From assembly GCA_038400315.1 (NCBI GenBank), contig CP151667.1:4909174-4973173 (forward strand): a stretch of DNA of 64,000 bases, written 5' to 3'. The notes beneath the pieces are model-generated. The model worked only from the letters and a program-made list of their open reading frames with translations, was not told where the DNA came from and ran no database searches. A program made the translations under genes and the position numbers. Every line of letters begins with the position of its first letter. Position 1 is the stretch's first letter. The stretch is from Isosphaeraceae bacterium EP7 (GTDB lineage: Bacteria > Planctomycetota > Planctomycetia > Isosphaerales > Isosphaeraceae). Below, one piece after another: positions 1 through 64,000 of this stretch.

Positions 1-1003
1 CCTGGGCCAGGCGCATCAAGGCGTTGGCGCGGACCTCGGGGGACGGGATCGTCCGGGCGATAACAAGGCCTCGCTTGAACTGGAGCGAGGTCGCGGCGTA
101 GGGGACGATTCGGTCGAGGGCCTGGTCGCGCCAGGCGGGCCGCGTGATGAGGAAGGCCGTCTCCGTGGCATCGCGGAGGATGCGGTCGGCAATTTCGGGA
201 TTGGCCACCTTGCTGGCCTTGGTCACGTCGCCGGCCGTCTGCGCGGGAGGCTCGAACGCGTTGAGGAGCACTGGTTCCGAGGCGATGTCGTGACTGCCCA
301 GCCCCTGGCTTTCCACGACCTTGTAGAGCTGCTCGGCGCGAAATGTGGGGTTGGGGATCGACTGGGCGAGGCGGGCGGCGTACTGCCAGTCTGCGATGGC
401 ACGGCGGTAATTGCCGGCCTTGTCGGGCGTTGGGGTCGCAGCCTTGGCGTCCGCGTCATCTTCGGCGTCGAGGATTGTCAGGGACTCGCGCGAGAGCCGG
501 ACTTCTTCCTCGGCGAGCAGGAGCAGCGAGTTGACGCACGCGTTGAGGCGTTGGGTCTTGATGAGGTAGTCGGTCTCAGCCGAGGCGGCCTGGCCGGCTT
601 CGGTCAGCGACTCGCGTGCCTTGTCGAGCCGACCGTTGAAGATCGCGAGCCGACCGATGCGCTGGAGCGCCAGCGATCGTTCGCCCGGGTTGGTGATCGC
701 GCGGGCGTCGGCAAGCAGCTCGGGGCCGACGGTCTCGAGGTCGCTGGGGCCGCCCGGGATGGGGGGGAGGAGCGGGTCGACGCTCTCGGCCGGCGATCCC
801 GGCGCGAGAGGAGTCCGAGGCCCTTGAGAATTCGTCGTCGAGGCGGGCGAGGGCCTGGAACCTTCCCGCGGCGTGTCCGGGGTGGTGCGAGGTGTGCCGC
901 CAATGGGGTTATTCTGATGGGCGAGAGCCGACGGGACCAGGCCGAGGAGGATCGCCAGCGCGATCGAGGCAGGCGGGCCCGCGGGTCGGGTTCGGGAGTT
1001 CAT
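1..1003 (-). CDS. Secreted protein with helical-repeat character, 3' end outside window
   Basis: The frame is open from an ATG at 1003 to the window edge, so about 334 N-terminal residues are visible and the C terminus is missing. Residues 1-28 form a clear signal peptide (basic start, then a stretch rich in A, L and I, ending SALA before HQN). Residues 30-95 are rich in Pro, Ser and Gly and look unstructured. From about residue 95 on the sequence is helical, with repeated Ala/Leu/Arg segments such as RSLALQRIGRLAIFNGRLDK and later RPAWRDQALDRIVPYA, which resembles TPR-like or alpha-solenoid proteins. I recognise no named family. It is probably periplasmic. The gene lies downstream of, and in the same direction as, the uronate isomerase homologue, with a gap of about 130 bases. 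Confidence 0.8.
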   Translation of the reverse strand, partial: MNSRTRPAGPPASIALAILLGLVPSALAHQNNPIGGTPRTTPDTPREGSRPSPASTTNSQGPRTPLAPGSPAESVDPLLPPIPGGPSDLETVGPELLADARAITNPGERSLALQRIGRLAIFNGRLDKARESLTEAGQAASAETDYLIKTQRLNACVNSLLLLAEEEVRLSRESLTILDAEDDADAKAATPTPDKAGNYRRAIADWQYAARLAQSIPNPTFRAEQLYKVVESQGLGSHDIASEPVLLNAFEPPAQTAGDVTKASKVANPEIADRILRDATETAFLITRPAWRDQALDRIVPYAATSLQFKRGLVIARTIPSPEVRANALMRLAQ

Positions 1004-1133
1004 GGATGCCGATCCTTCCGGCCGGGCCCGATACGGGAGGCGCGGCCGTGCGGGGAAGCGCCTGGGCGTGGGCTCCGCCCTCCCGCGGGCGCGGAATAGT
1101 CTGTGGCAAGGATTCCCCCGGAACCTCGGGTCG

Positions 1134-2471
1134 TCAAGTTTTGGGCAGCACGATCCGGGAGGTTTCCTCCCCCCCGAAGAGACGCCTCGGATTCTCCAGC
1201 AGGACCTGACGGGCCAGGTTGAGCGCACGGTCGGCCGACCAGCCCCGGCCTCGGATGCAATCTTCGGCAAGCACCTCGGCCAGCACCTTGCGATAGGTAT
1301 TGAATTTGGGCAGGACGAACTCAAGCTTGTACGCGTCCGAGTAGTAACCGACCTGCTTCACCTTGGGCACCGCCTGGAGCCTGGCTCTCAAGTCGGCCGC
1401 GATGTAGGTGGGGACGTTGGAATACCACCAGTGGCCCATGGGCACGACATTGGGAAAGATCCACGAATAGGCGACCAGCTCGGGCGCGGCATCGGGCGAG
1501 AGTGTCGACACCGGGAAGGTCACGCCCGGGAAGTGGTTGAACAGCTCGGCATAATCGGCCAGGCTGACGCGGCGATCGAACAGGTCGCGGCCGCCCGCCA
1601 CGCCCGACGAGTAGGCATTTCGCACGGGGCCGATCATCAGATCGAACGGCAACCGGAACTCGGCGCAGAATTCGGCGATGGTCCAGAAGAGGATCCGCCG
1701 AACTTCCTGGATCTCGTCATGGCGGACGTCCATCCCGTGGATCGCGCGTCGGACGGGGGTGACGGCCTTCTTGGGGGTACCACGTGAGGGGATGAAGTCG
1801 GGAGGAAGGCTGATCGCGCAGGCGCGAGCCCCCTTTGCCTTGAAGCGTTCGAAGGTCTTGCCGATGGCGTCTCGGAGGGTGGCGAAGTCGTCGATGTCGA
1901 CCCCGGTCGACGCGCGCAGGCGAGCCAGGGTTCCCGGCTCGTGGAGCTTTAGGACGAGGTCGTCGGTGCGCAGGCAAGGGACGTAGCGGCCGGTGTCCCA
2001 GCCTTCGAGGGGGTCGTCGAAGTCATTCGTCAGATAGACAGCTTCCAGGCCGGATTTGTCCCAGACTTTCTGGTCCCAGGCGGGGCCCGAGGCGGACTTG
2101 TCGGCCGTGGCGTAGAGGGATTCGATCGTGTCGGGGCCGATCCGTTCTCCCTCGAAGCCGTGGAAGGTCCGGGCGATCTCGACGAGCCAGTCGTGCTGGA
2201 CGGTGTTGTCGATCCGGTCGAGATAACCCGCGAGATTGCGGGCGCGATGGGCCGGGGCGAGGTCGGGGGAGACGAGTGCGGCTGGCATCCCCGCGGAGTG
2301 GGCCAGCTCGGTATAGTAGTGGTAGCCCAAGACTTCGTCGAAGTTGCGGGCGGCCGGGCTGTGGGGGTTGATGTGCGAGTGCGGATCGTAGATCGGCCAG
2401 CGCGTCATCTCGTCGAACAGCTCGCGTGCGGCCGGGTCGTGGGGCGCGTTGGTCGTCGCTGGCGCGTGCAT
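1134..2471 (-). CDS. Uronate (glucuronate) isomerase-like amidohydrolase
   Basis: This 445-residue protein resembles the uronate isomerase family of the amidohydrolase superfamily, which interconverts glucuronate/fructuronate or galacturonate/tagaturonate. The N terminus carries the metal-site motif YDPHSHINPHSP (D-x-H-x-H type). The C terminus has GYYSDAYKLEFVLPKFNTYR and ends ARQVLLENPRRLFGG, as is usual for this family. The length is close to the roughly 470 residues typical of UxaC. The open frame extends upstream to 2585, but the ATG at 2471 is preferred. It leaves a 41-base gap to the divergent CoaB-like gene, and the extra upstream residues are basic and low complexity. No uronate catabolism genes lie nearby, so the true substrate is uncertain. 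Confidence 0.75.
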   Translation of the reverse strand: MHAPATTNAPHDPAARELFDEMTRWPIYDPHSHINPHSPAARNFDEVLGYHYYTELAHSAGMPAALVSPDLAPAHRARNLAGYLDRIDNTVQHDWLVEIARTFHGFEGERIGPDTIESLYATADKSASGPAWDQKVWDKSGLEAVYLTNDFDDPLEGWDTGRYVPCLRTDDLVLKLHEPGTLARLRASTGVDIDDFATLRDAIGKTFERFKAKGARACAISLPPDFIPSRGTPKKAVTPVRRAIHGMDVRHDEIQEVRRILFWTIAEFCAEFRLPFDLMIGPVRNAYSSGVAGGRDLFDRRVSLADYAELFNHFPGVTFPVSTLSPDAAPELVAYSWIFPNVVPMGHWWYSNVPTYIAADLRARLQAVPKVKQVGYYSDAYKLEFVLPKFNTYRKVLAEVLAEDCIRGRGWSADRALNLARQVLLENPRRLFGGEETSRIVLPKT

Positions 2472-2512
2472 CTGCGTCGTTGTCCTGGGTCCGACGAGGG
2501 GATGTTTCCGGC

Positions 2513-3337
2513 GTGACTGACGCAGGCCGTGCCGTCGAAGGTAGCCCGGTCGCTCCGGCCGGACAAGGCCCGGAACCCCGCGCAAGTTCCACCTGGAACG
2601 TCGTGGTTACCGGCGGCGGCACCGTCGCGGCCATCGACGAGGTGCGTCAGATCGCCAACCGGTCGACCGGTCGAATGGCGGCGTCGATCGCGGAAGCCTG
2701 CCTGGGCCGTGGCGCGAGCGTCTGGCACGTCGCGGCGCCCGGGTCGCAGCTCGCGTTCGAGCGCCGGGCGCAACTCGATCTCGACGCAGCCGATCCCGCC
2801 GTCGAATTCCGGCGGCTCGAGCGCCTTCGGGCCGAGTGGCTGGCCGTGAGGGACCGCTACCACCCCGTTCGTTTGAAAAGAGGGACGGTCGACGACTACG
2901 CGCGGCGGCTTGAGGAGACGCTCAAGGAGCGGCCCGTGGACATCGTCTTCCTGGCGATGGCCGTGTCGGACTTCGAGCCGGAGCCGGCCGAGGGGAAGAT
3001 TCGATCCGAGGCCGACTCCCTCGTGATCCGATGCAGGCCCACGGCCAAGGTGATCCGCAAGGTCAGGGACTGGGCGCCGGACGCCTACATCGTCGGGTTC
3101 AAGCTGCTTGCGGGCGCGACCACCGCGGAACTTGTCGAGGAGGCGCGGCGGGCCCTGGTCGTCAACCGTGCCGACCTCACGGTGGCCAACGACCAACGCA
3201 CCGTGACCGAGGGGCGGCACACGATCCACCTCGTCCGCGAGGGCGGGCCGGTCGAAACCTATGCAATGCCCGAGCCGATCGCCGAGCGACTGGTGGAACG
3301 GTCCCTGGAATGGAGCGCCAAGCGGAAGAGGGGATGA
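2513..3337 (+). CDS. Phosphopantothenoylcysteine synthetase-like protein (stand-alone CoaB domain)
   Basis: The 274-residue product matches the DFP/CoaB family, which joins 4'-phosphopantothenate and cysteine in coenzyme A synthesis. Visible signs are a nucleotide-binding start VVVTGGGTVAAIDEVR, the family motif IANRSTGRMAASIAEA, a loop VGFKLLAG and the late VVNRADLTVANDQ motif. It has no CoaC decarboxylase domain, so it is a single-domain form and not the usual bacterial CoaBC fusion. The GTG at 2513 is chosen because GAGGGG lies about 11 bases upstream; an upstream ATG at 2426 would run into the divergent gene. The stop sits one base before the ATG of the next gene, so the two are probably co-transcribed. 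Confidence 0.78.
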   Translation: MTDAGRAVEGSPVAPAGQGPEPRASSTWNVVVTGGGTVAAIDEVRQIANRSTGRMAASIAEACLGRGASVWHVAAPGSQLAFERRAQLDLDAADPAVEFRRLERLRAEWLAVRDRYHPVRLKRGTVDDYARRLEETLKERPVDIVFLAMAVSDFEPEPAEGKIRSEADSLVIRCRPTAKVIRKVRDWAPDAYIVGFKLLAGATTAELVEEARRALVVNRADLTVANDQRTVTEGRHTIHLVREGGPVETYAMPEPIAERLVERSLEWSAKRKRG

Positions 3338-3338
3338 G

Positions 3339-4949
3339 ATGAAGTCGAAGGTGAGTCGGTTGGCACTGGTGCTCGCGGGCGTCCTGCCCTATGCCCTGCC
3401 CTACCTCGCGCATCTCATCCGCTTGCAGGCGGGTGCGACGGGCTTCATCCAGTATGACCAGCCGTACTACCTTGCCAACGGCCGCGCGATTTTCGAGCGA
3501 GGCAACGGCCTGGCCTATCCCAATCCGTACGATCCCTCGCCGGATGCGCCCGTCATCTACGTTCAGTGGCTGATCTGGGTTCTTGGCGCGGGCGTGTCGG
3601 CCCTGGGGGTTGACCCGGGGGTCTGGCTTGACTTGCTGGGGATACTGGCGGCGCTGGCCTGTTCGTACGCGACCCTGCGACTGGTGGAATGGGTGATCGG
3701 GGACGGGACCGATCCTGGATTCGCCTTCCTGCTGGTGATGTGGGGGGGCGGGATCTTCGCCTGGCACGGGCTCTGGACCTGGCTAAGCGGGCCCGAACGA
3801 TCGCTGCCGTCCCTGGGCACGGCGATGGCGGGGGCGGAGTCGGGACTGGGCTGGTGGTGCCTCTTCTGGGGCCGGAATGTGGTCCTGCCGCTGGAGGGGG
3901 TGTACCACGCGCTGATGGGCTGGTGCTGGCTGGCGGCGTTGCGTGGCCGCTGGGCCCTGGCGCTGGGGCTTGCCGTCTTGCTGGGGGCGACGCATCCGTT
4001 CACCGGTGCGCAGGTCATCGCGATCCTCTGCGTGGGGAGCATCGTCTTTCGGCTCGCGTGGGGCCCGGAGCGGGTGCCGGCCTGGGTTTTCCCCGCCTTC
4101 TGGGGGCTACTGGCCGTATTCGCGGGATATTATCTCGCGTTCCTGAACCTCTTCCCCTCGCATCGGGCGCTGCAAGAGGTCTGGTCGCTCGCATGGCGAA
4201 TCGACGGGGCGAGCTGGCTGCGGTCTCACCTGCTGGTGGGGGTGTTCGCGGCCTGGCGACTGATCAAGGACGGCCGGAACGTGGGCCGAGATGTCCCGTT
4301 CTTGGCCGCCGCGTTCGTGGTTTCGCTGGCATTATCGAACCACGACCTCTTTATGCGGGCGCGTCAGCCGGCGCACTTCAGCAGGGGATATTCATGGCTG
4401 GCCCTGGCCCTGATCGGACTTCCGGCGGTTTGCGAGACGATCGGTCGACTCGGCACGAGGCGTAAGGCCGTCGCCGCCTTCGTCCTGGTGGTGGCGAGCC
4501 TCGACAATGTGGTTTGGCTGGCGACGACCAGCCTGGGCGCGGAACCGCCGGGGATCGCCCTCAAGCCCGGGGAGCGCGAGATCCTGGCGACGATCAATCG
4601 GCTCGGATTTCGAGGGGTCCTGCTGACGGAGGACGCTCGCCTCTCCTACTTGGCGGCAACCTATACGGCGGTCCGGCCCTACCGGGGGCACGACTACAAC
4701 ACGCCCGATTCCGAGCTGAGGAGGGCCAGGGTGCGCGACTGGTTCTGGAAGGGGGAGATCGGACCCTGGTTTGATGAGGTCGATTTGATCCTGGTCGAGC
4801 ACGGACGACTGGCCGCGCGCCACCTGAGGGGGCGATGGGAAGTGGCGGCTTCGGGCCATCAATTCGAGGTTCTCGGGCGAGTCAGGCTCCCCTCGGCCGT
4901 GGAGACCTTGCGGCGTGGACCGACGGGAGGATCGGGTCAGTTGAACTAG
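3339..4949 (+). CDS. Polytopic membrane protein, GT-C glycosyltransferase-like
   Basis: This 536-residue protein starts with an N-terminal membrane segment (residues 5-22) and contains about ten further hydrophobic spans. A soluble C-terminal tail of roughly 130 residues follows, including LLTEDARLSYLAATYTAVRPY. The loop after the first span is polar and aromatic (QYDQPYYLANGRAIFERG), as in GT-C glycosyltransferases that use lipid-linked sugars, but I see no decisive catalytic motif. It begins one base after the CoaB-like stop. It ends convergently on the next gene, sharing the bases CTAG. Assignment to GT-C is an inference from topology; a conserved planctomycete membrane protein of unknown role is equally possible. 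Confidence 0.7.
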   Translation: MKSKVSRLALVLAGVLPYALPYLAHLIRLQAGATGFIQYDQPYYLANGRAIFERGNGLAYPNPYDPSPDAPVIYVQWLIWVLGAGVSALGVDPGVWLDLLGILAALACSYATLRLVEWVIGDGTDPGFAFLLVMWGGGIFAWHGLWTWLSGPERSLPSLGTAMAGAESGLGWWCLFWGRNVVLPLEGVYHALMGWCWLAALRGRWALALGLAVLLGATHPFTGAQVIAILCVGSIVFRLAWGPERVPAWVFPAFWGLLAVFAGYYLAFLNLFPSHRALQEVWSLAWRIDGASWLRSHLLVGVFAAWRLIKDGRNVGRDVPFLAAAFVVSLALSNHDLFMRARQPAHFSRGYSWLALALIGLPAVCETIGRLGTRRKAVAAFVLVVASLDNVVWLATTSLGAEPPGIALKPGEREILATINRLGFRGVLLTEDARLSYLAATYTAVRPYRGHDYNTPDSELRRARVRDWFWKGEIGPWFDEVDLILVEHGRLAARHLRGRWEVAASGHQFEVLGRVRLPSAVETLRRGPTGGSGQLN

Positions 4950-5413
4950 CGGTGCGGCGTGAAGGGCCGGAGACCTAGCGAATTGACGTCGGCGAACACG
5001 ACGGTGGCGGACCCCACGCCGCGGAGCCTGGCGCCGATGCCGGTGCCGCTCACGATCGTGTACTTGAAAACGTGCGGGACGGTGGCCTGAACTTTCGGGC
5101 CCGGGGTCTTGCCGACGATGTCGAGCCTGAGCGTGCCGCGCGGGGCGGTCAGGACGATCGTGCCGGTGGTCGTCCCTGCGCTGGCGCCCGTGCCCGGCCT
5201 GTAGGTGGTGACGATCGTCGACACCCCGAGGTTATCGACCTGCCCACGCGTGGCAAGCCTGGTCGTCCCGGCGGTGACTGTCACGGTGCCGAGGGACGTC
5301 GACTCGATATTGAGCGGGTAGGTGAACGGGACGGCCGGACGGTGGCCGTGGCTGCCGCTGAGGGCGATGCGACTTTCGAGGCCGGAGACGGTTGGCTTGA
5401 ACGATCGACGCAT
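4946..5413 (-). CDS. Small surface protein with LEPR-XLL type N terminus
   Basis: The product has 155 residues. Residues 2-19 read RRSFKPTVSGLESRIALS, which fits the planctomycete LEPR-XLL motif (here LESRIAL), an N-terminal signature of large exported proteins in this phylum. The rest is Thr/Gly/Val-rich and probably all beta strand, with alternating patterns such as TIVLTAPRGTLRLDIVG. No enzyme motif is visible. It is much shorter than typical LEPR-XLL proteins, which often exceed 500 residues, so it may be a minimal member. A GGAG lies 11 bases before the ATG. Its stop codon overlaps that of the convergent gene. Confidence 0.7.
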   Translation of the reverse strand: MRRSFKPTVSGLESRIALSGSHGHRPAVPFTYPLNIESTSLGTVTVTAGTTRLATRGQVDNLGVSTIVTTYRPGTGASAGTTTGTIVLTAPRGTLRLDIVGKTPGPKVQATVPHVFKYTIVSGTGIGARLRGVGSATVVFADVNSLGLRPFTPHR

Positions 5414-5631
5414 GAGTTGACTTGCTCCGAAGGGGCGGTCTGGACCCGATCATGGAGGATTGGACGCGTCTGAGCGGTCGCTGGGCAGATCCGTCTGACT
5501 CGAACCGAGGCGGTCGGCCGATAGCCGGCTCGTCGGGGGGGGCGGCGACCTGCTAAGCTTGTTCGATTGATGCGCCGACGGGATGGACCCGATCGACGTG
5601 AGGGGACAGATGCAAGGGTCGGCCCGACGCG

Positions 5632-6801
5632 ATGAAGCTCAAGCGACTGCCAGAAGATTTCCGGGTCGAGGAACTGCCGACGGTCCGGGGGGCCGACCGC
5701 GGTCGCTATACATTCTACCGCCTGAAAAAACGCGGGGTCGGGACCATCGAGGCAATCGACTCGATTGCCAGACATTGGAACCTGGCGGCCAGGCAAATCA
5801 GCTATGGCGGCCTGAAAGATCGGCACGCCGAGACGATCCAGTACCTGACGATCGCCGATGGCCCCGCCCGCGCGATCGAGGAGCCCAACCTTCTGCTGGA
5901 GCCGTTGGGTAAGCTCGAGTTCGCCTACGGGCCGGCGCACTTCCGGGGGAATCGCTTTGGAGTCGTCCTGCGCGACCTATCCGGGGAAGACGCTGCCTCC
6001 GCGATCCGTGCGATGGGCGAGCTGCCCGTCGACGGCCTTCCCAACTACTTCGACGACCAGCGATTTGGCTCGGTGGGCTACGACGGCGACTTCATCGGCA
6101 GGGCCTGGCTGGCTGGCGACCATGAGAAGGCCCTGAAGCTGGCGATCGCCGAGGCCAATCCCTCGGATCGGCCCGACACGAAGGTCGAGAAGGCGATCTT
6201 GCGCGAGAACTGGCGAGACTGGGCGGCGGCCAAGGCCAAGCTCGACCGGTCGCACGCGCGAAGCCTGGTGACTTACCTGGTGGACCATCCCGAGGACTTC
6301 AGGGGCGCGTTCGCTCGCCTGAAGCGCGAGCTGCGGAGCCTCTATTTCTCGGCCTACCAGAGCCACCTCTGGAACCTCGCGCTCGGCCGCCTGATCACTC
6401 GGGTGACGGAGCCCGACCAGCGTGCCGAGATCGAGTTCAAGGCGGCGACGATGCCGATCCATCGCGGCCTGACCGCCGAGCAGGCGGCCACGCTGCGCTC
6501 GACCCAGATCCCCCTGCCCTCGTCACGCAATACGATTCCCGACGGGCTGCTAGGCGAGATCCTCAACGAGGTCGCGACCGAGCAGGCGATTCCCTGGAGC
6601 GAGATGCGAGTCAAGCACCTGAAGGACGTCTTCTTCTCCAAGGGGCACCGGGCGGCCCTGATCGACACCGGCGGTCTGTCGCACAACGACGAGGCCGACG
6701 AGCTCTATCCGGGGCGACGAAAGCTCTCGCTGGAGTTCGAGCTGCCCAAGGGGGGGTACGCCACGATCGTGGTGAAGCGACTGACCGAGGCGGCCCGATG
6801 A
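5632..6801 (+). CDS. truD: tRNA pseudouridine(13) synthase TruD
   Basis: TruD converts U13 of tRNA-Glu to pseudouridine. The 389-residue protein begins with the family's FRVEELP motif and has the catalytic loop GGLKDRHAETIQY, in which Asp63 of KDR is the expected nucleophile. Later family marks include NYFDDQRFGS, the YFSAYQSHLWN segment and LPKGGYATIVVKRL near the end. A TRUD insertion domain fits residues of about 140-290. The length is normal for the long TruD form. Its stop overlaps the start of the next pseudouridine synthase in an ATGA junction, so the two are translationally coupled. Confidence 0.95.
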   Translation: MKLKRLPEDFRVEELPTVRGADRGRYTFYRLKKRGVGTIEAIDSIARHWNLAARQISYGGLKDRHAETIQYLTIADGPARAIEEPNLLLEPLGKLEFAYGPAHFRGNRFGVVLRDLSGEDAASAIRAMGELPVDGLPNYFDDQRFGSVGYDGDFIGRAWLAGDHEKALKLAIAEANPSDRPDTKVEKAILRENWRDWAAAKAKLDRSHARSLVTYLVDHPEDFRGAFARLKRELRSLYFSAYQSHLWNLALGRLITRVTEPDQRAEIEFKAATMPIHRGLTAEQAATLRSTQIPLPSSRNTIPDGLLGEILNEVATEQAIPWSEMRVKHLKDVFFSKGHRAALIDTGGLSHNDEADELYPGRRKLSLEFELPKGGYATIVVKRLTEAAR

Positions 6802-7472
6802 TTCCGATTCTTTATCAGGACAACCATTGCCTCGCGCTGGATAAGCCGGCCGGGATGCTCAGCCAGGGGGACCACACCGGCGAACGGTCGGTGGTGGACG
6901 TGGCCCGTGACTGGATCAAGGACGAATTCAAGAAGCCCGGGAATGTTTACATCGGGCTGGTGCATCGGCTCGATCAAGTGACTTCGGGGGTCGTCCTGCT
7001 GGCCAGAACGAGCAAGGGGGCATCCAGGCTCTCGGAGCAGTTCCGCGACGGCAAGGTTGGCAAGACCTACCTGGCGATGGTCGAGGGGTTCCCGGCGGCC
7101 GACGAGGGGGAGTGGGAAGACTTTCTCTGGAAGGACGAGGCCTCGAACGTGGTGCGCACGGCGGAACCCGACGAGCCTGGGGCGCGACGGGCCAGTCTGA
7201 AGTATCGGGTTGTGGAGCGAGGCCGAGCAACCTCGACGATTGAGCTCATCCCGGGAACCGGGCGCGGTCATCAGCTTCGGGTGCAACTCTCGTCGCGCGG
7301 ACTGCCAATCCTGGGTGATCGGAAGTACGGGGCGACCAAAGCGCTTTCGGCCCGCGATGGCGGGCTGCGGATCGCACTCCATGCGATGGAACTCTCGTTC
7401 AGTCACCCGACGAAAGGGGAACCGATCGTCGTGAAGTCGCCGATGCCGAGAGACTGGCCGATCCGTCTATGA
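6798..7472 (+). CDS. RluA-family pseudouridine synthase
   Basis: The 224-residue enzyme belongs to the RluA/RluC/RluD family, which makes pseudouridine in rRNA or tRNA. It carries the catalytic motif HRLDQVTSGVVLLAR with Asp59 as the nucleophile. The second family motif GRGHQLRVQLSSRGLPILGD is near residue 155, and the C-terminal IALHAMELSFSHP is typical. There is no S4 RNA-binding domain at the N terminus, so it is a short form comparable to RluA or TruC in size. It starts inside the truD stop (ATGA). The exact uridine target cannot be told from sequence. Confidence 0.92.
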   Translation: MIPILYQDNHCLALDKPAGMLSQGDHTGERSVVDVARDWIKDEFKKPGNVYIGLVHRLDQVTSGVVLLARTSKGASRLSEQFRDGKVGKTYLAMVEGFPAADEGEWEDFLWKDEASNVVRTAEPDEPGARRASLKYRVVERGRATSTIELIPGTGRGHQLRVQLSSRGLPILGDRKYGATKALSARDGGLRIALHAMELSFSHPTKGEPIVVKSPMPRDWPIRL

Positions 7473-7505
7473 GCATTTAATCGATCTCGGAGCGGCGGCG
7501 GGACC

Positions 7506-8840
7506 TTATCGGCCAAGATCCGCGAAGCCGGAGGTCGCGGCAGCGGCGGCGTTTGCTTGAGTATTGCCGGATTCGGCGGCGGCTTCGCGTGGGAGCGGCG
7601 CCGGCGGGGTGGTTGCTGGCTCGGCCGGATTGGCGGCTGCGGCGGACGTCGAGGGTGTCGGGCGCAGGCCGGTGACCAGTTGTGAGGCCGCGAGGATCCA
7701 GGCCTCGTCCGAGGTCCCCAGTTCCTTCGCCTGTCGGCGAGCCGTCGCCTCGTCGACCTTGGCCGAGGCCATCTGGTCGGCATACCAGACCGCCCCTGCG
7801 CGATTACCGTCCCCGTCGAAGAAATATGCCAGGCCCTTGCTCATCGCCAGCTCGGATCGGAAACGGCTCAGATGATCGGCATCCAGGGTCTTCAGCGACA
7901 CGGGGAGGGGAACATAACGGAGCCCACGCTGGGTCACGGCTTCAATGAAGGCGGGGGACATCTCGGAGGTTTCGCGGAGGTCGATCATCGTCTTGTAGCC
8001 CATCTTCGCCAGCCATTCGAGGCCCTCGGCGGCGGGCAGGCTGCCGCCGGCGACCTCGGGGGCGACTGAAACGAACCGCGCGATCCCGGGCGCCTTGGAT
8101 TGCGAGGCGGCGGGGATCGGCGGCGGGGTGGCATCGGTGGCCGGAGTCGCTGGCGGCTCGGGCGCGGCGGTCGGGGTCGCGGGCGCCGGGGCGGGGACCG
8201 GGTTGGCCTCGCCCAGGAGCTTGGGCTTGCTCGCCTCGGTCACCTCGCTGGGCAGGTCCAGCGGGGGGAGATTGTCGAGCGGGCTGGGCTCGGCGGCAGG
8301 CTTGGCGGCCGGATAATTGGTACGCGTGGCCTCGGGCCCACGCGCGAAACGCCCCCCCCGAGATTGGGGGCGGGCGGCCTCGTAAGAAGTTTTGTTCCCG
8401 GCCGGGGAGGCAGCGGCCCCCTTGGTCGTGGGCGCCGGCTCGATGCCACCCGGCTGAATCGGGGACGACTCCAGGGGCGAGATGTCCGGGACGACCGTCG
8501 AGGGAGTGCCCTGGATGACGGCGCCAGGAGCCACGATCACGCCCGGGGTGCCGTACTCGATGGGCATCGACTCGCCGCCGCACCCGCAATCCGCCGCCGC
8601 GGCGACGATCCGCCCCGACTTGCAGTGGAAGATGCGAGAGCCGAGCTCACGGAACTTGGCCCCGACGCCCGACAATACGGAGCGGGCACCCAATCCATTG
8701 CAGCCGCCGCAGCCGCCCAGCTGGCAACCGGTCTGCGCCAGCGTCGCGACCGCAAGCAATGCCGCCGCGGCCAGGCGGAAATAACCCGAGGCCGGTCGTC
8801 CCCGGCCACGTCCGCCGAAGATCACCCCGATTCGTCTCAT
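7506..8840 (-). CDS. Lipoprotein-like protein with cysteine-less phosphatase domain
   Basis: The ATG at 8840 is preceded by a strong GGAGGGGGAG ribosome site, giving 444 residues; the longer frame to 9143 is not needed. After a hydrophobic N-terminal segment (residues 19-38) comes TGCQLGGCGGCNG, where the first Cys may be a lipidation site, though the lipobox is imperfect. Residues of about 85-245 are Pro/Ala-rich linker. Residues of about 250-375 look like the tyrosine/dual-specificity phosphatase-like fold, with GLEWLAKMGYKTMIDLRE and the loop FFDGDGNRAG (340-349). Arg347 of the CX5R loop is kept, but no Cys is present. It is therefore probably catalytically inactive. The tail is Ala/Pro/Thr-rich. 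Confidence 0.72.
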   Translation of the reverse strand: MRRIGVIFGGRGRGRPASGYFRLAAAALLAVATLAQTGCQLGGCGGCNGLGARSVLSGVGAKFRELGSRIFHCKSGRIVAAAADCGCGGESMPIEYGTPGVIVAPGAVIQGTPSTVVPDISPLESSPIQPGGIEPAPTTKGAAASPAGNKTSYEAARPQSRGGRFARGPEATRTNYPAAKPAAEPSPLDNLPPLDLPSEVTEASKPKLLGEANPVPAPAPATPTAAPEPPATPATDATPPPIPAASQSKAPGIARFVSVAPEVAGGSLPAAEGLEWLAKMGYKTMIDLRETSEMSPAFIEAVTQRGLRYVPLPVSLKTLDADHLSRFRSELAMSKGLAYFFDGDGNRAGAVWYADQMASAKVDEATARRQAKELGTSDEAWILAASQLVTGLRPTPSTSAAAANPAEPATTPPAPLPREAAAESGNTQANAAAAATSGFADLGR

Positions 8841-9422
8841 CGCAGGCTCCCCCTCCATCGACCGAGACCCCGCTCGAACGCCGTCGACATGCCCGAAGGC
8901 TCGTCGCAGACGCTCTCGCTCGGCGCAAAGAACGGACAGGTCACGCGAGGGAAGTTGAGGTCGGCCGGGACGGCCTGGCCTCATCGTTCCATCGCCCGGG
9001 CAGAGTTCCTCGGCCGATCTCCGAATGCCCTCAAATCGCACATCCAGGGGATGCCGCCTCGAGAAACTCGGTGCAAGCCAGGAAATAAGGGCCGGTCGAC
9101 GCGGGACGCTCTTGGCGCGGGTGTCGGGTCGCAGGATGTTCATCGTTCACGCCGTTTCGTGGTGCCGGGCAACGCCCGGTCCCTCGTCGCGGCGAACCAG
9201 TCGTTCGGGCAGCACCCATTCGCTAAGGTCATCCGGGAAGACCCGGTCGGCCTTGCTGGTTGGGCAGACCGCCTCGTCGGAGGCCGGTCGCTGAACCATA
9301 GCCGATGATCCCCCGGTTGCAAAAAAATGAGGCCGATTTCTAGAATATGATTGACCTTATGACAAAAAGGTGCCCGCGAACCTTGCCCAGTCATCAATCT
9401 TAACGAGGACGTTTCATCCGTC
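8841..9422. other. Intergenic region between divergent genes, no gene seen
   Basis: These roughly 580 bases separate the divergent lipoprotein and glycosyltransferase genes. Open frames here have no ribosome site, no recognisable motif and implausible composition. The left part is ordinary GC-rich sequence. The last 120 bases are clearly richer in A and T and contain a good promoter for the glycosyltransferase pair. I saw no tRNA-like fold or repeat. Confidence 0.6.
9317..9346 (+). promoter_or_regulatory. Sigma-70 type promoter for the glycosyltransferase pair
   Basis: TTGCAA at 9317-9322 and TAGAAT at 9341-9346 are separated by 18 bases. Both hexamers are close to consensus and lie in an A/T-rich patch about 75 bases before the ATG at 9423. 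This is one of the best matches to a housekeeping promoter in the window. It is a visual call only. Confidence 0.5.
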
Positions 9423-10766
9423 ATGATCCCCCAAATCGGCACGACCCGGCCCGCAAGCCTCAAAACACGCGGCTGGACCTGGGGGGCGGCAATCGGGCTC
9501 TCCGCCCTGCTCTGGTTCTTCGTCGGAATTCCGGGCGAGGACGCGTTCGTCGACGAGTGGGCTTATGTCAGTCAGTCGTACTATGCCGATCTGTATCTCT
9601 CGGGGAACTGGGACGATCGGATGTGGCTGGACTACCCGGCCTATGACCTGCCCCCCCTGCCGAAGTACACGATCGGCCTCTCCCTGATGTCTCAGGGGTA
9701 CGCGCGTCCCAAGCGAGCCGCCGCGGTGGAGTGGTACCGGAACACGTCGTACGCCGCAGGGCCGCGATCGATGCTCATCGCCGCCCGCTGGCCAACCGCG
9801 GTGTTCGGAGCCTTCGGCTGCGTGGCCCTCTTCGCCCTGGGGAGCGTGGCCTTCGGGCGAGCCGTGGGCCTGGTCGCGGCAATCCTGCTGGCCTTGAATC
9901 CGCTCTACGCCTTGCACTCCCGCCGTGCCATGTCCGACGTGCCCGCGGAAGCCTTGATTCTGGCGACCGAAGCCCTGGCGCTCTTCCTGATCGTGCGAGC
10001 TGGACGATGGAGTCTCGCACGGTTCTTGGTCTGGGTTGGCGTGGGGATTCTCGGCGGGCTCGCGGTCCTTTCGAAGCTCAACGGATCGCTCGCTTTGATG
10101 ACCGTCGTGGCCTGGTCTGCGGCCGTCTTCTTCGTCCGGTCATGGCCCGCAGGTCGGAAATGGACCATCGCCTCGGCGACCGTGCTGGCGGGATGCGTCG
10201 GCCTGCTAACCTTCGCGCTGGGAAACCCATTCTTGACGGCCAACCCGGCGGTTCGGCTCGGCGGCGAGGATTCGAAGATCGCCGAGATGGGGATCATGCA
10301 GAGGGCACGCTACGTGGCCGACCATCGGGTCGGAGTCTCGAGCGGGGCCGCGAAGCAATTTCCCAACGACGCGCTGACGACCCTGCCGGCCAAGGTCTCG
10401 GTCATGTTGGTCCAGGGCCTGGGGCGTTTCGGTCCGTTCGGGCCTGCGCATTCCGACTCGACGAAGCGATTCGACCGGGCCCAGGACTGGGGTGCCCTGC
10501 CCTGGGGCTTCGGCTTGATGGTCGGGGCATTCTTCCTGATTCGACGGATCCTGGATGACCGATTAAACGGCCGGCCACCGACGGCGCTGCTCATCGCGGT
10601 CCAGGTTAGCCTCGCGGTGCTGGTCGTGACTGCGTTCATCCCGCTGGCCTGGGACCGCTATTTCTTGTCGATCCAGCCTTCGATGGCTCTGCTCGGAGCG
10701 CTCGGACTTTGCAGTCTCTACCGATGGCTGCGACCGAACGTCGTCGCCGGGAGTTTTCCCCGATGA
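9423..10766 (+). CDS. GT-C type glycosyltransferase (ArnT/PMT-like membrane protein)
   Basis: This 447-residue polytopic protein starts with a membrane segment (residues 20-34). An extracytoplasmic loop with GEDAFVDEWAYVSQSYY follows; Asp44-Glu45 sit where GT-C enzymes carry their acidic catalytic pair. The following segments (LNPLYALHSRRAMSDVPAEA) resemble the ArnT/PMT family (GT39/GT83 types), which transfer sugars from polyprenyl-phosphate carriers to lipids, glycans or proteins. About ten membrane spans are visible. Its stop overlaps the ATG of the next membrane protein (ATGA). Substrate unknown. Confidence 0.72.
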   Translation: MIPQIGTTRPASLKTRGWTWGAAIGLSALLWFFVGIPGEDAFVDEWAYVSQSYYADLYLSGNWDDRMWLDYPAYDLPPLPKYTIGLSLMSQGYARPKRAAAVEWYRNTSYAAGPRSMLIAARWPTAVFGAFGCVALFALGSVAFGRAVGLVAAILLALNPLYALHSRRAMSDVPAEALILATEALALFLIVRAGRWSLARFLVWVGVGILGGLAVLSKLNGSLALMTVVAWSAAVFFVRSWPAGRKWTIASATVLAGCVGLLTFALGNPFLTANPAVRLGGEDSKIAEMGIMQRARYVADHRVGVSSGAAKQFPNDALTTLPAKVSVMLVQGLGRFGPFGPAHSDSTKRFDRAQDWGALPWGFGLMVGAFFLIRRILDDRLNGRPPTALLIAVQVSLAVLVVTAFIPLAWDRYFLSIQPSMALLGALGLCSLYRWLRPNVVAGSFPR

Positions 10767-12259
10767 TCGCAGGCTGGTCGCGCCGCCCCGAGGTCTGGAC
10801 GTTCGTCATCCTGCTGGCCAGCTACGCCTGGTTCTGGCATGGCCGTGACTGGAATTCGGCTTCTCGGCTGATGCTGACGTACGCGATCGTCGACCGGGGG
10901 ACGATCGTCATCGATGGTCTTGACGACCAGACGCACGATATCGCGGTCTACCGCGGTCGGCATTACACGGACAAGATGCCCGGCTTCTCCGTGCTGGGGC
11001 TGGTCCCTTACTCGGCGGCACGATGGACCCTGGGCCTCCCGCCTCATCCGCTGGGAGTGAAAGGGTTTGCGTACTGGCCCGCGGATTACTGGGTGACGCT
11101 GGGAGTCTCGGGCCTGGCGACGGCGGCGATCGGGGCGTTGCTTGCCCGGCTGGCCCTTCGGATGGGGTGCGGGCCGCGGACTTCGGTGTTGGTCGGCCTG
11201 GGTTACGGGCTGGCAACGCCGGCGTACGTCTACGCGACAATGAGCTATGGCCATCAGCCGGCGGCGTTCGCCTTGCTGGCTTCGTTTCTGATCCTTCGAG
11301 GGGTGATCGGCGGCGCTACGACGTTGTGGCTGGCCACGGCCGGATTCCTGGCGGCTTATGCGTCGGTCATCGAGCTGCAAGTTGGCCCGGTCTCCGCGAT
11401 CCTGGGCCTGGACCTTGTGGTGCAGGTGATCGCACGCAGGAGGCCGGTCGGGGCCATGTTCGCATTCGGCGCCGGGGCGTTGATGCCGACGTTCTTACTG
11501 CTGGGCTACAACGCGGCAGCGTTCAGCTCGCCCTTCGACATGGGCTATTTCCACCTGATCACGGAGCAGTTCGCCAAGGTCCACAACAAGGAGAATCCGC
11601 TGGGCCTGACGCGGCCGGATTGGTCGGTCGCCACCAAGCTGCTCTGGGGGCCGACGCGCGGGATCTTCCGCACTGCCCCTATCTTGCTGCTGGCCACGCC
11701 GGGTGTGATCGTCCTCGTCCGCCGGCGGGCCTGGGCCTGGCTGCTCACGCCGATGCTCGTCTGCCTGTCCGTCTTCTGGGTCAACCTGAGCTATCCGGAA
11801 TGGACCGGCGGCTGGTCGACCGGGCCTCGCCTGCTGGTCCCCCTGCTGCCGTTCGGCATGATTCCGGTGGCCGCCTTACTCGCATGGGGCAAGCGACGCT
11901 GGACCTGGGCCGCTGCGGGGCTGGCGCTCCTAGGGGCCGTGATCGTCTTCTTGTATCAGGGAGTCGGGGGCCGCATCCCCAACCCGATCGAGAACCCATT
12001 CCTGGACGGTGTCTGGCCGCTCTGGAGCGGCAGGCCGATCCCCCCCTGGTCGTTCCACGGGAGGTTCGAGAAGACGGTAATCGACCTGGTCGCCCCCGGA
12101 TGGATTGCCGGGGTGGCGGAACGGGACCGCTGGATTGCGTTCGTCCCGCTGGTGGCGTTCCAGGTGCTCGCGATCGGCCTGATGGCCTGGTTTGTCCGCG
12201 TGCCCGGCGGTCAGGCGGCCGAGGTTCGGGAGTCGGAGACCTCGGCAAGCATCGGATAG
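10763..12259 (+). CDS. Polytopic membrane protein, probable GT-C glycosyltransferase partner
   Basis: The ATG at 10763 overlaps the preceding stop and gives 498 residues; the longer frame to 10709 lies within the upstream gene. The protein has about eleven hydrophobic spans. The first periplasmic loop is polar (NSASRLMLTYAIVDRGTIVI, then GRHYTDKMPG). A later loop TGGWSTGPRLLVPLLPFGM resembles loops in planctomycete proteins annotated as glycosyltransferase-like. I see no decisive catalytic residues. Coupling with the upstream GT-C enzyme suggests work on the same surface glycan. The last 49 bases overlap the convergent GT9 gene. Confidence 0.68.
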   Translation: MIAGWSRRPEVWTFVILLASYAWFWHGRDWNSASRLMLTYAIVDRGTIVIDGLDDQTHDIAVYRGRHYTDKMPGFSVLGLVPYSAARWTLGLPPHPLGVKGFAYWPADYWVTLGVSGLATAAIGALLARLALRMGCGPRTSVLVGLGYGLATPAYVYATMSYGHQPAAFALLASFLILRGVIGGATTLWLATAGFLAAYASVIELQVGPVSAILGLDLVVQVIARRRPVGAMFAFGAGALMPTFLLLGYNAAAFSSPFDMGYFHLITEQFAKVHNKENPLGLTRPDWSVATKLLWGPTRGIFRTAPILLLATPGVIVLVRRRAWAWLLTPMLVCLSVFWVNLSYPEWTGGWSTGPRLLVPLLPFGMIPVAALLAWGKRRWTWAAAGLALLGAVIVFLYQGVGGRIPNPIENPFLDGVWPLWSGRPIPPWSFHGRFEKTVIDLVAPGWIAGVAERDRWIAFVPLVAFQVLAIGLMAWFVRVPGGQAAEVRESETSASIG

Positions 12260-13287
12260 AGGGCGGCCCAGACGCGATCGGGGCTTAGCTCGCTCATGCA
12301 TTCGAGCCGGTCGCACGTTTTCACGAAGCTGGGGGCGCACCAGACGCAGCTCTGGATGCTCCGGGAACGCGGCCCGTACGGCCCAGTCTTCTCGGGGCTG
12401 GTGCAGGTGTAAATGCCCAGCACCCTTGCCCCCGCGGCGGCGGCCAGGTGGATCGGCCCTGTGTCGTTGGACAGGACGAGATCGGCCTCGGCCAGGACGG
12501 CCGTCAGGCGTGTGAGGTTCGTCGTCCCGCAGAGGTCGAGCAGTGGCAGGCCACGGAGTGATGCCGCGAGTTCGTCGACGAGGGGCCTGTCCTCGGGCGC
12601 GCCGACCGCGACGAGGCCGCACCCGAAGGTTTCGGAAGCCCGACGCGCCAGCTCGGCGAAATGGGCGGGGGGCCAGCGTTTGGTCAGCCAGCGTGCGCCC
12701 ACGTTCAGGACGAGTCGAGGGCCGGCGATCGGGGCGAGCGTCCTGTTGGCCCAGGCGCGATCGTCCTCGGGGCAGGCGACGCGAAATTTTGCCGGCGACT
12801 TGGGTGCCCCGAATGCGTGCGCGACGGCGAGCAGTTTGTCGACGACGTGGGTCGTGCCTGGTGGCGTGGCGACGGTCCGGTCATAGAATTGGGTCGCCCC
12901 TTCGCGGGCTTCGGCCAGGCCGACACGGACCGGGGCGCCGGTGGCCCAGGTCATGAGGCCTGAGCGGAGGAGGCCCTGGAGGTCGATGGCGACGTCGAAT
13001 CGCTTCGAACGCAACACACGACCGAACCCGGCGATCGAGGCCAGGCCTGCCGACGAAACCTTGGCGGCGGCGCGGTCGAACGGGATGACCTCGTCGAGCG
13101 CGGGGTGACCCTCCAGCAACCCGACGAGTGACCGGTTGACTACCCAGCTGATCCTCGCGGACGGCCAGAGAAGGCGGAGGGCTTCCAGCGCGGGAAGCGC
13201 GTGCACAACGTCGCCCAGGCTGCTGGGCTTGATGAGGCAGACGCGCTCGGGTCTGAGGGTGTCCAGCGGCAGTCTCGGTCTCGGCAC
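12211..13287 (-). CDS. Glycosyltransferase family 9 (heptosyltransferase-like)
   Basis: The 358-residue protein fits the ADP-heptose:LPS heptosyltransferase family (GT9), cytoplasmic enzymes that extend lipopolysaccharide core. The N-terminal VCLIKPSSLGDVVHALPALEALR is the hallmark. The C-terminal half has LVLNVGARWLTKRWPP, the donor-site region DLVLSNDTGPIHLAAAAGARVLGIY, and a Cys-containing C terminus. The start is taken as the GTG at 13287 with GGGAG about 9 bases upstream; a longer frame to 14460 is only the shadow of the hydrolase gene. The 3' end overlaps the convergent membrane protein gene by 49 bases. Confidence 0.87.
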   Translation of the reverse strand: MPRPRLPLDTLRPERVCLIKPSSLGDVVHALPALEALRLLWPSARISWVVNRSLVGLLEGHPALDEVIPFDRAAAKVSSAGLASIAGFGRVLRSKRFDVAIDLQGLLRSGLMTWATGAPVRVGLAEAREGATQFYDRTVATPPGTTHVVDKLLAVAHAFGAPKSPAKFRVACPEDDRAWANRTLAPIAGPRLVLNVGARWLTKRWPPAHFAELARRASETFGCGLVAVGAPEDRPLVDELAASLRGLPLLDLCGTTNLTRLTAVLAEADLVLSNDTGPIHLAAAAGARVLGIYTCTSPEKTGPYGPRSRSIQSCVWCAPSFVKTCDRLECMSELSPDRVWAALYPMLAEVSDSRTSAA

Positions 13288-13377
13288 GGCGGGAACTCCC
13301 TTTCCCGGACCCAGGATCGCGGCGTACTTTACAAGTCGGACCTGAAACCGGCAACCCGAGGCCCAGCAGGGGAAACG

Positions 13378-14343
13378 ATGGGATCCTGGATCTTGAGCCT
13401 GAGCCTCGTCCTGATCGCAGCACCCCCCGCCGAGCGTGGCGTTGTCGCGTTCGTCCCCTTGAAGGCCGAAGCTTCGGTCCCCGAACGATTCCGGCTGGAA
13501 GCGGCGGAATTTCACTACGAGCTGGAAGGCTGGCAGGACGCCGGCCTGTACACGGTCGAACGCCTGCGGTTCCCGTCGCCGATCGTCACGCCCGACGAGG
13601 CGAATAACACGGTCCACGCCGAATATTTCAGGCCGAAGTCTCCGGGCAAGCACCCAGGGGTCGTCGTGTTGCATATCCTCGGGGCCGACTTCCCACTCTC
13701 CCGCTACCTGGCGGCCAGGCTGGCCGAGCGCGGAGTCGCGGCCCTGTTCGTCAAGCTGCCCTATTATGGCGAGCGTCGGCCGGTCGGCGGCGAGCAACGG
13801 CTGCTCTCGGCGAACGTGGACCGTTCGGTCCTGTCGATGCGACAGGGGGTGCTCGACGTCCGCAGGGCGGCAACCTGGCTGGCAAGCCGACCCGACGTCG
13901 AAGCGTCTCGCCTGGGTGTGACGGGGATCAGCTTGGGGGGGATCGTCTCTTCGCTGGTCGCGTCGGTTGATCCCAGCATCCATCGGGCGGCCCTTGTCAT
14001 GGCCGGTGGCAACCTCGCCGAGGCGCTCTGGAGCATGCCCGAGAGCCGGAAGGTGCGGGAGCTCTGGATCTCCGCAGGTCGTACCAAGGCCCAGCTCATC
14101 GAGGTCATGCGGCCGGTCGACCCGCTGACGACCGCTGCCGGCCTGATCGGCAAGCGAGTGGTGATGTTCGCCGGCAACGCCGACGAGGTGATCCCGCCTG
14201 ACTGCACCCGCGTGCTCTGGGAAGCGGCCGGCCGACCGCCGATCCGCTGGTACGATTGCGGCCATTACTCGGTGGCCGGATTCCTCCTCCCTGCCATCCG
14301 CGAGGTCGTCGATTTCTTCGCCGACGAACCGCCCAGCCCTTGA
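13378..14343 (+). CDS. Exported alpha/beta hydrolase (dienelactone hydrolase-like)
   Basis: The ATG at 13378 follows GGGGAAAC and begins a short signal peptide (MGSWILSLSLVLIAAPPAE). The 321-residue protein has the nucleophile elbow GISLGG with Ser185. The acid is probably Asp269 in GNADEVIP and the base His296 in CGHYSVA, so the catalytic triad is complete. The layout resembles dienelactone hydrolases or acetyl-xylan esterase-like enzymes. The substrate is unknown. It is divergent from the GT9 gene, with 90 bases between the starts. Confidence 0.85.
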   Translation: MGSWILSLSLVLIAAPPAERGVVAFVPLKAEASVPERFRLEAAEFHYELEGWQDAGLYTVERLRFPSPIVTPDEANNTVHAEYFRPKSPGKHPGVVVLHILGADFPLSRYLAARLAERGVAALFVKLPYYGERRPVGGEQRLLSANVDRSVLSMRQGVLDVRRAATWLASRPDVEASRLGVTGISLGGIVSSLVASVDPSIHRAALVMAGGNLAEALWSMPESRKVRELWISAGRTKAQLIEVMRPVDPLTTAAGLIGKRVVMFAGNADEVIPPDCTRVLWEAAGRPPIRWYDCGHYSVAGFLLPAIREVVDFFADEPPSP

Positions 14344-14422
14344 GCGAGCGGCAAGGAGGGTTAGGTCCGCGGTTTGCATTCGGGATAGGCCGCCCTCATC
14401 AAGACACAAGGGAGCCCCACCC

Positions 14423-14614
14423 ATGCCCGAACAAGAAGCCGCCGTGAACACGCAGGCCATGCCGACCGGTCAGCGGCTCGGTTGCACGAAATGCGGGTCG
14501 GAGATCGAGATTATCGTCCCCTGTACGTGCAAGCCGCCCGACCAGAAATTGAGCTGCTGCGGCCGGCCGATGAGCCGCCTGACGGGCAACTCGATCCATG
14601 TGAGCGTTGAGTGA
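14423..14614 (+). CDS. Desulforedoxin-like mini-protein with extra CxC
   Basis: This 63-residue protein has an AAGGGAG ribosome site 8 bases before its ATG. Its cysteines are C21-x2-C24, C34-x-C36 and C45-C46. The CxxCG near the start and the CCGRPM near the end match the metal site of desulforedoxin and of the desulfoferrodoxin N-terminal domain, where four Cys bind one iron. The CTC in the middle is an addition. It probably binds iron or zinc in the cytoplasm; no signal peptide is present. Electron transfer, metal storage or a structural zinc site are all possible. It stands alone between the hydrolase and the VOC gene. Confidence 0.78.
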   Translation: MPEQEAAVNTQAMPTGQRLGCTKCGSEIEIIVPCTCKPPDQKLSCCGRPMSRLTGNSIHVSVE

Positions 14615-14702
14615 GCGGGTTCGCGTTGCCTCCCGCCCGAATACGCGGTAAGGTCCGCCCCTCAAGGGGATTTCGGGACGAGTCGTCCTCGGGGAGACGG
14701 GC

Positions 14703-15113
14703 ATGAACGGACAGGTCACCAGCGTCTTCCTGTACTGCGAAGACGTGGTCAAGTCGATGGAGTTCTACAACGAGATCGTCGGGGCCGAGGTGGCCCAGGT
14801 GCACACCGAGGTCGAGGGGGGGCCGATCAGCCTGGCGATCCTTCGGATCGGTGCGTTTTCCCTGATGCTGCACCCGCAGGACGAGCACGCCGAGGAGTTC
14901 GACGGCAACCGGCTCGGCGTCGGTATCCACCTCCAGATCCGGGTCGACGACGTGGACGCCTTCTACCAGCACTGTCTGGACGAAGGCGCGATGCTCAGCG
15001 TCTCCGAGGAGCCCGTCGACCAGGCCTGGGGATGGCGTGAATTTGCCTTGCGCGACCCCGATGGCTTCGTCTGGTCCATCTATCAGGACAAATCCGACGG
15101 CCAGTGGACCTGA
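14703..15113 (+). CDS. VOC-superfamily (glyoxalase/bleomycin resistance-like) protein
   Basis: The 136-residue protein has the paired beta-alpha-beta-beta-beta modules of the vicinal oxygen chelate superfamily. The start VTSVFLYCEDVVKSMEFYNEIVG is typical of PhnB/glyoxalase-like members. The second module contains LQIRVDDVDAFYQHCLDEGA and ends FALRDPDGFVWSIYQ, the common VOC closing motif. A GGGGAGA ribosome site precedes the ATG. The family includes metal-dependent isomerases, dioxygenases and resistance proteins; nothing here fixes the reaction. Confidence 0.85.
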   Translation: MNGQVTSVFLYCEDVVKSMEFYNEIVGAEVAQVHTEVEGGPISLAILRIGAFSLMLHPQDEHAEEFDGNRLGVGIHLQIRVDDVDAFYQHCLDEGAMLSVSEEPVDQAWGWREFALRDPDGFVWSIYQDKSDGQWT

Positions 15114-15129
15114 ACCTGCCGACGACTTC

Positions 15130-15873
15130 TCAGCGGGGCCGTCCGAACGAATTGAAGATCGAGGCGGCCCCGACCAGTCCGGCCGTTTCGATTCTCAGGA
15201 TCGTCGGACCGAGTGTGATCGACTGCCATCCGAGCGACCCGGCGAGTTTCACCTCTTCGTCCGTGAAGCCCCCTTCCGGGCCGATCGCCAGGCAGGCGTC
15301 CGTCGGGAATGGCTCCAGAAGCGTCGCCACGTTGACCCCGCCTGGATCGGCCAGCAGGCGCGTGGCCCCGGCGTTCGATCGGGCGAACTCAGCCCAAGGG
15401 GTCGGAGCATCGATCTTCATGAGCCGGTTCCGACCGCACTGCTTGCAGGCCTCGATGACCGTCCGACGCAGCCGATCGAGCTTGGTCGAGCGCGGATCGA
15501 CCACCGAACGCGTCGTCACCAGCGGCACGAGCCGATCGACTCCGAGTTCGGTGGCCTTCTCGACGAGCCAGTCGATCCGATCTCCCTTGGGGATGGCCGT
15601 CGCGAGCGTGAGCCTCGGCACCGGGATTCGGTCGGGGATCGGTTCCGGGAGCACCTCCAGGTCGACCCGTTCCTTACCCAGGCCAACGATCCGCGCGGAG
15701 TACGCGGCGCCCTGCCCATCGAAGAGATCGACGAGGTCGCCCACCTCGGCGCGACGGACGCGGGCCAGGTGGCGTGCCTCGTCGCCGCCGAGAGTCAGTT
15801 TGCCAGGCTGGAGAGGATCCGGGACATAAGCTCGGTCGTGCAAAGGTCTTTCGCTCCCCAGGATCGGCGTCAT
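15130..15873 (-). CDS. rsmE: 16S rRNA m3U1498 methyltransferase RsmE
   Basis: RsmE uses S-adenosylmethionine to methylate N3 of U1498 in 16S rRNA. The 247-residue protein has the N-terminal PUA-like part with HLARVRRAEVGDLVDLFDG, followed by the SPOUT domain with GDRIDWLVEKATELGVDRLVP. It carries the conserved CKQCGRN segment and the knot motifs LAIGPEGGFTDEE and LGPTILRIETA. The length and order are those of the family. It converges on the VOC gene with a 16-base gap. Confidence 0.95.
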   Translation of the reverse strand: MTPILGSERPLHDRAYVPDPLQPGKLTLGGDEARHLARVRRAEVGDLVDLFDGQGAAYSARIVGLGKERVDLEVLPEPIPDRIPVPRLTLATAIPKGDRIDWLVEKATELGVDRLVPLVTTRSVVDPRSTKLDRLRRTVIEACKQCGRNRLMKIDAPTPWAEFARSNAGATRLLADPGGVNVATLLEPFPTDACLAIGPEGGFTDEEVKLAGSLGWQSITLGPTILRIETAGLVGAASIFNSFGRPR

Positions 15874-15943
15874 TCGAGGCGGCTGCGGAGTATCGTACCG
15901 AGGATCGTAGGACGCGGGGAACAGACCGCCGGGAGAGTCCTCG

Positions 15944-16723
15944 ATGAGCGAATCAGGATGGAGCGAGTGGGGCCTGAAACGCGATCCGTTTCAGGGGTCG
16001 GGGACCTGCTACGTGCCGACTTCCACGCACGAGGAGGCCATCGCCCGAATCCGTTACGCCGTCGAGACCGGCCTGCGTCGTGTCTGCGTCCGTGGCGAGG
16101 AAGGCCTGGGGAAATCCAGGGTCCTTGAGCGTGCAATGGCCGAAGTGAGGCATCCCACGAGGCGACTCATCCGAATTGGCGCCGGTCATTCCCCGGCCGA
16201 TTGTCTCCGACGTCTCGCGGAGTCGCTTGTCGGGGTAATGCGTCTGGCTTCCAACGCTCAGGACGACTGGTCAACTTTGAGACAGGCCTTGGAGCGTTGC
16301 CGTCGCCAGGGGTTACGCGTCATCATCGCCGTTGACGAGGATGAGCGACTTGCCGAGATCGGGGCGGCAGCCGACTTCTGGCGAGGCCTGGAACAGGCCG
16401 GAACAGGGCTGACCGTCGTGAATTCAGGTCGTTCATCGGAGGAGACTTCCGGCGACGATCAGGCCGATCTGATCGCTCGCATTGCCCCCCTGGGATTTCA
16501 GGAGGCGGCCGGATATCTGGTCGAGAAGCTGGGTCGAGGAGGCCGTTCGGCGGAGACCTTCACCCACGGTGCCCTCGTGGCCCTGCATGGAACCTCGGGC
16601 GGAAACCCCCGCAGGCTCGAACGGCTGGCGTCCCTGGCCATGCTGGCGACGAGCCACCAGCGACTGAAGCTCGTCGAGCGGGATTCGGTCGATCAGCTCA
16701 CACGGCCCGGCTTGGTCGCCTGA
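15944..16723 (+). CDS. ExeA/GspA-like AAA ATPase
   Basis: The 259-residue protein begins with WGLKRDPFQGSGTCYVPTSTH and EEAIARIRYAV, the usual opening of ExeA-type ATPases associated with secretion or transposition. The Walker A motif GEEGLGKS (about residues 51-58) is intact and LRVIIAVDEDERL is the Walker B region. A sensor-like GGNPRRLERL comes later. No peptidoglycan-binding or transposase domain and no type II secretion genes are nearby, so the partner is unknown. The protein is probably cytoplasmic. Confidence 0.8.
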   Translation: MSESGWSEWGLKRDPFQGSGTCYVPTSTHEEAIARIRYAVETGLRRVCVRGEEGLGKSRVLERAMAEVRHPTRRLIRIGAGHSPADCLRRLAESLVGVMRLASNAQDDWSTLRQALERCRRQGLRVIIAVDEDERLAEIGAAADFWRGLEQAGTGLTVVNSGRSSEETSGDDQADLIARIAPLGFQEAAGYLVEKLGRGGRSAETFTHGALVALHGTSGGNPRRLERLASLAMLATSHQRLKLVERDSVDQLTRPGLVA

Positions 16724-16826
16724 GCGTCTCTAGCGATAGCGAGTCGAGACCGGTTAGGATGCATGGAACTCAGGGGCTGTCGCGGATGACGGACCCGGTG
16801 GCCAACATGGGACTGGGCGGTTCAGG

Positions 16827-17372
16827 ATGACTCAACACGCGACGACCGTTCCGCTTCGTGACCCGGCGAAGGCCGCGGTCCTGGCCTGGCTCGTTCCGGG
16901 CCTGGGTCATGCCTATCAGGGCCGATACGGCAAGGCGGCGCTCTACGCGACGTGTATCCTGGGCCTCTACCTCACGGGGATGATCGTGGGTGAGTGGAAG
17001 ATGGGTTTCTGGACCTGGTCCACTCCCGTCTTCAACCCCGACAAGTTTCGGTGGCACTTCCTCGGCCAGTTCTGGGTCGGCTTGCCCGGCGCCTTGGGCC
17101 TGCTCCAGGCGACCTTGAGGCATTACGGTCACGAAGCCGTGATGGGCGGACTCTTTGCCGAGCCCACTCAGGCTATCATCAATGGGCAATACGCCCGACT
17201 CGGCAAGCTGGTTGAGATCAGCTCGATCTATACCGTCGTTGCCGGCCTGCTCAATATCCTGGCGATCTACGACGCATACGCAGGCCCGGCACATCAGGAC
17301 GACCCGGCCGCCGCCAGGGTCGATGAGAAGCCGGCGCCGATGGGCGGCCTGACCGCGGAGGCGACCCCTTGA
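16827..17372 (+). CDS. Small membrane protein (resembles DUF6677)
   Basis: The 181-residue protein has four probable membrane spans. It starts RDPAKAAVLAWLVPGLGHAYQGRYGKAALYA-like, a pattern also seen in TM2-type domains (PGLGH followed by a small basic loop). I believe it belongs with the planctomycete proteins annotated as DUF6677, but this is from memory. The tail after residue 155 is polar and Pro/Ala-rich. The stop TGA overlaps the ATG of the next gene by one base. Confidence 0.7.
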   Translation: MTQHATTVPLRDPAKAAVLAWLVPGLGHAYQGRYGKAALYATCILGLYLTGMIVGEWKMGFWTWSTPVFNPDKFRWHFLGQFWVGLPGALGLLQATLRHYGHEAVMGGLFAEPTQAIINGQYARLGKLVEISSIYTVVAGLLNILAIYDAYAGPAHQDDPAAARVDEKPAPMGGLTAEATP

Positions 17373-17560
17373 TGTTCGCCATGATTCATGTTTATTGGTT
17401 CGTCTTGCCCCTGGTGGCCGCCATCAGCCTGGTCTACTCCGCGTCGAGGCACGAAGATTGGCGACTGATCTGGGCCGGGGCGGGACGGCTCGCCGCGACG
17501 ATCCTGGGGATTCTCGTCGCGACGACCCTGATCCTGCTCTTCATCAATAGCCGCGTCTGA
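17372..17560 (+). CDS. 62-residue two-span membrane protein
   Basis: The ATG uses the last A of the upstream TGA stop. The product has two hydrophobic segments (IHVYWFVLPLVAAISLVY, then AATILGILVATTLILLF) joined by a basic loop with SRHEDWR. Its position and coupling suggest it works with the preceding membrane protein. No family recognised. An in-frame TTG three bases upstream is a possible alternative start. Confidence 0.65.
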   Translation: MFAMIHVYWFVLPLVAAISLVYSASRHEDWRLIWAGAGRLAATILGILVATTLILLFINSRV

Positions 17561-17588
17561 AACCGGCTTCGAACACGTTGCCCCGGCC

Positions 17589-18104
17589 TCAGTTCTGGTC
17601 GATCCAGTTGATGGGGCTATCCCACTGCGGCGGAGTTGGCTGGTTGCGGAACCCGTAGTAGTTCTGGCCGCGAGTCGGATAGATGGCCGGCGAGGCCGAC
17701 GGCAGGTACGGGGTGGTGAATGTCGTCCCCTCGTTGGCCGTGACGACTCCGTTGTAGCCGCGGTTATAGGTGACGATGGGGGCGGCGACGGTCCGCAACG
17801 AAGAGAGCGGGCCGTAGACATCGAGGCTGGTGTCGCTGCCGCCGACCCCCAGGGGTGAGTAGCCGCCGCCGGTCGGCATATTACCGCGGACGGTCATGTA
17901 GGGAGTGGGGTAGAAGGTCCCGAGAATCGGATCTCTCGGTTGCGCCGCGGGTCGGACGGCGGCCGTCTGCACGGGGGCAATCACGACGGGCTGACGTCTG
18001 CCGAAGAATCGCCCCCCGGCCCAGGCCTGGACGGATCCGAGCGACGATTGAGCGAGGATGAGGCCGGCGCAGAGGCCGGCCAGGCGATAGGCCCGGCGAT
18101 TCAT
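17589..18104 (-). CDS. Exported protein of unknown function
   Basis: The 171-residue protein starts with a signal peptide (MNRRAYRLAGLCAGLILAQS, cleaved near VQAWA). The mature part is low in charge and rich in Pro, Tyr, Gly and Thr, with segments such as ILGTFYPTPYMTVRGNMPTG and a Tyr/Asn-rich end (QNYYGFRNQPTPPQWDSP). No domain is visible. Small exported Tyr/Pro-rich proteins of this kind are common in planctomycetes. It converges on the two small membrane protein genes. Confidence 0.7.
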   Translation of the reverse strand: MNRRAYRLAGLCAGLILAQSSLGSVQAWAGGRFFGRRQPVVIAPVQTAAVRPAAQPRDPILGTFYPTPYMTVRGNMPTGGGYSPLGVGGSDTSLDVYGPLSSLRTVAAPIVTYNRGYNGVVTANEGTTFTTPYLPSASPAIYPTRGQNYYGFRNQPTPPQWDSPINWIDQN

Positions 18105-18190
18105 GGGTGCGGTCTCTTTGGGGTGGCCAGCGAAAAACGGACATCTCGTCCGAATCGCATCCGACCTTGAGCCAGTTTACCCCACGAAAT

Positions 18191-18613
18191 TCAGCCGTGC
18201 TCCGAATTCGACGATGATGCCGGTCGAGATGAGACGAGCATCCCGTGCATCCCCTGCACGACGCTGACGAGTCCATCGGCCAGGGGTGATCGGAGTAGGT
18301 CGGTTACCTTCGAGTGCAACTCGGATTCCGCGTTAAGGGCCGTTGCGTGATGAGCATCGAGGTCGGCCCTCGCGAAGGGTGTGATGTAGTCATCGGCGGG
18401 CAGGCCGACGAGCGTCTCATGTTCGAGGAGGACTTCGACGGCGATCCCGAAGGCACGGGCGATTCGCCGGACCGTCGCGGCGCGAGGTAGCTCGGTCTTC
18501 CCGCTCTCGATCTGGTAGAGCGCGGTCCGGGAGATGTTCGCCCGACTTGCGAGCTCGTCGGGGCCCCAACCTTTGGCGTATCGATAATCCCGGACGCGCT
18601 GCGCGAGGCTCAT
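18191..18613 (-). CDS. XRE-family HTH regulator
   Basis: The ATG at 18613 has GGAGAG upstream; the longer frame to 19174 runs through other genes. The 140-residue protein has an N-terminal Cro/C1 type helix-turn-helix at about residues 3-58 (LAQRVRDYRYAKGWGPDELA, then SRTALYQIESGKTELP). A helical C-terminal part follows, with LHSKVTDLLRSPLADGLVSV and a Ser-rich tail. It is probably a DNA-binding repressor or activator. The target is unknown; self-regulation would be usual. Confidence 0.83.
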   Translation of the reverse strand: MSLAQRVRDYRYAKGWGPDELASRANISRTALYQIESGKTELPRAATVRRIARAFGIAVEVLLEHETLVGLPADDYITPFARADLDAHHATALNAESELHSKVTDLLRSPLADGLVSVVQGMHGMLVSSRPASSSNSEHG

Positions 18614-18756
18614 GAGATGCTCTCCTTCATGGAGAAGTCCGTGACGGAGGCTGAATTGTACAGGAGCCAGCGGTGGACTCCAAAACAGTTCATCACGAAA
18701 GACATCCGAATCCCGTCCATCTTCGAATCGTCTTCGGGTGGGCCTCGGGCCGCGTC

Positions 18757-19026
18757 TCAGGCCTTGCCGTCGATTTCCTTGAGCACGCCCGCGAGCAGGG
18801 TCGGGTCTCGTTTCTCCAGAAGATGTGCGATGCGTGTCGCGGGAAATTCGAGCTTCGCCAGCGACTCGGCAACTTGCTTCCAGAGCCGATCTTGCTTCTT
18901 GGCGTCGGCCAGGTAGAGGTCCCCGACGAGTTGGGAGAGCTTCTGGAACTGGAGACCCTCGGAGTTCTCGTAATAGCGCTTGATGATCTTCTGCTGATGC
19001 GGGGAGTAGTTGCGTTCGGCCGCCAT
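18757..19026 (-). CDS. 89-residue conserved-looking helical protein
   Basis: The ATG at 19026 follows a GGAGG ribosome site and gives MAAERNYSPHQQKIIKRYYE. The rest is helical and charged (LSQLVGDLYLADAKKQDRLW, RIAHLLEKRDPTLLAGVL). There is no signal peptide or Cys motif. I recall similar short proteins in planctomycetes of unknown role. It lies 47 bases after the ArfB stop in the same direction, so the two may share a transcript. Confidence 0.7.
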   Translation of the reverse strand: MAAERNYSPHQQKIIKRYYENSEGLQFQKLSQLVGDLYLADAKKQDRLWKQVAESLAKLEFPATRIAHLLEKRDPTLLAGVLKEIDGKA

Positions 19027-19073
19027 GTTCAATCCTCCGGGGTGGGGCGGTCGGGGCGAGATTTCGCGCGGAA

Positions 19074-19493
19074 TCATTCCGACGAGGGCCCTCGCCTGAG
19101 CTTCTTGGTCTCGGAGCGTCGGACCTTGTCATCGACGCGGCGGGTCTGGGAGGCCTTGGTGGGCTTGGTCGCACGCCTGAGCGTGGGTGGGGTCAGCGCG
19201 GCCAGCACGGCCAGCCGGACCTTCTCCAGGCAGTCGTCGATGTTCCGCGACTGGTCGCGGGTTTTCTGCGAGGTGACCAGCCACTCCCCTTCCGTCGTGA
19301 GCTTCGAGCGGAGCTTGGCGAGCAATCGGGCTCGGACGGGCTCGCTGAGGCTGGGGCTGCGGCCCGGCGCCCAGCGGAGGAGGGCCTTGGAGTTTACCTT
19401 ATTGACGTTCTGCCCGCCGGGACCACCAGAGCGGGCGAACTCGAACGTGAACTCGTCCATCGGGATCGAGAGCCGTTCGCTGATCCGTAACAT
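19074..19493 (-). CDS. arfB: Ribosome-rescue peptidyl-tRNA hydrolase ArfB
   Basis: ArfB releases nascent chains from ribosomes stalled without a stop codon. The 139-residue protein has the release-factor motif RSGGPGGQNVNKVNSKALLRW with GGQ at residues 26-28. It ends with a basic tail (RRVDDKVRRSETKKLRRG), which in ArfB enters the empty mRNA channel. The small size and absence of domains 1 and 2 separate it from RF1/RF2. Confidence 0.92.
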   Translation of the reverse strand: MLRISERLSIPMDEFTFEFARSGGPGGQNVNKVNSKALLRWAPGRSPSLSEPVRARLLAKLRSKLTTEGEWLVTSQKTRDQSRNIDDCLEKVRLAVLAALTPPTLRRATKPTKASQTRRVDDKVRRSETKKLRRGPSSE

Positions 19494-19611
19494 GACACGC
19501 CCCCGCCACGAACCTTGGCCGACGTCGCCTCGCGATGTTCATTCTAGCAACTCGGCCGCAACGGCGTCACGATTCGCCAGGAGGCGAGGCAATGCCCTCA
19601 CCTCTGCACGA

Positions 19612-19657
19612 CCGGGCCGCCCCCCGCCGCGTTGATCGCGGACGAGGGGCGGCCCGG
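19612..19657. terminator. GC-rich hairpin after the large LEPR-XLL gene
   Basis: A perfect 12-base inverted repeat (CCGGGCCGCCCC, then GGGGCGGCCCGG) with a 22-base loop lies just past the stop of the leftward gene ending at 19673. No clear T-run follows. It is likely a transcription terminator for that gene. Confidence 0.55.
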
Positions 19658-19672
19658 GCTGGGAGAGGTCGA

Positions 19673-21238
19673 TCAGGACGCCGAGGTCGAGTTGTAGTTG
19701 ACGGAGTAGGTCGAGTTCTTCGCTTTCGAGGAGGACAGGATCGCGGCGTTGCTGGCCTTCGGGGTAGACGCCGTGGCGACGGCCAGGTCGGCGAGGGCCG
19801 ACCTCTGGTTGATCTTCACGGTATTCATCGGGGCAAGGCTGGAAGACTGCGGGGATGCCGCACCTGGGGTGATGATCAAGGCTTCGAGCGCCGCGTCGGT
19901 CACATCATCCGGGGAGGAGGTTTGAACGACCTGGGCAGCCGTGGTCGCGGTCGTCGGGCTGAGCAGGCCTCGGTCGATCAGGGCATCTTGATTCTTGGCC
20001 CTGCGAGCGGCCGCGGCGGCCAGGTCGGCTTCGGAGTAGAACGACTCATCGCGGTTGAAGACCGGCGAGGAGCTTGAGAAGGTCGTCGTCCCGTCGGTCA
20101 GCGCTCCTGTGATCGTCCCGGAGGTGTAGCCCGGCGGCAGATCGACATCGAGGCCCCTGAAGACGAAGGTCCGGTCGAGGAACCCGTCCTTATTAATGTT
20201 CCGGGTGAAGTCGAAAGCCGGCTCCGCCCCTCCGAACCGCACCGTGGCCGGGTCGATCTGGGTCACGTCGAAGCCCGACGTCCCCAGAACTGAGACACGG
20301 ATATAAGTCGGGTGCGCCGTATTAATATGGCGGCCCGAGTGGGGATTGATCAGAATAGGCGGCGAGACGGGCGGGCAGACCGGGGGTGGGACGACGGGCG
20401 GCGTCGCGTCACCAAGGGTCACCGGAGCGGGCGGGAAGTAGGCCTCGCTGATCCCGTCGTCGTCATTGGAGTTGCCGAATGCACCGACCTTGAAGGTGCT
20501 TGTCGCGGTCAGGTCGGCGCCCGTCTTGAGCTTGTAGAGCTGCGAGAAATTCTTGATGCTGAATTCGAAGTTGGGGTGGGCAGGGTCGTTGACGAGGTAG
20601 ACATTACCCGCATATTCCGGCCTAAGCGTGCCGAAACCGGGGATCGTCGATGGGAAGCTGGGGTTGACCGTCGCGTCGGCAACCTGGTATGTCTTCGGCA
20701 CCCCGGCGTCGCTGGCGATACCAGCCACGATATCGGGGATGCCGTCGCTATTCAGGTCGAGGATGGCCCCCATCGTCTCCGAGCCGCGAAGGTCGGGGAA
20801 GTCGATGAAGCTGGGCTCGATCGCGAGGACGCTGTCGGCGACGGAAGATGAGTCGAGGTTGTTGTCGGTGTCGCCGGAGATGACCGGCTGACCCGTCTTT
20901 TGATTATCGGGCTGTCCCAGCCCAATGCTGAGGGTATCATCCGCGGGCGTGTAGGAAACCCGGATTTCGTTGATGTCCAGGCCCGAGACCTTCACGTCGC
21001 TCTCAATGAGCGCGGGAATCAAGGGGTGGACGACCGCGGGGCTATCGGGGATGACGACAACGCCCGGGGACATTGTAGCGGGAAAGTCGGTTATGACGTT
21101 TCCCGTGAAGTTGACGGCCAGGAGCTTCCGATGATCGAGATGCTCGAAGGAGACGACGGCCCGTTGCGCGGTCTTCACACCACCGCGACGATGCCGCCAC
21201 GATCCAACGAGCTTCGCGAGTTTCGTGTACAACGACAT
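19673..21238 (-). CDS. Large exported protein with LEPR-XLL-like N terminus
   Basis: The 521-residue protein has a long basic N terminus followed by FEHLDHRKLLAVNF, a variant of the LEPR-XLL motif. Residues of about 45-270 form a domain with VNFTGNVITDF, SYTPADDTLSIGL, HPNFEFSIKNFSQLYKL and VGAFGNSNDDDG, all of which recur in the divergent PEP-CTERM protein. A Pro-rich linker follows (PPVVPPPVCPPVSPP), then a beta-rich domain with TFVFRGLDVDLPPGYTSG. The tail is Ala/Ser/Thr-rich. GDTDNN and DLNSDGIPD look like calcium-binding loops. AAGGACG precedes the ATG. It is probably on the cell surface; no function known. Confidence 0.75.
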   Translation of the reverse strand: MSLYTKLAKLVGSWRHRRGGVKTAQRAVVSFEHLDHRKLLAVNFTGNVITDFPATMSPGVVVIPDSPAVVHPLIPALIESDVKVSGLDINEIRVSYTPADDTLSIGLGQPDNQKTGQPVISGDTDNNLDSSSVADSVLAIEPSFIDFPDLRGSETMGAILDLNSDGIPDIVAGIASDAGVPKTYQVADATVNPSFPSTIPGFGTLRPEYAGNVYLVNDPAHPNFEFSIKNFSQLYKLKTGADLTATSTFKVGAFGNSNDDDGISEAYFPPAPVTLGDATPPVVPPPVCPPVSPPILINPHSGRHINTAHPTYIRVSVLGTSGFDVTQIDPATVRFGGAEPAFDFTRNINKDGFLDRTFVFRGLDVDLPPGYTSGTITGALTDGTTTFSSSSPVFNRDESFYSEADLAAAAARRAKNQDALIDRGLLSPTTATTAAQVVQTSSPDDVTDAALEALIITPGAASPQSSSLAPMNTVKINQRSALADLAVATASTPKASNAAILSSSKAKNSTYSVNYNSTSAS

Positions 21239-21525
21239 CGCGCTTACGTCCTTTCAAACTTGGACCGCGTGCGACCCGCGGAGTGACTGAGCGGCACGAG
21301 AAGTTGGGATGATCCGAAGGCCGAGGATCGGCCAGAGGACCAACCGTGGCGCGAGAGCGTCCTGTCTCGCACACCGGAGGGGAGTCCGGTGGGAGTGGCC
21401 TCAAGGCCGCCGATCGATCCGGACGAGTAGCCCCGCGATCCATCCCCGACCGGCCTACCCCGCGAGCGAGGTCGGCGAGCCGGGGATGTCTGAGCTGAAC
21501 ACCTTAACGTGGAAGGAGACTCGTT

Positions 21526-22377
21526 ATGGTTCGCCGAAGAGTGTTCCGCTGGTGCCTTGCCGTCGCCGCGCTGTCGGGCGTACGGGCCGCATCCGCGGAC
21601 GCCATCAACTTTACTGGTAACGTCGCCAACGACATGGTGATCTCGAAGACCTCCAACACGGTCCAGATCAACCGAGGTGCAGGCCATGTCGCCCAGGCCA
21701 AGTGGATGACCGACCGAGGTTGGACCTCGGGCTGGAGCATCAACGACATGCGCCTGTCGTACGACCAGAAGACCGACACGATGTTCGTCGGCGTCAACTT
21801 CTTCGGGATCGCCGGCGACTCCGACGGCAATGGCGACCCCGGCTCGGCCGACGCTAAAACGTTGGCTTCCGGCGGAATTGACCTGGCCCACCTGGGTGGC
21901 CGGAAGTCGATCTCCGTGGCCTTCGCGCCCGACTCTGCCAGCGGGCTGAGCAAGGCCGGGGCTCCGGTCCTGATCGCTGGCGTGCCGGCCGACAAGTCGC
22001 AGGCGGGAACGGGCATCAACGGCTTCAATGTCGCCGCCTACAAGCCGTCCAACATGGGGATTGCCTACAATTACGGCAAGACGCTGACCGACCACATGGG
22101 GGCCCTGGCCTTCGACCCGTCGGCGGAGCACCCCGGCTTCGAGTTCACGATCACGAACTTCAGCAAGATTGTCGGACTCGACCCGTCGAAGGGTTTCTGG
22201 GTCCAGGCCTTCGCCGGCTCGCCCGACGATATCGTGGCCGGCGAGGATTCGGTCCCGCTGACCAGGATCGGGCCTCTCAGCCCGCAGGTTCCCGAGCCCA
22301 CCACGGTCGTGGCCTGGGGTTCGGTCCTGCTGGGTGGCGCACTCTGGCGGTCGCGACGTCGTCGCGCCTCGGCCTGA
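21526..22377 (+). CDS. PEP-CTERM exported protein
   Basis: A GGAAGGAG ribosome site precedes the ATG. The 283-residue protein has a signal peptide (residues 1-25). It ends with a textbook PEP-CTERM signal: VPEPTT, a hydrophobic segment and the basic tail RSRRRRASA, which exosortase would recognise and cleave. The mature domain contains INFTGNVANDMV, MRLSYDQKTDTMFVGV, GDSDGNGDPG and HPGFEFTITNFSKIVGL, matching the divergent LEPR-XLL protein. GDSDGNGDPG may bind calcium. No exosortase gene is in the window. It is probably an extracellular or surface protein. Confidence 0.82.
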   Translation: MVRRRVFRWCLAVAALSGVRAASADAINFTGNVANDMVISKTSNTVQINRGAGHVAQAKWMTDRGWTSGWSINDMRLSYDQKTDTMFVGVNFFGIAGDSDGNGDPGSADAKTLASGGIDLAHLGGRKSISVAFAPDSASGLSKAGAPVLIAGVPADKSQAGTGINGFNVAAYKPSNMGIAYNYGKTLTDHMGALAFDPSAEHPGFEFTITNFSKIVGLDPSKGFWVQAFAGSPDDIVAGEDSVPLTRIGPLSPQVPEPTTVVAWGSVLLGGALWRSRRRRASA

Positions 22378-22690
22378 GCGTACATCCCGATCCTTGGGAA
22401 GCATCCGTCAACTCCCATCCATGAGAAGGCGGCGGTCCGATCCCTCGGGCCGCCGCCTCATTTCATCGACGCTCCCGCCCCGCCAGTCGAGATGCAGTGC
22501 ACTTCCTGCCCGACCCGCCCTCCGACATCGTGCATCATGAGACTGTCTTGCCCCGCCGTCACAACCGGCCGAGTCAAGTCCCCTTCTATCGTGGTGAGCG
22601 ATAGGCCGTCGCGGTCGCGTTCCAAAGTGGTTGATCGCCCCGCCTCTCTCAGGTAGCCTGGCTGAAATCACCTCCAGGGGGAGATCAGCC
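22378..22690. other. Intergenic region with terminator
   Basis: These 313 bases hold a hairpin terminator for the PEP-CTERM gene near the left end and a GGGGGAG ribosome site for the following exported protein at the right end. The open frames in it are shadows without ribosome sites. No repeat or RNA fold was noticed otherwise. Confidence 0.55.
22427..22458 (+). terminator. Hairpin terminator after the PEP-CTERM gene
   Basis: AGGCGGCGG and CCGCCGCCT form a perfect 9-base stem around a 14-base loop, followed by CATTTC. It lies 50 bases after the stop codon at 22377. Confidence 0.6.
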
Positions 22691-23254
22691 ATGGACGACC
22701 GCCGGACGTTGCTGCATGCCGATCGTTGGGCCTTCATGTTGGCCATGCTCCTCGTGTCCGCCCACATAGCGGGCGCGGCAGACGACGAGCCCGGGGCCAC
22801 CGACCTGTCGATGACCGAGGCCGTGGTTTGCAGCACGATCCATGGATTCGAGGACTTCGAAGCGCGGTCTTCCCCGAGCCTTACGGCCGACGAGAAACTG
22901 CTCGTCTACTACAAGCCGCTTAATTACAGGGTGGACTCGAAGGGGGAGCGGTACTTCCTCCACCTGACCCAAGACGGGCAGATCAGGCGTCGGGGCAGCA
23001 AGACGGTGATCTGGAAGAAGAGCAAGCTGCTCGACTATGACGTCGACACCACCAAGTCACCTGGCACGGTCTATCTCACCAATACGGTTGCACTGAAGCA
23101 GTTGCGGCCGGGTGAGTACGAGTATGAGATCATCCTGCGCGACGAGCGGGACGGGGGCCAGGTCGCGACCCAGGTCGTCAAGTTCGAGGTCGTGCCCCCT
23201 GCCACGACGGTTCGCAAAACCACGCCGGATGCGTCCGAGTCGAAGGGCCGTTGA
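22691..23254 (+). CDS. Exported protein of unknown function, beta-rich
   Basis: GGGGGAG precedes the ATG at 22691; the longer frame from 22631 lacks such a site. The 187-residue protein has a signal peptide (residues 1-30, ending SAHIAGA). The mature part is mostly beta strand: KLLVYYKPLNYRVDSKGERY, then LRPGEYEYEIILRDERDGGQ and VVKFEVVPP, which looks like an immunoglobulin-like fold. No catalytic motif or family is recognised. Confidence 0.7.
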   Translation: MDDRRTLLHADRWAFMLAMLLVSAHIAGAADDEPGATDLSMTEAVVCSTIHGFEDFEARSSPSLTADEKLLVYYKPLNYRVDSKGERYFLHLTQDGQIRRRGSKTVIWKKSKLLDYDVDTTKSPGTVYLTNTVALKQLRPGEYEYEIILRDERDGGQVATQVVKFEVVPPATTVRKTTPDASESKGR

Positions 23255-23285
23255 TCGGGTAATCTCCTAGCGTGAGCCGAGACGT

Positions 23286-24428
23286 TCAGGAGGCGGGCGT
23301 TCGACTCTTTGGGGGCGTGTACGGCTCCTCGAAGGGGAGCCTACGCTGCGCGTCGGGTTCGAGAGGGAGGTCGGCCCTGGGCCTGGCCGCGCGGATATAG
23401 ACGTCCATCTGCTGACCGACATACAGGAAGTCGGGGTGGGGATCGGGCAACTCGTAGACGACCTGGAGGACTCGAGTGTCGACGCGCTCGGAGTTGTCGC
23501 CGGTCAGGCTTTTCTTGGGGATGACATAAGGTTCGATCTTGTAGAGCTCGAGATTGAATCGTACCTGCGGTCGACCTTTGAGAGTCGCGATCGCCTCGGC
23601 CTTCTTGTCGAAGAGGGGGAGGTCGTTCTCGTCGATGTCGACGCGGACGTGCAGGCGTTGGAGATCCCCCAGGATGATGAGGGGCTCTTTCCAGACGAGC
23701 GCGGCGTACTGTCCGGGGCGGACGTTGACCTGCAGGATCTCGCCATCGGCCAATGAGCGGACGACCAGCCGGTCGAGCGTGCTCCGGACCTGCTCGACCA
23801 GGCTCTCGGCCTGGAGGACCGAAACCCGGGCGATCTCGAGGTCTTCCTTCCAGGTGCCCGCTTCCATCTTCCTCAGGTCGGCCTCGGCCTTGGCCAGTGC
23901 GGCGCGGGCCCCGCTCACGGTGAAGCGGTCCTTATCGTAGTCGCTGGCGGGCACCATTTGCTTGGCATAGAGCCGCTCGGAGCGGCCCGCCGCGGCCTCC
24001 GCGTCGGCGAGGTGGGCGCGGGCTTCCTCGACGGCGGCACGCAAGGGCGGGAGATCTTCCTGCCTGGGAGCGGCTTCGAGCTTTCGAAGTTGCGCCTTGG
24101 ATGCGGCCAACGCCGCCTCGCGGACTTTGCACTCGGCTTGATACTCGCGGTCGTCGAGCCTGAAGAGGGGTTGCCCTTTCTTGACTCGATCTCCGATCTT
24201 GACGAAGACCTCGACGACGACTCCGGGGATCGTCGCGCCGATCGGAATATTCTCCAACCGGGCCTCAATCAAACCCGCGCCCGCGATGGCCCGGACGCTG
24301 CTCGGGCGAGTTGGCGGCACGACGATCGGAAGCGAGGTGGGCGATGCCTTGCGAGCTTCGACCACGCTGAAGATCGCATAGGCCAGGCCGACGACGGCCA
24401 GCAGGGGCAGGACGTAGCGTGGGACCAT
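23286..24428 (-). CDS. HlyD/DevB-type membrane fusion protein
   Basis: The 380-residue adaptor has an N-terminal membrane anchor (residues 5-23). A lipoyl-like half-motif follows (IPGVVVEVFVKIGDRVKKGQ, then PLFRLDDREYQAE). Next comes a long Ala/Glu/Lys coiled-coil hairpin (about residues 95-205) and the second lipoyl half with LADGEILQVNVRPGQYA. This is the architecture of DevB, the periplasmic adaptor that links a DevCA ABC exporter to an outer-membrane TolC-like channel. It is the last gene of the exporter operon, 75 bases after the ATPase gene. No TolC homologue is in the window. Confidence 0.87.
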   Translation of the reverse strand: MVPRYVLPLLAVVGLAYAIFSVVEARKASPTSLPIVVPPTRPSSVRAIAGAGLIEARLENIPIGATIPGVVVEVFVKIGDRVKKGQPLFRLDDREYQAECKVREAALAASKAQLRKLEAAPRQEDLPPLRAAVEEARAHLADAEAAAGRSERLYAKQMVPASDYDKDRFTVSGARAALAKAEADLRKMEAGTWKEDLEIARVSVLQAESLVEQVRSTLDRLVVRSLADGEILQVNVRPGQYAALVWKEPLIILGDLQRLHVRVDIDENDLPLFDKKAEAIATLKGRPQVRFNLELYKIEPYVIPKKSLTGDNSERVDTRVLQVVYELPDPHPDFLYVGQQMDVYIRAARPRADLPLEPDAQRRLPFEEPYTPPKSRTPAS

Positions 24429-24503
24429 CTCGGGTCTCCGCCTTTCAAGTGAGTGGGAATGCCGGCGGAATTCGGCCGGGCGCCGGCCTCCAGATCGGTT
24501 CGA

Positions 24504-25286
24504 TCAATCATCAGGGTGTGCCGGGGCAAGCCCGGGCACCTGGTCTCGCATCTCGGCCACCCGTCCATCGTCCATCCGGACAATCCTGTCGGCGAAATGG
24601 AAGACGCGGTTATCGTGCGTGACAACGACCACCGATCGGTCAACGCGCACCGCGGCTTCACGCAGCAATTCCATGACGGTCTGTCCGGTCTCGTGGTCGA
24701 GAGCGGCTGTGGGTTCGTCGCAGACGAGGAGGCTGGGCTCGTGCACCAGCGCCCTGGAGATGGCGACGCGCTGCTGCTGGCCGCCGGAAAGCTGGTTGGG
24801 GAGGCTCTCGGTCTTGTTTCCCATGCCCAGGCTTTGAAGCACCGATCGCGCGCGGTCAACCGCTTCGGCCTTCTTCATGCCGGCGATGACCAGCGGGATC
24901 GCGGCATTCTCGGCGGAGGTGAGCGCCGGCAGGAGATTGTATTGCTGGAAGACGAAGCCAATCCTTCTGGCCCGGAAGCGGGTGCGTTCGCGATCTCGCA
25001 TCGCGGTCACGTCGCTGCCGAAGATTTCGACCGCCCCTTCGTCGGGGTTGAGGATCCCCGCAATGACCGAGAGCAAGGTCGTCTTGCCGCAGCCCGAGGG
25101 GCCGATAATCATCGACATCTTCCCCTTCTGAAACTCGCAGCTGACGCCCCGAAGGGCATGGACCTTCTGCTCACCGGCTCCGAACGTCTTGACCACGCCC
25201 CTGACCCGGACCGCGACGGGGTCGGCTTCCTGGTCAAGGCCCGTTGATGTCATCCCCGATGGAGTTGCGATCGCCATCAATTCCAT
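24504..25286 (-). CDS. DevA/LolD-type ABC transporter ATPase
   Basis: The 260-residue ATPase has Walker A GPSGCGKTT (62-70), the Q-loop region FVFQQYNLLPALT, the signature LSGGQQQRVAISRAL, Walker B LLVCDEPTAALD and the switch His in VVVTHD. These are the features of the MacB/LolD/DevA family, which powers FtsX-like permeases. It lies 47 bases downstream of the permease gene and before the adaptor gene. An ATG at residue 4 or 12 is a possible alternative start. Confidence 0.92.
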   Translation of the reverse strand: MELMAIATPSGMTSTGLDQEADPVAVRVRGVVKTFGAGEQKVHALRGVSCEFQKGKMSMIIGPSGCGKTTLLSVIAGILNPDEGAVEIFGSDVTAMRDRERTRFRARRIGFVFQQYNLLPALTSAENAAIPLVIAGMKKAEAVDRARSVLQSLGMGNKTESLPNQLSGGQQQRVAISRALVHEPSLLVCDEPTAALDHETGQTVMELLREAAVRVDRSVVVVTHDNRVFHFADRIVRMDDGRVAEMRDQVPGLAPAHPDD

Positions 25287-25333
25287 GACTCCACCTGCTC
25301 GTCATACCACATCCTCGATCCGACTCGCGTGGC

Positions 25334-26620
25334 TCAACCGCGGAAGACAACAGCGGGCTCGAGGACGATCACGCGACGAACGGACAGGATGCTCGCCAGC
25401 ATGCAAATGAAGACGACAGCGACGCCGGTAATCGGCAGCAACTGCCAGGGTGTATAGAAGGCAAGCTCCGTACCTTTGCTCCGCGCCCCGAAGAGTGCAG
25501 CAGCCCCGACGCCAATTCCGTAACCCAACAAGCCGACGACGGTGGCCTGGAGCAAGATCATCCGGACGATGGTCAGGTTGGTCGCCCCCATCGCCTTGAG
25601 AGCACCGAACTGCTTGAGGTTTTCCAGCGTGAAGTTGTAGAACGTTTGCCCAGCGATGGCGGTGCCGACGAGAAAACCCAGGACGGCGGTGATGCCGAAG
25701 TTGATGGGGATTCCCGTATATTTCAAGTAATAGTCGATGGTCATCCAGGTGAATTCGTCGCTGGTCTTCGCCCCCAGGTCGGTCTGCTCGGTGATGCGCT
25801 TGGCCACGTCCTGAGGCGCCAGTCCCGGCTCAGTCTTGGCCAGGATATACGAAAGGACCTTACGCTCTTGAGGGGCGTACTGCTTGGCCCGACTGTAGGT
25901 CGTGTAGAAGACCGCATTCGACTGGAACGTGCGAGTTGCCTCGCAGACGGCCACGATGACGGCCCGACGATCGTTCATCTCCAGGTCGCGGCCGATGAAC
26001 GTTTTGAAGAACTTCACGCGTCCGTCATCGCCCGCGGGGATCGAGCCATATGCAGCCAGGAATCGGGCCTGGACCTCCTTCGAGAGACTGGTCGCGAGCT
26101 TGCCATTCGCCTCGAGCAGCCCCCAGTCTTCGCCGGGATAGAGCTTCTGGAGGCGGGTTGAGTCGACCATGACCGCATCGGGCTTGCGGAGGTTGATCAG
26201 GTCGCCCTCCAGGATCCGCTGGGGCGGCGGGGCCCCGACCATCGAGGTGTCGTCGAGCCCCAGGAGGATGATCTGCTCGATGACCTCGTGCCGGGTACCG
26301 TCGTAGCCCGTCGAGTTCAGCTTGGCCCGAGCATTTCCTTTGTAGAGCGGGACGGCCCACAGCACCCCCTCGACGCCGCGCACCCGGTACAGATTGTTCT
26401 CGATCATGGGTTTGACGTCGTCGATGAATCGGACGTTGGGGTCCATCACCCAGAGGTCGGCCCCGGTGATGTCGGAGATCTGGCCCGCGGTCCGCAGCAT
26501 CAGGCCGCAGAAGATCGACCCTTGCTGGGTGATCAGGAGCGCCGCGAAGGTGAGGCCCATGACGATGCCGTAAAACTTGGCCCTGTCGCCGACAAGCATC
26601 TTCAACGCGATCCAGCTCAT
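25334..26620 (-). CDS. DevC-type FtsX-like permease
   Basis: The 428-residue permease has one N-terminal membrane span (residues 17-38), a long periplasmic domain with DITGADLWVMDPNVRFIDDV and three C-terminal spans, as in DevC. The C terminus shows FGALKAMGATNLTIVRMIL, the FtsX/MacB coupling-helix motif. It overlaps the upstream TetR gene in an ATGA junction and is followed by the ATPase. In cyanobacteria DevBCA exports glycolipids; the substrate here is unknown. Confidence 0.9.
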   Translation of the reverse strand: MSWIALKMLVGDRAKFYGIVMGLTFAALLITQQGSIFCGLMLRTAGQISDITGADLWVMDPNVRFIDDVKPMIENNLYRVRGVEGVLWAVPLYKGNARAKLNSTGYDGTRHEVIEQIILLGLDDTSMVGAPPPQRILEGDLINLRKPDAVMVDSTRLQKLYPGEDWGLLEANGKLATSLSKEVQARFLAAYGSIPAGDDGRVKFFKTFIGRDLEMNDRRAVIVAVCEATRTFQSNAVFYTTYSRAKQYAPQERKVLSYILAKTEPGLAPQDVAKRITEQTDLGAKTSDEFTWMTIDYYLKYTGIPINFGITAVLGFLVGTAIAGQTFYNFTLENLKQFGALKAMGATNLTIVRMILLQATVVGLLGYGIGVGAAALFGARSKGTELAFYTPWQLLPITGVAVVFICMLASILSVRRVIVLEPAVVFRG

Positions 26621-27324
26621 CGTGGATCCCCGCTCGTCTCGGAACCGACGGCCGCGACCGTCTCGCCGGCGCTGTCGAGGGGCGGGAGCAGCCCGAGGGC
26701 GGCCAGGGTCATCGAGCTGATGTGATCGGCCAGGAACGCCACGTTCAACTCGCTTGGATCAAGATCGTTCGCCAAGCGCGATGAGATGTGTGGCACGAGA
26801 CGATAGTGCAGGCATTGCCCCAACACGCTGAAGGCCAGCGCGTGCATCCGACGCGGGTTGGCATCGGGGCAGATCCTTCGCAAGATCCCCTGGAGCTGAT
26901 CATAAAACGGGCGACTTCCTTCCCGCACGAGGGTCTCGGTGGCCGGAGTCGGGGCCATCAGCTCCCGAAGGATGAGCGCCTGAGTCCAATCACCCTCCTC
27001 GACGACGGCGAGCGTCTTACAAAGGAAGTGACGAATGTAGACGCGCAATTGCGCAGCCGGCTCGGCTTCCGGGTCGATTTCAAGCAGGTTGATCCGACAT
27101 TGGTGGGCGTGGAGCACGGCCGCGATGTAGAGGTTCGCCTTGTCGTTGAAGTAGTAATTGACCGCCGCGATGTTCACTTCCGCCAGCTTGCAGATGGACC
27201 GAATCGTGCCACATTCGAATCCCTTCTCCGCGAAGACGCGGACGGCGGCCTGCAGGATTCGATCCCTGGGGTGTTCGGGATTCACGGCGAGGACCCCCAG
27301 ATTTGACCGACTTCGATGGACCAT
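26617..27324 (-). CDS. TetR-family regulator of the DevBCA-type exporter
   Basis: The 235-residue protein has an N-terminal TetR DNA-binding domain (RILQAAVRVFAEKGFECGTI, then LAEVNIAAVNYYFNDKANLY). The C-terminal domain resembles the CecR/YbiH type (HFLCKTLAVVEEGDWTQALI, PDANPRRMHALAFSVLGQCL). It is the first gene of the exporter operon and its stop overlaps the permease start. It is therefore likely a repressor that controls its own operon in response to a toxic or lipid-like compound. A promoter with an overlapping inverted repeat lies directly upstream. Confidence 0.9.
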   Translation of the reverse strand: MVHRSRSNLGVLAVNPEHPRDRILQAAVRVFAEKGFECGTIRSICKLAEVNIAAVNYYFNDKANLYIAAVLHAHQCRINLLEIDPEAEPAAQLRVYIRHFLCKTLAVVEEGDWTQALILRELMAPTPATETLVREGSRPFYDQLQGILRRICPDANPRRMHALAFSVLGQCLHYRLVPHISSRLANDLDPSELNVAFLADHISSMTLAALGLLPPLDSAGETVAAVGSETSGDPR

Positions 27325-27332
27325 GGCGATTC

Positions 27333-27378
27333 AAACGCTTGTTTAAATTGAGTCTAAGTTGAGTCCATCGATCGTCAA
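27333..27378 (-). promoter_or_regulatory. Promoter and possible operator of the TetR/exporter operon
   Basis: On the minus strand TTGACG (27378-27373) and TAGACT (27356-27351) are 16 bases apart. Next to the -10 element is the inverted repeat AAAC-GCTT-GTTT (27333-27344). TTGAGTC occurs twice on the plus strand (27348-27354 and 27359-27365, 11 bases apart), the first copy overlapping the -10 element. Either could be the TetR binding site. Confidence 0.4.
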
Positions 27379-27513
27379 CCCACGTTTGTCAAGAATGATC
27401 GGTGCCGCGTCGGTCCGAGATGGTCTTGAAGGAAAACTCGGTCCGGAGTGTACTTTCCCCTGGCTCCATTGTCGGGCCATGACAAGAGTTCGAACGCGGC
27501 AGGGAGCTGACGC

Positions 27514-28716
27514 TTGCCGACGTGCCCGAGAATAACGTGCGTACTGGGGACTCGCCCGGAGGTCATCAAGATGGCCCCGGTGATCGCGCGCTTACGACGA
27601 GTCGGACCGTCCTTGCACATCGAGGTGATCACCACCGGCCAGCATCGGGGCCTGCTCGACCAGGCCCTGGCCGATTTCGGCGTCGTCGCCACCCGTGATC
27701 TGGACTTGATGAGGCCCGACCAGGGGCTGGCTGACTTGACCGCCCGAGCCCTCGTCGCCCTGACGGCCGAGTTTCGAGAATATCGTCCCGATCTCGTGCT
27801 CGCTCAAGGGGATACTTCGACCGTCTTGGCGACTGCTCTGTCCTGTTATTATGAAAAGATCGCGTTCGCCCATGTTGAGGCGGGCCTGAGGACCGGGAGG
27901 GCCTACGAGCCGTTTCCCGAGGAGAAGCACCGTGTGCTGGCCGGGCACCTGGCCGACCTCCACTTCGCCCCGACAAGCCAGGCCCGCCAGAATCTCGAAC
28001 GCGAGGGGATTTCCCCGAGCTCAATCCTCGTCACCGGCAACACGGTCGTCGATGCACTTCGCGAAGTCGGCGGCCGTGGTTCCTCGCATCGGATCATGCC
28101 CGAGGGCTCGCGCTACCTGCTGGTCACGGCCCACCGCCGCGAGAATTTCGGCGCACCCATCGACGAGATCTGCGAGGCGGTCCTCGAACTTGTCCGACTT
28201 GATCCCGGGCTGTCGGTCGTTTTCCCCGTACATCCCAACCCTCATGTTCGAGACGCCGTCTTCGGCCGCCTCTCGGGCTCCCCTCGGATCATCCTGACCG
28301 AGCCGCTCGGCTATCGCGAGTTCGTCTCCTTGATGAGCGGGGCCGAGGCGATCCTGACCGACTCGGGCGGAATCCAGGAAGAAGGCCCCGCACTGGGCAA
28401 AACCGTCTTCGTGCTCCGCGATGCCACCGAGCGGCCCGAAGCGATCCGGTCTGGCCTGGCGAGGTTGGTCGGTCCCCACCGCGGTGCAATCCTCTCGGCT
28501 TATCGCGAATGGCGATCCGCCCGAGGGCGAGCCGACGTCCCGATCGCCAATCCTTACGGCGATGGCTGGGCCGCCGAACGCATCGCTCGCTGCCTGGCGG
28601 CCCGCTTTCAGCTCGATCTCGGGCCCTGGCCCGCCGGCGTCGAGGCCGAGTGGGACGACTCCCCGGTGCCTGGGACCGATCAACACCTCGTGCCCGTCTC
28701 TCTGTCCGCAAGTTAG
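27514..28716 (+). CDS. wecB: UDP-N-acetylglucosamine 2-epimerase (non-hydrolysing)
   Basis: WecB converts UDP-GlcNAc to UDP-ManNAc for surface polysaccharides. The 400-residue protein has GTRPEVIKMAPVIARLR, GDTSTVLATALSCYY, HVEAGLRTG, the nucleotide-site VTAHRRENFG, FPVHPNPHVRDAV and SGGIQEEGPALGKTVFVLRD followed by ATERPEAI. All conserved acidic and His positions I know are present. The start appears to be TTG at 27514 with GGGAG 8 bases upstream, since no in-frame ATG is close. The protein is cytoplasmic. Confidence 0.92.
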   Translation: MPTCPRITCVLGTRPEVIKMAPVIARLRRVGPSLHIEVITTGQHRGLLDQALADFGVVATRDLDLMRPDQGLADLTARALVALTAEFREYRPDLVLAQGDTSTVLATALSCYYEKIAFAHVEAGLRTGRAYEPFPEEKHRVLAGHLADLHFAPTSQARQNLEREGISPSSILVTGNTVVDALREVGGRGSSHRIMPEGSRYLLVTAHRRENFGAPIDEICEAVLELVRLDPGLSVVFPVHPNPHVRDAVFGRLSGSPRIILTEPLGYREFVSLMSGAEAILTDSGGIQEEGPALGKTVFVLRDATERPEAIRSGLARLVGPHRGAILSAYREWRSARGRADVPIANPYGDGWAAERIARCLAARFQLDLGPWPAGVEAEWDDSPVPGTDQHLVPVSLSAS

Positions 28717-28794
28717 CGGAGCGTGATAGACTCAAGAGGTCCCTCGCAGGACTAAGCCAGACCTGACACCCCCTCTCCCAGGGGACGCGAGCCC

Positions 28795-29805
28795 ATGCTG
28801 GCGCTCGAACTCCTCCGAAGTCCGACCAAGGCGGGAAAAAAGCCCGTTTTCGCGCTCTTCGGCGATGATCCGTACCTTCGCCACGAGGCGCTGCACGCAA
28901 TTGTCCGCTCAACCTTGGGCGACCAGGCCGACGACATGGCCGTCTCGAGGTTCGCGGGCGAATCGGCCGGGCTTTCCGACGTGCTCGACGAACTGCGAAC
29001 TCTGCCGTTCCTCTCGAAGTGTCGAGTCGTGGTGGTCGACAACGCCGACCCGTTCATCACGGCGCACCGCAAGGAGCTGGAAGCGTACGCCGACAGGCCA
29101 TCCTCCTCCGGTGTCCTGATCTTGATGGCGAAGCTCTGGAACGGTTCGACCCGATTGGCCAAGATCGTCGAGAAGATTGGCCTGGCCGTCGACTGCAAGA
29201 CACCCGACGAACGTGGCCTGATCGGATGGATGCTTCAGCACGCCAAGGAGCAGTCCGTCAGGCTCGACGAGGAGGCCGCCAGACTCCTCCTGGAACTCGT
29301 CGGCCCCGAACCCGGAATCCTCGCCACTGAAGTCGACAAGCTCGCCGTCTACGTCGGTGATGTAGCTGCAATCCGGGTCGAGGACGTTGCCAGGATGGTC
29401 GGGGCCGGCCGGGTCGAGACGATCTGGAAGGTTCTGGACGCTGCGACCACCGGCGCAATGGGCCCCGCCCTCGCGGACATGGATCGCCTGATTGCGAGCG
29501 GCGAGCATCCGGTCGGCCTGCTCGCTGCCATGTCGGCGTCATTACGCAAACTTCATCATGCCGGCCAGTTGCGTCGTCAACGTGTCGACTTGAAGGACGC
29601 TTGTCAGCGTGCCGGGATGCCCCCCTACCCGAAGATGATCGAGCAAGCCCAGAGGCAGCATTCCCACCTCGGTCCCGCACGAGTCGACCGACTTCCGGGA
29701 CAACTGCTCGAGGTCGATCTCAATCTGAAGGGCTCGTCACAACTCGCGCCTCGGACCATCATCGAACGCCTCATCGTCGAGCTGGCTCGAAGGCGCGAGG
29801 ATTAG
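28795..29805 (+). CDS. holA: DNA polymerase III delta subunit
   Basis: The delta subunit is the clamp-loader part that opens the beta sliding clamp. The 336-residue protein starts with PVFALFGDDPYLRHEALHAI, as in HolA. It has the middle domain with RCVVVVDNADPF-like and SSSGVLILMAKLW segments, and the C-terminal collar domain with VLDAATTGAMGPALADMDRL and GEHPVGLLAAMSASLRKLHH. The sequence is divergent but the length and order are right. It lies 78 bases after wecB. Confidence 0.88.
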   Translation: MLALELLRSPTKAGKKPVFALFGDDPYLRHEALHAIVRSTLGDQADDMAVSRFAGESAGLSDVLDELRTLPFLSKCRVVVVDNADPFITAHRKELEAYADRPSSSGVLILMAKLWNGSTRLAKIVEKIGLAVDCKTPDERGLIGWMLQHAKEQSVRLDEEAARLLLELVGPEPGILATEVDKLAVYVGDVAAIRVEDVARMVGAGRVETIWKVLDAATTGAMGPALADMDRLIASGEHPVGLLAAMSASLRKLHHAGQLRRQRVDLKDACQRAGMPPYPKMIEQAQRQHSHLGPARVDRLPGQLLEVDLNLKGSSQLAPRTIIERLIVELARRRED

Positions 29806-29979
29806 GATCATGCCGATTCCCCGGTTCAGGCCGTCGAAGGTCTGTTGCTTATCAATCAACGATGATGTCGAATGCTTGAGCGTCCCTCGCACTATTTCTT
29901 GGCAGTTGCCCCAAAGATTTCGCGGTTGATGCAAGTTGGTACGCTCGCTTACAAAAATTGAAGACCAATCTTAACGATT

Positions 29980-30216
29980 ATGCCATCGACACAAGAGATC
30001 CATTGCCTGGCGACGATCGACCGGATCGTAGCACTTAAGATCCCTGATTCTCGATCGATCCTCCAGTTGGGCTATAACTTAGGTCGACTGAGCGAGATAA
30101 CGGGACTTGGCCGTGAACCCTTCTGGGATCGCTGGAAAGACGCAGTCACGACTTGGGACAACGAAATACTTCGGGACTTGGCCCTGGAATTGCACAAGAT
30201 TCTTGCAACCCCTTGA
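29980..30216 (+). CDS. Small hypothetical protein (78 residues)
   Basis: The frame begins MPSTQEIHCLATIDRIVALK and continues with a helical, charged sequence (LGYNLGRLSEITGLGREPFW). No signal peptide, membrane span or known motif is present. The ribosome site is weak. Base composition is richer in A and T than in the neighbours, so it may be a recent arrival or a chance frame. The preceding 170 bases are likewise A/T-rich. Confidence 0.4.
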   Translation: MPSTQEIHCLATIDRIVALKIPDSRSILQLGYNLGRLSEITGLGREPFWDRWKDAVTTWDNEILRDLALELHKILATP

Positions 30217-30572
30217 TGAATCGAACGATCGAATCGGAAGCAACCCTCACCCAGTCCCTACCGTGTGGGTTTTCGATCGGATTTCGCGAACTTCCGCCCT
30301 GGTTGTGTGCGTCTGAGGAGGAGAGGGATTTGACTCGCAACGAGTCTCGTTCTATTCCCTGTCAAACACCATGACCGCGAAGTCTGGGCGGAATTGAGTT
30401 GGCGGTGAGAATGGAGGTTGATTTGTCCATATTTCCTCAAGCTTTCAGCGACTCCCTTGCCATGATCGCCCACACTTGCGAAGATAAGTGTCTTCCCGAT
30501 GAATCGATTCGACTGATCCATGGCCAGTCGCCGGTGACCTTCCCCATCCGACCTCTTCCGGAGAGTGTGTCT
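30217..30572. other. Intergenic region with weak promoter-like palindrome
   Basis: No convincing gene is present. TTGACT at 30330-30335 is followed after 17 bases by TATTCC. A perfect 6-base inverted repeat GACTCG-CAA-CGAGTC (30332-30346) overlaps this spacer. The long frames on both strands lack ribosome sites until the GGAGAG at 30560, which serves the BON-like gene. Confidence 0.4.
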
Positions 30573-30800
30573 ATGCCTGCGGTCTTGATTCCTGCCTCCG
30601 ACTCGCTCGCGGACCTCGTAGAACGGCGCGTCCGCCAGTCGACCCACGGGCGGATCAGGAATCTCTGCGTCGAGGAAGTCCAGGGGCGTTTCGTCGTCCG
30701 TGGTCAGGTTCCCTCGCATCACACCAAGCAGCTTGCGTTGCACGGAGCTCTCGAGCTGATTGGTTTCGAGCAATTCCATTCGCAACTCACGGTTGGCTGA
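30573..30800 (+). CDS. Small BON-like domain protein
   Basis: The ATG at 30573 follows GGAGAG with 7 bases spacing. The frame is open from 30399, but the upstream part lacks such a site and looks random. The 75-residue product has LADLVERRVRQSTHGRIRNL, then VEEVQGRFVVRGQVPSHHTK and LHGALELIGFEQFHSQL. This matches the alpha-beta-beta-alpha-beta pattern and the G-x-V-x2 motif of BON domains, which bind phospholipid or other surfaces. No signal peptide is present, so it is probably cytoplasmic. Confidence 0.68.
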   Translation: MPAVLIPASDSLADLVERRVRQSTHGRIRNLCVEEVQGRFVVRGQVPSHHTKQLALHGALELIGFEQFHSQLTVG

Positions 30801-30824
30801 ATGACTCGCCTAGAATGAGTTGGA

Positions 30825-30860
30825 AGCGGCCGCCCGATTCTTCGAATCGGGCTGGCCGCT
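30825..30860 (+). terminator. Hairpin terminator after the BON-like gene
   Basis: A two-step stem (AGCGGCC/GGCCGCT outside, GCCCGATTC/GAATCGGGC inside, with one bulged T and a 3-base loop) is followed by CGTCGTTTCC. It lies 25 bases after the stop codon and is one of the strongest hairpins in the window. Confidence 0.72.
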
Positions 30861-31090
30861 CGTCGTTTCCCCCTCCGCTCGCGCCCCACCCAACACGCAC
30901 ACACCCCGTCGTCGACCGATTCTAGGCGAGACGATGTCCCCGATCGTTTCATCCCTCGCGGGACCTCCGTTCGGCGGCCGATTGGCTGCATCCGCGATCC
31001 GAATCTGGCCGATCTTGGTAAGATTCGACGACGCGGGCCGGCCGTTTGGCGTTCGCCGCACCCCTTTGGGTCCACGCGAAAGGATTTGAG

Positions 31091-32584
31091 ATGCAACTTC
31101 CTGGACGCCGAGCCTGGCTCGGAGTGGTCGCCCTCGGGGCGATCGCAGCCACCTTGGTCGGAGCCGCGCGCGCCGATGAATCCTGGGACGCCGTCTACAT
31201 CGGTGGGTCCAAGGTCGGCTTCACCCACCTGCGGGTGATGTCGGTGACCGACAAGGACCGCAAGCTGATCAACGTCCAGTTCGAGCAGGAGATCGACGTC
31301 AACCGGTCGTCCGACCGCCTGCGTATGAAGCTGCGCTATGGCACCATCGAGACCCCCGAAGGGGAAGTGCTCCGCCTTGATACTAGGGTTCAGGCGGGAC
31401 GCGACGAGTTACGGACTCACGGCGACGTGATCGACGGCAAGATGGACCTCAAGGTCTCGTCGGGCGGCCGCGAACAGCGGAAGGTCATCGACTGGCCCGC
31501 CGACATCCGCGGACCCTATGCGGCCGAGCTGAGTCTTGCTCGCTCTCCCATCAAGGTGGGCGAGACGCGTCAACTCAAGATGTTTATCCCGATCCTGAAT
31601 GTCGTCGCCAAGCTCGACCTCGTCGCCAAAGGGGTCGAAGACGTGGAGTTGGGCGGCGGAGTGAAGCGTCCATTGATGAAGGTCGAGTCGATCGTCACGA
31701 TGCCGGACGGAAAGGTTGACCTCGAACAGAGCACGACATTCTGGGTCGATAACGCGGGCCAGGCCCTGAAGCAGTACGCCAGCGTCTTCGGAGGCTCGTA
31801 CACTTACAGGACTTCCAAGCAGGCCGCCATGGCAACCGACCCGGGGGGACGGCTCGACCTGATCGCCCTCTCGGTCGTGAAGGTGACCCAGAAGATCCCC
31901 CGTTCCGAGCTGACCCGGAACATCAGTTATCGCCTGAGGTTCAAGGGAAACGACCCGGCGCAATTCTTCCCGACCGACCGGAGGCAAGAAGCCAAGTCGG
32001 CCGGCGACGGCACGACGGCGACTCTCCTCGTGCGCACCGCCGGCCCGCAAGACGGTCAGCCCGAGGCCTCACCGGGCGATGAGTTCCTGCGGTCGAATCC
32101 GATGATCAACTCAGAAGACCCTTCCGTCGTCAGGCTCGCCGCCAAAGCCACGGCGTCGGCGGGCAACGATCCCTGGGCCAAGGCGGTCGCCATCCAGCAA
32201 TTCGTCTTCAAGACGATGAAGAGCCAGAACTTCCGGACCGCCTTTGCACCCGCCCATGAGGTCGCCCGCACGCTCGAGGGCGATTGCACCGAGTTCGGCG
32301 TGCTCACCGCCGCCATGTGCCGAGCCTCGGGCATCCCCGCCCGCGTGGCCGTCGGGCTCGTCTACGGCGATAGCCTGGGTGGCTTTGGGTTCCATATGTG
32401 GAACGAGGTGTATGTCAATCAGCGATGGGTCGCCATCGACTCGATCTTCAACCAATCCGAGGTTGACGCAACCCACCTCAAGCTCAGCGATGCAAGCCTG
32501 GACGGCGTTTCGCCTTATGAGACGTTCACGTCGGTCGCAAAGGTCTTCGGCAACCTGACAATCGAGCCGGTCGAGATCCGCTGA
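31091..32584 (+). CDS. Exported transglutaminase-like protein
   Basis: The ATG at 31091 begins a signal peptide (residues 1-29, ending AARA). The 497-residue protein has an N-terminal beta-rich domain (residues of about 30-290) and a C-terminal transglutaminase/protease-like domain. The triad is complete: Cys399 in GDCTEFGVLTAAMCRASGIP, His435 in GFHMWNEVYV and Asp450 in WVAIDSIF. Such proteins act as proteases, amidases or cross-linkers in the envelope. AAAGGA precedes the start. It sits between two BON-type genes. Confidence 0.87.
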   Translation: MQLPGRRAWLGVVALGAIAATLVGAARADESWDAVYIGGSKVGFTHLRVMSVTDKDRKLINVQFEQEIDVNRSSDRLRMKLRYGTIETPEGEVLRLDTRVQAGRDELRTHGDVIDGKMDLKVSSGGREQRKVIDWPADIRGPYAAELSLARSPIKVGETRQLKMFIPILNVVAKLDLVAKGVEDVELGGGVKRPLMKVESIVTMPDGKVDLEQSTTFWVDNAGQALKQYASVFGGSYTYRTSKQAAMATDPGGRLDLIALSVVKVTQKIPRSELTRNISYRLRFKGNDPAQFFPTDRRQEAKSAGDGTTATLLVRTAGPQDGQPEASPGDEFLRSNPMINSEDPSVVRLAAKATASAGNDPWAKAVAIQQFVFKTMKSQNFRTAFAPAHEVARTLEGDCTEFGVLTAAMCRASGIPARVAVGLVYGDSLGGFGFHMWNEVYVNQRWVAIDSIFNQSEVDATHLKLSDASLDGVSPYETFTSVAKVFGNLTIEPVEIR

Positions 32585-32611
32585 ACGGCGGATTGAATGA
32601 CAAATTGCAGG

Positions 32612-32638
32612 CGGACGGGATGCGGCCGATCCCGTCCG
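32612..32638 (+). terminator. Hairpin terminator after the transglutaminase-like gene
   Basis: CGGACGGGA and TCCCGTCCG form a perfect 9-base stem with a 9-base loop, followed by TTGTG. It begins 27 bases after the stop. Confidence 0.65.
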
Positions 32639-32743
32639 TTGTGAGCTGAATCGCTTGTTCTGCCGGTTTTCGGGCCGTAAACTTCCGGGAGACCGTGGCG
32701 CCGATAAACGGCCGCCGGGGTCTCTCCCGGGAGGTCCTGCACC

Positions 32744-34132
32744 ATGACGCGGCATCGATTCCGTCGCGCGGCCCTGTCGGCCAACGTTTGCATGGCCGCC
32801 CTGGCGATCGCATCACCATTGGCGGTCGCACAGCGGACAACTCCACCTCCGGTCGGCCGAACGGCCGAGGCACCTCCGACCGCGTCCCGTCAGGCGCCGG
32901 CATCCCCCGTTGCCTCGCTCCAGTCGAGCCTCCAGTCGAATCCGGTCACTGCTCCTTATCGGATCGGCGTGACAACCAAGAACGGCCGGGCGTTGCTCAC
33001 GGGTCGGGTTGGTAGCAAGGCCATCTATGACGTGGCCATCCGGACCGCGATCAATTCGGGCGTGGCGTTCACCGACCAGCTCATCATCGATACCGCGATG
33101 CAGCGTGCGATGGCACGCGCCCAGGGTGCGCTGATCGACACCTACATCGTCCCTCCTGCCTTCGGCCTTTACGGCTACGGGGGTGGTTATGGTCTGGCTT
33201 ACCCCTCGCCGTTGCTCGGCCCTTACGATGCTCCCCAGATCTGGGAGCCTCCGGTGATTTCCTATCCTCCCTACTGGGAAGAACTCTCCGCGAGCCGGCT
33301 GGGCGAATCGGCCCCGTTGGCCGGAAACGACGTGAACGCACCGGCGGCGGGTCGCGGGGCATCGAACACCGTCGAGGCGACCATCGATCCCCTCGGCGTG
33401 GCGACCTTGCGAGGAACCGTCTCGACCATGGCCGAACGCGTGGGGGTCGGCCAGAAGCTGGCCCAGACCCAGGGTGTGACCGAGGTCATCAACCTCCTTA
33501 CCGTTGATCCTTCGGTCCCTGGATCTTCGGCTGCCAGATCCGAGGCCGCCGACGCACCGCCGCCGCCGCCAATCCCGATTCCTCCGCCCACGCCGGAGAC
33601 CGCCGAGCGCCGTCCTGCACCCGAGTTCAGCCCCGATGAGGCGGAAAAGCCGGCCGCTGCGGCGGGAGGAAGTGCCGGCGAGAGGCTCAGAGCCTCTCTC
33701 GCCCGACGGCCGGCCCTCGAAGGTCTCTCCGTCCAGGCATCGGTCGATGACGGGATTGCCACCCTGCGTGGCCAGGTCCCCACGGCCTACGAGGCGATGC
33801 TCGTCCACCGGACGGCACAGCTCCAGCCGGGCGTGAAGAGCGTGGACGATCAACTCCGGTTCCAGGTTCCCGACACCGAGCATCCCAACCCCCTGCGTGA
33901 GAAGGGACGTCCCGAAGACGTCGAACCTTACCTCCAAGCCCAGGTCCAGCGTCAACTCGGCGACCTCGCCCATCTCGATCGCACGCGTCTCTCCGGCGAG
34001 GAGCTCGACCTGAACATCCAGGTCATTCATGCGGACGACTCCCCGAGAGTCGAAGCGATCTTGAGGTCGATGCCGCTGCTCCGCGGCTTCCGCGTCCAGC
34101 CTAAGATCGTCGTCGAGGAAACCGGAAACTGA
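32744..34132 (+). CDS. Exported multi-BON-domain protein
   Basis: The 462-residue protein has a signal peptide (residues 1-29, ending PLAVA) and a Pro/Ala-rich linker. BON-like domains appear at about residues 68-120 (YRIGVTTKNGRALLTGRVGS), 200-260 (NTVEATIDPLGVATLRGTVS) and 300-375 (LEGLSVQASVDDGIATLRGQ). Between the first two is a Tyr/Pro/Gly-rich stretch, and between the second and third a Pro run. BON domains usually bind membranes or surface polymers. A fourth, more divergent module may close the protein. It is likely periplasmic or surface-attached. Confidence 0.8.
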   Translation: MTRHRFRRAALSANVCMAALAIASPLAVAQRTTPPPVGRTAEAPPTASRQAPASPVASLQSSLQSNPVTAPYRIGVTTKNGRALLTGRVGSKAIYDVAIRTAINSGVAFTDQLIIDTAMQRAMARAQGALIDTYIVPPAFGLYGYGGGYGLAYPSPLLGPYDAPQIWEPPVISYPPYWEELSASRLGESAPLAGNDVNAPAAGRGASNTVEATIDPLGVATLRGTVSTMAERVGVGQKLAQTQGVTEVINLLTVDPSVPGSSAARSEAADAPPPPPIPIPPPTPETAERRPAPEFSPDEAEKPAAAAGGSAGERLRASLARRPALEGLSVQASVDDGIATLRGQVPTAYEAMLVHRTAQLQPGVKSVDDQLRFQVPDTEHPNPLREKGRPEDVEPYLQAQVQRQLGDLAHLDRTRLSGEELDLNIQVIHADDSPRVEAILRSMPLLRGFRVQPKIVVEETGN

Positions 34133-34163
34133 AGGGGCTGCGCGGAGTTTGCAGGCCCGGCCG

Positions 34164-34192
34164 CACCGGCACGGCGAAAAGTCGTGCCGGTG
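34164..34192 (+). terminator. Hairpin terminator after the BON protein gene
   Basis: CACCGGCACG and CGTGCCGGTG form a perfect 10-base stem around GCGAAAAGT, followed by TAACGGTTT. It starts 32 bases after the stop at 34132. Confidence 0.72.
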
Positions 34193-34270
34193 TAACGGTT
34201 TGGGCTTGCCGGGTAGCCGCCGGGGCTCTTACGATCCGACTCTCCTGAATGATCCGGCGCCGACGCCGGA

Positions 34271-36319
34271 ATGCCCCGAGATTCGTCCGCTTCGCCCCGG
34301 AGTCGGGTAGGGATGCCTTCCAACACTGCCTCGCTGACGTCGCTCGGTAGGACCGGGCCCATCGCGGAAAACGCCGCTCGCAGACCGATCAAGGCGGACT
34401 CGCGGCTCGATGAAGCGATCGCGGCGAGCCGAGACTGGTTGCTCGAACGCCAGGCCACCGATGGCCACTGGGTTGGTGAGCTGGAAGGCGATTCGCTCCT
34501 GGAGTCGGAGTACATCCTGCTCCTGACCTTCCTAGGACGCGAGCGAGAGCCCATCTGCCAGAAGGCGGCCGCCTACATCCTGCTCCAGCAGTTGGAAGAC
34601 GGAGGTTGGGCAATCTATCCGGGTGGGCCGGCCGAGATCAGCTCGTCGGTGAAGGCCTATTTCGTCCTGAAGCTGACCGGGCTGGGGATCGATGATCCGA
34701 GGATGGTCCGGGCACGGCACCGAATCCTGGAGCTCGGCGGAGCCCAGGCCTGTAACAGCTTCACCCGATTCTATCTGGCTCTCCTCGGCCAGATGACCTA
34801 CGACGAATGCCCCAGCGTACCTCCCGAGCTGGCCCTTCTGCCGCACAATTACGGGCTGGGTGCGATGTCGGCATGGACCCGGACGATCGTGGTCCCGCTG
34901 GCGATCATGTCGGCCTACAAGCCGGTGCGGAACCTGCCGGAAGAGCGCGGGATCGCCGAGCTGTTCCGGCTCGACCGGCCCCGGCGGGTGAGCCGCAGGA
35001 CGAAGCGCGCGGTGAGTTGGGAGAATTTCTTCCTCGTCGGCGATCGCCTGCTGAAGCTCAGCGATCTGATCCTGCCGCGGTTCGTGCGTCGGCCAGGGAT
35101 CAATGCCTCCGAGCGATGGATGGAGCAGCATCTCGAGCATTCCGACGGCCTGGGCGCCATCTTCCCGCCGATGATCTACACGATCGTCGCGTTCGAGTGC
35201 CTTGGCGTCGGACGAGACGAGCCGAAATACAAGCTGGCGATGAAGCAGCTCGAAGACCTGCTCATCGAGGACGGCGAAACCGCGCGTCTCCAGCCTTGCG
35301 TCTCGCCGGTCTGGGACACGGCCATCGCGGCGATCGCGCAGGCAGACGCGTCGCTGGGTGACGACCACCCCGACCTCCTGAGGGCCGCGAGCTGGCTCCT
35401 CGATCGTGAGATCCGAATCGAAGGGGACTGGCACAAGCGGCGGCCCGGTCCCGAGCCGACCGGCTGGCATTTTCAGTATCGCAACGGCTGGTATCCCGAC
35501 ATCGACGATACCGCGATGGTGCTGCTGGCCCTGCTCAGGACCTCGATCGCGGGCGAGACCGCGGTGCAGGACGCCACCAGGCGGGGGGTCGCCTGGCTGC
35601 TGGCGATGCAGAACAAGGATGGCGGCTGGGCGGCCTTCGACGTCGACATCGACTTCGAAGTCTTGACCAAGGTCCCGTTCGCCGACCACAACGCGATGCT
35701 CGACCCGAGCTGCGCCGATATCACGATGCGCATCGTCGAGCTGCTGGGCGTGCTCGGCCATCGCGCCGATCACCCGGCGATCTCCCGAGCCTTGGCGTAT
35801 CTCTGGAAGACCCAGGAGCCGGAAGGTTGCTGGTACGGCCGCTGGGGCGTCAATTACATCTACGGTACCTGGCAGGTGCTGCAAGGCCTGAAGGCGATCG
35901 ACTTCGACATGACGCACCCGGCCGTGGTCCGGGCCGTGGCCTGGCTTGAGCAGGTCCAGCAAGCCGACGGCGGCTGGGGCGAGACTTGCGAGACCTATGA
36001 CGATCGGAACCTGATGGGACGGGGCGAGACCACGGCCTCGCAGACGGCCTGGGCCGTGCTCGGGCTCGTGTCCGCGGGCCGTGCCGGGACGGAAGCCGTT
36101 CAGCGCGGAATCGACTATCTGACCCGACGCCAGCAGGCCGACGGGTCGTGGGACGAGCCGCAATTCACGGGGACCGGCTTCCCCAAGGTCTTCTATTTGA
36201 AATATCACTACTATCGGATTTCGTTCCCACTGATGGCTCTGTCTCGTTATCGGGCAGCGATCACCGCGGGAGCGTGGCCGGAACGTCAGGCTGCGACGGC
36301 AATCGGCGGCCCTCGATGA
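34271..36319 (+). CDS. shc: Squalene-hopene cyclase
   Basis: The enzyme cyclises squalene to hopene, the first step to hopanoid membrane lipids. The 682-residue protein has the catalytic DIDD (410-413, in GWYPDIDDTAM) that protonates squalene. It also has repeated QW motifs such as QLEDGGWAIYPGG, QNKDGGWAAFD, QQADGGWGETCETYDD and QQADGSWDEPQFTG. Length is normal for the family. The start is uncertain: an in-frame ATG at 34313 has GGAG 10 bases upstream and may be used instead. The stop overlaps the next start in ATGA. Confidence 0.94.
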   Translation: MPRDSSASPRSRVGMPSNTASLTSLGRTGPIAENAARRPIKADSRLDEAIAASRDWLLERQATDGHWVGELEGDSLLESEYILLLTFLGREREPICQKAAAYILLQQLEDGGWAIYPGGPAEISSSVKAYFVLKLTGLGIDDPRMVRARHRILELGGAQACNSFTRFYLALLGQMTYDECPSVPPELALLPHNYGLGAMSAWTRTIVVPLAIMSAYKPVRNLPEERGIAELFRLDRPRRVSRRTKRAVSWENFFLVGDRLLKLSDLILPRFVRRPGINASERWMEQHLEHSDGLGAIFPPMIYTIVAFECLGVGRDEPKYKLAMKQLEDLLIEDGETARLQPCVSPVWDTAIAAIAQADASLGDDHPDLLRAASWLLDREIRIEGDWHKRRPGPEPTGWHFQYRNGWYPDIDDTAMVLLALLRTSIAGETAVQDATRRGVAWLLAMQNKDGGWAAFDVDIDFEVLTKVPFADHNAMLDPSCADITMRIVELLGVLGHRADHPAISRALAYLWKTQEPEGCWYGRWGVNYIYGTWQVLQGLKAIDFDMTHPAVVRAVAWLEQVQQADGGWGETCETYDDRNLMGRGETTASQTAWAVLGLVSAGRAGTEAVQRGIDYLTRRQQADGSWDEPQFTGTGFPKVFYLKYHYYRISFPLMALSRYRAAITAGAWPERQAATAIGGPR

Positions 36320-37077
36320 CCAAGGGCCCGAAGAAGGCCGAGGCTCCGATTGCGGCGGAGATCGGCATCGTCGCCGCGCTGCCGATCGAGGTCGGCTATC
36401 TCACGGACCGGATGGAACAGGTCCGCAAGTACAGCGGGCCGAGGTTCACGATACTCGAAGGGGAACTCGAGGATCGCCTCGTCGCGCTCGTCATCGCCGG
36501 GATCGGTCGAGGGCGGGCTCGCGAGGCAACTCGTGTGCTCATCGAAGGCCACCGCCCTCGATGGATCCTCAGCGCGGGCTTCGGCGGGTCGCTCGACCCG
36601 ATCTTGAAGAAGTCGGACGTCGTCTTTCCTAATGAGGTCGTCGACCTCGCCGGGGCGAGCTACACGATCGACCTCGCGCTGCCGGAGAACGCGGCGGAAC
36701 TCGGCTTTCGGTCGGGCCGTCTGCTCACGGTCGACTCGGTCGTGACCACGGCCGCTGCCAAGTCCGAGCTGCATTCTCAGCATGGTGCCACAGTGGTCGA
36801 CATGGAGACGTCGGCTGTGGCGGAAGTTTGCAGCGAGCGCGGGGTCCGGCTGATCCCGATTCGTGTCATCAGCGACGAGGCGGGCGCCGACCTGCCGCGC
36901 GAGATCGCCACAATCATGGCGGCCAGCGGCAGCTATCGCGTGGGGGCGGTCCTCGGCACGCTCTGGAAGAAACCGGGGCGGATCAAGGATCTGCTCCAGC
37001 TTCGCTCCGACGCGCTCGTCGCGGCCGACCGCCTCGCGGGTGTCGTCGCCGGCACCATCCGCCAGCTCCCGCCCTGA
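36316..37077 (+). CDS. hpnG: Hopanoid-associated nucleosidase/phosphorylase (HpnG-like)
   Basis: HpnG removes adenine from adenosylhopane to give ribosylhopane on the way to bacteriohopanetetrol. The 253-residue protein belongs to the nucleoside phosphorylase superfamily: IGIVAALPIEVGYL near the start, ILSAGFGGSLDPILKKSDVV, and VDMETSAVAEVCSERGV with the substrate-binding Met-Glu pair. The start overlaps the cyclase stop, which strongly supports the hopanoid role over general MTA/SAH nucleosidase. HpnH is not in the window. Confidence 0.83.
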   Translation: MTKGPKKAEAPIAAEIGIVAALPIEVGYLTDRMEQVRKYSGPRFTILEGELEDRLVALVIAGIGRGRAREATRVLIEGHRPRWILSAGFGGSLDPILKKSDVVFPNEVVDLAGASYTIDLALPENAAELGFRSGRLLTVDSVVTTAAAKSELHSQHGATVVDMETSAVAEVCSERGVRLIPIRVISDEAGADLPREIATIMAASGSYRVGAVLGTLWKKPGRIKDLLQLRSDALVAADRLAGVVAGTIRQLPP

Positions 37078-37112
37078 TCGAAGACGACCGGGGGCGGGAT
37101 TTAAGAGGGGTT

Positions 37113-37583
37113 TTACTTCTTGACCGGCGCGGGTGCGGCCTTCGGGGCCGGCCTGGACAGGTCCGGCAGGGCCGACTTGCGCATCGGCTTGGGGTCTTCT
37201 CGATACTGAGTCCGACGATCGACGGGCCGCGCCCGGGTCAGGCTCTCGGCGGCGATCGTTGCCGCGCCTGGAATCAGGAGCAGGGTGGCCAGGCTGACGA
37301 TCAGGGCGTGAAGCGGGTGGAATTGATAGATGAAGACGAAGATCAGGAACCAGACGATCGCCTGGAGCGCCGTCCAGTGCAACTCGGCGGTGTACATGGT
37401 CTCGTAGGAAGGCCGGGCCCACATGGCCAGCGCGGCCATGATGAACGAGCCCGCCGTCACCTTCAGGCCGGCCGAGGGCGTCACCTCGTCGTAGAACTGG
37501 CGTTGGGCCAGCTCGATCACGAAGAACGAGGCGACGAAGAACATGAACCAGTAGAGTGCGAAGGCGACCAGGAAGGAGACCAT
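37113..37583 (-). CDS. Membrane protein of unknown function
   Basis: With the ATG at 37583 the product has 156 residues, starting MVSFLVAFALYWFMFFVASF. About four membrane spans are visible, including LQAIVWFLIFVFIYQFHPLH. The C-terminal tail is basic and Pro/Ala-rich (RRTQYREDPKPMRKSALPDL). The frame extends to 37703, but the extra residues are low complexity. No family recognised. It converges on hpnG. Confidence 0.65.
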   Translation of the reverse strand: MVSFLVAFALYWFMFFVASFFVIELAQRQFYDEVTPSAGLKVTAGSFIMAALAMWARPSYETMYTAELHWTALQAIVWFLIFVFIYQFHPLHALIVSLATLLLIPGAATIAAESLTRARPVDRRTQYREDPKPMRKSALPDLSRPAPKAAPAPVKK

Positions 37584-37741
37584 GGCGAATTCCAAAAGGG
37601 CGTGACCGCGGGGGAGGTTGGCCGAGCCGATTCTATCGCGCCCCCGGACGCCCGGCCATGAGACGCTAGCGGATTCCGGGGGAGGTGTTACGATAAGCCG
37701 CATCAGGACCGACCGACGACGACCCGCCCTTGGACCAACCG

Positions 37742-38572
37742 ATGATCCACCTGAGCGCCTTTGCCGATGAGATTTCCGAAGATCCGGCCGAGCAGATGGA
37801 CGTCCTGAAGTCCCTGGCGATCCACCACATCGAGTTCCGCTCGATCCTCGGTTTGAATGTCCTGGACCTCGACGACGCCCAGCATGAGGCGTTTCGCGAG
37901 CTGCTCAAGGCCCGCAGATTCACGCTCAGCGCCATCGGCTCGCCCATCGGCAAAATCAAGATCACCGATCCGTTCGAGCCCCACCTCGAACGCTTCGACC
38001 GGGCCCTCGAACTCGCCGACTTCTACAGCTGCCCACGGATCAGGATCTTCAGCTATTACATTCCCGAGGGCGACGCCCCCGAGCCGCACCGCGACGAGGT
38101 GATGCGTCGGATGGCTGAGAAGGCCAGGATCGCCGAAGGACGCGGGGTCTCGCTTCTGCTTGAGAACGAGAAGGGGATCTACGGCGACACCGCGGCCCGC
38201 GTCTCGGACATCCTCGAGACGGTCAACTCGCCGAGCCTCTCGCACGCGTTCGACCCCGCCAACTATCTGGAAGTCGGCCAGGGGATCGACGAGGCCTGGG
38301 CCCTTCTTCGCCCGAGGGTGACGCATTTCCACGTCAAGGATTACGTGAGCCTGACCCGATCCATCGTCCCTTGCGGCAAGGGAGACGGTCAGATCGCTCG
38401 CTTGATCGCCGATGCCGTGGCCCACGGCTATTCGGGCTATGCCGTCCTGGAGCCACACCTCAAGGTCGCCGCGGCGATGTACGGCTTCACCGGCCCTGAG
38501 AAGTTCGGCGAAGCCGCGCGGGCGCTCCAGGATTCGTTGCGATCGGCGGGCGTCCCCTTCGACGGCCCTTGA
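37742..38572 (+). CDS. Sugar phosphate isomerase/epimerase-like TIM barrel protein
   Basis: The 276-residue protein resembles the xylose isomerase-like TIM barrel family. It begins MIHLSAFADEISEDPAEQMD. It has metal-site candidates in HIEFRSILGLNVLDL, LLLENEKGIYGD (Glu), SHAFDPANYLEVGQG (Asp/Asn), THFHVKDY (His/Asp) and YAVLEPHL (Glu). Many planctomycetes have multiple such enzymes of unassigned sugar specificity. An in-frame TTG at 37730 is a less likely start. Confidence 0.8.
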   Translation: MIHLSAFADEISEDPAEQMDVLKSLAIHHIEFRSILGLNVLDLDDAQHEAFRELLKARRFTLSAIGSPIGKIKITDPFEPHLERFDRALELADFYSCPRIRIFSYYIPEGDAPEPHRDEVMRRMAEKARIAEGRGVSLLLENEKGIYGDTAARVSDILETVNSPSLSHAFDPANYLEVGQGIDEAWALLRPRVTHFHVKDYVSLTRSIVPCGKGDGQIARLIADAVAHGYSGYAVLEPHLKVAAAMYGFTGPEKFGEAARALQDSLRSAGVPFDGP

Positions 38573-38586
38573 TCCCTCTCTCCGGA

Positions 38587-39135
38587 TCAGGGGCGGGTCC
38601 AGCGTTTCAGGCTGGCCGCGAGATCGGCGGCTTCCCGGGGCATGCCCAGGGCTTCGTAGCACTTGATCAGGCCGGCCGCGGCTTCCAGGAACGGCTTGTT
38701 GGCCACGCGGTGTGCGGGCAAGCGGCCGTGGAAGTTCGGCGGCAACGCGCTGACGCCGAGCTCGAACCCGTAGCCGAAATGGCCGCGTGCCAGCTTCGGG
38801 TCGTTGAACTCGCTGAGCGCTAGCTCCCCGAGTGCCGTGTGCACATAGAGATTATCTCCGCAGCCTTGTAAGGCATAGCGAAGGGCGTCGCGTGCCGATT
38901 CGGGATCGCCGGCCTTGAGGAACTCCAGCCCCTCGGCGTAGTCGAGCTCGGTCTCCTCGACGCATGGAGGGTGGTCGAATTCGTAGTCGTCTTCGCCCAG
39001 CAGGCGAAGGCGGAGGCCCCCTTTTTTCTTGGGCGGCCCCTTCTTCGGCGGGCCGGACCTCGGGCCGTCGTTGCGGGGGCCCTTCCTGGGTGAACCATTC
39101 GCGGAATGATCACCCTGACGCTCGCGATCGGGCAT
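38587..39135 (-). CDS. TPR-like protein with basic N terminus
   Basis: The ATG at 39135 gives 182 residues. The first 45 are Pro/Lys/Gly-rich and basic (RKGPRNDGPRSGPPKKGPPK), possibly nucleic-acid or surface binding. The rest is helical and TPR-like: DYAEGLEFLKAGDPESARDA, VHTALGELALSEFNDPKLAR and FLEAAAGLIKCYEALGMPRE. The very long frame to 40692 is only the shadow of the ammonium transporter. It converges on the TIM barrel gene with a 14-base gap. Confidence 0.72.
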   Translation of the reverse strand: MPDRERQGDHSANGSPRKGPRNDGPRSGPPKKGPPKKKGGLRLRLLGEDDYEFDHPPCVEETELDYAEGLEFLKAGDPESARDALRYALQGCGDNLYVHTALGELALSEFNDPKLARGHFGYGFELGVSALPPNFHGRLPAHRVANKPFLEAAAGLIKCYEALGMPREAADLAASLKRWTRP

Positions 39136-39504
39136 TTCGTCCTCGTCCACCAAACCTGGTGCAACCCGGGGGAGTCGGGTTGAGCGGCAAATCTGCCCAA
39201 CATCGCGGCAAGCCCGTTGTCGATTGAGGCTATCGTCCGCAGGCCGTCGTCGCAAGTCCGACCTTGCCTCAGTCAAAATCGCCGGAATTCCGCTGCAATC
39301 GAGGCATCGATCGGGGAGAATGCCGCCCGGCATCTCTGTTGCATCTTCAAGGCCGGCCTGCGAGGAAAGAACTTCCCTCCCTGCAATCGTTGCCACCGAC
39401 CCGAGTTCGACCGGACTTGCACTCCGCGCCGTTAACGTCAGCGCTTTACGCGCCGTGATGGTCTCTCTGCATTGGCCGAAGCAGGCCCACCGAGGATTTC
39501 CCTG
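39136..39504. other. Intergenic region upstream of the ammonium transporter
   Basis: The 369 bases lie between divergent genes. I see no gene, no good sigma-70 promoter and no clear sigma-54 (GG-N10-GC) element, although nitrogen control would be expected for the transporter. GAGGA before 39505 is the only clear signal. Confidence 0.5.
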
Positions 39505-40959
39505 ATGAGATGCCGAGCCTTGCCCCGAGGCCTGACCGGAGCTGCGATCGCCCTGCTCTTGACGTATCCCTCGGCCGCCTGGTCCGAGGACGTTGTCGCG
39601 GCCACGCAGGCCACCGCCCCGGCGATCGACGGCGCCGACACGGCCTTCGTGATGATCTCGGCCGCGCTCGTGATGCTGATGACCCCGGGACTGGGGCTCT
39701 TTTACGGGGGCATGGTCCGGCGCAAGAACGTGTTGGCGACGTTCCAGCAGAGCTTCATCATGCTGGGGGTGATGACGCTTCAGTGGATCCTTTACGGTTA
39801 CAGCCTGGCCTTCAGCCCCGATGCCTTCGGAGGCCTCGTCGGCGGCCTGAGCTGGGTCGGCCTCTCGGGCGTGGGCCTGGCCCCTTCGAGCGTGGCCGAC
39901 TACGGCCCAACGATCCCTCATCAGCTTCACATGGTGTTCCAGGGGATGTTCGCCGTCATCACGCCGGCGCTCATGTCGGGGGCCTTCGCCGAGCGGATGA
40001 AGTTCTCGGCCTACCTGACCTTCTCGCTGCTCTGGGCCACGTTCGTGTACGACCCCGTGGCCCACTGGGTCTGGAACCCCGATGGCTGGATTTTCAAGCT
40101 GGGTGCCCTGGATTTCGCGGGCGGCCTGGTGGTGCACGTCATCTCGGGGATCGCGGCGCTCTGCTGCGTGCTCGTCATGGGCCGACGAAAGGGGCTGGGC
40201 GAGGAGGAGATGCATCCGCACAACCTCACGATGACGGCCCTGGGCACTGCCCTGCTCTGGTTCGGCTGGTTCGGATTCAACGCCGGCAGCGCCTTGGCCG
40301 CCAACAGCAGGGCCGTCGCCGCGTTCGTCAACACCAACGCCGCGGCCGCCGCGGGGACGGCATGCTGGGCCGCGATCGAGTGGGTCCACAAGGGAAAGGC
40401 TACCGTCCTGGGGGCCTGCACGGGGGCCGTCGCCGGCCTGGTCGTCATCACTCCCGCGGCCGCCTTTGTCACCCCGTTCTCGGCGATCTTGATGGGCCTG
40501 GCCGTCTGCTTTCTCTGCTATGGCGCCATCATGCTGAAGTCGAAGCTCGATTACGACGACTCGCTCGATGTCTTCGGCGTCCACGGCGTCGGCGGGGCTT
40601 TCGGAGCCGTCGCGGTCGGTATCTTCGCGGTCAAAAATATCGTGCCGGGAGTCTCCAGCCCCGGCGGGCTGCTCGACGGCCACGCCAATCAACTCGGCAT
40701 TCAGGCCCTCTCACTCGGGGCGGCCGCGGCGTACAGCTTCGGAGTGACGTTCATCCTTCTCAAGTTCGTCGACCTGGTCATCGGCCTCAGGGTCGACGCC
40801 GATGACGAGGAGGCGGGCCTCGACCTCTCGCAGCATGGCGAGCGAGGGTACATCATGGGCGTCGGCGAATTCCTCGGCGGCGGTCACCCGCTTGAACGCG
40901 AGATCGTCGAAGGCGTCCACTCGCGCGAGGTCGAGGCACTGGCGTCTGCCTCGAAGTGA
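39505..40959 (+). CDS. amt: Ammonium transporter (Amt/MEP family)
   Basis: The 484-residue protein has a cleavable-looking N-terminal signal (residues 10-28) and eleven membrane spans. Marks of the family are TPGLGLFYGGMVRRKNVLAT, the channel His211 in VVHVISG, WFGWFGFNAGSAL and the second channel His360 in DVFGVHGVGGAFGA. The C-terminal tail ERGYIMGVGEFLGG differs from the usual GlnK-regulated tail. No glnK lies next to it, which is unusual. A hairpin terminator follows. Confidence 0.94.
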   Translation: MRCRALPRGLTGAAIALLLTYPSAAWSEDVVAATQATAPAIDGADTAFVMISAALVMLMTPGLGLFYGGMVRRKNVLATFQQSFIMLGVMTLQWILYGYSLAFSPDAFGGLVGGLSWVGLSGVGLAPSSVADYGPTIPHQLHMVFQGMFAVITPALMSGAFAERMKFSAYLTFSLLWATFVYDPVAHWVWNPDGWIFKLGALDFAGGLVVHVISGIAALCCVLVMGRRKGLGEEEMHPHNLTMTALGTALLWFGWFGFNAGSALAANSRAVAAFVNTNAAAAAGTACWAAIEWVHKGKATVLGACTGAVAGLVVITPAAAFVTPFSAILMGLAVCFLCYGAIMLKSKLDYDDSLDVFGVHGVGGAFGAVAVGIFAVKNIVPGVSSPGGLLDGHANQLGIQALSLGAAAAYSFGVTFILLKFVDLVIGLRVDADDEEAGLDLSQHGERGYIMGVGEFLGGGHPLEREIVEGVHSREVEALASASK

Positions 40960-40988
40960 CGGAAATCTCCATCGATTGACCGACGTCC

Positions 40989-41028
40989 GAGAGGCCCCCG
41001 CCATGTCACCAATGACCGGGGGCCTCTC
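40989..41028 (+). terminator. Hairpin terminator after amt
   Basis: GAGAGGCCCCCG and CGGGGGCCTCTC form a perfect 12-base stem with a 16-base loop, followed by TCGTTCG. It separates amt from the Hsp70 operon. Confidence 0.75.
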
Positions 41029-41044
41029 TCGTTCGAAGCCGAGG

Positions 41045-41081
41045 ATTGACAAAGCGCCTTGAGGAGTCGGGCCCGGTACAA
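41045..41081 (+). promoter_or_regulatory. Possible promoter elements of the Hsp70/VWA/FHA operon
   Basis: TTGACA (41045-41050) and TACAAT (41076-41081) are the only near-consensus hexamers before the operon, but they are 25 bases apart and cannot work as one normal sigma-70 promoter. One of them may belong to a promoter with a poor partner, or the long spacer may reflect an activator-dependent promoter. The region lies between the amt terminator and the GTG at 41166. Confidence 0.25.
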
Positions 41082-41165
41082 TAGCGGAGGTCGGCGGGCG
41101 AATGACCCGGGACGGCCGGACTGCGGATCGCCAATGACAGGCCGGACTTGCACGGAGCCCTCGAC

Positions 41166-42833
41166 GTGAGCGACCCCCTGACGCGTGTGTACGGGATCGA
41201 CCTTGGGACGACCTATTCGGCGATCGCCTATGTTGACGAGCATGGCAAGCCGGTGATCTTGCCTAACCAGGAGAGCGAGCGGATCACCCCCTCGGTCGTC
41301 CTGTTCGACGGCGAGAGCGTCATCGTCGGCAATACGGCCAAGGAGGCCGCCAAGGTCGAACCGCACCGGGTGGTGGGCCGCGTCAAGCAGCACATGGGCG
41401 ATCCCAACTTCGTGTTCGAGCACGACGGCAAGTCGTACCGGCCCGAGGACATCAGCTCCTTCATCCTGCGGAAGGTCGTCGGCGACGCGCAGCTCGCCCT
41501 GGGCGACGGCGATCCCATCACGGACGTGGTCATCACCTGCCCGGCCTACTTCGGCACCGAGGAACGCGAGGCCACCGCGAATGCCGGCCGCCTCGCCGGC
41601 CTGAACGTCCGGGCCATCCTGAACGAACCCACCGCGGCGGCGATCGCCTACGGACTCGAGCACGGCGAGGACCAGACCGTCCTCGTGTATGACCTGGGCG
41701 GCGGCACGTTCGACGTGACGATGATCGAGATCCGCGACCGCCTCATCAGGGTCATCTGCACCGGCGGCGACCACCGCCTAGGCGGGACGCTCTGGGACGA
41801 GGCGATCGTGATGTACCTCTCCGATCAGTTCCGCGCCCAGTCCGGTGTGGAAGACGACCCGATGGACGACCCGGAGGTCTTGAACGACTTGTTCCTCCAG
41901 GCAGAGCGGGGCAAGAAGACTCTCACCCAGCGCGACAAAGCCCCCTTCCGCGTGACCCACGCAGGCCAGCAGGCCCGAGTCGAATTGGACCGGCCCAAGT
42001 TCAACGAGATCACCGCTCATCTGCTCGACCGGACCATCGAGCTGACCCGCGACATGCTCCGCGATGCCGAGGAGAAGGGGGTCACCGCCTTCGACAAGAT
42101 CATCCTCGTCGGCGGTGCCACCCGGATGCCTCAGGTGCGCGATCGGCTCGTGGCCGAATTCGGCAAGGAGCCCGAGGCGTACGACCCCGACGAGGCCGTC
42201 GCCAAGGGGGCCGCGCTGTTTGGGCTCAAGGAGTCGCTCCAGCAGCAAGTTGCCGAGATCCTGGCGCCAGACGGGCAGTCGGGCGACAATGGGCAGCCGC
42301 ACGACCTGGCCGCCGTCAGCGAGGCGGAGATGACTGCGGCGCTCGACGAGATCGAGCGATCGGTCGGTTTCACGCTCACCGGCCCAGTGCGCGAGCTGGT
42401 CAGCACGAGGATCGTCAACGTCCTGTCCAAAAGCCTCGGCGTCCTGGCCAAGGACGACACCGGCAAGGAGCAGGTCGTCTATCTGTTGCCCCGCAATGGC
42501 GAAGTGCCGATGGACTCTCAGCAGGACTTCGGCACCGACCAGGTCGATCAGGCGGGAGTCGACATCAAGATCATGGCCGGAGAGCGCGACAGCCCCGAGC
42601 CGCTCGACTGCAAGGACGTGGGCACGGCGACCCTGAATCTGCCCCCCGGCCTTCCTGCCCGCAGCCCAATCCGGGTGAAGTTCGCGATCAGCCGCGACGG
42701 TCGCCTGACCGTCAGCGCCACCGACCTGACTGGCGGAGGCTCGATCGATGTCGACTTCGAGACCGAGGCCGTGCTGAACGCCGAGCAGGTCGCCGAGCGA
42801 TCCTCGGCCCTGCGGCTCCTGAACGTCTCCTGA
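41166..42833 (+). CDS. Hsp70 (DnaK-like) chaperone, operon gene 1
   Basis: The GTG at 41166 follows GGAG with 8 bases spacing. The 555-residue protein has the full Hsp70 nucleotide-binding domain: YGIDLGTTYSAIAY, NEPTAAAIAYGL, YDLGGGTFDVTM and the adenosine loop IILVGGATRMPQVR. A reduced beta-sandwich substrate domain follows (about residues 400-550, ending PARSPIRVKFAISRDGRLTV and DLTGGGSIDVDFETE). The helical lid of DnaK is short or absent. No dnaJ or grpE is nearby, so this is a specialised Hsp70. It is 16 bases upstream of a second Hsp70 with a VWA domain. Cytoplasmic. Confidence 0.92.
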   Translation: MSDPLTRVYGIDLGTTYSAIAYVDEHGKPVILPNQESERITPSVVLFDGESVIVGNTAKEAAKVEPHRVVGRVKQHMGDPNFVFEHDGKSYRPEDISSFILRKVVGDAQLALGDGDPITDVVITCPAYFGTEEREATANAGRLAGLNVRAILNEPTAAAIAYGLEHGEDQTVLVYDLGGGTFDVTMIEIRDRLIRVICTGGDHRLGGTLWDEAIVMYLSDQFRAQSGVEDDPMDDPEVLNDLFLQAERGKKTLTQRDKAPFRVTHAGQQARVELDRPKFNEITAHLLDRTIELTRDMLRDAEEKGVTAFDKIILVGGATRMPQVRDRLVAEFGKEPEAYDPDEAVAKGAALFGLKESLQQQVAEILAPDGQSGDNGQPHDLAAVSEAEMTAALDEIERSVGFTLTGPVRELVSTRIVNVLSKSLGVLAKDDTGKEQVVYLLPRNGEVPMDSQQDFGTDQVDQAGVDIKIMAGERDSPEPLDCKDVGTATLNLPPGLPARSPIRVKFAISRDGRLTVSATDLTGGGSIDVDFETEAVLNAEQVAERSSALRLLNVS

Positions 42834-42849
42834 GCGGGAGGGTCTGGCG

Positions 42850-44910
42850 ATGGGCGCCTTCGTCGGCATCGACCTTGGGACGACCAACTCGGTGGTGGCC
42901 GCGCGCAATGCGTACGGCCGCCCCGAGGTCCTGGCCAATCGCGAAGGCCAGAATATCACCCCGTCGGTCCTCTACTTCGGCACCAATCCGCCGGCCATCG
43001 GCCAGGAGGCCAAGGAGTATGCCCGGCTCGGCACCGAGGAAGTCGCCAGCTTCTTCAAGCCGCAGATGGGCAACCCCCTGTGGACGCTTCGGTTCGGTGG
43101 CAAGGATTACTCAGCAACCGAGCTTTCGGCGCTCGTGCTGCGCAGGCTGAAAGAGAACGCGGAGGCGGCGCTCGGTCAGGACGTGGACCGCGCGGTCATC
43201 ACCGTGCCCGCCTACTTCGGCGATCCTCAACGCAAAGCGACCATCGAGGCTGGCCGACTCGCAGGGCTGGATGTCCTGCGGATCATCAACGAGCCCACGG
43301 CCGCGGCATTGGCTTACGGTCTGAAGCAGGCCGCGACCTCCGAGACGGTCCTGATCTACGACCTGGGCGGGGGCACCTTCGACGTCACCATCGCCAGGAT
43401 CGAGCCCGACGAGGTCGTCGTCCTGGCCACGGCCGGAGACCACGACCTGGGCGGGAAGAACTGGGACGATCGAATCGCCACGTTCCTGGCCGAGCGATTC
43501 GAACGCGACACCGGCCTCGACCCGCTCGATGACCCTGTCCTGCTCAATGAGCTGCTTTCTCGCAGCGAGCAGGCGAAGTGGCAGCTCTCCGATCGGGCCT
43601 CGACGCGAATCTCGCTCCAACTCGGGTCGGAGCGGCGGAGCTACGAGCTGAGCCGGGCCGAATTCGAGGGGATGACCTCGCCGTTGATGGACCGGACGCG
43701 AAGGCTGACCGATGAAGCCCTCGGCGAGGCGGGCCTCGGCTGGTCGGGGCTGTCGGAGATCCTGCTCGTCGGCGGCTCGACCCGAATGCCGATGGTCAGG
43801 TCTTATGTCCGGCAGATGGCGGGACGCGACCCTAGGGCCGGGGTCAATGTCGACGAGGTCGTCGCTCTGGGCGCGGCGATCCAGGCCTCGGCTGACGCAG
43901 GGGTCGAGACGACCGATGCCACCCCCAGGTTTCACCTGTCCGGGGCACGCAGGGTCAAGGACGTGATGTCGCACAGCCTGGGTGTGGTCGCCCTCAACCC
44001 CGAAGGCACCCGCTACGTCAACGACCACGTCATCCGCCGCAACCTGCCGATCCCCGCCGAGTATGGTAAGTCCTATCTGCACGCGACCCACGGCGGCGAG
44101 AATGATCGGCTGGAGGTTTACCTGACCCAGGGCGAGAGCGACGAGCCGCGTGACTGCTCGATCCTGGGAAAATATGTCTTCAATGGAATCGCCCCGACGG
44201 ATGCCTCGGTGACGGTCGACGTCCGGATGTCGTACGACGAGAATGGGGTCGTCCAGGTGAAGGCGAACCAGCGCGACACCGGCCATGCCCTGACCCTGAC
44301 AGTCGAGCCCGTGCCCGATGACCTCTCGTGGCTTGACGGCCCGCCGCCGCAGCCGAAATTGTCGAAGCCTAGACCTGCGACGATCTACCTGCTGATCGAC
44401 GTCTCTTCGAGCATGGCCGGCCCCCCCTTGCAGGAGGCCCAGGAGGCGGCTCGCGGGTTCCTGGAGAAGTGCGATTTCACCTTGATGCAGGTCGGCCTGA
44501 TCTCCTTCAGCGACGAGGTCGTCTTGCAGGCCGAAGCGACCGACAACCCCAGGCGAGTGCAGGCGGCGATCGGTCGACTCGAAGCCGACGGCACGACCAA
44601 CCTGTCCGACGCGTTGAGGATGGCCGGCGACCGCCTGGTCGGCTCCGATCGACTGGGATATGTGGTCGCGCTGACCGACGGCTACCCCGATGCTGCCGAC
44701 GATGCGATCGCCGAAGCCGCGGCGTTGCGCGAGCGGAAGATCGAGGTGGTCGCGATCGGCATGGGCTCCGCCGATCTGGATTATCTGCGGAAGCTGGCCA
44801 GCACCGAGGCCGGCTCGATCTTCGCCCGCCAGGGTGAGCTTGTCGGCGCCTTCGGCCATATCGCACGCGTGATCTCCGAGGGGGGCCGCGGCCTGCGGCG
44901 GCTTCCATGA
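42850..44910 (+). CDS. Hsp70-VWA fusion protein, operon gene 2
   Basis: The 686-residue protein has an Hsp70 ATPase domain (residues 1-380: FVGIDLGTTNSVVAA, INEPTAAALAYGL, YDLGGGTFDVTI, ILLVGGSTRMPMVR) and a beta-rich substrate-like domain (about 385-500). A von Willebrand A domain (about 510-675) stands in place of the lid. The metal-dependent adhesion site is intact: D517-x-S519-x-S521 in LIDVSSSM, Thr582/583 in DGTTNL and Asp610 in LTDGYPD. So an ATP-driven chaperone is joined to a metal-dependent protein-binding module. The stop overlaps the next start in ATGA. I know of no characterised protein with this domain order. Confidence 0.92.
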   Translation: MGAFVGIDLGTTNSVVAARNAYGRPEVLANREGQNITPSVLYFGTNPPAIGQEAKEYARLGTEEVASFFKPQMGNPLWTLRFGGKDYSATELSALVLRRLKENAEAALGQDVDRAVITVPAYFGDPQRKATIEAGRLAGLDVLRIINEPTAAALAYGLKQAATSETVLIYDLGGGTFDVTIARIEPDEVVVLATAGDHDLGGKNWDDRIATFLAERFERDTGLDPLDDPVLLNELLSRSEQAKWQLSDRASTRISLQLGSERRSYELSRAEFEGMTSPLMDRTRRLTDEALGEAGLGWSGLSEILLVGGSTRMPMVRSYVRQMAGRDPRAGVNVDEVVALGAAIQASADAGVETTDATPRFHLSGARRVKDVMSHSLGVVALNPEGTRYVNDHVIRRNLPIPAEYGKSYLHATHGGENDRLEVYLTQGESDEPRDCSILGKYVFNGIAPTDASVTVDVRMSYDENGVVQVKANQRDTGHALTLTVEPVPDDLSWLDGPPPQPKLSKPRPATIYLLIDVSSSMAGPPLQEAQEAARGFLEKCDFTLMQVGLISFSDEVVLQAEATDNPRRVQAAIGRLEADGTTNLSDALRMAGDRLVGSDRLGYVVALTDGYPDAADDAIAEAAALRERKIEVVAIGMGSADLDYLRKLASTEAGSIFARQGELVGAFGHIARVISEGGRGLRRLP

Positions 44911-45782
44911 GCGAGATTCTCCAGAGAGCCGGCCTGCGAAACGCCGACCTCCGACAGGCCATCGACCTGGCCGTGGCCGGCGGTATTGGCGCGGCCTTCG
45001 GCCTGTACCAGTACACCGAGCTCGTCCACGTCGGCTCGCTCTGGATGCGAGACGCCCTGGCCGGTGGGCTCATCGGCGGCATGATCGGGTTCGCCCTGAA
45101 TGCGTCGGGGCCGATGCGGGATGGTTCATGGCCTGCGATGGCCCGGGCCTCGGCCTGGGGGGCGTTGGCCGGCGCGATCGGCGGTGCCCTCGGCCTGGTG
45201 CTGGGCGAGTTCGTCCTGGGCGGGCTCCAAGGGGGACTTCTGGGGCGTTCGGTATCGTGGTCGATCCTGGGCCTTGGGATCGGGGCCAGCCAGGGGCTTG
45301 CCTACCGGTCGAGGCAGAAACTCGCCTTCGGCTTGATCGGCGGAGGTCTCGGCGGGCTGGTCGGCGGGTTCCTTTTCGAGCTGCTGCGTCAGTCGTTCGG
45401 CAGCCGCTACGATTTGGGCCAGGGGCTCGGCATCGTGGTCCTGGGTGCCGGGCTGGGACTGGCCCTGGCGGCAGTCGAGCAGGCCTTGCGGCGTGCCTGG
45501 GTCGTGGTGATGTCGGGTCGTCAGGAAGGCCGTTCCTACCTGGTCCTCAGGCCGGTGGTCACGCTGGGCCTGGATGAGCGGGCCGACATCGGCCTGTTTG
45601 CCGATCCGACGATCGCCCGAGCCCATGCCGAGATCCGACGAGACGGCCGAGGCTACATCCTTCACCCGGTCTCGGGGGGCCTGACCCGAGTGAATGGGGC
45701 CGACGTGGCCGGCCCGACAGGGCTGTCCGATGGCGACCGCGTCGAGCTTGGTCAGACCTTGCTGGTCTTCCGCAGCCGCTAG
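44907..45782 (+). CDS. Multi-span membrane protein with C-terminal FHA-like domain, operon gene 3
   Basis: The 291-residue protein has a Gly-rich hydrophobic half (residues 20-190) with about five or six spans, such as LAGGLIGGMIGFALNASG and GLGIVVLGAGLGLALAAVEQ. A cytoplasmic FHA-like domain follows (about 200-291: LGLDERADIGLFADPTIARA, HAEIRRDGRGYILHP, TRVNGADV, LSDGDRVELGQTLLVF). FHA domains bind phosphothreonine, but the usual Arg after GxR and the Ser before RxH are not clearly present. The start lies within the previous stop. Confidence 0.83.
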   Translation: MSEILQRAGLRNADLRQAIDLAVAGGIGAAFGLYQYTELVHVGSLWMRDALAGGLIGGMIGFALNASGPMRDGSWPAMARASAWGALAGAIGGALGLVLGEFVLGGLQGGLLGRSVSWSILGLGIGASQGLAYRSRQKLAFGLIGGGLGGLVGGFLFELLRQSFGSRYDLGQGLGIVVLGAGLGLALAAVEQALRRAWVVVMSGRQEGRSYLVLRPVVTLGLDERADIGLFADPTIARAHAEIRRDGRGYILHPVSGGLTRVNGADVAGPTGLSDGDRVELGQTLLVFRSR

Positions 45783-45799
45783 AAGTCGAAGCCCGTCCG

Positions 45800-47161
45800 A
45801 TGGACCGAGTTGAGGTGCCGACCGTGTCCGAGATGAGCTGGGCATTGACTGTGACGAAGGGAAGAGCCCCTGGAACGAGCTACCCCCTCGCGCCCGGCGA
45901 GACGATCGTGGGAGCGGCAAACGGTCCGGGGCGACGAATCGACCTCTCCGACCAGGAAGCGGGCGCCCGTCGCCTGGCCGATTCTCAGGCCTCGATTCAA
46001 TGCGAGGTCGGAGTCGTTGCCGTGCGCGACCTGGAGAGCCCGGCCGGAACGTTCGTCAATCGGCGGCGAATCTTGCCCGGTCGGTCGCACCCGCTGGCGG
46101 ACGGTGATCTGATCGATCTGGGAGGAGTCCAGGTCCGATTTTCAAGGGCCAACGGCAATGTCGAGATCCCTCGTCCCAGCAAGTCCCCCCGGGAGCCATT
46201 CCGCTTCTCAGGGCTGACGTGCAATGATTGGGATGACTTCGCCACCCTCTCGGCCCAGCACTGGCAGGGGATGGTGGCCGAGGTCGAGACCGGCCGTTTG
46301 TCGGCTTACCTCCTCAGGCATGGCCAGCCTCCCTTGCCCGACAGAGGGTCGGCCGCCGAGCGCCTGGACTTCTGGCTGGCCGGATTGCCAAGTGCAAAGG
46401 CGATCAAGCCCGAGCTGGATGTTCACCCGACCTCAATTGTTTGCGGGATCGAGGCCGGGGCGACGATCAGGCGCGAACTGACCGTGTCGAATGTCGGCTA
46501 TCGGCTGCTGCGCGGGTCGGTCGAGCTGCCGGGTGTCCCCTGGCTTCGACTGATCTCAGGTGCACGGTCCGCGCCGTTCATCGTCGCCGAATCGTCGAAG
46601 GTGACGCTGGAAATCAGCCGTCCGGACGGCGGGACCGTCCCCTTGATGGCCGAACTTAAGGTCGTCTCCGATGGTGGCGAGTCGCGGGTGGCAATCCGCG
46701 TCGAGGGGACGGGTTCTTCTGCGAAGGTGGTCGACTCCGAACATGAGCCTCGCGTCTCGATGGTACCCTGGTTGGAGACCCTGAGTCCGTCTGCCTTGAT
46801 CCTGGTCGGTGCGAGCCTTGGCCTCCTCCTCCGAACATTGCTCTGGGTTGGCGGGAGCCTGCTCGGCCAGGATCGTGGGCTGGCCGGTCCCGCGGCCCTC
46901 GGCCTTGGCCTGGGTGGGCTGGCTGGCCTGGTGGATGGCCTGCGGCGACAACCGGCGTCGCTGCCTGTCTCGGGGACAATGGCCGGAGCAATCGTCGGGG
47001 CGATGGCCGCGAGCCTGGCCCTGGCAATGAGCCGCGTCATTGAGGGCCCCCTGGCCTGGGGCGGGCCTTTGGTCGGCTTGCTGGCCTGGGCGGCGCTTGG
47101 CGCGGCGGTGGCGGCCTGGTACGCGTCGCATCGGCGGAATGCAGTGGGGAGGCCGGACTGA
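45800..47161 (+). CDS. FHA-like protein with C-terminal membrane domain, operon gene 4
   Basis: The 453-residue protein begins with a divergent FHA-like domain (residues of about 15-115, with AGTFVNRRRI, LADGDLIDLGGVQVRF). Next is a helical region with SAQHWQGMVAEVETGRLSAY and RLDFWLAGLPSAKAIKPEL, and a beta domain with ATIRRELTVSNVGYRLLRGS. Hydrophobic spans from about residue 330 follow. The helical part recalls segments in bacterial kinase-associated proteins, but I cannot name a family. The conserved FHA His is not visible. An in-frame ATG at 45833 is an alternative start. The stop overlaps the next start by one base. Confidence 0.75.
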   Translation: MDRVEVPTVSEMSWALTVTKGRAPGTSYPLAPGETIVGAANGPGRRIDLSDQEAGARRLADSQASIQCEVGVVAVRDLESPAGTFVNRRRILPGRSHPLADGDLIDLGGVQVRFSRANGNVEIPRPSKSPREPFRFSGLTCNDWDDFATLSAQHWQGMVAEVETGRLSAYLLRHGQPPLPDRGSAAERLDFWLAGLPSAKAIKPELDVHPTSIVCGIEAGATIRRELTVSNVGYRLLRGSVELPGVPWLRLISGARSAPFIVAESSKVTLEISRPDGGTVPLMAELKVVSDGGESRVAIRVEGTGSSAKVVDSEHEPRVSMVPWLETLSPSALILVGASLGLLLRTLLWVGGSLLGQDRGLAGPAALGLGLGGLAGLVDGLRRQPASLPVSGTMAGAIVGAMAASLALAMSRVIEGPLAWGGPLVGLLAWAALGAAVAAWYASHRRNAVGRPD

Positions 47162-48195
47162 TGGTCCCTCGAATCCTGGTTGGTTCATTGCTGGTCATCA
47201 CCGGGATGAGCATGCGTGTGATTGCGGAGGAGCCCAAGACGGTTGCCGAGTCACCGGCCACTGTTGTGGTGACTCAGGCCGACGAGTCGAAATTCCCCGA
47301 GATCGAGCTGGCGTTCGAGGTTCGCAAGTCGGGCGGCGCATTCGTGCTGGACGCGGAGAAGGGGGCGTTCCGGGTCACCGAGTATGACCTCGAAGTGCCG
47401 GTCCTCGAGTTCGAAGCCCCGATCTCGACGGAGCGAAAGCCGACGACGATCGTGTTGGTGGTCGACCACAGCGGGAGCATGGGGCACGAGAGCCGGATTG
47501 ACGGCATGAAGCGGGCGGTGGGGACCTTCCTGGAAGGGCTACCGGCGGGATCGAGGGTGGCCGTCGTGGCGTTCAGCACCGAGGTCCGGGTCGTCTGCCC
47601 GTTCACCACCGATTTCAAGGCGGTCAAGGCGTCGGTCGACGAGCTTGAGCCGTTCGGGGCCACCTCGTTCTTTGACGCGGTCGATCGGGCGGTCGAGCTA
47701 CTGGGAGACGAGACCGGGCGGCGAGCCGTCCTGGCCCTGACCGACGGCATCGACACATCGAGCACCCGTCGTCCGGAATCGGTGGTCGAGAGGGCCCGAA
47801 AGTTTGGCCTGCCAGTCCACACGCTGGGGCTCGGGGACGAGCGCCAGATCGCCGTTGACTTGCTCAAAGCGATCTCCGAGGAAACCCGCGGGCAGGCTTA
47901 TCTGGCCCGGCAGGTCGACCAGCTCAAGTCGATCTATGAGGAACTGGCGAAGCGGCTGGGGTCGAGCTATCGGCTGATCTATCGCAGCGAACGCGCCATC
48001 CCGGACGGGACGCTGAGGCCGGTGAAGGTGTACTACCGAGGGCAGTCGAAGGCGGGCGAGGCCGCGGTCTTCATCCCGGGCATGGTCGTCCCTGCCCCGG
48101 TCGGCTCGTTCCTCTTCCTCACGCTGGTCGGCGGACTGCTTGTGACTCGATCGATCGCGGGACGTTCGCGGCGTGCCGAAGGGGCGTCCTCGTGA
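47161..48195 (+). CDS. Exported, membrane-anchored VWA domain protein, operon gene 5
   Basis: The 344-residue protein has an N-terminal signal sequence (residues 1-22) and a VWA domain at about residues 95-275. The metal site is intact: D102-x-S-x-S in VVDHSGSM, Thr in GATSFFDAV and Asp in LTDGIDT. A C-terminal span (VVPAPVGSFLFLTLVGGLLV) and a basic end anchor it, so the VWA domain is probably outside the inner membrane. This form resembles BatA/BatB-like VWA proteins. The start uses the last A of the previous stop and the stop overlaps the next GTG. Confidence 0.87.
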   Translation: MVPRILVGSLLVITGMSMRVIAEEPKTVAESPATVVVTQADESKFPEIELAFEVRKSGGAFVLDAEKGAFRVTEYDLEVPVLEFEAPISTERKPTTIVLVVDHSGSMGHESRIDGMKRAVGTFLEGLPAGSRVAVVAFSTEVRVVCPFTTDFKAVKASVDELEPFGATSFFDAVDRAVELLGDETGRRAVLALTDGIDTSSTRRPESVVERARKFGLPVHTLGLGDERQIAVDLLKAISEETRGQAYLARQVDQLKSIYEELAKRLGSSYRLIYRSERAIPDGTLRPVKVYYRGQSKAGEAAVFIPGMVVPAPVGSFLFLTLVGGLLVTRSIAGRSRRAEGASS

Positions 48196-49052
48196 GGCCA
48201 CCGCCGATCCGCTACCCCTTGCCAACGCTCGTGGCTCTCCTCGCCCTGGCGGTCGTCGCCTGGAAGGGCAGCCATTGGGTCCTTCTGGCGATGGCTCGGC
48301 TGGCTCCGATGTCAACCATTGCTGGGACGGCTTACCCGAGCTCGACGAAGCCAATCGCCCTGGTCGGTCCGCTGCCGCTGAGGGTCTTGCTGCTAGGGAC
48401 TTCGATCCCGGTCTCCGAGACTCCGGGCGGGCCGATGCTAGAGCCGATCCGGCATACCATGTTCGCCAAGGTCTTCGATACCTGGCCCCGGAAGGGGACT
48501 ACGACGCATCTCAGGGTCGGCAACAAGTCGGCGATCGGCTGGGTCGATGTCAGCCTGACCCTGAACTGGCCGACGAGACTTGTCGTTCGCATTGAGAAGG
48601 TCGAGGGCGTGCCGTCCGGTGTCTACCCCGTGCTGTCGTGGCGCGAGGGGCGGGTTGTCCTCGCGATCTGGATGCCGAGGCGTGAATGGGCCGAGGTCGA
48701 TCGCTATGCGACGCTCGATCTTGCCGACTTGGCTCCCGACGCCTGGCAGGTCTGGTGCAGCGAGGACGAGCTTCAATCGGCCCTGGGTGCGACGGTCGCG
48801 CCGCATGCCGCCCAGAAACCTGGCTCGATCCGACTGGCGGCCCTTTTCGGTCGGCTGGGGGAATCGACGGAATGGGACGCGCCGGACTTTAAAGCTGTCA
48901 GGGGATTTCTGCCCACTCAGTTAGCTATGTTCCCCGTTCCTCACCTGGCCGACGCAGCGGAACGGCTGGCCGAGATCAACCGGGCGTGGTCGCCCGACGC
49001 GACGTGGTCGGGGGTCGAATACCGGGCCGTGCCGGTGGCGGACTTCCCTTGA
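48192..49052 (+). CDS. Membrane-anchored protein of unknown family, operon gene 6
   Basis: The GTG start overlaps the previous stop (GTGA). The 286-residue protein has one N-terminal membrane span (about residues 10-30) and a soluble rest with mixed alpha/beta sequence, for example HTMFAKVFDTWPRKGTTTHL and GVYPVLSWREGRVVLAIWMP. No motif or family is recognised. Tight coupling to the VWA gene says it belongs to the same system, perhaps as the periplasmic partner or substrate. Confidence 0.75.
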   Translation: MRPPPIRYPLPTLVALLALAVVAWKGSHWVLLAMARLAPMSTIAGTAYPSSTKPIALVGPLPLRVLLLGTSIPVSETPGGPMLEPIRHTMFAKVFDTWPRKGTTTHLRVGNKSAIGWVDVSLTLNWPTRLVVRIEKVEGVPSGVYPVLSWREGRVVLAIWMPRREWAEVDRYATLDLADLAPDAWQVWCSEDELQSALGATVAPHAAQKPGSIRLAALFGRLGESTEWDAPDFKAVRGFLPTQLAMFPVPHLADAAERLAEINRAWSPDATWSGVEYRAVPVADFP

Positions 49053-49105
49053 TCTGTCGTTTCGACGGGATTGATCAAGCCTGAAAACATAGCCCCAGTG
49101 CAAAC

Positions 49106-49150
49106 GGCAATGCCCGCGGCCGCCGGTCTGGCGGGTCCGCGGGCATTGCC
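49106..49150. terminator. Long nested hairpin between convergent genes
   Basis: GGCAATGCCCGCGG and CCGCGGGCATTGCC form a perfect 14-base stem. The 17-base loop itself contains CCGCC-GGTCT-GGCGG. It lies between the end of the Hsp70/VWA/FHA operon and the end of the leftward CAP gene and probably serves both. Confidence 0.75.
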
Positions 49151-49181
49151 GGAGCACGAAGGAAGGTCAGACGGTGAAGGT

Positions 49182-50465
49182 TCAGACCTTGGCCTTGGCC
49201 GAGGGCTTCCAGTTCGACCAGCTCGTGATCCAGCTCGGGTCGAAGCTGGAGGCGGAGGGCTTCGAGTTCGCGGAGGCCAGGGGGGCCAGTGTGGAATCCC
49301 TGAACGAGATCGGCTGCGACGCGTTGGTGTCGGGCGTCTGAGACTTGGTCGGGGTCGTCGAAACGGGAGGGACGACCGGGGTCACGGCGGGCGTGACGAC
49401 GGCGGCCACTACGGGGGTGACGACCGGGGTCTTCACGGGGACGACAACCGGGGTCTTCACGGGCGTGACGACGGCGGTCTTTACGGGGCTGGCGACGGCG
49501 GCCTGGGCTCGGACGGGCTGGATCACCGAGACGGGCTTGGCGATGGTCACGGGCGGGGTGGCGTCACCGGCCTGCGACTGATCAATGCGGAAGTCAACCT
49601 TCACGTTGGACGACTGGATGTTGACCGACTGGCTCCCGATCAGCTTCGATCCGTCGGTCGCCGAGACCTGATAGGTGCCCGGGTCGAGGGGAATCTGGTA
49701 CCCGCCCGAATCCCAGGTCTGAACCTGCGAGACCTTGCCGGTGCTGACATTCTTCGCCTGGATCGTCACGTCGCTGGCGCCTTCGCCGGGCGTGTAGAAG
49801 TTGTTGCCGTTCTTGTCGTCATAGACAACCCCGAGCACCTGCGACTTGTCGCCGGTGCTGCGGGCCATGTCCTGGGTGACGACGAGCGGGCCGAATCCGG
49901 GCTTGTTGCTCTTGACGATCCCGAGGCCGATTTCGTCGAAGCTCTGGTCCGACGAGTTCGTCTGGAGCAGGTTGTTGCGGTGCCCCTTGCTGTCCACACC
50001 CCAGTCGATCAGGAAGGCCCGCATGGAGTCGTCGACCGAGTCGGCGTAGGCGTAGGCGTTCTCGGAGGTGGCCGACGCGTCGAGGCCGGTACGAGTGATT
50101 CGATCGTTGGAGCTCGACCCGTCGGAGCCGGTATGCGACTGGAAGCCGTTGGCCGCCTGGTCCTGGCTGTGGGCCGTGGCGGCCGCGGCAAGCTTGTCGC
50201 TCCAGGCGAGAGGAGCCCTCGGCGTGATCGACGCGATCGCCTGCTTCTCGGCCTGCAGGTTGACCTTGTAGTAGGCCAGCGTGTTGACGGTCTGGTCGTC
50301 GAGCTTGGTCGTGAGACGATCGATGGTGGCCCCGGCGTTCGAGCGGGCGGCGTTGACCAACTCGAGCATGTACTGGGCCTCCGCGGTCGGGCCGCCGGAG
50401 GACAGGACCTGTCGGGACTCAAGATTTTCCATCAACGGCTGATGGCGGACGGACATCCGAGTCAT
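49182..50465 (-). CDS. CAP-domain surface protein with LEPR-XLL type N terminus
   Basis: AAGGAGG lies 5 bases before the ATG at 50465. The 427-residue protein has MENLESRQVLSS (LEPR-XLL variant) and a CAP/SCP domain at about residues 30-190: YMLELVNAARSNAGATIDRL, APLAWSDKLAAAATAHSQDQ, TSENAYAYADS and DSKGHRNNLL. A beta domain with GVVYDDKNGNNFYTPGEGAS, possibly calcium-binding and carboxypeptidase-regulatory-like, follows. A Val/Thr/Pro/Lys repeat tail has units of PVKTPVV. CAP proteins bind lipids or act on peptides; the active-site His pattern is partly present. Confidence 0.83.
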   Translation of the reverse strand: MTRMSVRHQPLMENLESRQVLSSGGPTAEAQYMLELVNAARSNAGATIDRLTTKLDDQTVNTLAYYKVNLQAEKQAIASITPRAPLAWSDKLAAAATAHSQDQAANGFQSHTGSDGSSSNDRITRTGLDASATSENAYAYADSVDDSMRAFLIDWGVDSKGHRNNLLQTNSSDQSFDEIGLGIVKSNKPGFGPLVVTQDMARSTGDKSQVLGVVYDDKNGNNFYTPGEGASDVTIQAKNVSTGKVSQVQTWDSGGYQIPLDPGTYQVSATDGSKLIGSQSVNIQSSNVKVDFRIDQSQAGDATPPVTIAKPVSVIQPVRAQAAVASPVKTAVVTPVKTPVVVPVKTPVVTPVVAAVVTPAVTPVVPPVSTTPTKSQTPDTNASQPISFRDSTLAPLASANSKPSASSFDPSWITSWSNWKPSAKAKV

Positions 50466-51024
50466 TCGGGCCTCCTTGCCCATATCGGCGGCCCCCCGAG
50501 GGGGCGGAAGAGTGAAGTATCCACCCCGATCATCGAGGCGACTTTCCGTTGCGTTTCAGGCGTCGAAACTTGAGGAAAACCGCATCATTTCGGGGCGGGC
50601 TTGATGGCTCTGAAGAAAAGCAAGCCCAATGCCATCGCGGCGGAATCTGTCCGAAAATTCGCGTCGTGTGTCGCAAACCTTGGAAACTTCGGTGGTTCGG
50701 ATTTCCATTTCCCCGCCCACCCGGCTTGTTCCCCACTTGCATCGAACTTGCGCCGGACCAATCGCCGTTCCGGCCTTGTTACGTTCTTACAAATAAGTGG
50801 TTCTTACAAGATCAACACGCGAAACATTTTCCGACGGAAATGCTGCTCAAGTTTCGAGTTATGTCATCCGATTGGGGGCGATTTTTTCCGAAATGAGCAG
50901 AAAAAGACTGGTGATTTGCCGTCTCGCGGTCGAGGGGTTGTCAACTGCCGGCCGGGGCTTCATCATGAGGCGTACGTAGCCCGGACATTTCGATCCGGGC
51001 GAGAGACGAGCCTGGAGCCGTGAG
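50466..51024. other. A/T-rich divergent promoter region
   Basis: This 559-base region between the CAP and phosphohexomutase genes is A/T-richer than the genes around it. Frames of 115 and 140 residues in it lack ribosome sites and have random-looking composition, so I call no gene. It holds the two 10-base direct repeats at 50783-50809 and poly-T/poly-A tracts near 50880. Confidence 0.55.
50783..50809. repeat. Direct repeat GTTCTTACAA, 17-base period
   Basis: GTTCTTACAA occurs at 50783-50792 and again at 50800-50809, a 17-base period. The pair lies about 215 bases before the phosphohexomutase ATG in an A/T-rich region, so it may be a regulator binding site or part of a promoter. Confidence 0.5.
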
Positions 51025-52866
51025 ATGTCTTCGAGTGACGAGAGCCTGACACGCGTCGACAAGGCCGAGAAGTCGGGAGACCTCTCCGGCTCCGCCGCCG
51101 CGGAGATCCGGCGCTGGCTCACCGAGGAGCCGTTCGCGGCCTATCGCAGTTTGCTTGAGCGGGACATTGAGCAGGCGAAGTGGAAGACCCTCGATGACGC
51201 GTTCTACGCCGTGCTCGAGTTCGGCACCGGCGGCCGTCGCGGCAAGATGTATCCCGTCGGCACGAACGTCCTCAATGAGCGGACGATGGCCGAGAGTGCC
51301 CGGGGGCTCGCCGACTACGTCCTGAAGACGAAGGGGGAGGCGACGCCGAAGTCGTGCGTCATCGCCCGCGACACTCGCCACAACTCTCCCGAGTTCGCCG
51401 CGGTCTGCGCCCGCGTCCTGGCCGCGGCGGGATTCAAGGTCTACCTCTTCCCTGAGCCTCGCTCGACCCCCCTGCTCTCCACGGCTGTGCGTCACCTGAA
51501 ATGCGACGCCGGCATCATGATCACGGCATCCCACAACGCGCCGCAGGACAACGGCTTCAAGTGCTATGCCGCCAACGGGGGCCAGGTCATCGCCCCCGAC
51601 GACGCCGGGATCATCGCGTGCGTCAAGCTGGCGTCGGAGCGGGTCATCCCGCTGGAGGACCTGGACGAGGCGATCAAGGCGGGCACGATCGTGCTGGTCG
51701 GCGAAGCCGAGGATAAGTTCTATATCGACTCCGTCCTCAACGAATCCGTCTCCGTCGCACGCGACCTGTCGCTGGTCTACACGCCGATGCACGGGGTCGG
51801 CGAGTCTTCGGTCGCCGCAGCCCTGAAGGCGGCCGGATTCAGCAAGGTCAACGTACTAGCCTCCCAGCGCTCGCCCGACGGCGATTTCCCTAATGTCCCC
51901 GGGCACGTCTCCAATCCAGAGATTCCAAAGACCCTCGACGCGTCCATCCAGGAAGCCCGATCGACCGGCGCCCTGCTCGTCCTGGCCAGCGACCCTGACG
52001 CCGACCGGATCGGCGTGGGTCTGCCCGTCACGGGCGACCCCGCGGGCGAATGGACCACGCTGGACGGAAATCAGATTGGCGCGCTGCTGACCGCCTTCGT
52101 CATCAGGCAAACGAGCGCCATGGGGCAGCTCCGCGACGACCATTACATCGTCACGACGATGGTCTCGAGCCAGATGGCCAGGGCCATCGCGGTCCGGCAC
52201 GGGGTGAAGTGCGAGGACGACCTGCTCGTCGGCTTCAAGTACATCGGTCAGCGGATCGACGAGATGGGCCCCGCCGGCTTCCTCTTCGGATTCGAAGAGT
52301 CGCACGGCTACCTGAAGGGGACCTACGCCCGCGACAAGGACGCCGCCGTCGCCGCATTCCTGTTTGCCGAGCTAGCCGCCCAGTTGAAGGATCGCCAGCA
52401 GACGGTCTTGGAGTACCTCGACTACCTCTATCTCGACGTCGGCTATTACGGCGAGCGGCTGATCAATAAAACTCTCGAAGGCCGCGAGGGGGTCGCCCAG
52501 ATCAAGGCCCTGATGGAAGCCTTCCGCACTCGACCTCCGAAGGAAGTCGCCGGACTTGCCGTCACGGAAGTCTACGACTACAAAACACACGAGGTCCGCG
52601 ACGCCCGCGATGGCAAGGTGACCCCCCTGCCCCAGCCCTCGGGCGATCTCCTGATCTTCCATCTGGATGCCCCGGGCGTCCGGTTTGCCGTCCGGCCGTC
52701 GGGCACCGAGCCCAAGATCAAGTTCTACCTGTTCGCCCGCGGCGAGACCCGTGACCTGAACGACCTGGCCCAGCTCGTGCCGGTGAAGGCCGAGACGTCG
52801 AAGCTGATGGCCCGGATGGCGGCCGACCTCGATCAGTTCGTCGCCACAGTGGTCGGCAAACCCTGA
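51025..52866 (+). CDS. Phosphoglucomutase/phosphomannomutase family enzyme
   Basis: The 613-residue protein interconverts hexose 1- and 6-phosphates. It has the phosphoserine loop TASHN with Ser169, the metal loop SDPDADRIG (Asp323, 325, 327), the sugar-specificity loop FEESHGYL and the phosphate site RPSGTEPKIKFY near the end. The length and EFGTGGRRG start fit the long PgcA/PGM2-like group. Cytoplasmic. A hairpin follows the gene. Confidence 0.93.
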   Translation: MSSSDESLTRVDKAEKSGDLSGSAAAEIRRWLTEEPFAAYRSLLERDIEQAKWKTLDDAFYAVLEFGTGGRRGKMYPVGTNVLNERTMAESARGLADYVLKTKGEATPKSCVIARDTRHNSPEFAAVCARVLAAAGFKVYLFPEPRSTPLLSTAVRHLKCDAGIMITASHNAPQDNGFKCYAANGGQVIAPDDAGIIACVKLASERVIPLEDLDEAIKAGTIVLVGEAEDKFYIDSVLNESVSVARDLSLVYTPMHGVGESSVAAALKAAGFSKVNVLASQRSPDGDFPNVPGHVSNPEIPKTLDASIQEARSTGALLVLASDPDADRIGVGLPVTGDPAGEWTTLDGNQIGALLTAFVIRQTSAMGQLRDDHYIVTTMVSSQMARAIAVRHGVKCEDDLLVGFKYIGQRIDEMGPAGFLFGFEESHGYLKGTYARDKDAAVAAFLFAELAAQLKDRQQTVLEYLDYLYLDVGYYGERLINKTLEGREGVAQIKALMEAFRTRPPKEVAGLAVTEVYDYKTHEVRDARDGKVTPLPQPSGDLLIFHLDAPGVRFAVRPSGTEPKIKFYLFARGETRDLNDLAQLVPVKAETSKLMARMAADLDQFVATVVGKP

Positions 52867-52887
52867 TCGTTCGAGCACCTATCGACC

Positions 52888-52913
52888 GCGTCGCGCCAAT
52901 CGGGGCGCGACGC
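52888..52913 (+). terminator. Hairpin after the phosphohexomutase gene
   Basis: GCGTCGCGCC and GGCGCGACGC form a perfect 10-base stem with a 6-base loop, 22 bases after the stop. No T-run follows, so it may be a weak terminator or attenuator before the UvrC-like gene. Confidence 0.55.
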
Positions 52914-52935
52914 CCAAGGATCGGGATCAACCACC

Positions 52936-54258
52936 ATGGCCGACGTCCCCATCGAGGTCATCTTGCCGGGCGAGAAGGTCAGGACCTTCCCCACCGGCCC
53001 CGGCCTCTACCTGATGAAGGACGCCCAGGGACGGGTCGTTTACGTCGGCAAGGCCAAGAACCTCCGCGCCCGCGCCGGCTCCTACTTCCAGAAGACGGCC
53101 GCCGACGATGCTCGGATCCGTGACTGGATCGGCGAGGTCGTCGACATCGACTTCCTGCCCGCCGAGAGCGAAGTCGATGCCCTCCTGATGGAAGCGAGGC
53201 TGATCAAGGACATCCAGCCCCGGCACAATCAGGACTTGAAGGACGACAAGTCCTTCCCCTACCTGCAAATCACGATCGGCGAGGACTTCCCTAGGGTCAA
53301 CTTCACCCGGACTCCGCTCGACCGCGGCGTGAAGCTCTATGGCCCTTTCCCTCGGGCCAAGAGCCTGCGAGGGGCCATCCAGGTCTTGCAGAAGGTCTTC
53401 AAGTTCCGGACCTGCGAGCTTGAGATTGCCGACGGTGACCCCCGTTGGCGCTGGTTCCGACCTTGCCTGCTCCATTCGATCGACCAGTGCACCGCCCCGT
53501 GCAACCTGCGGATCGACCGCGAGGCCTACCGCAAGGACATCCGCCGTCTCTGCCTCTTCCTCGACGGGCGTAAGGATGCGCTGCTCGCCGAGATGGAGGC
53601 CGACATGCGCGAGGCCAGCAAGAATCTCCAGTTCGAGAAGGCGGGACGGCTACGGGACGAGATCAAGGCCCTCGACTCGCTGAAGCTCCGCGGCGACCTC
53701 GACAAGCATGCCCAGCCCGAAGTTTTCTACGTGGATCCCAAGCGCGGCCTTCGCGGACTCCAGAAAGTGCTCCATCTGGAGAAAACGCCAAGGACCATCG
53801 ACGGTGTGGATATCGCCCATCTCGGCGGCACCGAGACGGTCGGGTCGCTCGTCTCATTCATCGACGGGCTGCCGTTCAAGCCCGGCTATCGCCGGTACAA
53901 GATCCAGACGGTGAAGGGTGTCGACGACTTCGCCTCGATCCGCGAGGTGGTCAGCCGGCGGATCGTCAGCCTGCGTGAGAAGGATGAGCCATTCCCGGAT
54001 ATCTTCCTGATCGACGGCGGCAAGGGGCAGCTCAATGCCGCGCTGGCCGCGTTCGAGTCGGCCGGCGTGAAACCGCCGACGATCATCTCGCTGGCCAAGC
54101 GTGATGAGGAGATCTACATCCCCGGGCGGTCCGAGCCGATCGTCCTCCGTCGCCGCTCGTTCTCGCTCAGACTTCTGCAATACGTCCGCGACGAAGCCCA
54201 CCGATTCGCGCAGCATTACCATCACATGCTCAGGAAGAAGCGGACCCTGGGAGAGTAA
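52936..54258 (+). CDS. uvrC: Shortened UvrC-like nucleotide excision repair endonuclease
   Basis: UvrC cuts DNA on both sides of a lesion with UvrAB. The 440-residue protein has the N-terminal GIY-YIG nuclease (TGPGLYLMKDAQGRVVYVGK), the Cys segment CLLHSIDQCTAPC, a UVR helix pair (MREASKNLQFEKAGRLRDEI) and the C-terminal RNase H-like nuclease with VDIAHLGG, LIDGGKGQLNAAL and RDEAHRFAQHYH. It ends at KKRTLGE, so the usual helix-hairpin-helix DNA-binding domain is missing. About 80-100 residues between UVR and nuclease domains are also absent compared with the roughly 600-residue norm. All catalytic Asp/His are kept. Confidence 0.87.
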   Translation: MADVPIEVILPGEKVRTFPTGPGLYLMKDAQGRVVYVGKAKNLRARAGSYFQKTAADDARIRDWIGEVVDIDFLPAESEVDALLMEARLIKDIQPRHNQDLKDDKSFPYLQITIGEDFPRVNFTRTPLDRGVKLYGPFPRAKSLRGAIQVLQKVFKFRTCELEIADGDPRWRWFRPCLLHSIDQCTAPCNLRIDREAYRKDIRRLCLFLDGRKDALLAEMEADMREASKNLQFEKAGRLRDEIKALDSLKLRGDLDKHAQPEVFYVDPKRGLRGLQKVLHLEKTPRTIDGVDIAHLGGTETVGSLVSFIDGLPFKPGYRRYKIQTVKGVDDFASIREVVSRRIVSLREKDEPFPDIFLIDGGKGQLNAALAAFESAGVKPPTIISLAKRDEEIYIPGRSEPIVLRRRSFSLRLLQYVRDEAHRFAQHYHHMLRKKRTLGE

Positions 54259-54390
54259 CGTAGGGACGTCGGCACGAAAAATCGGCCGGCCGACGGCCTC
54301 AAGCGGTCCGAGATCGGCTAAGATGGACCGAGTCGAGTCGCCGGGTTGAGCGACCGCGAATCCTGCTCCTCCCCGGGTGATCGACGCGTC

Positions 54391-56298
54391 ATGATCCTCG
54401 TCTCGGCCAAATCGCTCGGGCGCCAGTTCGCCGGCGACCCCATCTTCCAGGATCTCTCCTTCGACATCCGTGCCGGCGAGCGCATCGGCCTCGTCGGACC
54501 CAATGGCGCCGGCAAGACGACCCTGATGCGCCTCCTGGCGTCGCAGGATCAGGCCGACTACGGCCACATGCACGTCCGTCCCGGCGTGCGAATTAGTCTG
54601 CTGAAACAGCACCCCGAGATCGGTCCCGACGAGACCTTGATCGACGTCGCCCGCTCGGGCCTCGGCTCGCTGCTGGAACTCCAGGACTCCCTCGAGGAGG
54701 CGGCCCAAGAGATTGCCGACGCCGAGGACGACGGCGACCGCGACAGGGCCTCGCGCAAATACGAGGAACTGCGGGACCGCCTCGATCACCAGGATGCCTT
54801 CTCCGTCGACCACCGAGTCGAGGAGATCCTCGGCGGCCTTGGCTTCAGCACCGAAGACTTCACGCGCTCGGCCCGCACCTTCTCGGGGGGCCAGCAATCA
54901 CGCATGATGCTGGCCAAGCTGCTGCTGGAAAGCCCCGACCTGATGCTGCTGGACGAGCCGTCGAACCACCTCGACATCGCCACGACTACATGGCTGGAGA
55001 GCTATCTCAGCCGGCAGACCGTCGGCATGGTCATCGTCAGCCACGACCGCTACTTCCTCGACAAGGTCGTCACCAAGATCTGGGAGCTGCACGAGGGGAA
55101 GATCGAGTCTTACCCCGGCAACTACACCAAATACTGGAAGTTGCGAACCGAGAAGGCCGAGGCCCTCCGCAAGCAGTACGAGAAGCAGCAAGAATATATC
55201 GCCGACCAGGAAGCCTACATTCGCAAGTATAAGGCGGGGAACAGGTCCACCCAGGCACATGACCGCGAGAAGAAGCTCGCCCGCATCGATCGGCTCGAAT
55301 TGATGAGCGAGATCTCCGGCCCCGTCATGGGCTTCGGCGAGGTCGACCGCTCGGGCGACATCGTCATCGAGACTCGCCGCCTCAGCAAGGCGTTCAGCAT
55401 GCCCCTGTTCACGGAGCTGAACGTCTCAATCCTACGCGGTCAGTGCATCGGCGTGATGGGGCCCAATGGCGCGGGCAAGACGACGCTCATCAAGACTCTC
55501 ATCGGTCTGGAGAAGCCCGACTCGGGCGAGGTGAAGATCGGCCACAAGGTGCTCGTCGGCTATCACGACCAGGGACTCGCCTCACTCGCCCCCGAGACCT
55601 CCGTGCTGCGTGCCGTCTGGCCCGACGGCGAGACCGACCTCCTCCAGGAAGACCTCCGAGATATCCTGGCCCGGTTCGGACTCTCCGGCGACATCGTCTT
55701 CTCCAACGTCGGCAAGCTCTCAGGTGGCGAGAAGGCCAAGGCGGCCCTGGCACGGCTTGCGGCCACGTCCGCCAACCTCCTCGTGATGGACGAGCCGACG
55801 AATCACCTGGATATTTGGAGTTGCGAGGCCCTCGAGCGGTCGCTCCGCGAGTTCGAGGGGACGATCCTGGTCGTCAGCCACGATCGCTACTTCCTCAACC
55901 AGGTTGCCGATCGCATCATCGTCGTCGCCGACGGCAAGGCCCGCGTCGTCGAAGGCGACTACGAGTTCTATCAGCGACAAGCCGACGAGGCCCGCGCTGC
56001 TCAGGCCGCAAAGGCCAATGCTGCCGTCGCCGCGAAGCCGCAGCCTACCGGCTCGAAGGACGACGGCAAGACCGAACGCCGAAAGCGAAAGTATCCTTAC
56101 CGCAAGGCCGCCGAGGTCGAGCGTGAGATCGGCCTGGAAGAGGCCAAGCTCGCCGCGGTCGAGGAGTCGCTCGGCCTGCCCGCCACCTATCGAGACCCCG
56201 TCAAGGTCCGCGACCTGCATCTCGCGCACGAAGAGCTCAAGAACGCGCTCGCCGCGCTCTATGAACACTGGGAAGAGGCGCTCGAGCTGAATTCGTAG
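54391..56298 (+). CDS. ABC-F family ATPase (Uup/YdiF-like)
   Basis: With the ATG at 54391 the protein has 635 residues. It contains two ABC ATPase domains: GPNGAGKTT in each, signatures FSGGQQSRMMLAKLLLE and LSGGEKAKAALARLA, Walker B LLLDEPSNHLD and LVMDEPTNHLD, and HDRYFL in each. The ABC-F linker (EKAEALRKQYEKQQEYIADQ) lies between them, and a charged coiled C-terminal domain follows. ABC-F proteins act on the ribosome, not in transport. An upstream in-frame TTG at 54346 is less likely. Confidence 0.92.
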   Translation: MILVSAKSLGRQFAGDPIFQDLSFDIRAGERIGLVGPNGAGKTTLMRLLASQDQADYGHMHVRPGVRISLLKQHPEIGPDETLIDVARSGLGSLLELQDSLEEAAQEIADAEDDGDRDRASRKYEELRDRLDHQDAFSVDHRVEEILGGLGFSTEDFTRSARTFSGGQQSRMMLAKLLLESPDLMLLDEPSNHLDIATTTWLESYLSRQTVGMVIVSHDRYFLDKVVTKIWELHEGKIESYPGNYTKYWKLRTEKAEALRKQYEKQQEYIADQEAYIRKYKAGNRSTQAHDREKKLARIDRLELMSEISGPVMGFGEVDRSGDIVIETRRLSKAFSMPLFTELNVSILRGQCIGVMGPNGAGKTTLIKTLIGLEKPDSGEVKIGHKVLVGYHDQGLASLAPETSVLRAVWPDGETDLLQEDLRDILARFGLSGDIVFSNVGKLSGGEKAKAALARLAATSANLLVMDEPTNHLDIWSCEALERSLREFEGTILVVSHDRYFLNQVADRIIVVADGKARVVEGDYEFYQRQADEARAAQAAKANAAVAAKPQPTGSKDDGKTERRKRKYPYRKAAEVEREIGLEEAKLAAVEESLGLPATYRDPVKVRDLHLAHEELKNALAALYEHWEEALELNS

Positions 56299-56366
56299 GT
56301 CCAAGACCGACGATCGATCCGGTCCGATAGACACACTGGCTGAAGCGCCCTCCGCGGAACTCGACG

Positions 56367-57227
56367 ATGCCCGATCCCCAGAAAGTGCTCGCCACGGTCC
56401 AGAAGGCCACCGTCCTCTTCCGCGGCACACCGGGGAGGACGGGCGCCACCGTCAGGCCCGTCGACGCCGAAGACGTCATGGTCGTCGGCGACCTGCACGG
56501 CAATACCCCGGCCTTCCGTGGCATCCTGGAGCGTGCGGCGCTCGACGCGAACCCGAAACGGCATCTGGTCCTGCAGGAACTGGTGCACGGGCCACGCCAC
56601 TACACCGAGGATCGGGGAGACAAGTCGCACCAGCTCGTCGACATCATCGCCGCCCTGAAGTGCAAGTATCCCAATCGCTTGCATGTCATCATGGGAAACC
56701 ATGAGCTGTCGGAGATCACCGGCCGGTCGATCGCCAAGGCTGGCGTCCCGCTCAATGGCCTCTTCCGCCAGGGAGTCGAGACCGCATACGGCGAGATGGC
56801 CGACCCGATCATGACGGCTTATCACGAACTCTTCCGCAGTTTTGCCCTAGCCGTCCGCCTGCCCAATCGGGTCATGCTCTGTCACACAATTCCCGACGGC
56901 TTCGACCTCGACCGGGTCGACCTTGCCGTCCTCGAATCCGACGATTTCACGCCCGAGCAGATGGCACGCGGCGGCACCGTCTATGCCCTGACCTGGGGCC
57001 GGGATACTCAGCCGGAGACCCTCGATCGGTTCGCCCAGATGGCCGACGTCGACCTCTTCATCACCGGCCACCAGCCTTGCGACGTCGGCTTCCGCCAGCC
57101 CAACGAGCGTCAGCTCATCATCGACGGCACCGACCCCTTCCCCACCTACTGCGTCTTCCCCGGCCAAACTGCCGTCTCGATCGGCGATCTGGTCAAGGGA
57201 GTCCGGGTGTTCTCCTACGACGAGTAG
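56367..57227 (+). CDS. Calcineurin-like metallophosphoesterase
   Basis: The 286-residue protein has GDLHGN (41-46), GNHE (110-113), CHTIPDG and GHQP motifs of the metal-dependent phosphoesterase fold. The second motif reads EDRGDKSHQLVD instead of the usual GDxVDRG, so metal binding may be altered. No signal peptide. Similar proteins act on protein phosphate or nucleotides; no substrate can be assigned. Confidence 0.85.
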   Translation: MPDPQKVLATVQKATVLFRGTPGRTGATVRPVDAEDVMVVGDLHGNTPAFRGILERAALDANPKRHLVLQELVHGPRHYTEDRGDKSHQLVDIIAALKCKYPNRLHVIMGNHELSEITGRSIAKAGVPLNGLFRQGVETAYGEMADPIMTAYHELFRSFALAVRLPNRVMLCHTIPDGFDLDRVDLAVLESDDFTPEQMARGGTVYALTWGRDTQPETLDRFAQMADVDLFITGHQPCDVGFRQPNERQLIIDGTDPFPTYCVFPGQTAVSIGDLVKGVRVFSYDE

Positions 57228-57347
57228 GACCGACGCCGCCCCTCTCCGGTCGAGCCTTGCCCAGCGGCCGTGGTCGCGTCATCATGTTGCCCCGACCTCC
57301 CGGCCGGACGGCCTTCCCGACTCACGCACCGACCCAGGATCCATCGC

Positions 57348-57683
57348 ATGTCGACCGCCGATGAAACCTCCGCGAACCTGGCCCACATCGTCTACTTCAC
57401 GCTGACCGACCGTTCAACCGAAGCCCGGGATGCGCTCATCGCGGCGTGCCGCGAACATCTCTCGGGACACGAGGGAGAGGTCTACTTCTCCGTCGGTCAC
57501 CTGGCGGAGCAGTATCAACGCCCCGTGAATGACCGGGATTTCGACGTTGCGCTCCACGTCGTCTTCGACAGCGTCAAGGCCCACGACGCCTATCAGGTGG
57601 CGCCCCGCCACCTCAAGTTCATCGAGCAGAACAAGCCGACCTGGGCAAAGGTCCGCGTCTTCGACTCGATCATCGGCGCCTGA
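57348..57683 (+). CDS. Dabb (stress-response A/B barrel) protein
   Basis: The 111-residue product, from the ATG at 57348, begins with a short polar leader and LAHIVYFTLTDRSTEARDAL. It continues with CREHLSGHEGEVYFSVGHLA and DVALHVVFDSVKAHDAYQVA, then PRHLKFIEQNKPTWAKVRVF. This is the ferredoxin-like dimeric alpha/beta-barrel of the Dabb family. Role unknown; members include polyketide cyclase-like enzymes and stress proteins. Confidence 0.82.
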   Translation: MSTADETSANLAHIVYFTLTDRSTEARDALIAACREHLSGHEGEVYFSVGHLAEQYQRPVNDRDFDVALHVVFDSVKAHDAYQVAPRHLKFIEQNKPTWAKVRVFDSIIGA

Positions 57684-57693
57684 CCGAGGACCG

Positions 57694-57729
57694 GCGTGCC
57701 ATGCCGCGATCGGGCCGGGCATGGCACGC
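57694..57729. terminator. Hairpin terminator between convergent genes
   Basis: GCGTGCCATGCC and GGCATGGCACGC form a perfect 12-base stem with a 12-base loop between the Dabb gene and the convergent ceramidase-like gene. Confidence 0.72.
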
Positions 57730-57737
57730 GTTCGTCC

Positions 57738-59198
57738 TTATTCCGCGGGCCAGAGGGAGTTGATCAGTGCGACGGTCCGATCGGCGAGCACTTGCCCCCC
57801 TTCGGGGCCAACGAGGTTGCTCTCGGCGATCGCGCTATAACCCCCGCCCTTGGCGGCGATCTCCGTGGGAAGGTAGCTGCCCGGGCCTGCAAGCTGGATG
57901 ATGAACGTCTGAAGCGCCCGGCTGCGTGCCTTGATCTGGATTCCATACTGGGTGTAGAGCTCGAAGACGTTGGTGGCGATCACCACGTCGCCGAGGCGGA
58001 TCGCGTGCAACTCCATCGAAAACGGCTGGACCGTCCCCGACTTCTGCCGTTCGAAGCGGTCGACGACCCCCTGATGCCAGCGGATGGAGGTCCGGTTGGC
58101 CGGGTCCTTGGAAAGGTCCTCGACCTTCGCCTTCGCCGCGGCGGCTTCGGCCTCGGTGACCGTTCTGACGGGTAGTTCGACCGTCTCGACCTTGTGGATC
58201 AAGGTGGGGTTGCTCACCTGCTCCTGGCGTGCCCCTTCGTAGGCCTCATCCCAGGCCCCGACGATCCGTTTGGCGATCTCATCAAGCCGGCTCAGCTTGC
58301 GGAGCGCCCTCATCCGCTCCTCGGCCTTCTTGCGATACATCAGGTGAGGGGACTGGTCCCCGGCCGCTCCCGTCCAGCCGAGGACGAGCAGGTCATCTCC
58401 GTGGCGAGCCCGCAAGGCCTGCCGCACTTCGTGCCAGAAGTCGGCGTTGACCGAGCTTTCTCCTTCAACTTCCTGCGACGGGCAGGCGACGTTGATCGCC
58501 GTCGCGATGAGCTTACCGGCGGCGTCCCAGAAGAACAGGACCTCGACTCCTTGGTCCTCGGGCCCTTCGATGCCGCGGAAATCGGGGGCATTCGTCGCGC
58601 CGTACATCACCGATCGCCCATCGGCATAGACTGCCCTTCGGTTCTGGGCGACGACGGCGTGCCCCAGGCCCCAGCCGACCTTGCCGGGCTTTCGCGATTG
58701 CCAGGCCTTCACCGCGGCATCGGCGACCTGCCCCGCCAAGAAGGTGGAATACGCGTCGGGCTGCATGATGCCGTCCTTGGGGATCTCGTAGCTCCCCTCC
58801 TCCATGACGGGCGCCGTATGCGTATGAGTCGCGCTCAACACCAGCTTGCGAGCATCGAAGTCGGGTAGACGGCCACGGACGAGTTCGCGGACCTTGGTGA
58901 GCACTGCGGCATCGATGACGACGAGATCGCACGAGACGAGGATCGTTTGATCGAGGACTTTGGATCCTTCCTTGGACTCCAACGCCAGGGCCGTCGCGGT
59001 GACGGGGCTCTTGACGTCGCGAGCGATCCGAGTCCGCATCTGCCCCGCCAGCGCGACCGGGCCTTCCGGCGTGATGCTGGAGGTCGCACCTCCGACTGAG
59101 AGATCGGCGGCCCGGCCGGGGGCGACCCAGGTCACTGCGGTGACGGCGACGATCCCGAAGATCGTGGATCGGAGCACGTTCGGATTCGTCGTGACCAT
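57738..59198 (-). CDS. Exported neutral/alkaline ceramidase-like protein
   Basis: The ATG at 59198 gives 486 residues with a signal peptide ending PGRAA. The mature protein has VGGATSSITPEGPVALAGQM, LVSCDLVVIDAAVLTKVREL, LSATHTHTAPVMEEG (metal-site His pair) and NADFWHEVRQALRARHGDD. It also has the GAAGDQSPH motif, which resembles the nucleophile loop of neutral ceramidases. Many planctomycetes have such secreted proteins of unproven substrate. The frame extends further upstream, but only this start gives a clean signal peptide. Confidence 0.75.
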   Translation of the reverse strand: MVTTNPNVLRSTIFGIVAVTAVTWVAPGRAADLSVGGATSSITPEGPVALAGQMRTRIARDVKSPVTATALALESKEGSKVLDQTILVSCDLVVIDAAVLTKVRELVRGRLPDFDARKLVLSATHTHTAPVMEEGSYEIPKDGIMQPDAYSTFLAGQVADAAVKAWQSRKPGKVGWGLGHAVVAQNRRAVYADGRSVMYGATNAPDFRGIEGPEDQGVEVLFFWDAAGKLIATAINVACPSQEVEGESSVNADFWHEVRQALRARHGDDLLVLGWTGAAGDQSPHLMYRKKAEERMRALRKLSRLDEIAKRIVGAWDEAYEGARQEQVSNPTLIHKVETVELPVRTVTEAEAAAAKAKVEDLSKDPANRTSIRWHQGVVDRFERQKSGTVQPFSMELHAIRLGDVVIATNVFELYTQYGIQIKARSRALQTFIIQLAGPGSYLPTEIAAKGGGYSAIAESNLVGPEGGQVLADRTVALINSLWPAE

Positions 59199-59284
59199 CG
59201 GATACTCTTCTGTTCGAGTGACACGAATCATCAGTCGGGCCTGATTTCTGGCCTCGAAGCGTCTCGATCGGGGCCAGGGCACCG

Positions 59285-59845
59285 CTAATTCCTGGACGGG
59301 TCGCCGGGGAGTCGACCGACGCCCAGCAGGTCGTTCAGCTTGGTCGAGCTGATCTGGCGGATCATTTCATCCCAGAAATCATGATCTTCGGCCCAGAAGA
59401 CGAGCCCGGGCGTGGCCTGGTGCACAAGCCACGAGCCTTCCAGCATTTCGGCCTCGAGCTGACCCCCGGACCATCCCGCATAGTTGGCGATGATGAGCGA
59501 GGGCTCCCGTTTCTCCTGCAAGATTTCCATGATCAGGTCGGTGTCGGCCGTGCTCGACACGCCCGCGATGATCTCGCGATCCGGGTCGCCATCGCCGCCG
59601 AAGAGCACCAGGAGCGGACCGGGAACGGGCCCGCCCATGTGGAGGAACTTCTCCCACTCCAGGTCTTCGGACAGGAATTCGCGGGCGAAATTGCCAACGC
59701 TGATCTCGGTGGGCCGATTCAGGATGACGCCGGCGGCCCCGGCGTCGTTGTGCTCCAGCATGAGGAGCACGGTCCTGGAAAAATTCCCCTCGGTCAGCGT
59801 CGGACTCGCCACGAGGAGGTGTCCCTTCAGCGAACTTCCTTCCAT
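59285..59845 (-). CDS. AlgH/YqgE family protein
   Basis: The 186-residue protein has the family start SLKGHLLVASPTLTEGNFSR, then TVLLMLEHNDAGAAGVILNR and HMGGPVPGP. It also has IIANYAGWSGGQLEAEMLEG and SWLVHQA, all typical of YqgE/AlgH (DUF179). Its role is unknown; it was linked to alginate control in Pseudomonas. It is cytoplasmic and is 86 bases upstream of the ceramidase-like gene in the same direction. Confidence 0.9.
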   Translation of the reverse strand: MEGSSLKGHLLVASPTLTEGNFSRTVLLMLEHNDAGAAGVILNRPTEISVGNFAREFLSEDLEWEKFLHMGGPVPGPLLVLFGGDGDPDREIIAGVSSTADTDLIMEILQEKREPSLIIANYAGWSGGQLEAEMLEGSWLVHQATPGLVFWAEDHDFWDEMIRQISSTKLNDLLGVGRLPGDPSRN

Positions 59846-59961
59846 CGCCGTCTCCTCGATCGAGCCCCGGCCTGAGTTTCGCCGTCTCGTAGCAGGCCAT
59901 CAAACGCGCCAGGACATCCGATCCGAGGCCGAAACCTCGGCGATTCCACCGACGAAGAACA

Positions 59962-60813
59962 TCACTTCGCGTCGTTCTCGAGGATTTTCACGCCGGCCGA
60001 CTTCAGCGCCGTGATCTGCTCGCCGGCGGCGGCCTCGGTCAGAGGGTTGCCGGTGAGGTACAGCCTGAGGAAGGGCGAGAACCGCTTCGGGCCCTCTGCA
60101 TCGGCCTTCGCCGCCTTCACCCAGGCCGAAAGGTCGACGATGGCGTTCCGCTCCAGGAGCACGAGATTCAGGTCGCTCAGTGCCGCCAGCGGGGTGACGT
60201 CGACGACCTTGTTGTCGTTCAGGTCGAGGGTCGAGAGTCGTTTCAGGTTCGCCAGTGGGGTGATGTCCTCGACCAGGTTCTTGTTGGCATAGAACGAGGC
60301 CAGACCCTTGAGCTGGCCGACCGGTCCGAGATCCTTGATCTGATTCTTGCTGATGTTGAGCGCGGACAACTTGGCTAATTTCTCAAGCCCGGCGATCTCG
60401 ACCACCTTGTTGTCGGACAGGTCGAGATATTGGAGCTGGGCCAGCCCGGAGAGGGCTTTGACGTCCTCGATCTGATTGCCGGAGAGGTCGAGCGACTGGA
60501 GGTGCGACAAATCCTTGAGGGGGCCGACGTTGACGATCTTGTTCTTCGAGAGCCTGAGGAGCGCGAGGTTCGTACATGCCTCCAGGCCGCTCAGGTCGGC
60601 GATCTCCTTCTCGGGGGCCTCGAGGATGTAGACATTCTTGAGCTTCTCGTCGGTCAGCTCTGCCTTCTCGTCCAGGCGGAGGACCTGACGGACCGCGGCC
60701 TCGAGCTTCTTATCCGCGAAGCCGGCGGCCTGCGCGGCGTCCGCGGACGACGCGATCAGGGCACAGGACGAGAGGAGCAGCAGGGCCGCGAGTTCGGGCC
60801 GTTTCTTCGACAT
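59962..60813 (-). CDS. Exported leucine-rich repeat protein
   Basis: The ATG at 60813 gives 283 residues with a signal peptide (residues 1-26, ending SSADA). From about residue 60 come eight 22-residue repeats of the internalin/SDS22 type, such as LSHLQSLDLSGNQIEDVKAL and LAQLQYLDLSDNKVVEIAGL. Asn ladders are regular. The C terminus has a short cap. It is probably periplasmic or surface, for protein binding. Confidence 0.88.
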   Translation of the reverse strand: MSKKRPELAALLLLSSCALIASSADAAQAAGFADKKLEAAVRQVLRLDEKAELTDEKLKNVYILEAPEKEIADLSGLEACTNLALLRLSKNKIVNVGPLKDLSHLQSLDLSGNQIEDVKALSGLAQLQYLDLSDNKVVEIAGLEKLAKLSALNISKNQIKDLGPVGQLKGLASFYANKNLVEDITPLANLKRLSTLDLNDNKVVDVTPLAALSDLNLVLLERNAIVDLSAWVKAAKADAEGPKRFSPFLRLYLTGNPLTEAAAGEQITALKSAGVKILENDAK

Positions 60814-61067
60814 GAATAGGCTCGCGCAGGTGGCCAGGGATGGACCGGGGCCCGACGGCCGCCATCTCGGCGGGTTCGCCGGTGACGAAGCCACGTTGTC
60901 GACCTTCGGAGAAGCCAGGTCAAGACCCTCGCGACCCAACGACCTGGCGCCGGGCAGAAGTCTCGCGCGACCGAATCGGCTCATGGCCCTCGCCTGGCGT
61001 CATCCACGCGTTACAATCGGGCTTCCTTGAGGTCGGAGCCCACCCCGTAACTCGCCTGGAATCACCC

Positions 61068-62402
61068 ATGCCCCAACGATCAATGCTGTCTGCGGCCGCC
61101 GCCTTGTTCCTTTTCGTCGGGCTAACGTCTCTGGTGGCGTCGGCCCAGGAGGGCAATAAGCCCCCGAAGGGATTTGTCGCCATCTTCAACGGCAAAGATC
61201 TGGCCGGCTGGACCGCCTTGCCCCATTTCGACCCACGCAAGCTCGCCGAGATGACCCCGGAAGCCCGGCAGAAGAAGAGCGCCGAGGACTTCGCCGACGC
61301 CAAGAAGCACTGGACCGTCGTCGACGGCGACCTCGTCAATGACGGCCATGGCGCCTACCTGACGACGGAGAAAGAATACGGCGACATCGAGTTGCTGATC
61401 GACTACAAGACCGTCGCCCAGGCGGACAGCGGGATCTACCTGAGGGGCACCCCCCAGGTCCAGATCTGGGACACCACCGAGGCGGGCGGCAAGTGGAAGC
61501 TTGGCGCCGACAAAGGCTCGGGTGCCCTCTGGAACAACAGCCCCGGAGCCCCCGGCAAGGATCCGCTGGTCCTGGCCGACAAGCCCTTCGGCGAGTGGAA
61601 CCGCCTGCGAATCGTCCAGGTCGGCGCCCGGACCAGCGTGCACCTCAACGGCAAGCTCGTCGTTGACCATGCCATCATGGAGAACTTCTGGGATCGCGAG
61701 TCGCCCCTGTTCGCCAAGGGCGTGATCCAGCTCCAGACGCACGGGGGCGAGATCCGCTGGAAGAATGTCTTCCTCCGCGAGATCCCCGCCGACGAGGCCA
61801 ACGCCTATCTCGCCTCCAAGAACGACGACTCCTTCAAGCCCCTCTTCGATGGGAAGACCCTCGAAGGCTGGGCCGGTGCCGTCGCGAATTACGAGGTGAA
61901 GGACGGAGCGATCATCTGCAAGCCGGGCACCGGCGGGGTTCTCTATTCCGGCAAGCCGCTCGGCGACTTCGTCGCGCGGGTCGAGTACAAGCTCCCCCCC
62001 GGCGGCAATAACGGCCTCGCCATCCGCTACCCGGGCGAGGGCGCGAGCGACCCCGCCTACGCCGGGATGACCGAGATCCAGGTCCTGGACGACACTTCGT
62101 CGAAGTACGACAAGATCGACCCGCGTCAGCGCAATGGCTCGTCCTACGGCATGGTCGCCTCCAAGACCGGCTACCTCAGGCCCGTCGGCGAGTGGAACTT
62201 CGAGGAGGTCACCGTGAAAGGCTCGAAGATTCGCGTCGAACTGAACGGCAGCGTGATCCTCGACGCCGACCTCTCCAAGGTCCATGAATTCATGGCCAAC
62301 AGCCCCCACCCTGGCAAGGATCGGACCAGTGGCTTCTTCGGTTTCGCCGGCCATGGCGACGCCGTGCAGTTCCGCGAGATCAAGGTCAAGCCCCTCGACT
62401 GA
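61068..62402 (+). CDS. Exported protein with two DUF1080 (3-keto-glycoside hydrolase-like) domains
   Basis: The ATG at 61068 gives 444 residues with a signal peptide (ending VASA). Domain 1 (about 33-245) starts FVAIFNGKDLAGWTAL, has YLTTEKEYGDIELLIDYK and SGIYLRGTPQVQIWDT and ends RWKNVFLREI. Domain 2 (about 255-443) repeats the pattern: FKPLFDGKTLEGWAG, GVLYSGKPLGDFVARVEYKL and GNNGLAIRY, ending FREIKVKPL. DUF1080 proteins include enzymes acting on 3-keto-disaccharides and are very numerous in planctomycetes. Substrate unknown. Confidence 0.88.
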   Translation: MPQRSMLSAAAALFLFVGLTSLVASAQEGNKPPKGFVAIFNGKDLAGWTALPHFDPRKLAEMTPEARQKKSAEDFADAKKHWTVVDGDLVNDGHGAYLTTEKEYGDIELLIDYKTVAQADSGIYLRGTPQVQIWDTTEAGGKWKLGADKGSGALWNNSPGAPGKDPLVLADKPFGEWNRLRIVQVGARTSVHLNGKLVVDHAIMENFWDRESPLFAKGVIQLQTHGGEIRWKNVFLREIPADEANAYLASKNDDSFKPLFDGKTLEGWAGAVANYEVKDGAIICKPGTGGVLYSGKPLGDFVARVEYKLPPGGNNGLAIRYPGEGASDPAYAGMTEIQVLDDTSSKYDKIDPRQRNGSSYGMVASKTGYLRPVGEWNFEEVTVKGSKIRVELNGSVILDADLSKVHEFMANSPHPGKDRTSGFFGFAGHGDAVQFREIKVKPLD

Positions 62403-62426
62403 ACCTCGGCTCGCTCATCCGATTGG

Positions 62427-62460
62427 CCCGTGCCGAGGAGACTTCTCGCCTCGGCACGGG
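62427..62460 (+). terminator. Hairpin terminator after the DUF1080 gene
   Basis: CCCGTGCCGAGG and CCTCGGCACGGG form a perfect 12-base stem with a 10-base loop, followed by TTCCTTCG. It starts 25 bases after the stop. Confidence 0.75.
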
Positions 62461-62618
62461 TTCCTTCGGACGAGTGTCTTCGTTCTAAATTGCACGAGGT
62501 GAGTTGATACGGTAAGATTTGTCTGTTCAACGCTCGATCAATCTCCCGGATCGACTGCACTCCGCCCAACCCTCTCGCCCCGCCCGCCCCTCCAGACCCG
62601 CTCGTGGAGGCCTGCCGC

Positions 62619-64000
62619 ATGCCGCGTCTAACGCCTTACGCAATCCTCGCGTCGTCGATGCTGCTCGCCTCGCCGATGGCAAGAGCCGCGGAACCGGTGA
62701 AGCCGTCCGCAGACGACGCGGCTCGCATCGAATTCTTCGAAACCTCGGTCCGGCCCGTCCTGGTCGCCCGCTGCCAGGCGTGCCACGACTCCAAGAAGGC
62801 CAAGGCAGGCCTGAGGGTCGATGGCCGCGAGTTTTTGATGCGAGGCGGCGAGTCGGGCCCGGCCATGGAGCCGGGCAAGCCCGATGTCAGCCGGATCATC
62901 GAGGCGATCCGCTATGCCGGCGACCTCCAGATGCCTCCCAAGGCGAAGCTCAAGGATTCCGAGATCGAGTCGCTGACGCGCTGGGTCCGCGACGGCGCCG
63001 TCTGGCCCGAGAATCTCTCCGAGATTCGCCCCCCTGCGTCGGAATCGGTCGCGACCAAGCCCACGATCTCGGACGACGATCGGGCGTTCTGGTCCTTCCA
63101 GCCCGTCCGCGACACGCCGCCGCCACTCGTCAAAGATGCCGACTGGGCCAGGACGTCGGTCGACTACTATGTCCTGAGTGAACTGGAAGCCAAGGGCCTG
63201 AAGCCTGTCCCGTCGGCCGGCCGACGCGAGCTGATCCGTCGTGCGAGCTTCGACCTCACGGGCCTCCCGCCTCGCCCCGAGGATGTCGACGCGTTCGTCG
63301 CCGACGAGTCGCCTGATGCCTTCCGGAAGGTCGTCGATCGCCTGCTGGCCAGTCCCCACTACGGCGAGCGCTGGGGCCGGCATTGGCTCGACGTCGCACG
63401 CTACGGCGAAGATCAGGCACACACCTTCGAGGCCCGAGTCTACCCGCAGGGGTTCCGCTATCGTGACTGGGTCGTCAAGGCCCTGAATGATGACAAGCCC
63501 TACGACCGGTTCCTCGTCGAGCAGATCGCCGGCGACCTGGTGGAAGGGCCAGATCGGCTCGAACGGCTCAAGGCCCTCGGCTTCTTCGCCCTCGGACCTG
63601 TCTATTACGGGGCTGCGGTCTTCGACGAGATCGACGACCGAGTCGACACCCTCGCCCGCGGCGTGCTCGGTCTGACCGTCGCCTGTGCTCGCTGCCACGA
63701 CCACAAGTTCGATCCGATCCCGACGGCCGATTACTACGCCCTCGCCGGTATCTTCGCCAGCACACAGTACAAAGAGCAGCCCCTTGCCCCGCCCGAGACC
63801 GTCGCCGTCTATGACGCCGCGTCGGCCCGCCTCGAAGACGCGAAGAAGGCCATCAAGTCCTTCCGATCCGAGCAGGGCAAACTCCTTTCGAGGGCTGCCC
63901 TGGCGGATATCTCGCGCTACGTCACCGGAGCCTGGATCGTCGGCAATCGACGCAAAGGCGGCGTCGAGGCCAAGACAGCAGAGTACGCCAAGGCTGAACA
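62619..64000 (+). CDS. Planctomycete cytochrome c / DUF1549 protein, 3' end outside window
   Basis: The frame is open from the ATG at 62619 to the window edge, about 460 residues. After a signal peptide (ending PMARA) comes the planctomycete cytochrome-c domain with the haem site CQACH (52-56), MRGGESGPAMEPGKPDVSRI and DLQMPPKAKL. A DUF1549 domain follows (ELIRRASFDLTGLPPRPEDV, SPHYGERWGRHWLDVARYGE). A second CxxCH lies in CARCHDHKFDPIPTADYYAL (356-360). The expected DUF1553 C-terminal part lies beyond the window. Such proteins are exported and probably redox-active on sugars or sulfated polymers. Confidence 0.93.
   Translation, partial: MPRLTPYAILASSMLLASPMARAAEPVKPSADDAARIEFFETSVRPVLVARCQACHDSKKAKAGLRVDGREFLMRGGESGPAMEPGKPDVSRIIEAIRYAGDLQMPPKAKLKDSEIESLTRWVRDGAVWPENLSEIRPPASESVATKPTISDDDRAFWSFQPVRDTPPPLVKDADWARTSVDYYVLSELEAKGLKPVPSAGRRELIRRASFDLTGLPPRPEDVDAFVADESPDAFRKVVDRLLASPHYGERWGRHWLDVARYGEDQAHTFEARVYPQGFRYRDWVVKALNDDKPYDRFLVEQIAGDLVEGPDRLERLKALGFFALGPVYYGAAVFDEIDDRVDTLARGVLGLTVACARCHDHKFDPIPTADYYALAGIFASTQYKEQPLAPPETVAVYDAASARLEDAKKAIKSFRSEQGKLLSRAALADISRYVTGAWIVGNRRKGGVEAKTAEYAKAE

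Follow-up and report, generated by a model that had tools for sequence, protein, structure and literature searches.

Two divergently transcribed genes of Isosphaeraceae bacterium EP7 raise the question of whether a single protein domain has been duplicated side by side and directed to the cell surface by two distinct sorting signals, as had been proposed in an initial annotation of the locus. The genes were studied within a window of 64,000 nt (GCA_038400315.1, CP151667.1:4,909,174-4,973,173, forward strand), in which a leftward gene, here termed B, and a rightward gene, termed A, are arranged head to head, with both open reading frames (ORFs) lying exactly at the coordinates first annotated. 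The features of the locus are collected in Table 1.

Table 1. Features of the A/B locus and its neighbourhood, with positions counted along the window.
Feature	Position	Strand	Basis or remark
Gene B, leftward protein, 521 aa	19673..21238	-	ORF; family orthologues
Gene A, rightward protein, 283 aa	21526..22377	+	ORF; family orthologues
Intergenic region of the divergent pair, 287 bp	21239..21525	.	about 210-310 bp across 20 loci
B leader, residues 1-41, basic N terminus (MSLYTKLAKLVGSWRHRRGG...), ending FEHLDHRKLLA	21116..21238	-	hydropathy and regex over pairs; alignment A3
LEPR-XLL-like motif of B, FEHLDHRKLLA (family consensus LExLDHRQLLS)	21116..21148	-	pattern recurs near the N termini of other ORFs in the genome
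Shared domain in B, residues 42-275, immediately after leader	20414..21115	-	BLASTP and profile-profile; beta-rich in AlphaFold model
Second beta domain of B, about residues 293-400, no counterpart in A	20039..20362	-	B alignment and AlphaFold model
C-terminal tail of B, residues 422-521, low-complexity, probably disordered, no PEP-CTERM	19676..19975	-	pLDDT <50
A signal peptide, residues 1-26, cleavage predicted near ASADA	21526..21603	+	sequence; N-terminal hydrophobic stretch of A proteins
Shared domain in A, residues 26-249, immediately after signal peptide	21601..22272	+	BLASTP and profile-profile; AlphaFold model
A PEP-CTERM sorting domain, residues 254-280: VPEPTTVVAW, hydrophobic segment, RSRRRR	22285..22365	+	TIGR02595; PF07589 just under cut-off
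A conserved translation leader, ACGTGGAAGGAGACTCGTTATG (also given as ACGTGGAAGGAGACTCGT)	21507..21528	+	conserved in 26 loci
B conserved translation leader, GAAAGGACGTAAGCGCGATG	21236..21255	-	conserved across loci
DevBCA/MacAB-like ABC exporter (HlyD-type adaptor, ATPase, FtsX permease), putative link to pair	23286..26620	-	synteny
TetR/CecR-type regulator	26617-27324	-	with exporter (23286-27324), syntenic with pair in 8-10 relatives

The Shared Domain

Every motif that had been named as common to the two proteins was found in both, with VNFTGNV, DTLSIGL, GDTDNN and HPNFEFSIKNFS present in B and INFTGNV, DTMFVGV, GDSDGNGD and HPGFEFTITNFS in A. The proteins align by BLASTP with 27% identity over 267 columns (E=6e-15), and a profile-profile comparison of A residues 26-249 with B residues 41-275 yields a probability of 99.9% and E=2.3e-36 over a domain of ~220 aa. 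This alignment had been set beforehand as the refuting test, and in it the motifs are both collinear and significant. The domain is present in only two copies in this genome. Sequence searches gave no match above cut-off to a Pfam, NCBIfam or PDB family; phage hyaluronidase chains were set aside, as the B profile matched them only at E~0.008 and over 70 residues. Some likeness exists to the acidic-loop (DxDxDG) repeats of the FG-GAP family (PF01839), with weak single matches at DxNxDGxPDIVAG in a few members. Unlike those repeats, the protein B of this genome contains one partial, unrepeated match, which scores 13 bits against the 22.1 required for gathering. The domain constitutes an undescribed family, scattered over Planctomycetota.

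Structural models have been obtained for both proteins. AlphaFold renders A as a beta-rich domain with a mean pLDDT of 84.8, and B as two beta-rich domains, of which the shared one lies mostly at pLDDT 80-95. A fold search with A returned no significant match (best E 0.026, TM 0.2-0.3); dopamine beta-hydroxylase (probability 0.92) and Ig-like beta sandwiches were considered, and at TM 0.2-0.3 no fold was assigned. For B, many matches to antibody Fab structures were detected at E~1e-4 with a TM of about 0.15, and these were read as reflecting two tandem beta sandwiches and not homology. The acidic loops GDxDxNG and DxNxDGxxD are kept in B and in outgroup homologues and less so in A orthologues, which suggests that folding may be stabilised by calcium. 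PEP-CTERM proteins are known to be associated with exopolysaccharide (PMC1569441), and on this ground the domain most likely acts in adhesion or as part of a matrix and is displayed in two forms, with exosortase sorting one of them and the leader the other. Given that the fold of A has no significant match, both calcium binding and adhesion are conjectures drawn from the sequence.

Conservation of the Pair

Among 40 genomes (this one and 39 relatives), the domain was detected in 23, which all belong to one family; the 15 genomes from other families of the class gave no match. A wider search at class level sampled 45 Isosphaeraceae genomes and returned no full-domain match from any other family of the class in the sample, and a survey of these for the same arrangement, which the initial annotation had suggested, located the divergent head-to-head pair in 38 by our count. 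Within these 38, a contig end cuts A in G007 and G132 and limits the B frame of G102 to its first 53 residues. In the family genomes outside the 38, A is missing or broken at a contig end, and most of them are incomplete: A is broken in this way in G006 and G021, and the A domain was not found in G002, G010, G117, G176 and G136, all of which except G002 are at most 89% complete. A scan of contigs with a single protein revealed four relatives (two Isosphaeraceae MAGs, Paludisphaera soli and one Planctomycetota MAG), while a second scan of this type over genome contigs gave none.

Additional copies have been observed in two genomes. In G020 the domain is expanded to at least five A- or B-type places (L055, L062, L063 and L064), among them a 998-aa B-type protein with the leader VEPLESRRLLA. 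One A-type copy of this genome (L055:8597-9674) is split into two overlapping frames (N part 8622-9674, C part 8597-9310), and is either a frameshifted copy or the result of a sequencing error. An extra, unpaired B-type copy with the leader variant WLERRDVPA occurs in G005 (L060:5526-7352, minus strand).

Conservation of the intergenic region is restricted to its two ends, which are the translation-initiation leaders of A and B. That of A is shared by ~20 genera, and nothing else in the genome matches it closely. No conserved promoter element was found between the genes. The A leader is flanked by an imperfect inverted repeat around the Shine-Dalgarno sequence, with no significant covariation. 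An RNA hairpin at this site (ACGxG..CxCGT) is not supported, as 73% of cells are paired but 41-199 of 500 shuffles reach the same measures. Two short genes near the pair, at 18757-19077 (minus strand) and 22631-23254 (plus strand), have no Pfam match; relatives of the first were detected in 15 fetched loci and of the second in 14.

Origin by a Single Duplication

A maximum-likelihood tree of 68 domains (31 A, 29 B and 8 outgroup) was calculated from 245 columns of divergent sequence. The 31 A sequences form one clade (support 100/98) and the 29 B sequences another (100/100), with the outgroups apart (97/90) on a short stem of 0.18 leading to the family. This topology indicates one duplication before the radiation of the Isosphaeraceae and, together with the synteny of the pair, bears out the proposal that one ancestral domain was duplicated head to head. 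The short stem and the divergence of the 245 columns count against the reading.

The outgroups are eight homologues (L093-L100) from five families outside the class. They were first found with the A profile, and a repeat with the B profile over 392 genomes of the phylum recovered the same ones, with additional matches being only partial and weak, which answers the concern that an A-biased profile had selected them. They share with A and B the collinear series FTGxV ... YVGI ... GDADGDGD ... DVIAGV ... EFxIxxFS; unlike the pair of the family, they have ordinary signal peptides and different C-terminal parts, and no divergent A/B pair occurs in the fetched stretches. These homologues are scattered among genomes, with up to three full copies in one of them (G251) and varied C-terminal parts. 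Each of the eight has an ordinary hydrophobic leader in front of the domain; a PEP-CTERM tail is present in L097 and the other outgroup frames end without one. Since the outgroups begin with ordinary signal peptides, the B leader is read as a replacement and a derived state. The ancestor thus probably carried a plain signal peptide, for which the B leader would have been substituted at the exact boundary of the domain. This boundary is the same in both proteins, with A reading ...ASADAINFTGNV and B reading ...RKLLAVNFTGNV.

Sorting Signals of Protein A

The description of A as a protein with a signal peptide and a PEP-CTERM tail holds well. In the main set, complete A proteins possess a hydrophobic N-terminal segment, judged by hydropathy to be a Sec signal peptide with an AxA-type site in most, as well as a PEP-CTERM tail; the exceptions are fragments and the copies of G020, one of which (L063) has no clear hydrophobic start at the start codon picked by the script. 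The tail of A in this genome scores 17.1 bits against NCBIfam TIGR02595 (cut-off 16) and falls just under the cut-off of Pfam PF07589 (17.7 against 20.7). In an alignment of 19 relatives, the P-E-P, T and W positions of the motif are invariant, and the AlphaFold model places a C-terminal helix at residues 258-282.

When compared to the PEP-CTERM/exosortase (EpsH) system (TIGR02595, PF07589; PMC1569441), A displays the same N-terminal signal, PEP motif, hydrophobic segment and arginine cluster, and differs in that its motif takes the form PEPxTxxxW and in that the copy of this genome is just under the Pfam cut-off. The genome encodes one full-length exosortase (PF09721, E=1.9e-60, G000:C1:1413946), a second match being weak, as well as 42 PEP-CTERM matches over the cut-off. 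From its sequence features, A is a probable exosortase substrate.

The Leader and Extra Parts of Protein B

Paired B proteins of the main set carry a leader of the type LExLDHRxLLS, beginning at residue 29-36, and have no hydrophobic signal-peptide core and, as first reported, no PEP-CTERM tail; two regex matches, PQPVT (L053, where B is truncated) and PQPAAA (L143), do not represent PEP motifs. The maximum hydropathy over 12 residues is at most 1.3 for paired B, compared with 1.4-3.1 for paired A outside G020. The same division of leader and tail between A and B is seen in further pairs beyond the main set. Residues L34 and R37 of the B leader are invariant (alignment A3). The reading frame of B closes five codons upstream of the ATG (open frame of 526 aa) and a conserved ribosome-binding leader precedes this start, so that no signal peptide can be hidden upstream.

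The LEPR-XLL-like nature of this N terminus, claimed from the start, stands as a resemblance and not as a family membership. The N-terminal pattern L-E-x-L-x-x-R-x-L-L-[SA], placed after a short basic leader in paired B and present in variants elsewhere, is shared with other ORFs: at least 15 of them in this genome carry a pattern of the type LExLExRxLLA close to the N terminus, an ELWxxDGT-repeat protein being one example. Unlike the LEPR-XLL domain (NF012209), B has D-H-R where the model has E-P-R, and the curated model gave no match at E<=1 to any of 19 B proteins, so that B can be described as LEPR-XLL-like and not as a filed member. No experimental work on LEPR-XLL function, nor any paper giving the leader a function, was found in the openly accessible papers searched. 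Elsewhere in the window, an ORF at 49182-50483 (minus strand) with the leader NLESRQVLSS (variant NLESRQVLS) and a weak CAP/YkwD-like match constitutes a second LEPR-like candidate.

Beyond the shared domain, B has a second beta domain and a low-complexity tail of ~100 aa, both absent from A, and the pair is therefore not a clean swap of signals. Tails across the B family are rich in A, S, P and T, and a DUF11 insertion has been detected in two B proteins of one genus. The pair thus offers, as suggested, a good natural comparison of two signals, with the match being imperfect on account of the extra domain and tail.

Proposed Model and Alternatives

The explanation that we consider likely as a whole is that A and B are paralogues built on a putative calcium-stabilised adhesive or matrix domain, with A sorted by exosortase and B exported through its leader as a partner. 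One duplication predating the radiation of the Isosphaeraceae gave rise to the two genes, which have stayed adjacent and divergent ever since. A would use a Sec signal peptide, be held by its PEP-CTERM helix and be processed by the single full-length exosortase, to end up at the outer surface or within exopolysaccharide. B would have lost its signal peptide, with a planctomycete leader of the LExLExRxLLS type taking over at the exact start of the domain. Having no membrane tail, B would be exported by whichever pathway reads this leader, with probable cleavage near RxLL[SA], and would partner A in a soluble or matrix-bound form. The earlier idea of two separate routes to the surface, one for each protein, is plausible.

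The B leader might instead be a weak or unusual Sec-type signal, with both proteins crossing the same translocon and the LEPR-like motif acting after export in processing or attachment. We regard this reading as possible, though doubtful. The motif ends RQLLSV or RKLLAV, in which small residues come after a short apolar stretch, and the first ~20 residues of B are basic with a helix predicted at residues 2-12; in A and the outgroups too, the domain starts directly after the cleavage region. The hydropathy values count against it, as paired B lacks a hydrophobic core comparable to the signal peptides of A.

It is improbable that B is an intracellular protein which is never exported and has no more than a resemblance to the LEPR pattern at its N terminus, even though it has neither a canonical signal peptide nor a model-level LEPR-XLL match. 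The pairs examined retain the leader, its pattern opens ORFs for ELWxxDGT-repeat and CAP/YkwD-like proteins, which are typical extracellular modules, and the outgroup homologues carry signal peptides. In addition, the extra B copies of G020 and G005 retain variants of the pattern (ESLDPRVVLS, VEPLESRRLLA and WLERRDVPA).

Slightly less credence is given to the reading in which the DevBCA/MacAB-like exporter adjoining A carries B, or a product on which the pair acts, so that the cluster would form one export unit. Adaptor, ATPase and permease lie near the pair in the loci of 9-10 relatives, and a functional link is possible from this synteny. However, the exporter was not found in the remaining loci, some of which are short. 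Neighbourhood alone is a weak argument, and genes of an RF-1-like protein and of DNA polymerase delta are also syntenic. Exporters of the DevBCA/MacAB type are, moreover, more commonly associated with lipids and small molecules than with proteins of 500 aa. Lastly, an accidental pair, formed by two independent insertions of a common domain side by side, could be imagined from the scatter of the domain in other classes and its expansion in G020, and is refuted in practice by the single A and B clades, the same divergent order in 38 genomes and the mere two copies in this genome.

Significance

The model of two paralogues with separate signals gives a family-wide pair of small proteins in which one domain is preceded, at the same boundary, by either a leader of the LEPR-XLL type or an ordinary signal peptide. 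The pair thus provides a nearly matched test of the role of the leader and of its cut site, for which A, the probable exosortase substrate, serves as the control. More tentatively, the LExLDHRxLLS leader may be a genuine alternative export and processing signal of planctomycetes, functionally interchangeable with a Sec signal peptide and swapped at the exact start of the domain, with both versions, a surface-sorted protein and a released partner, having been kept side by side for the whole history of the family.
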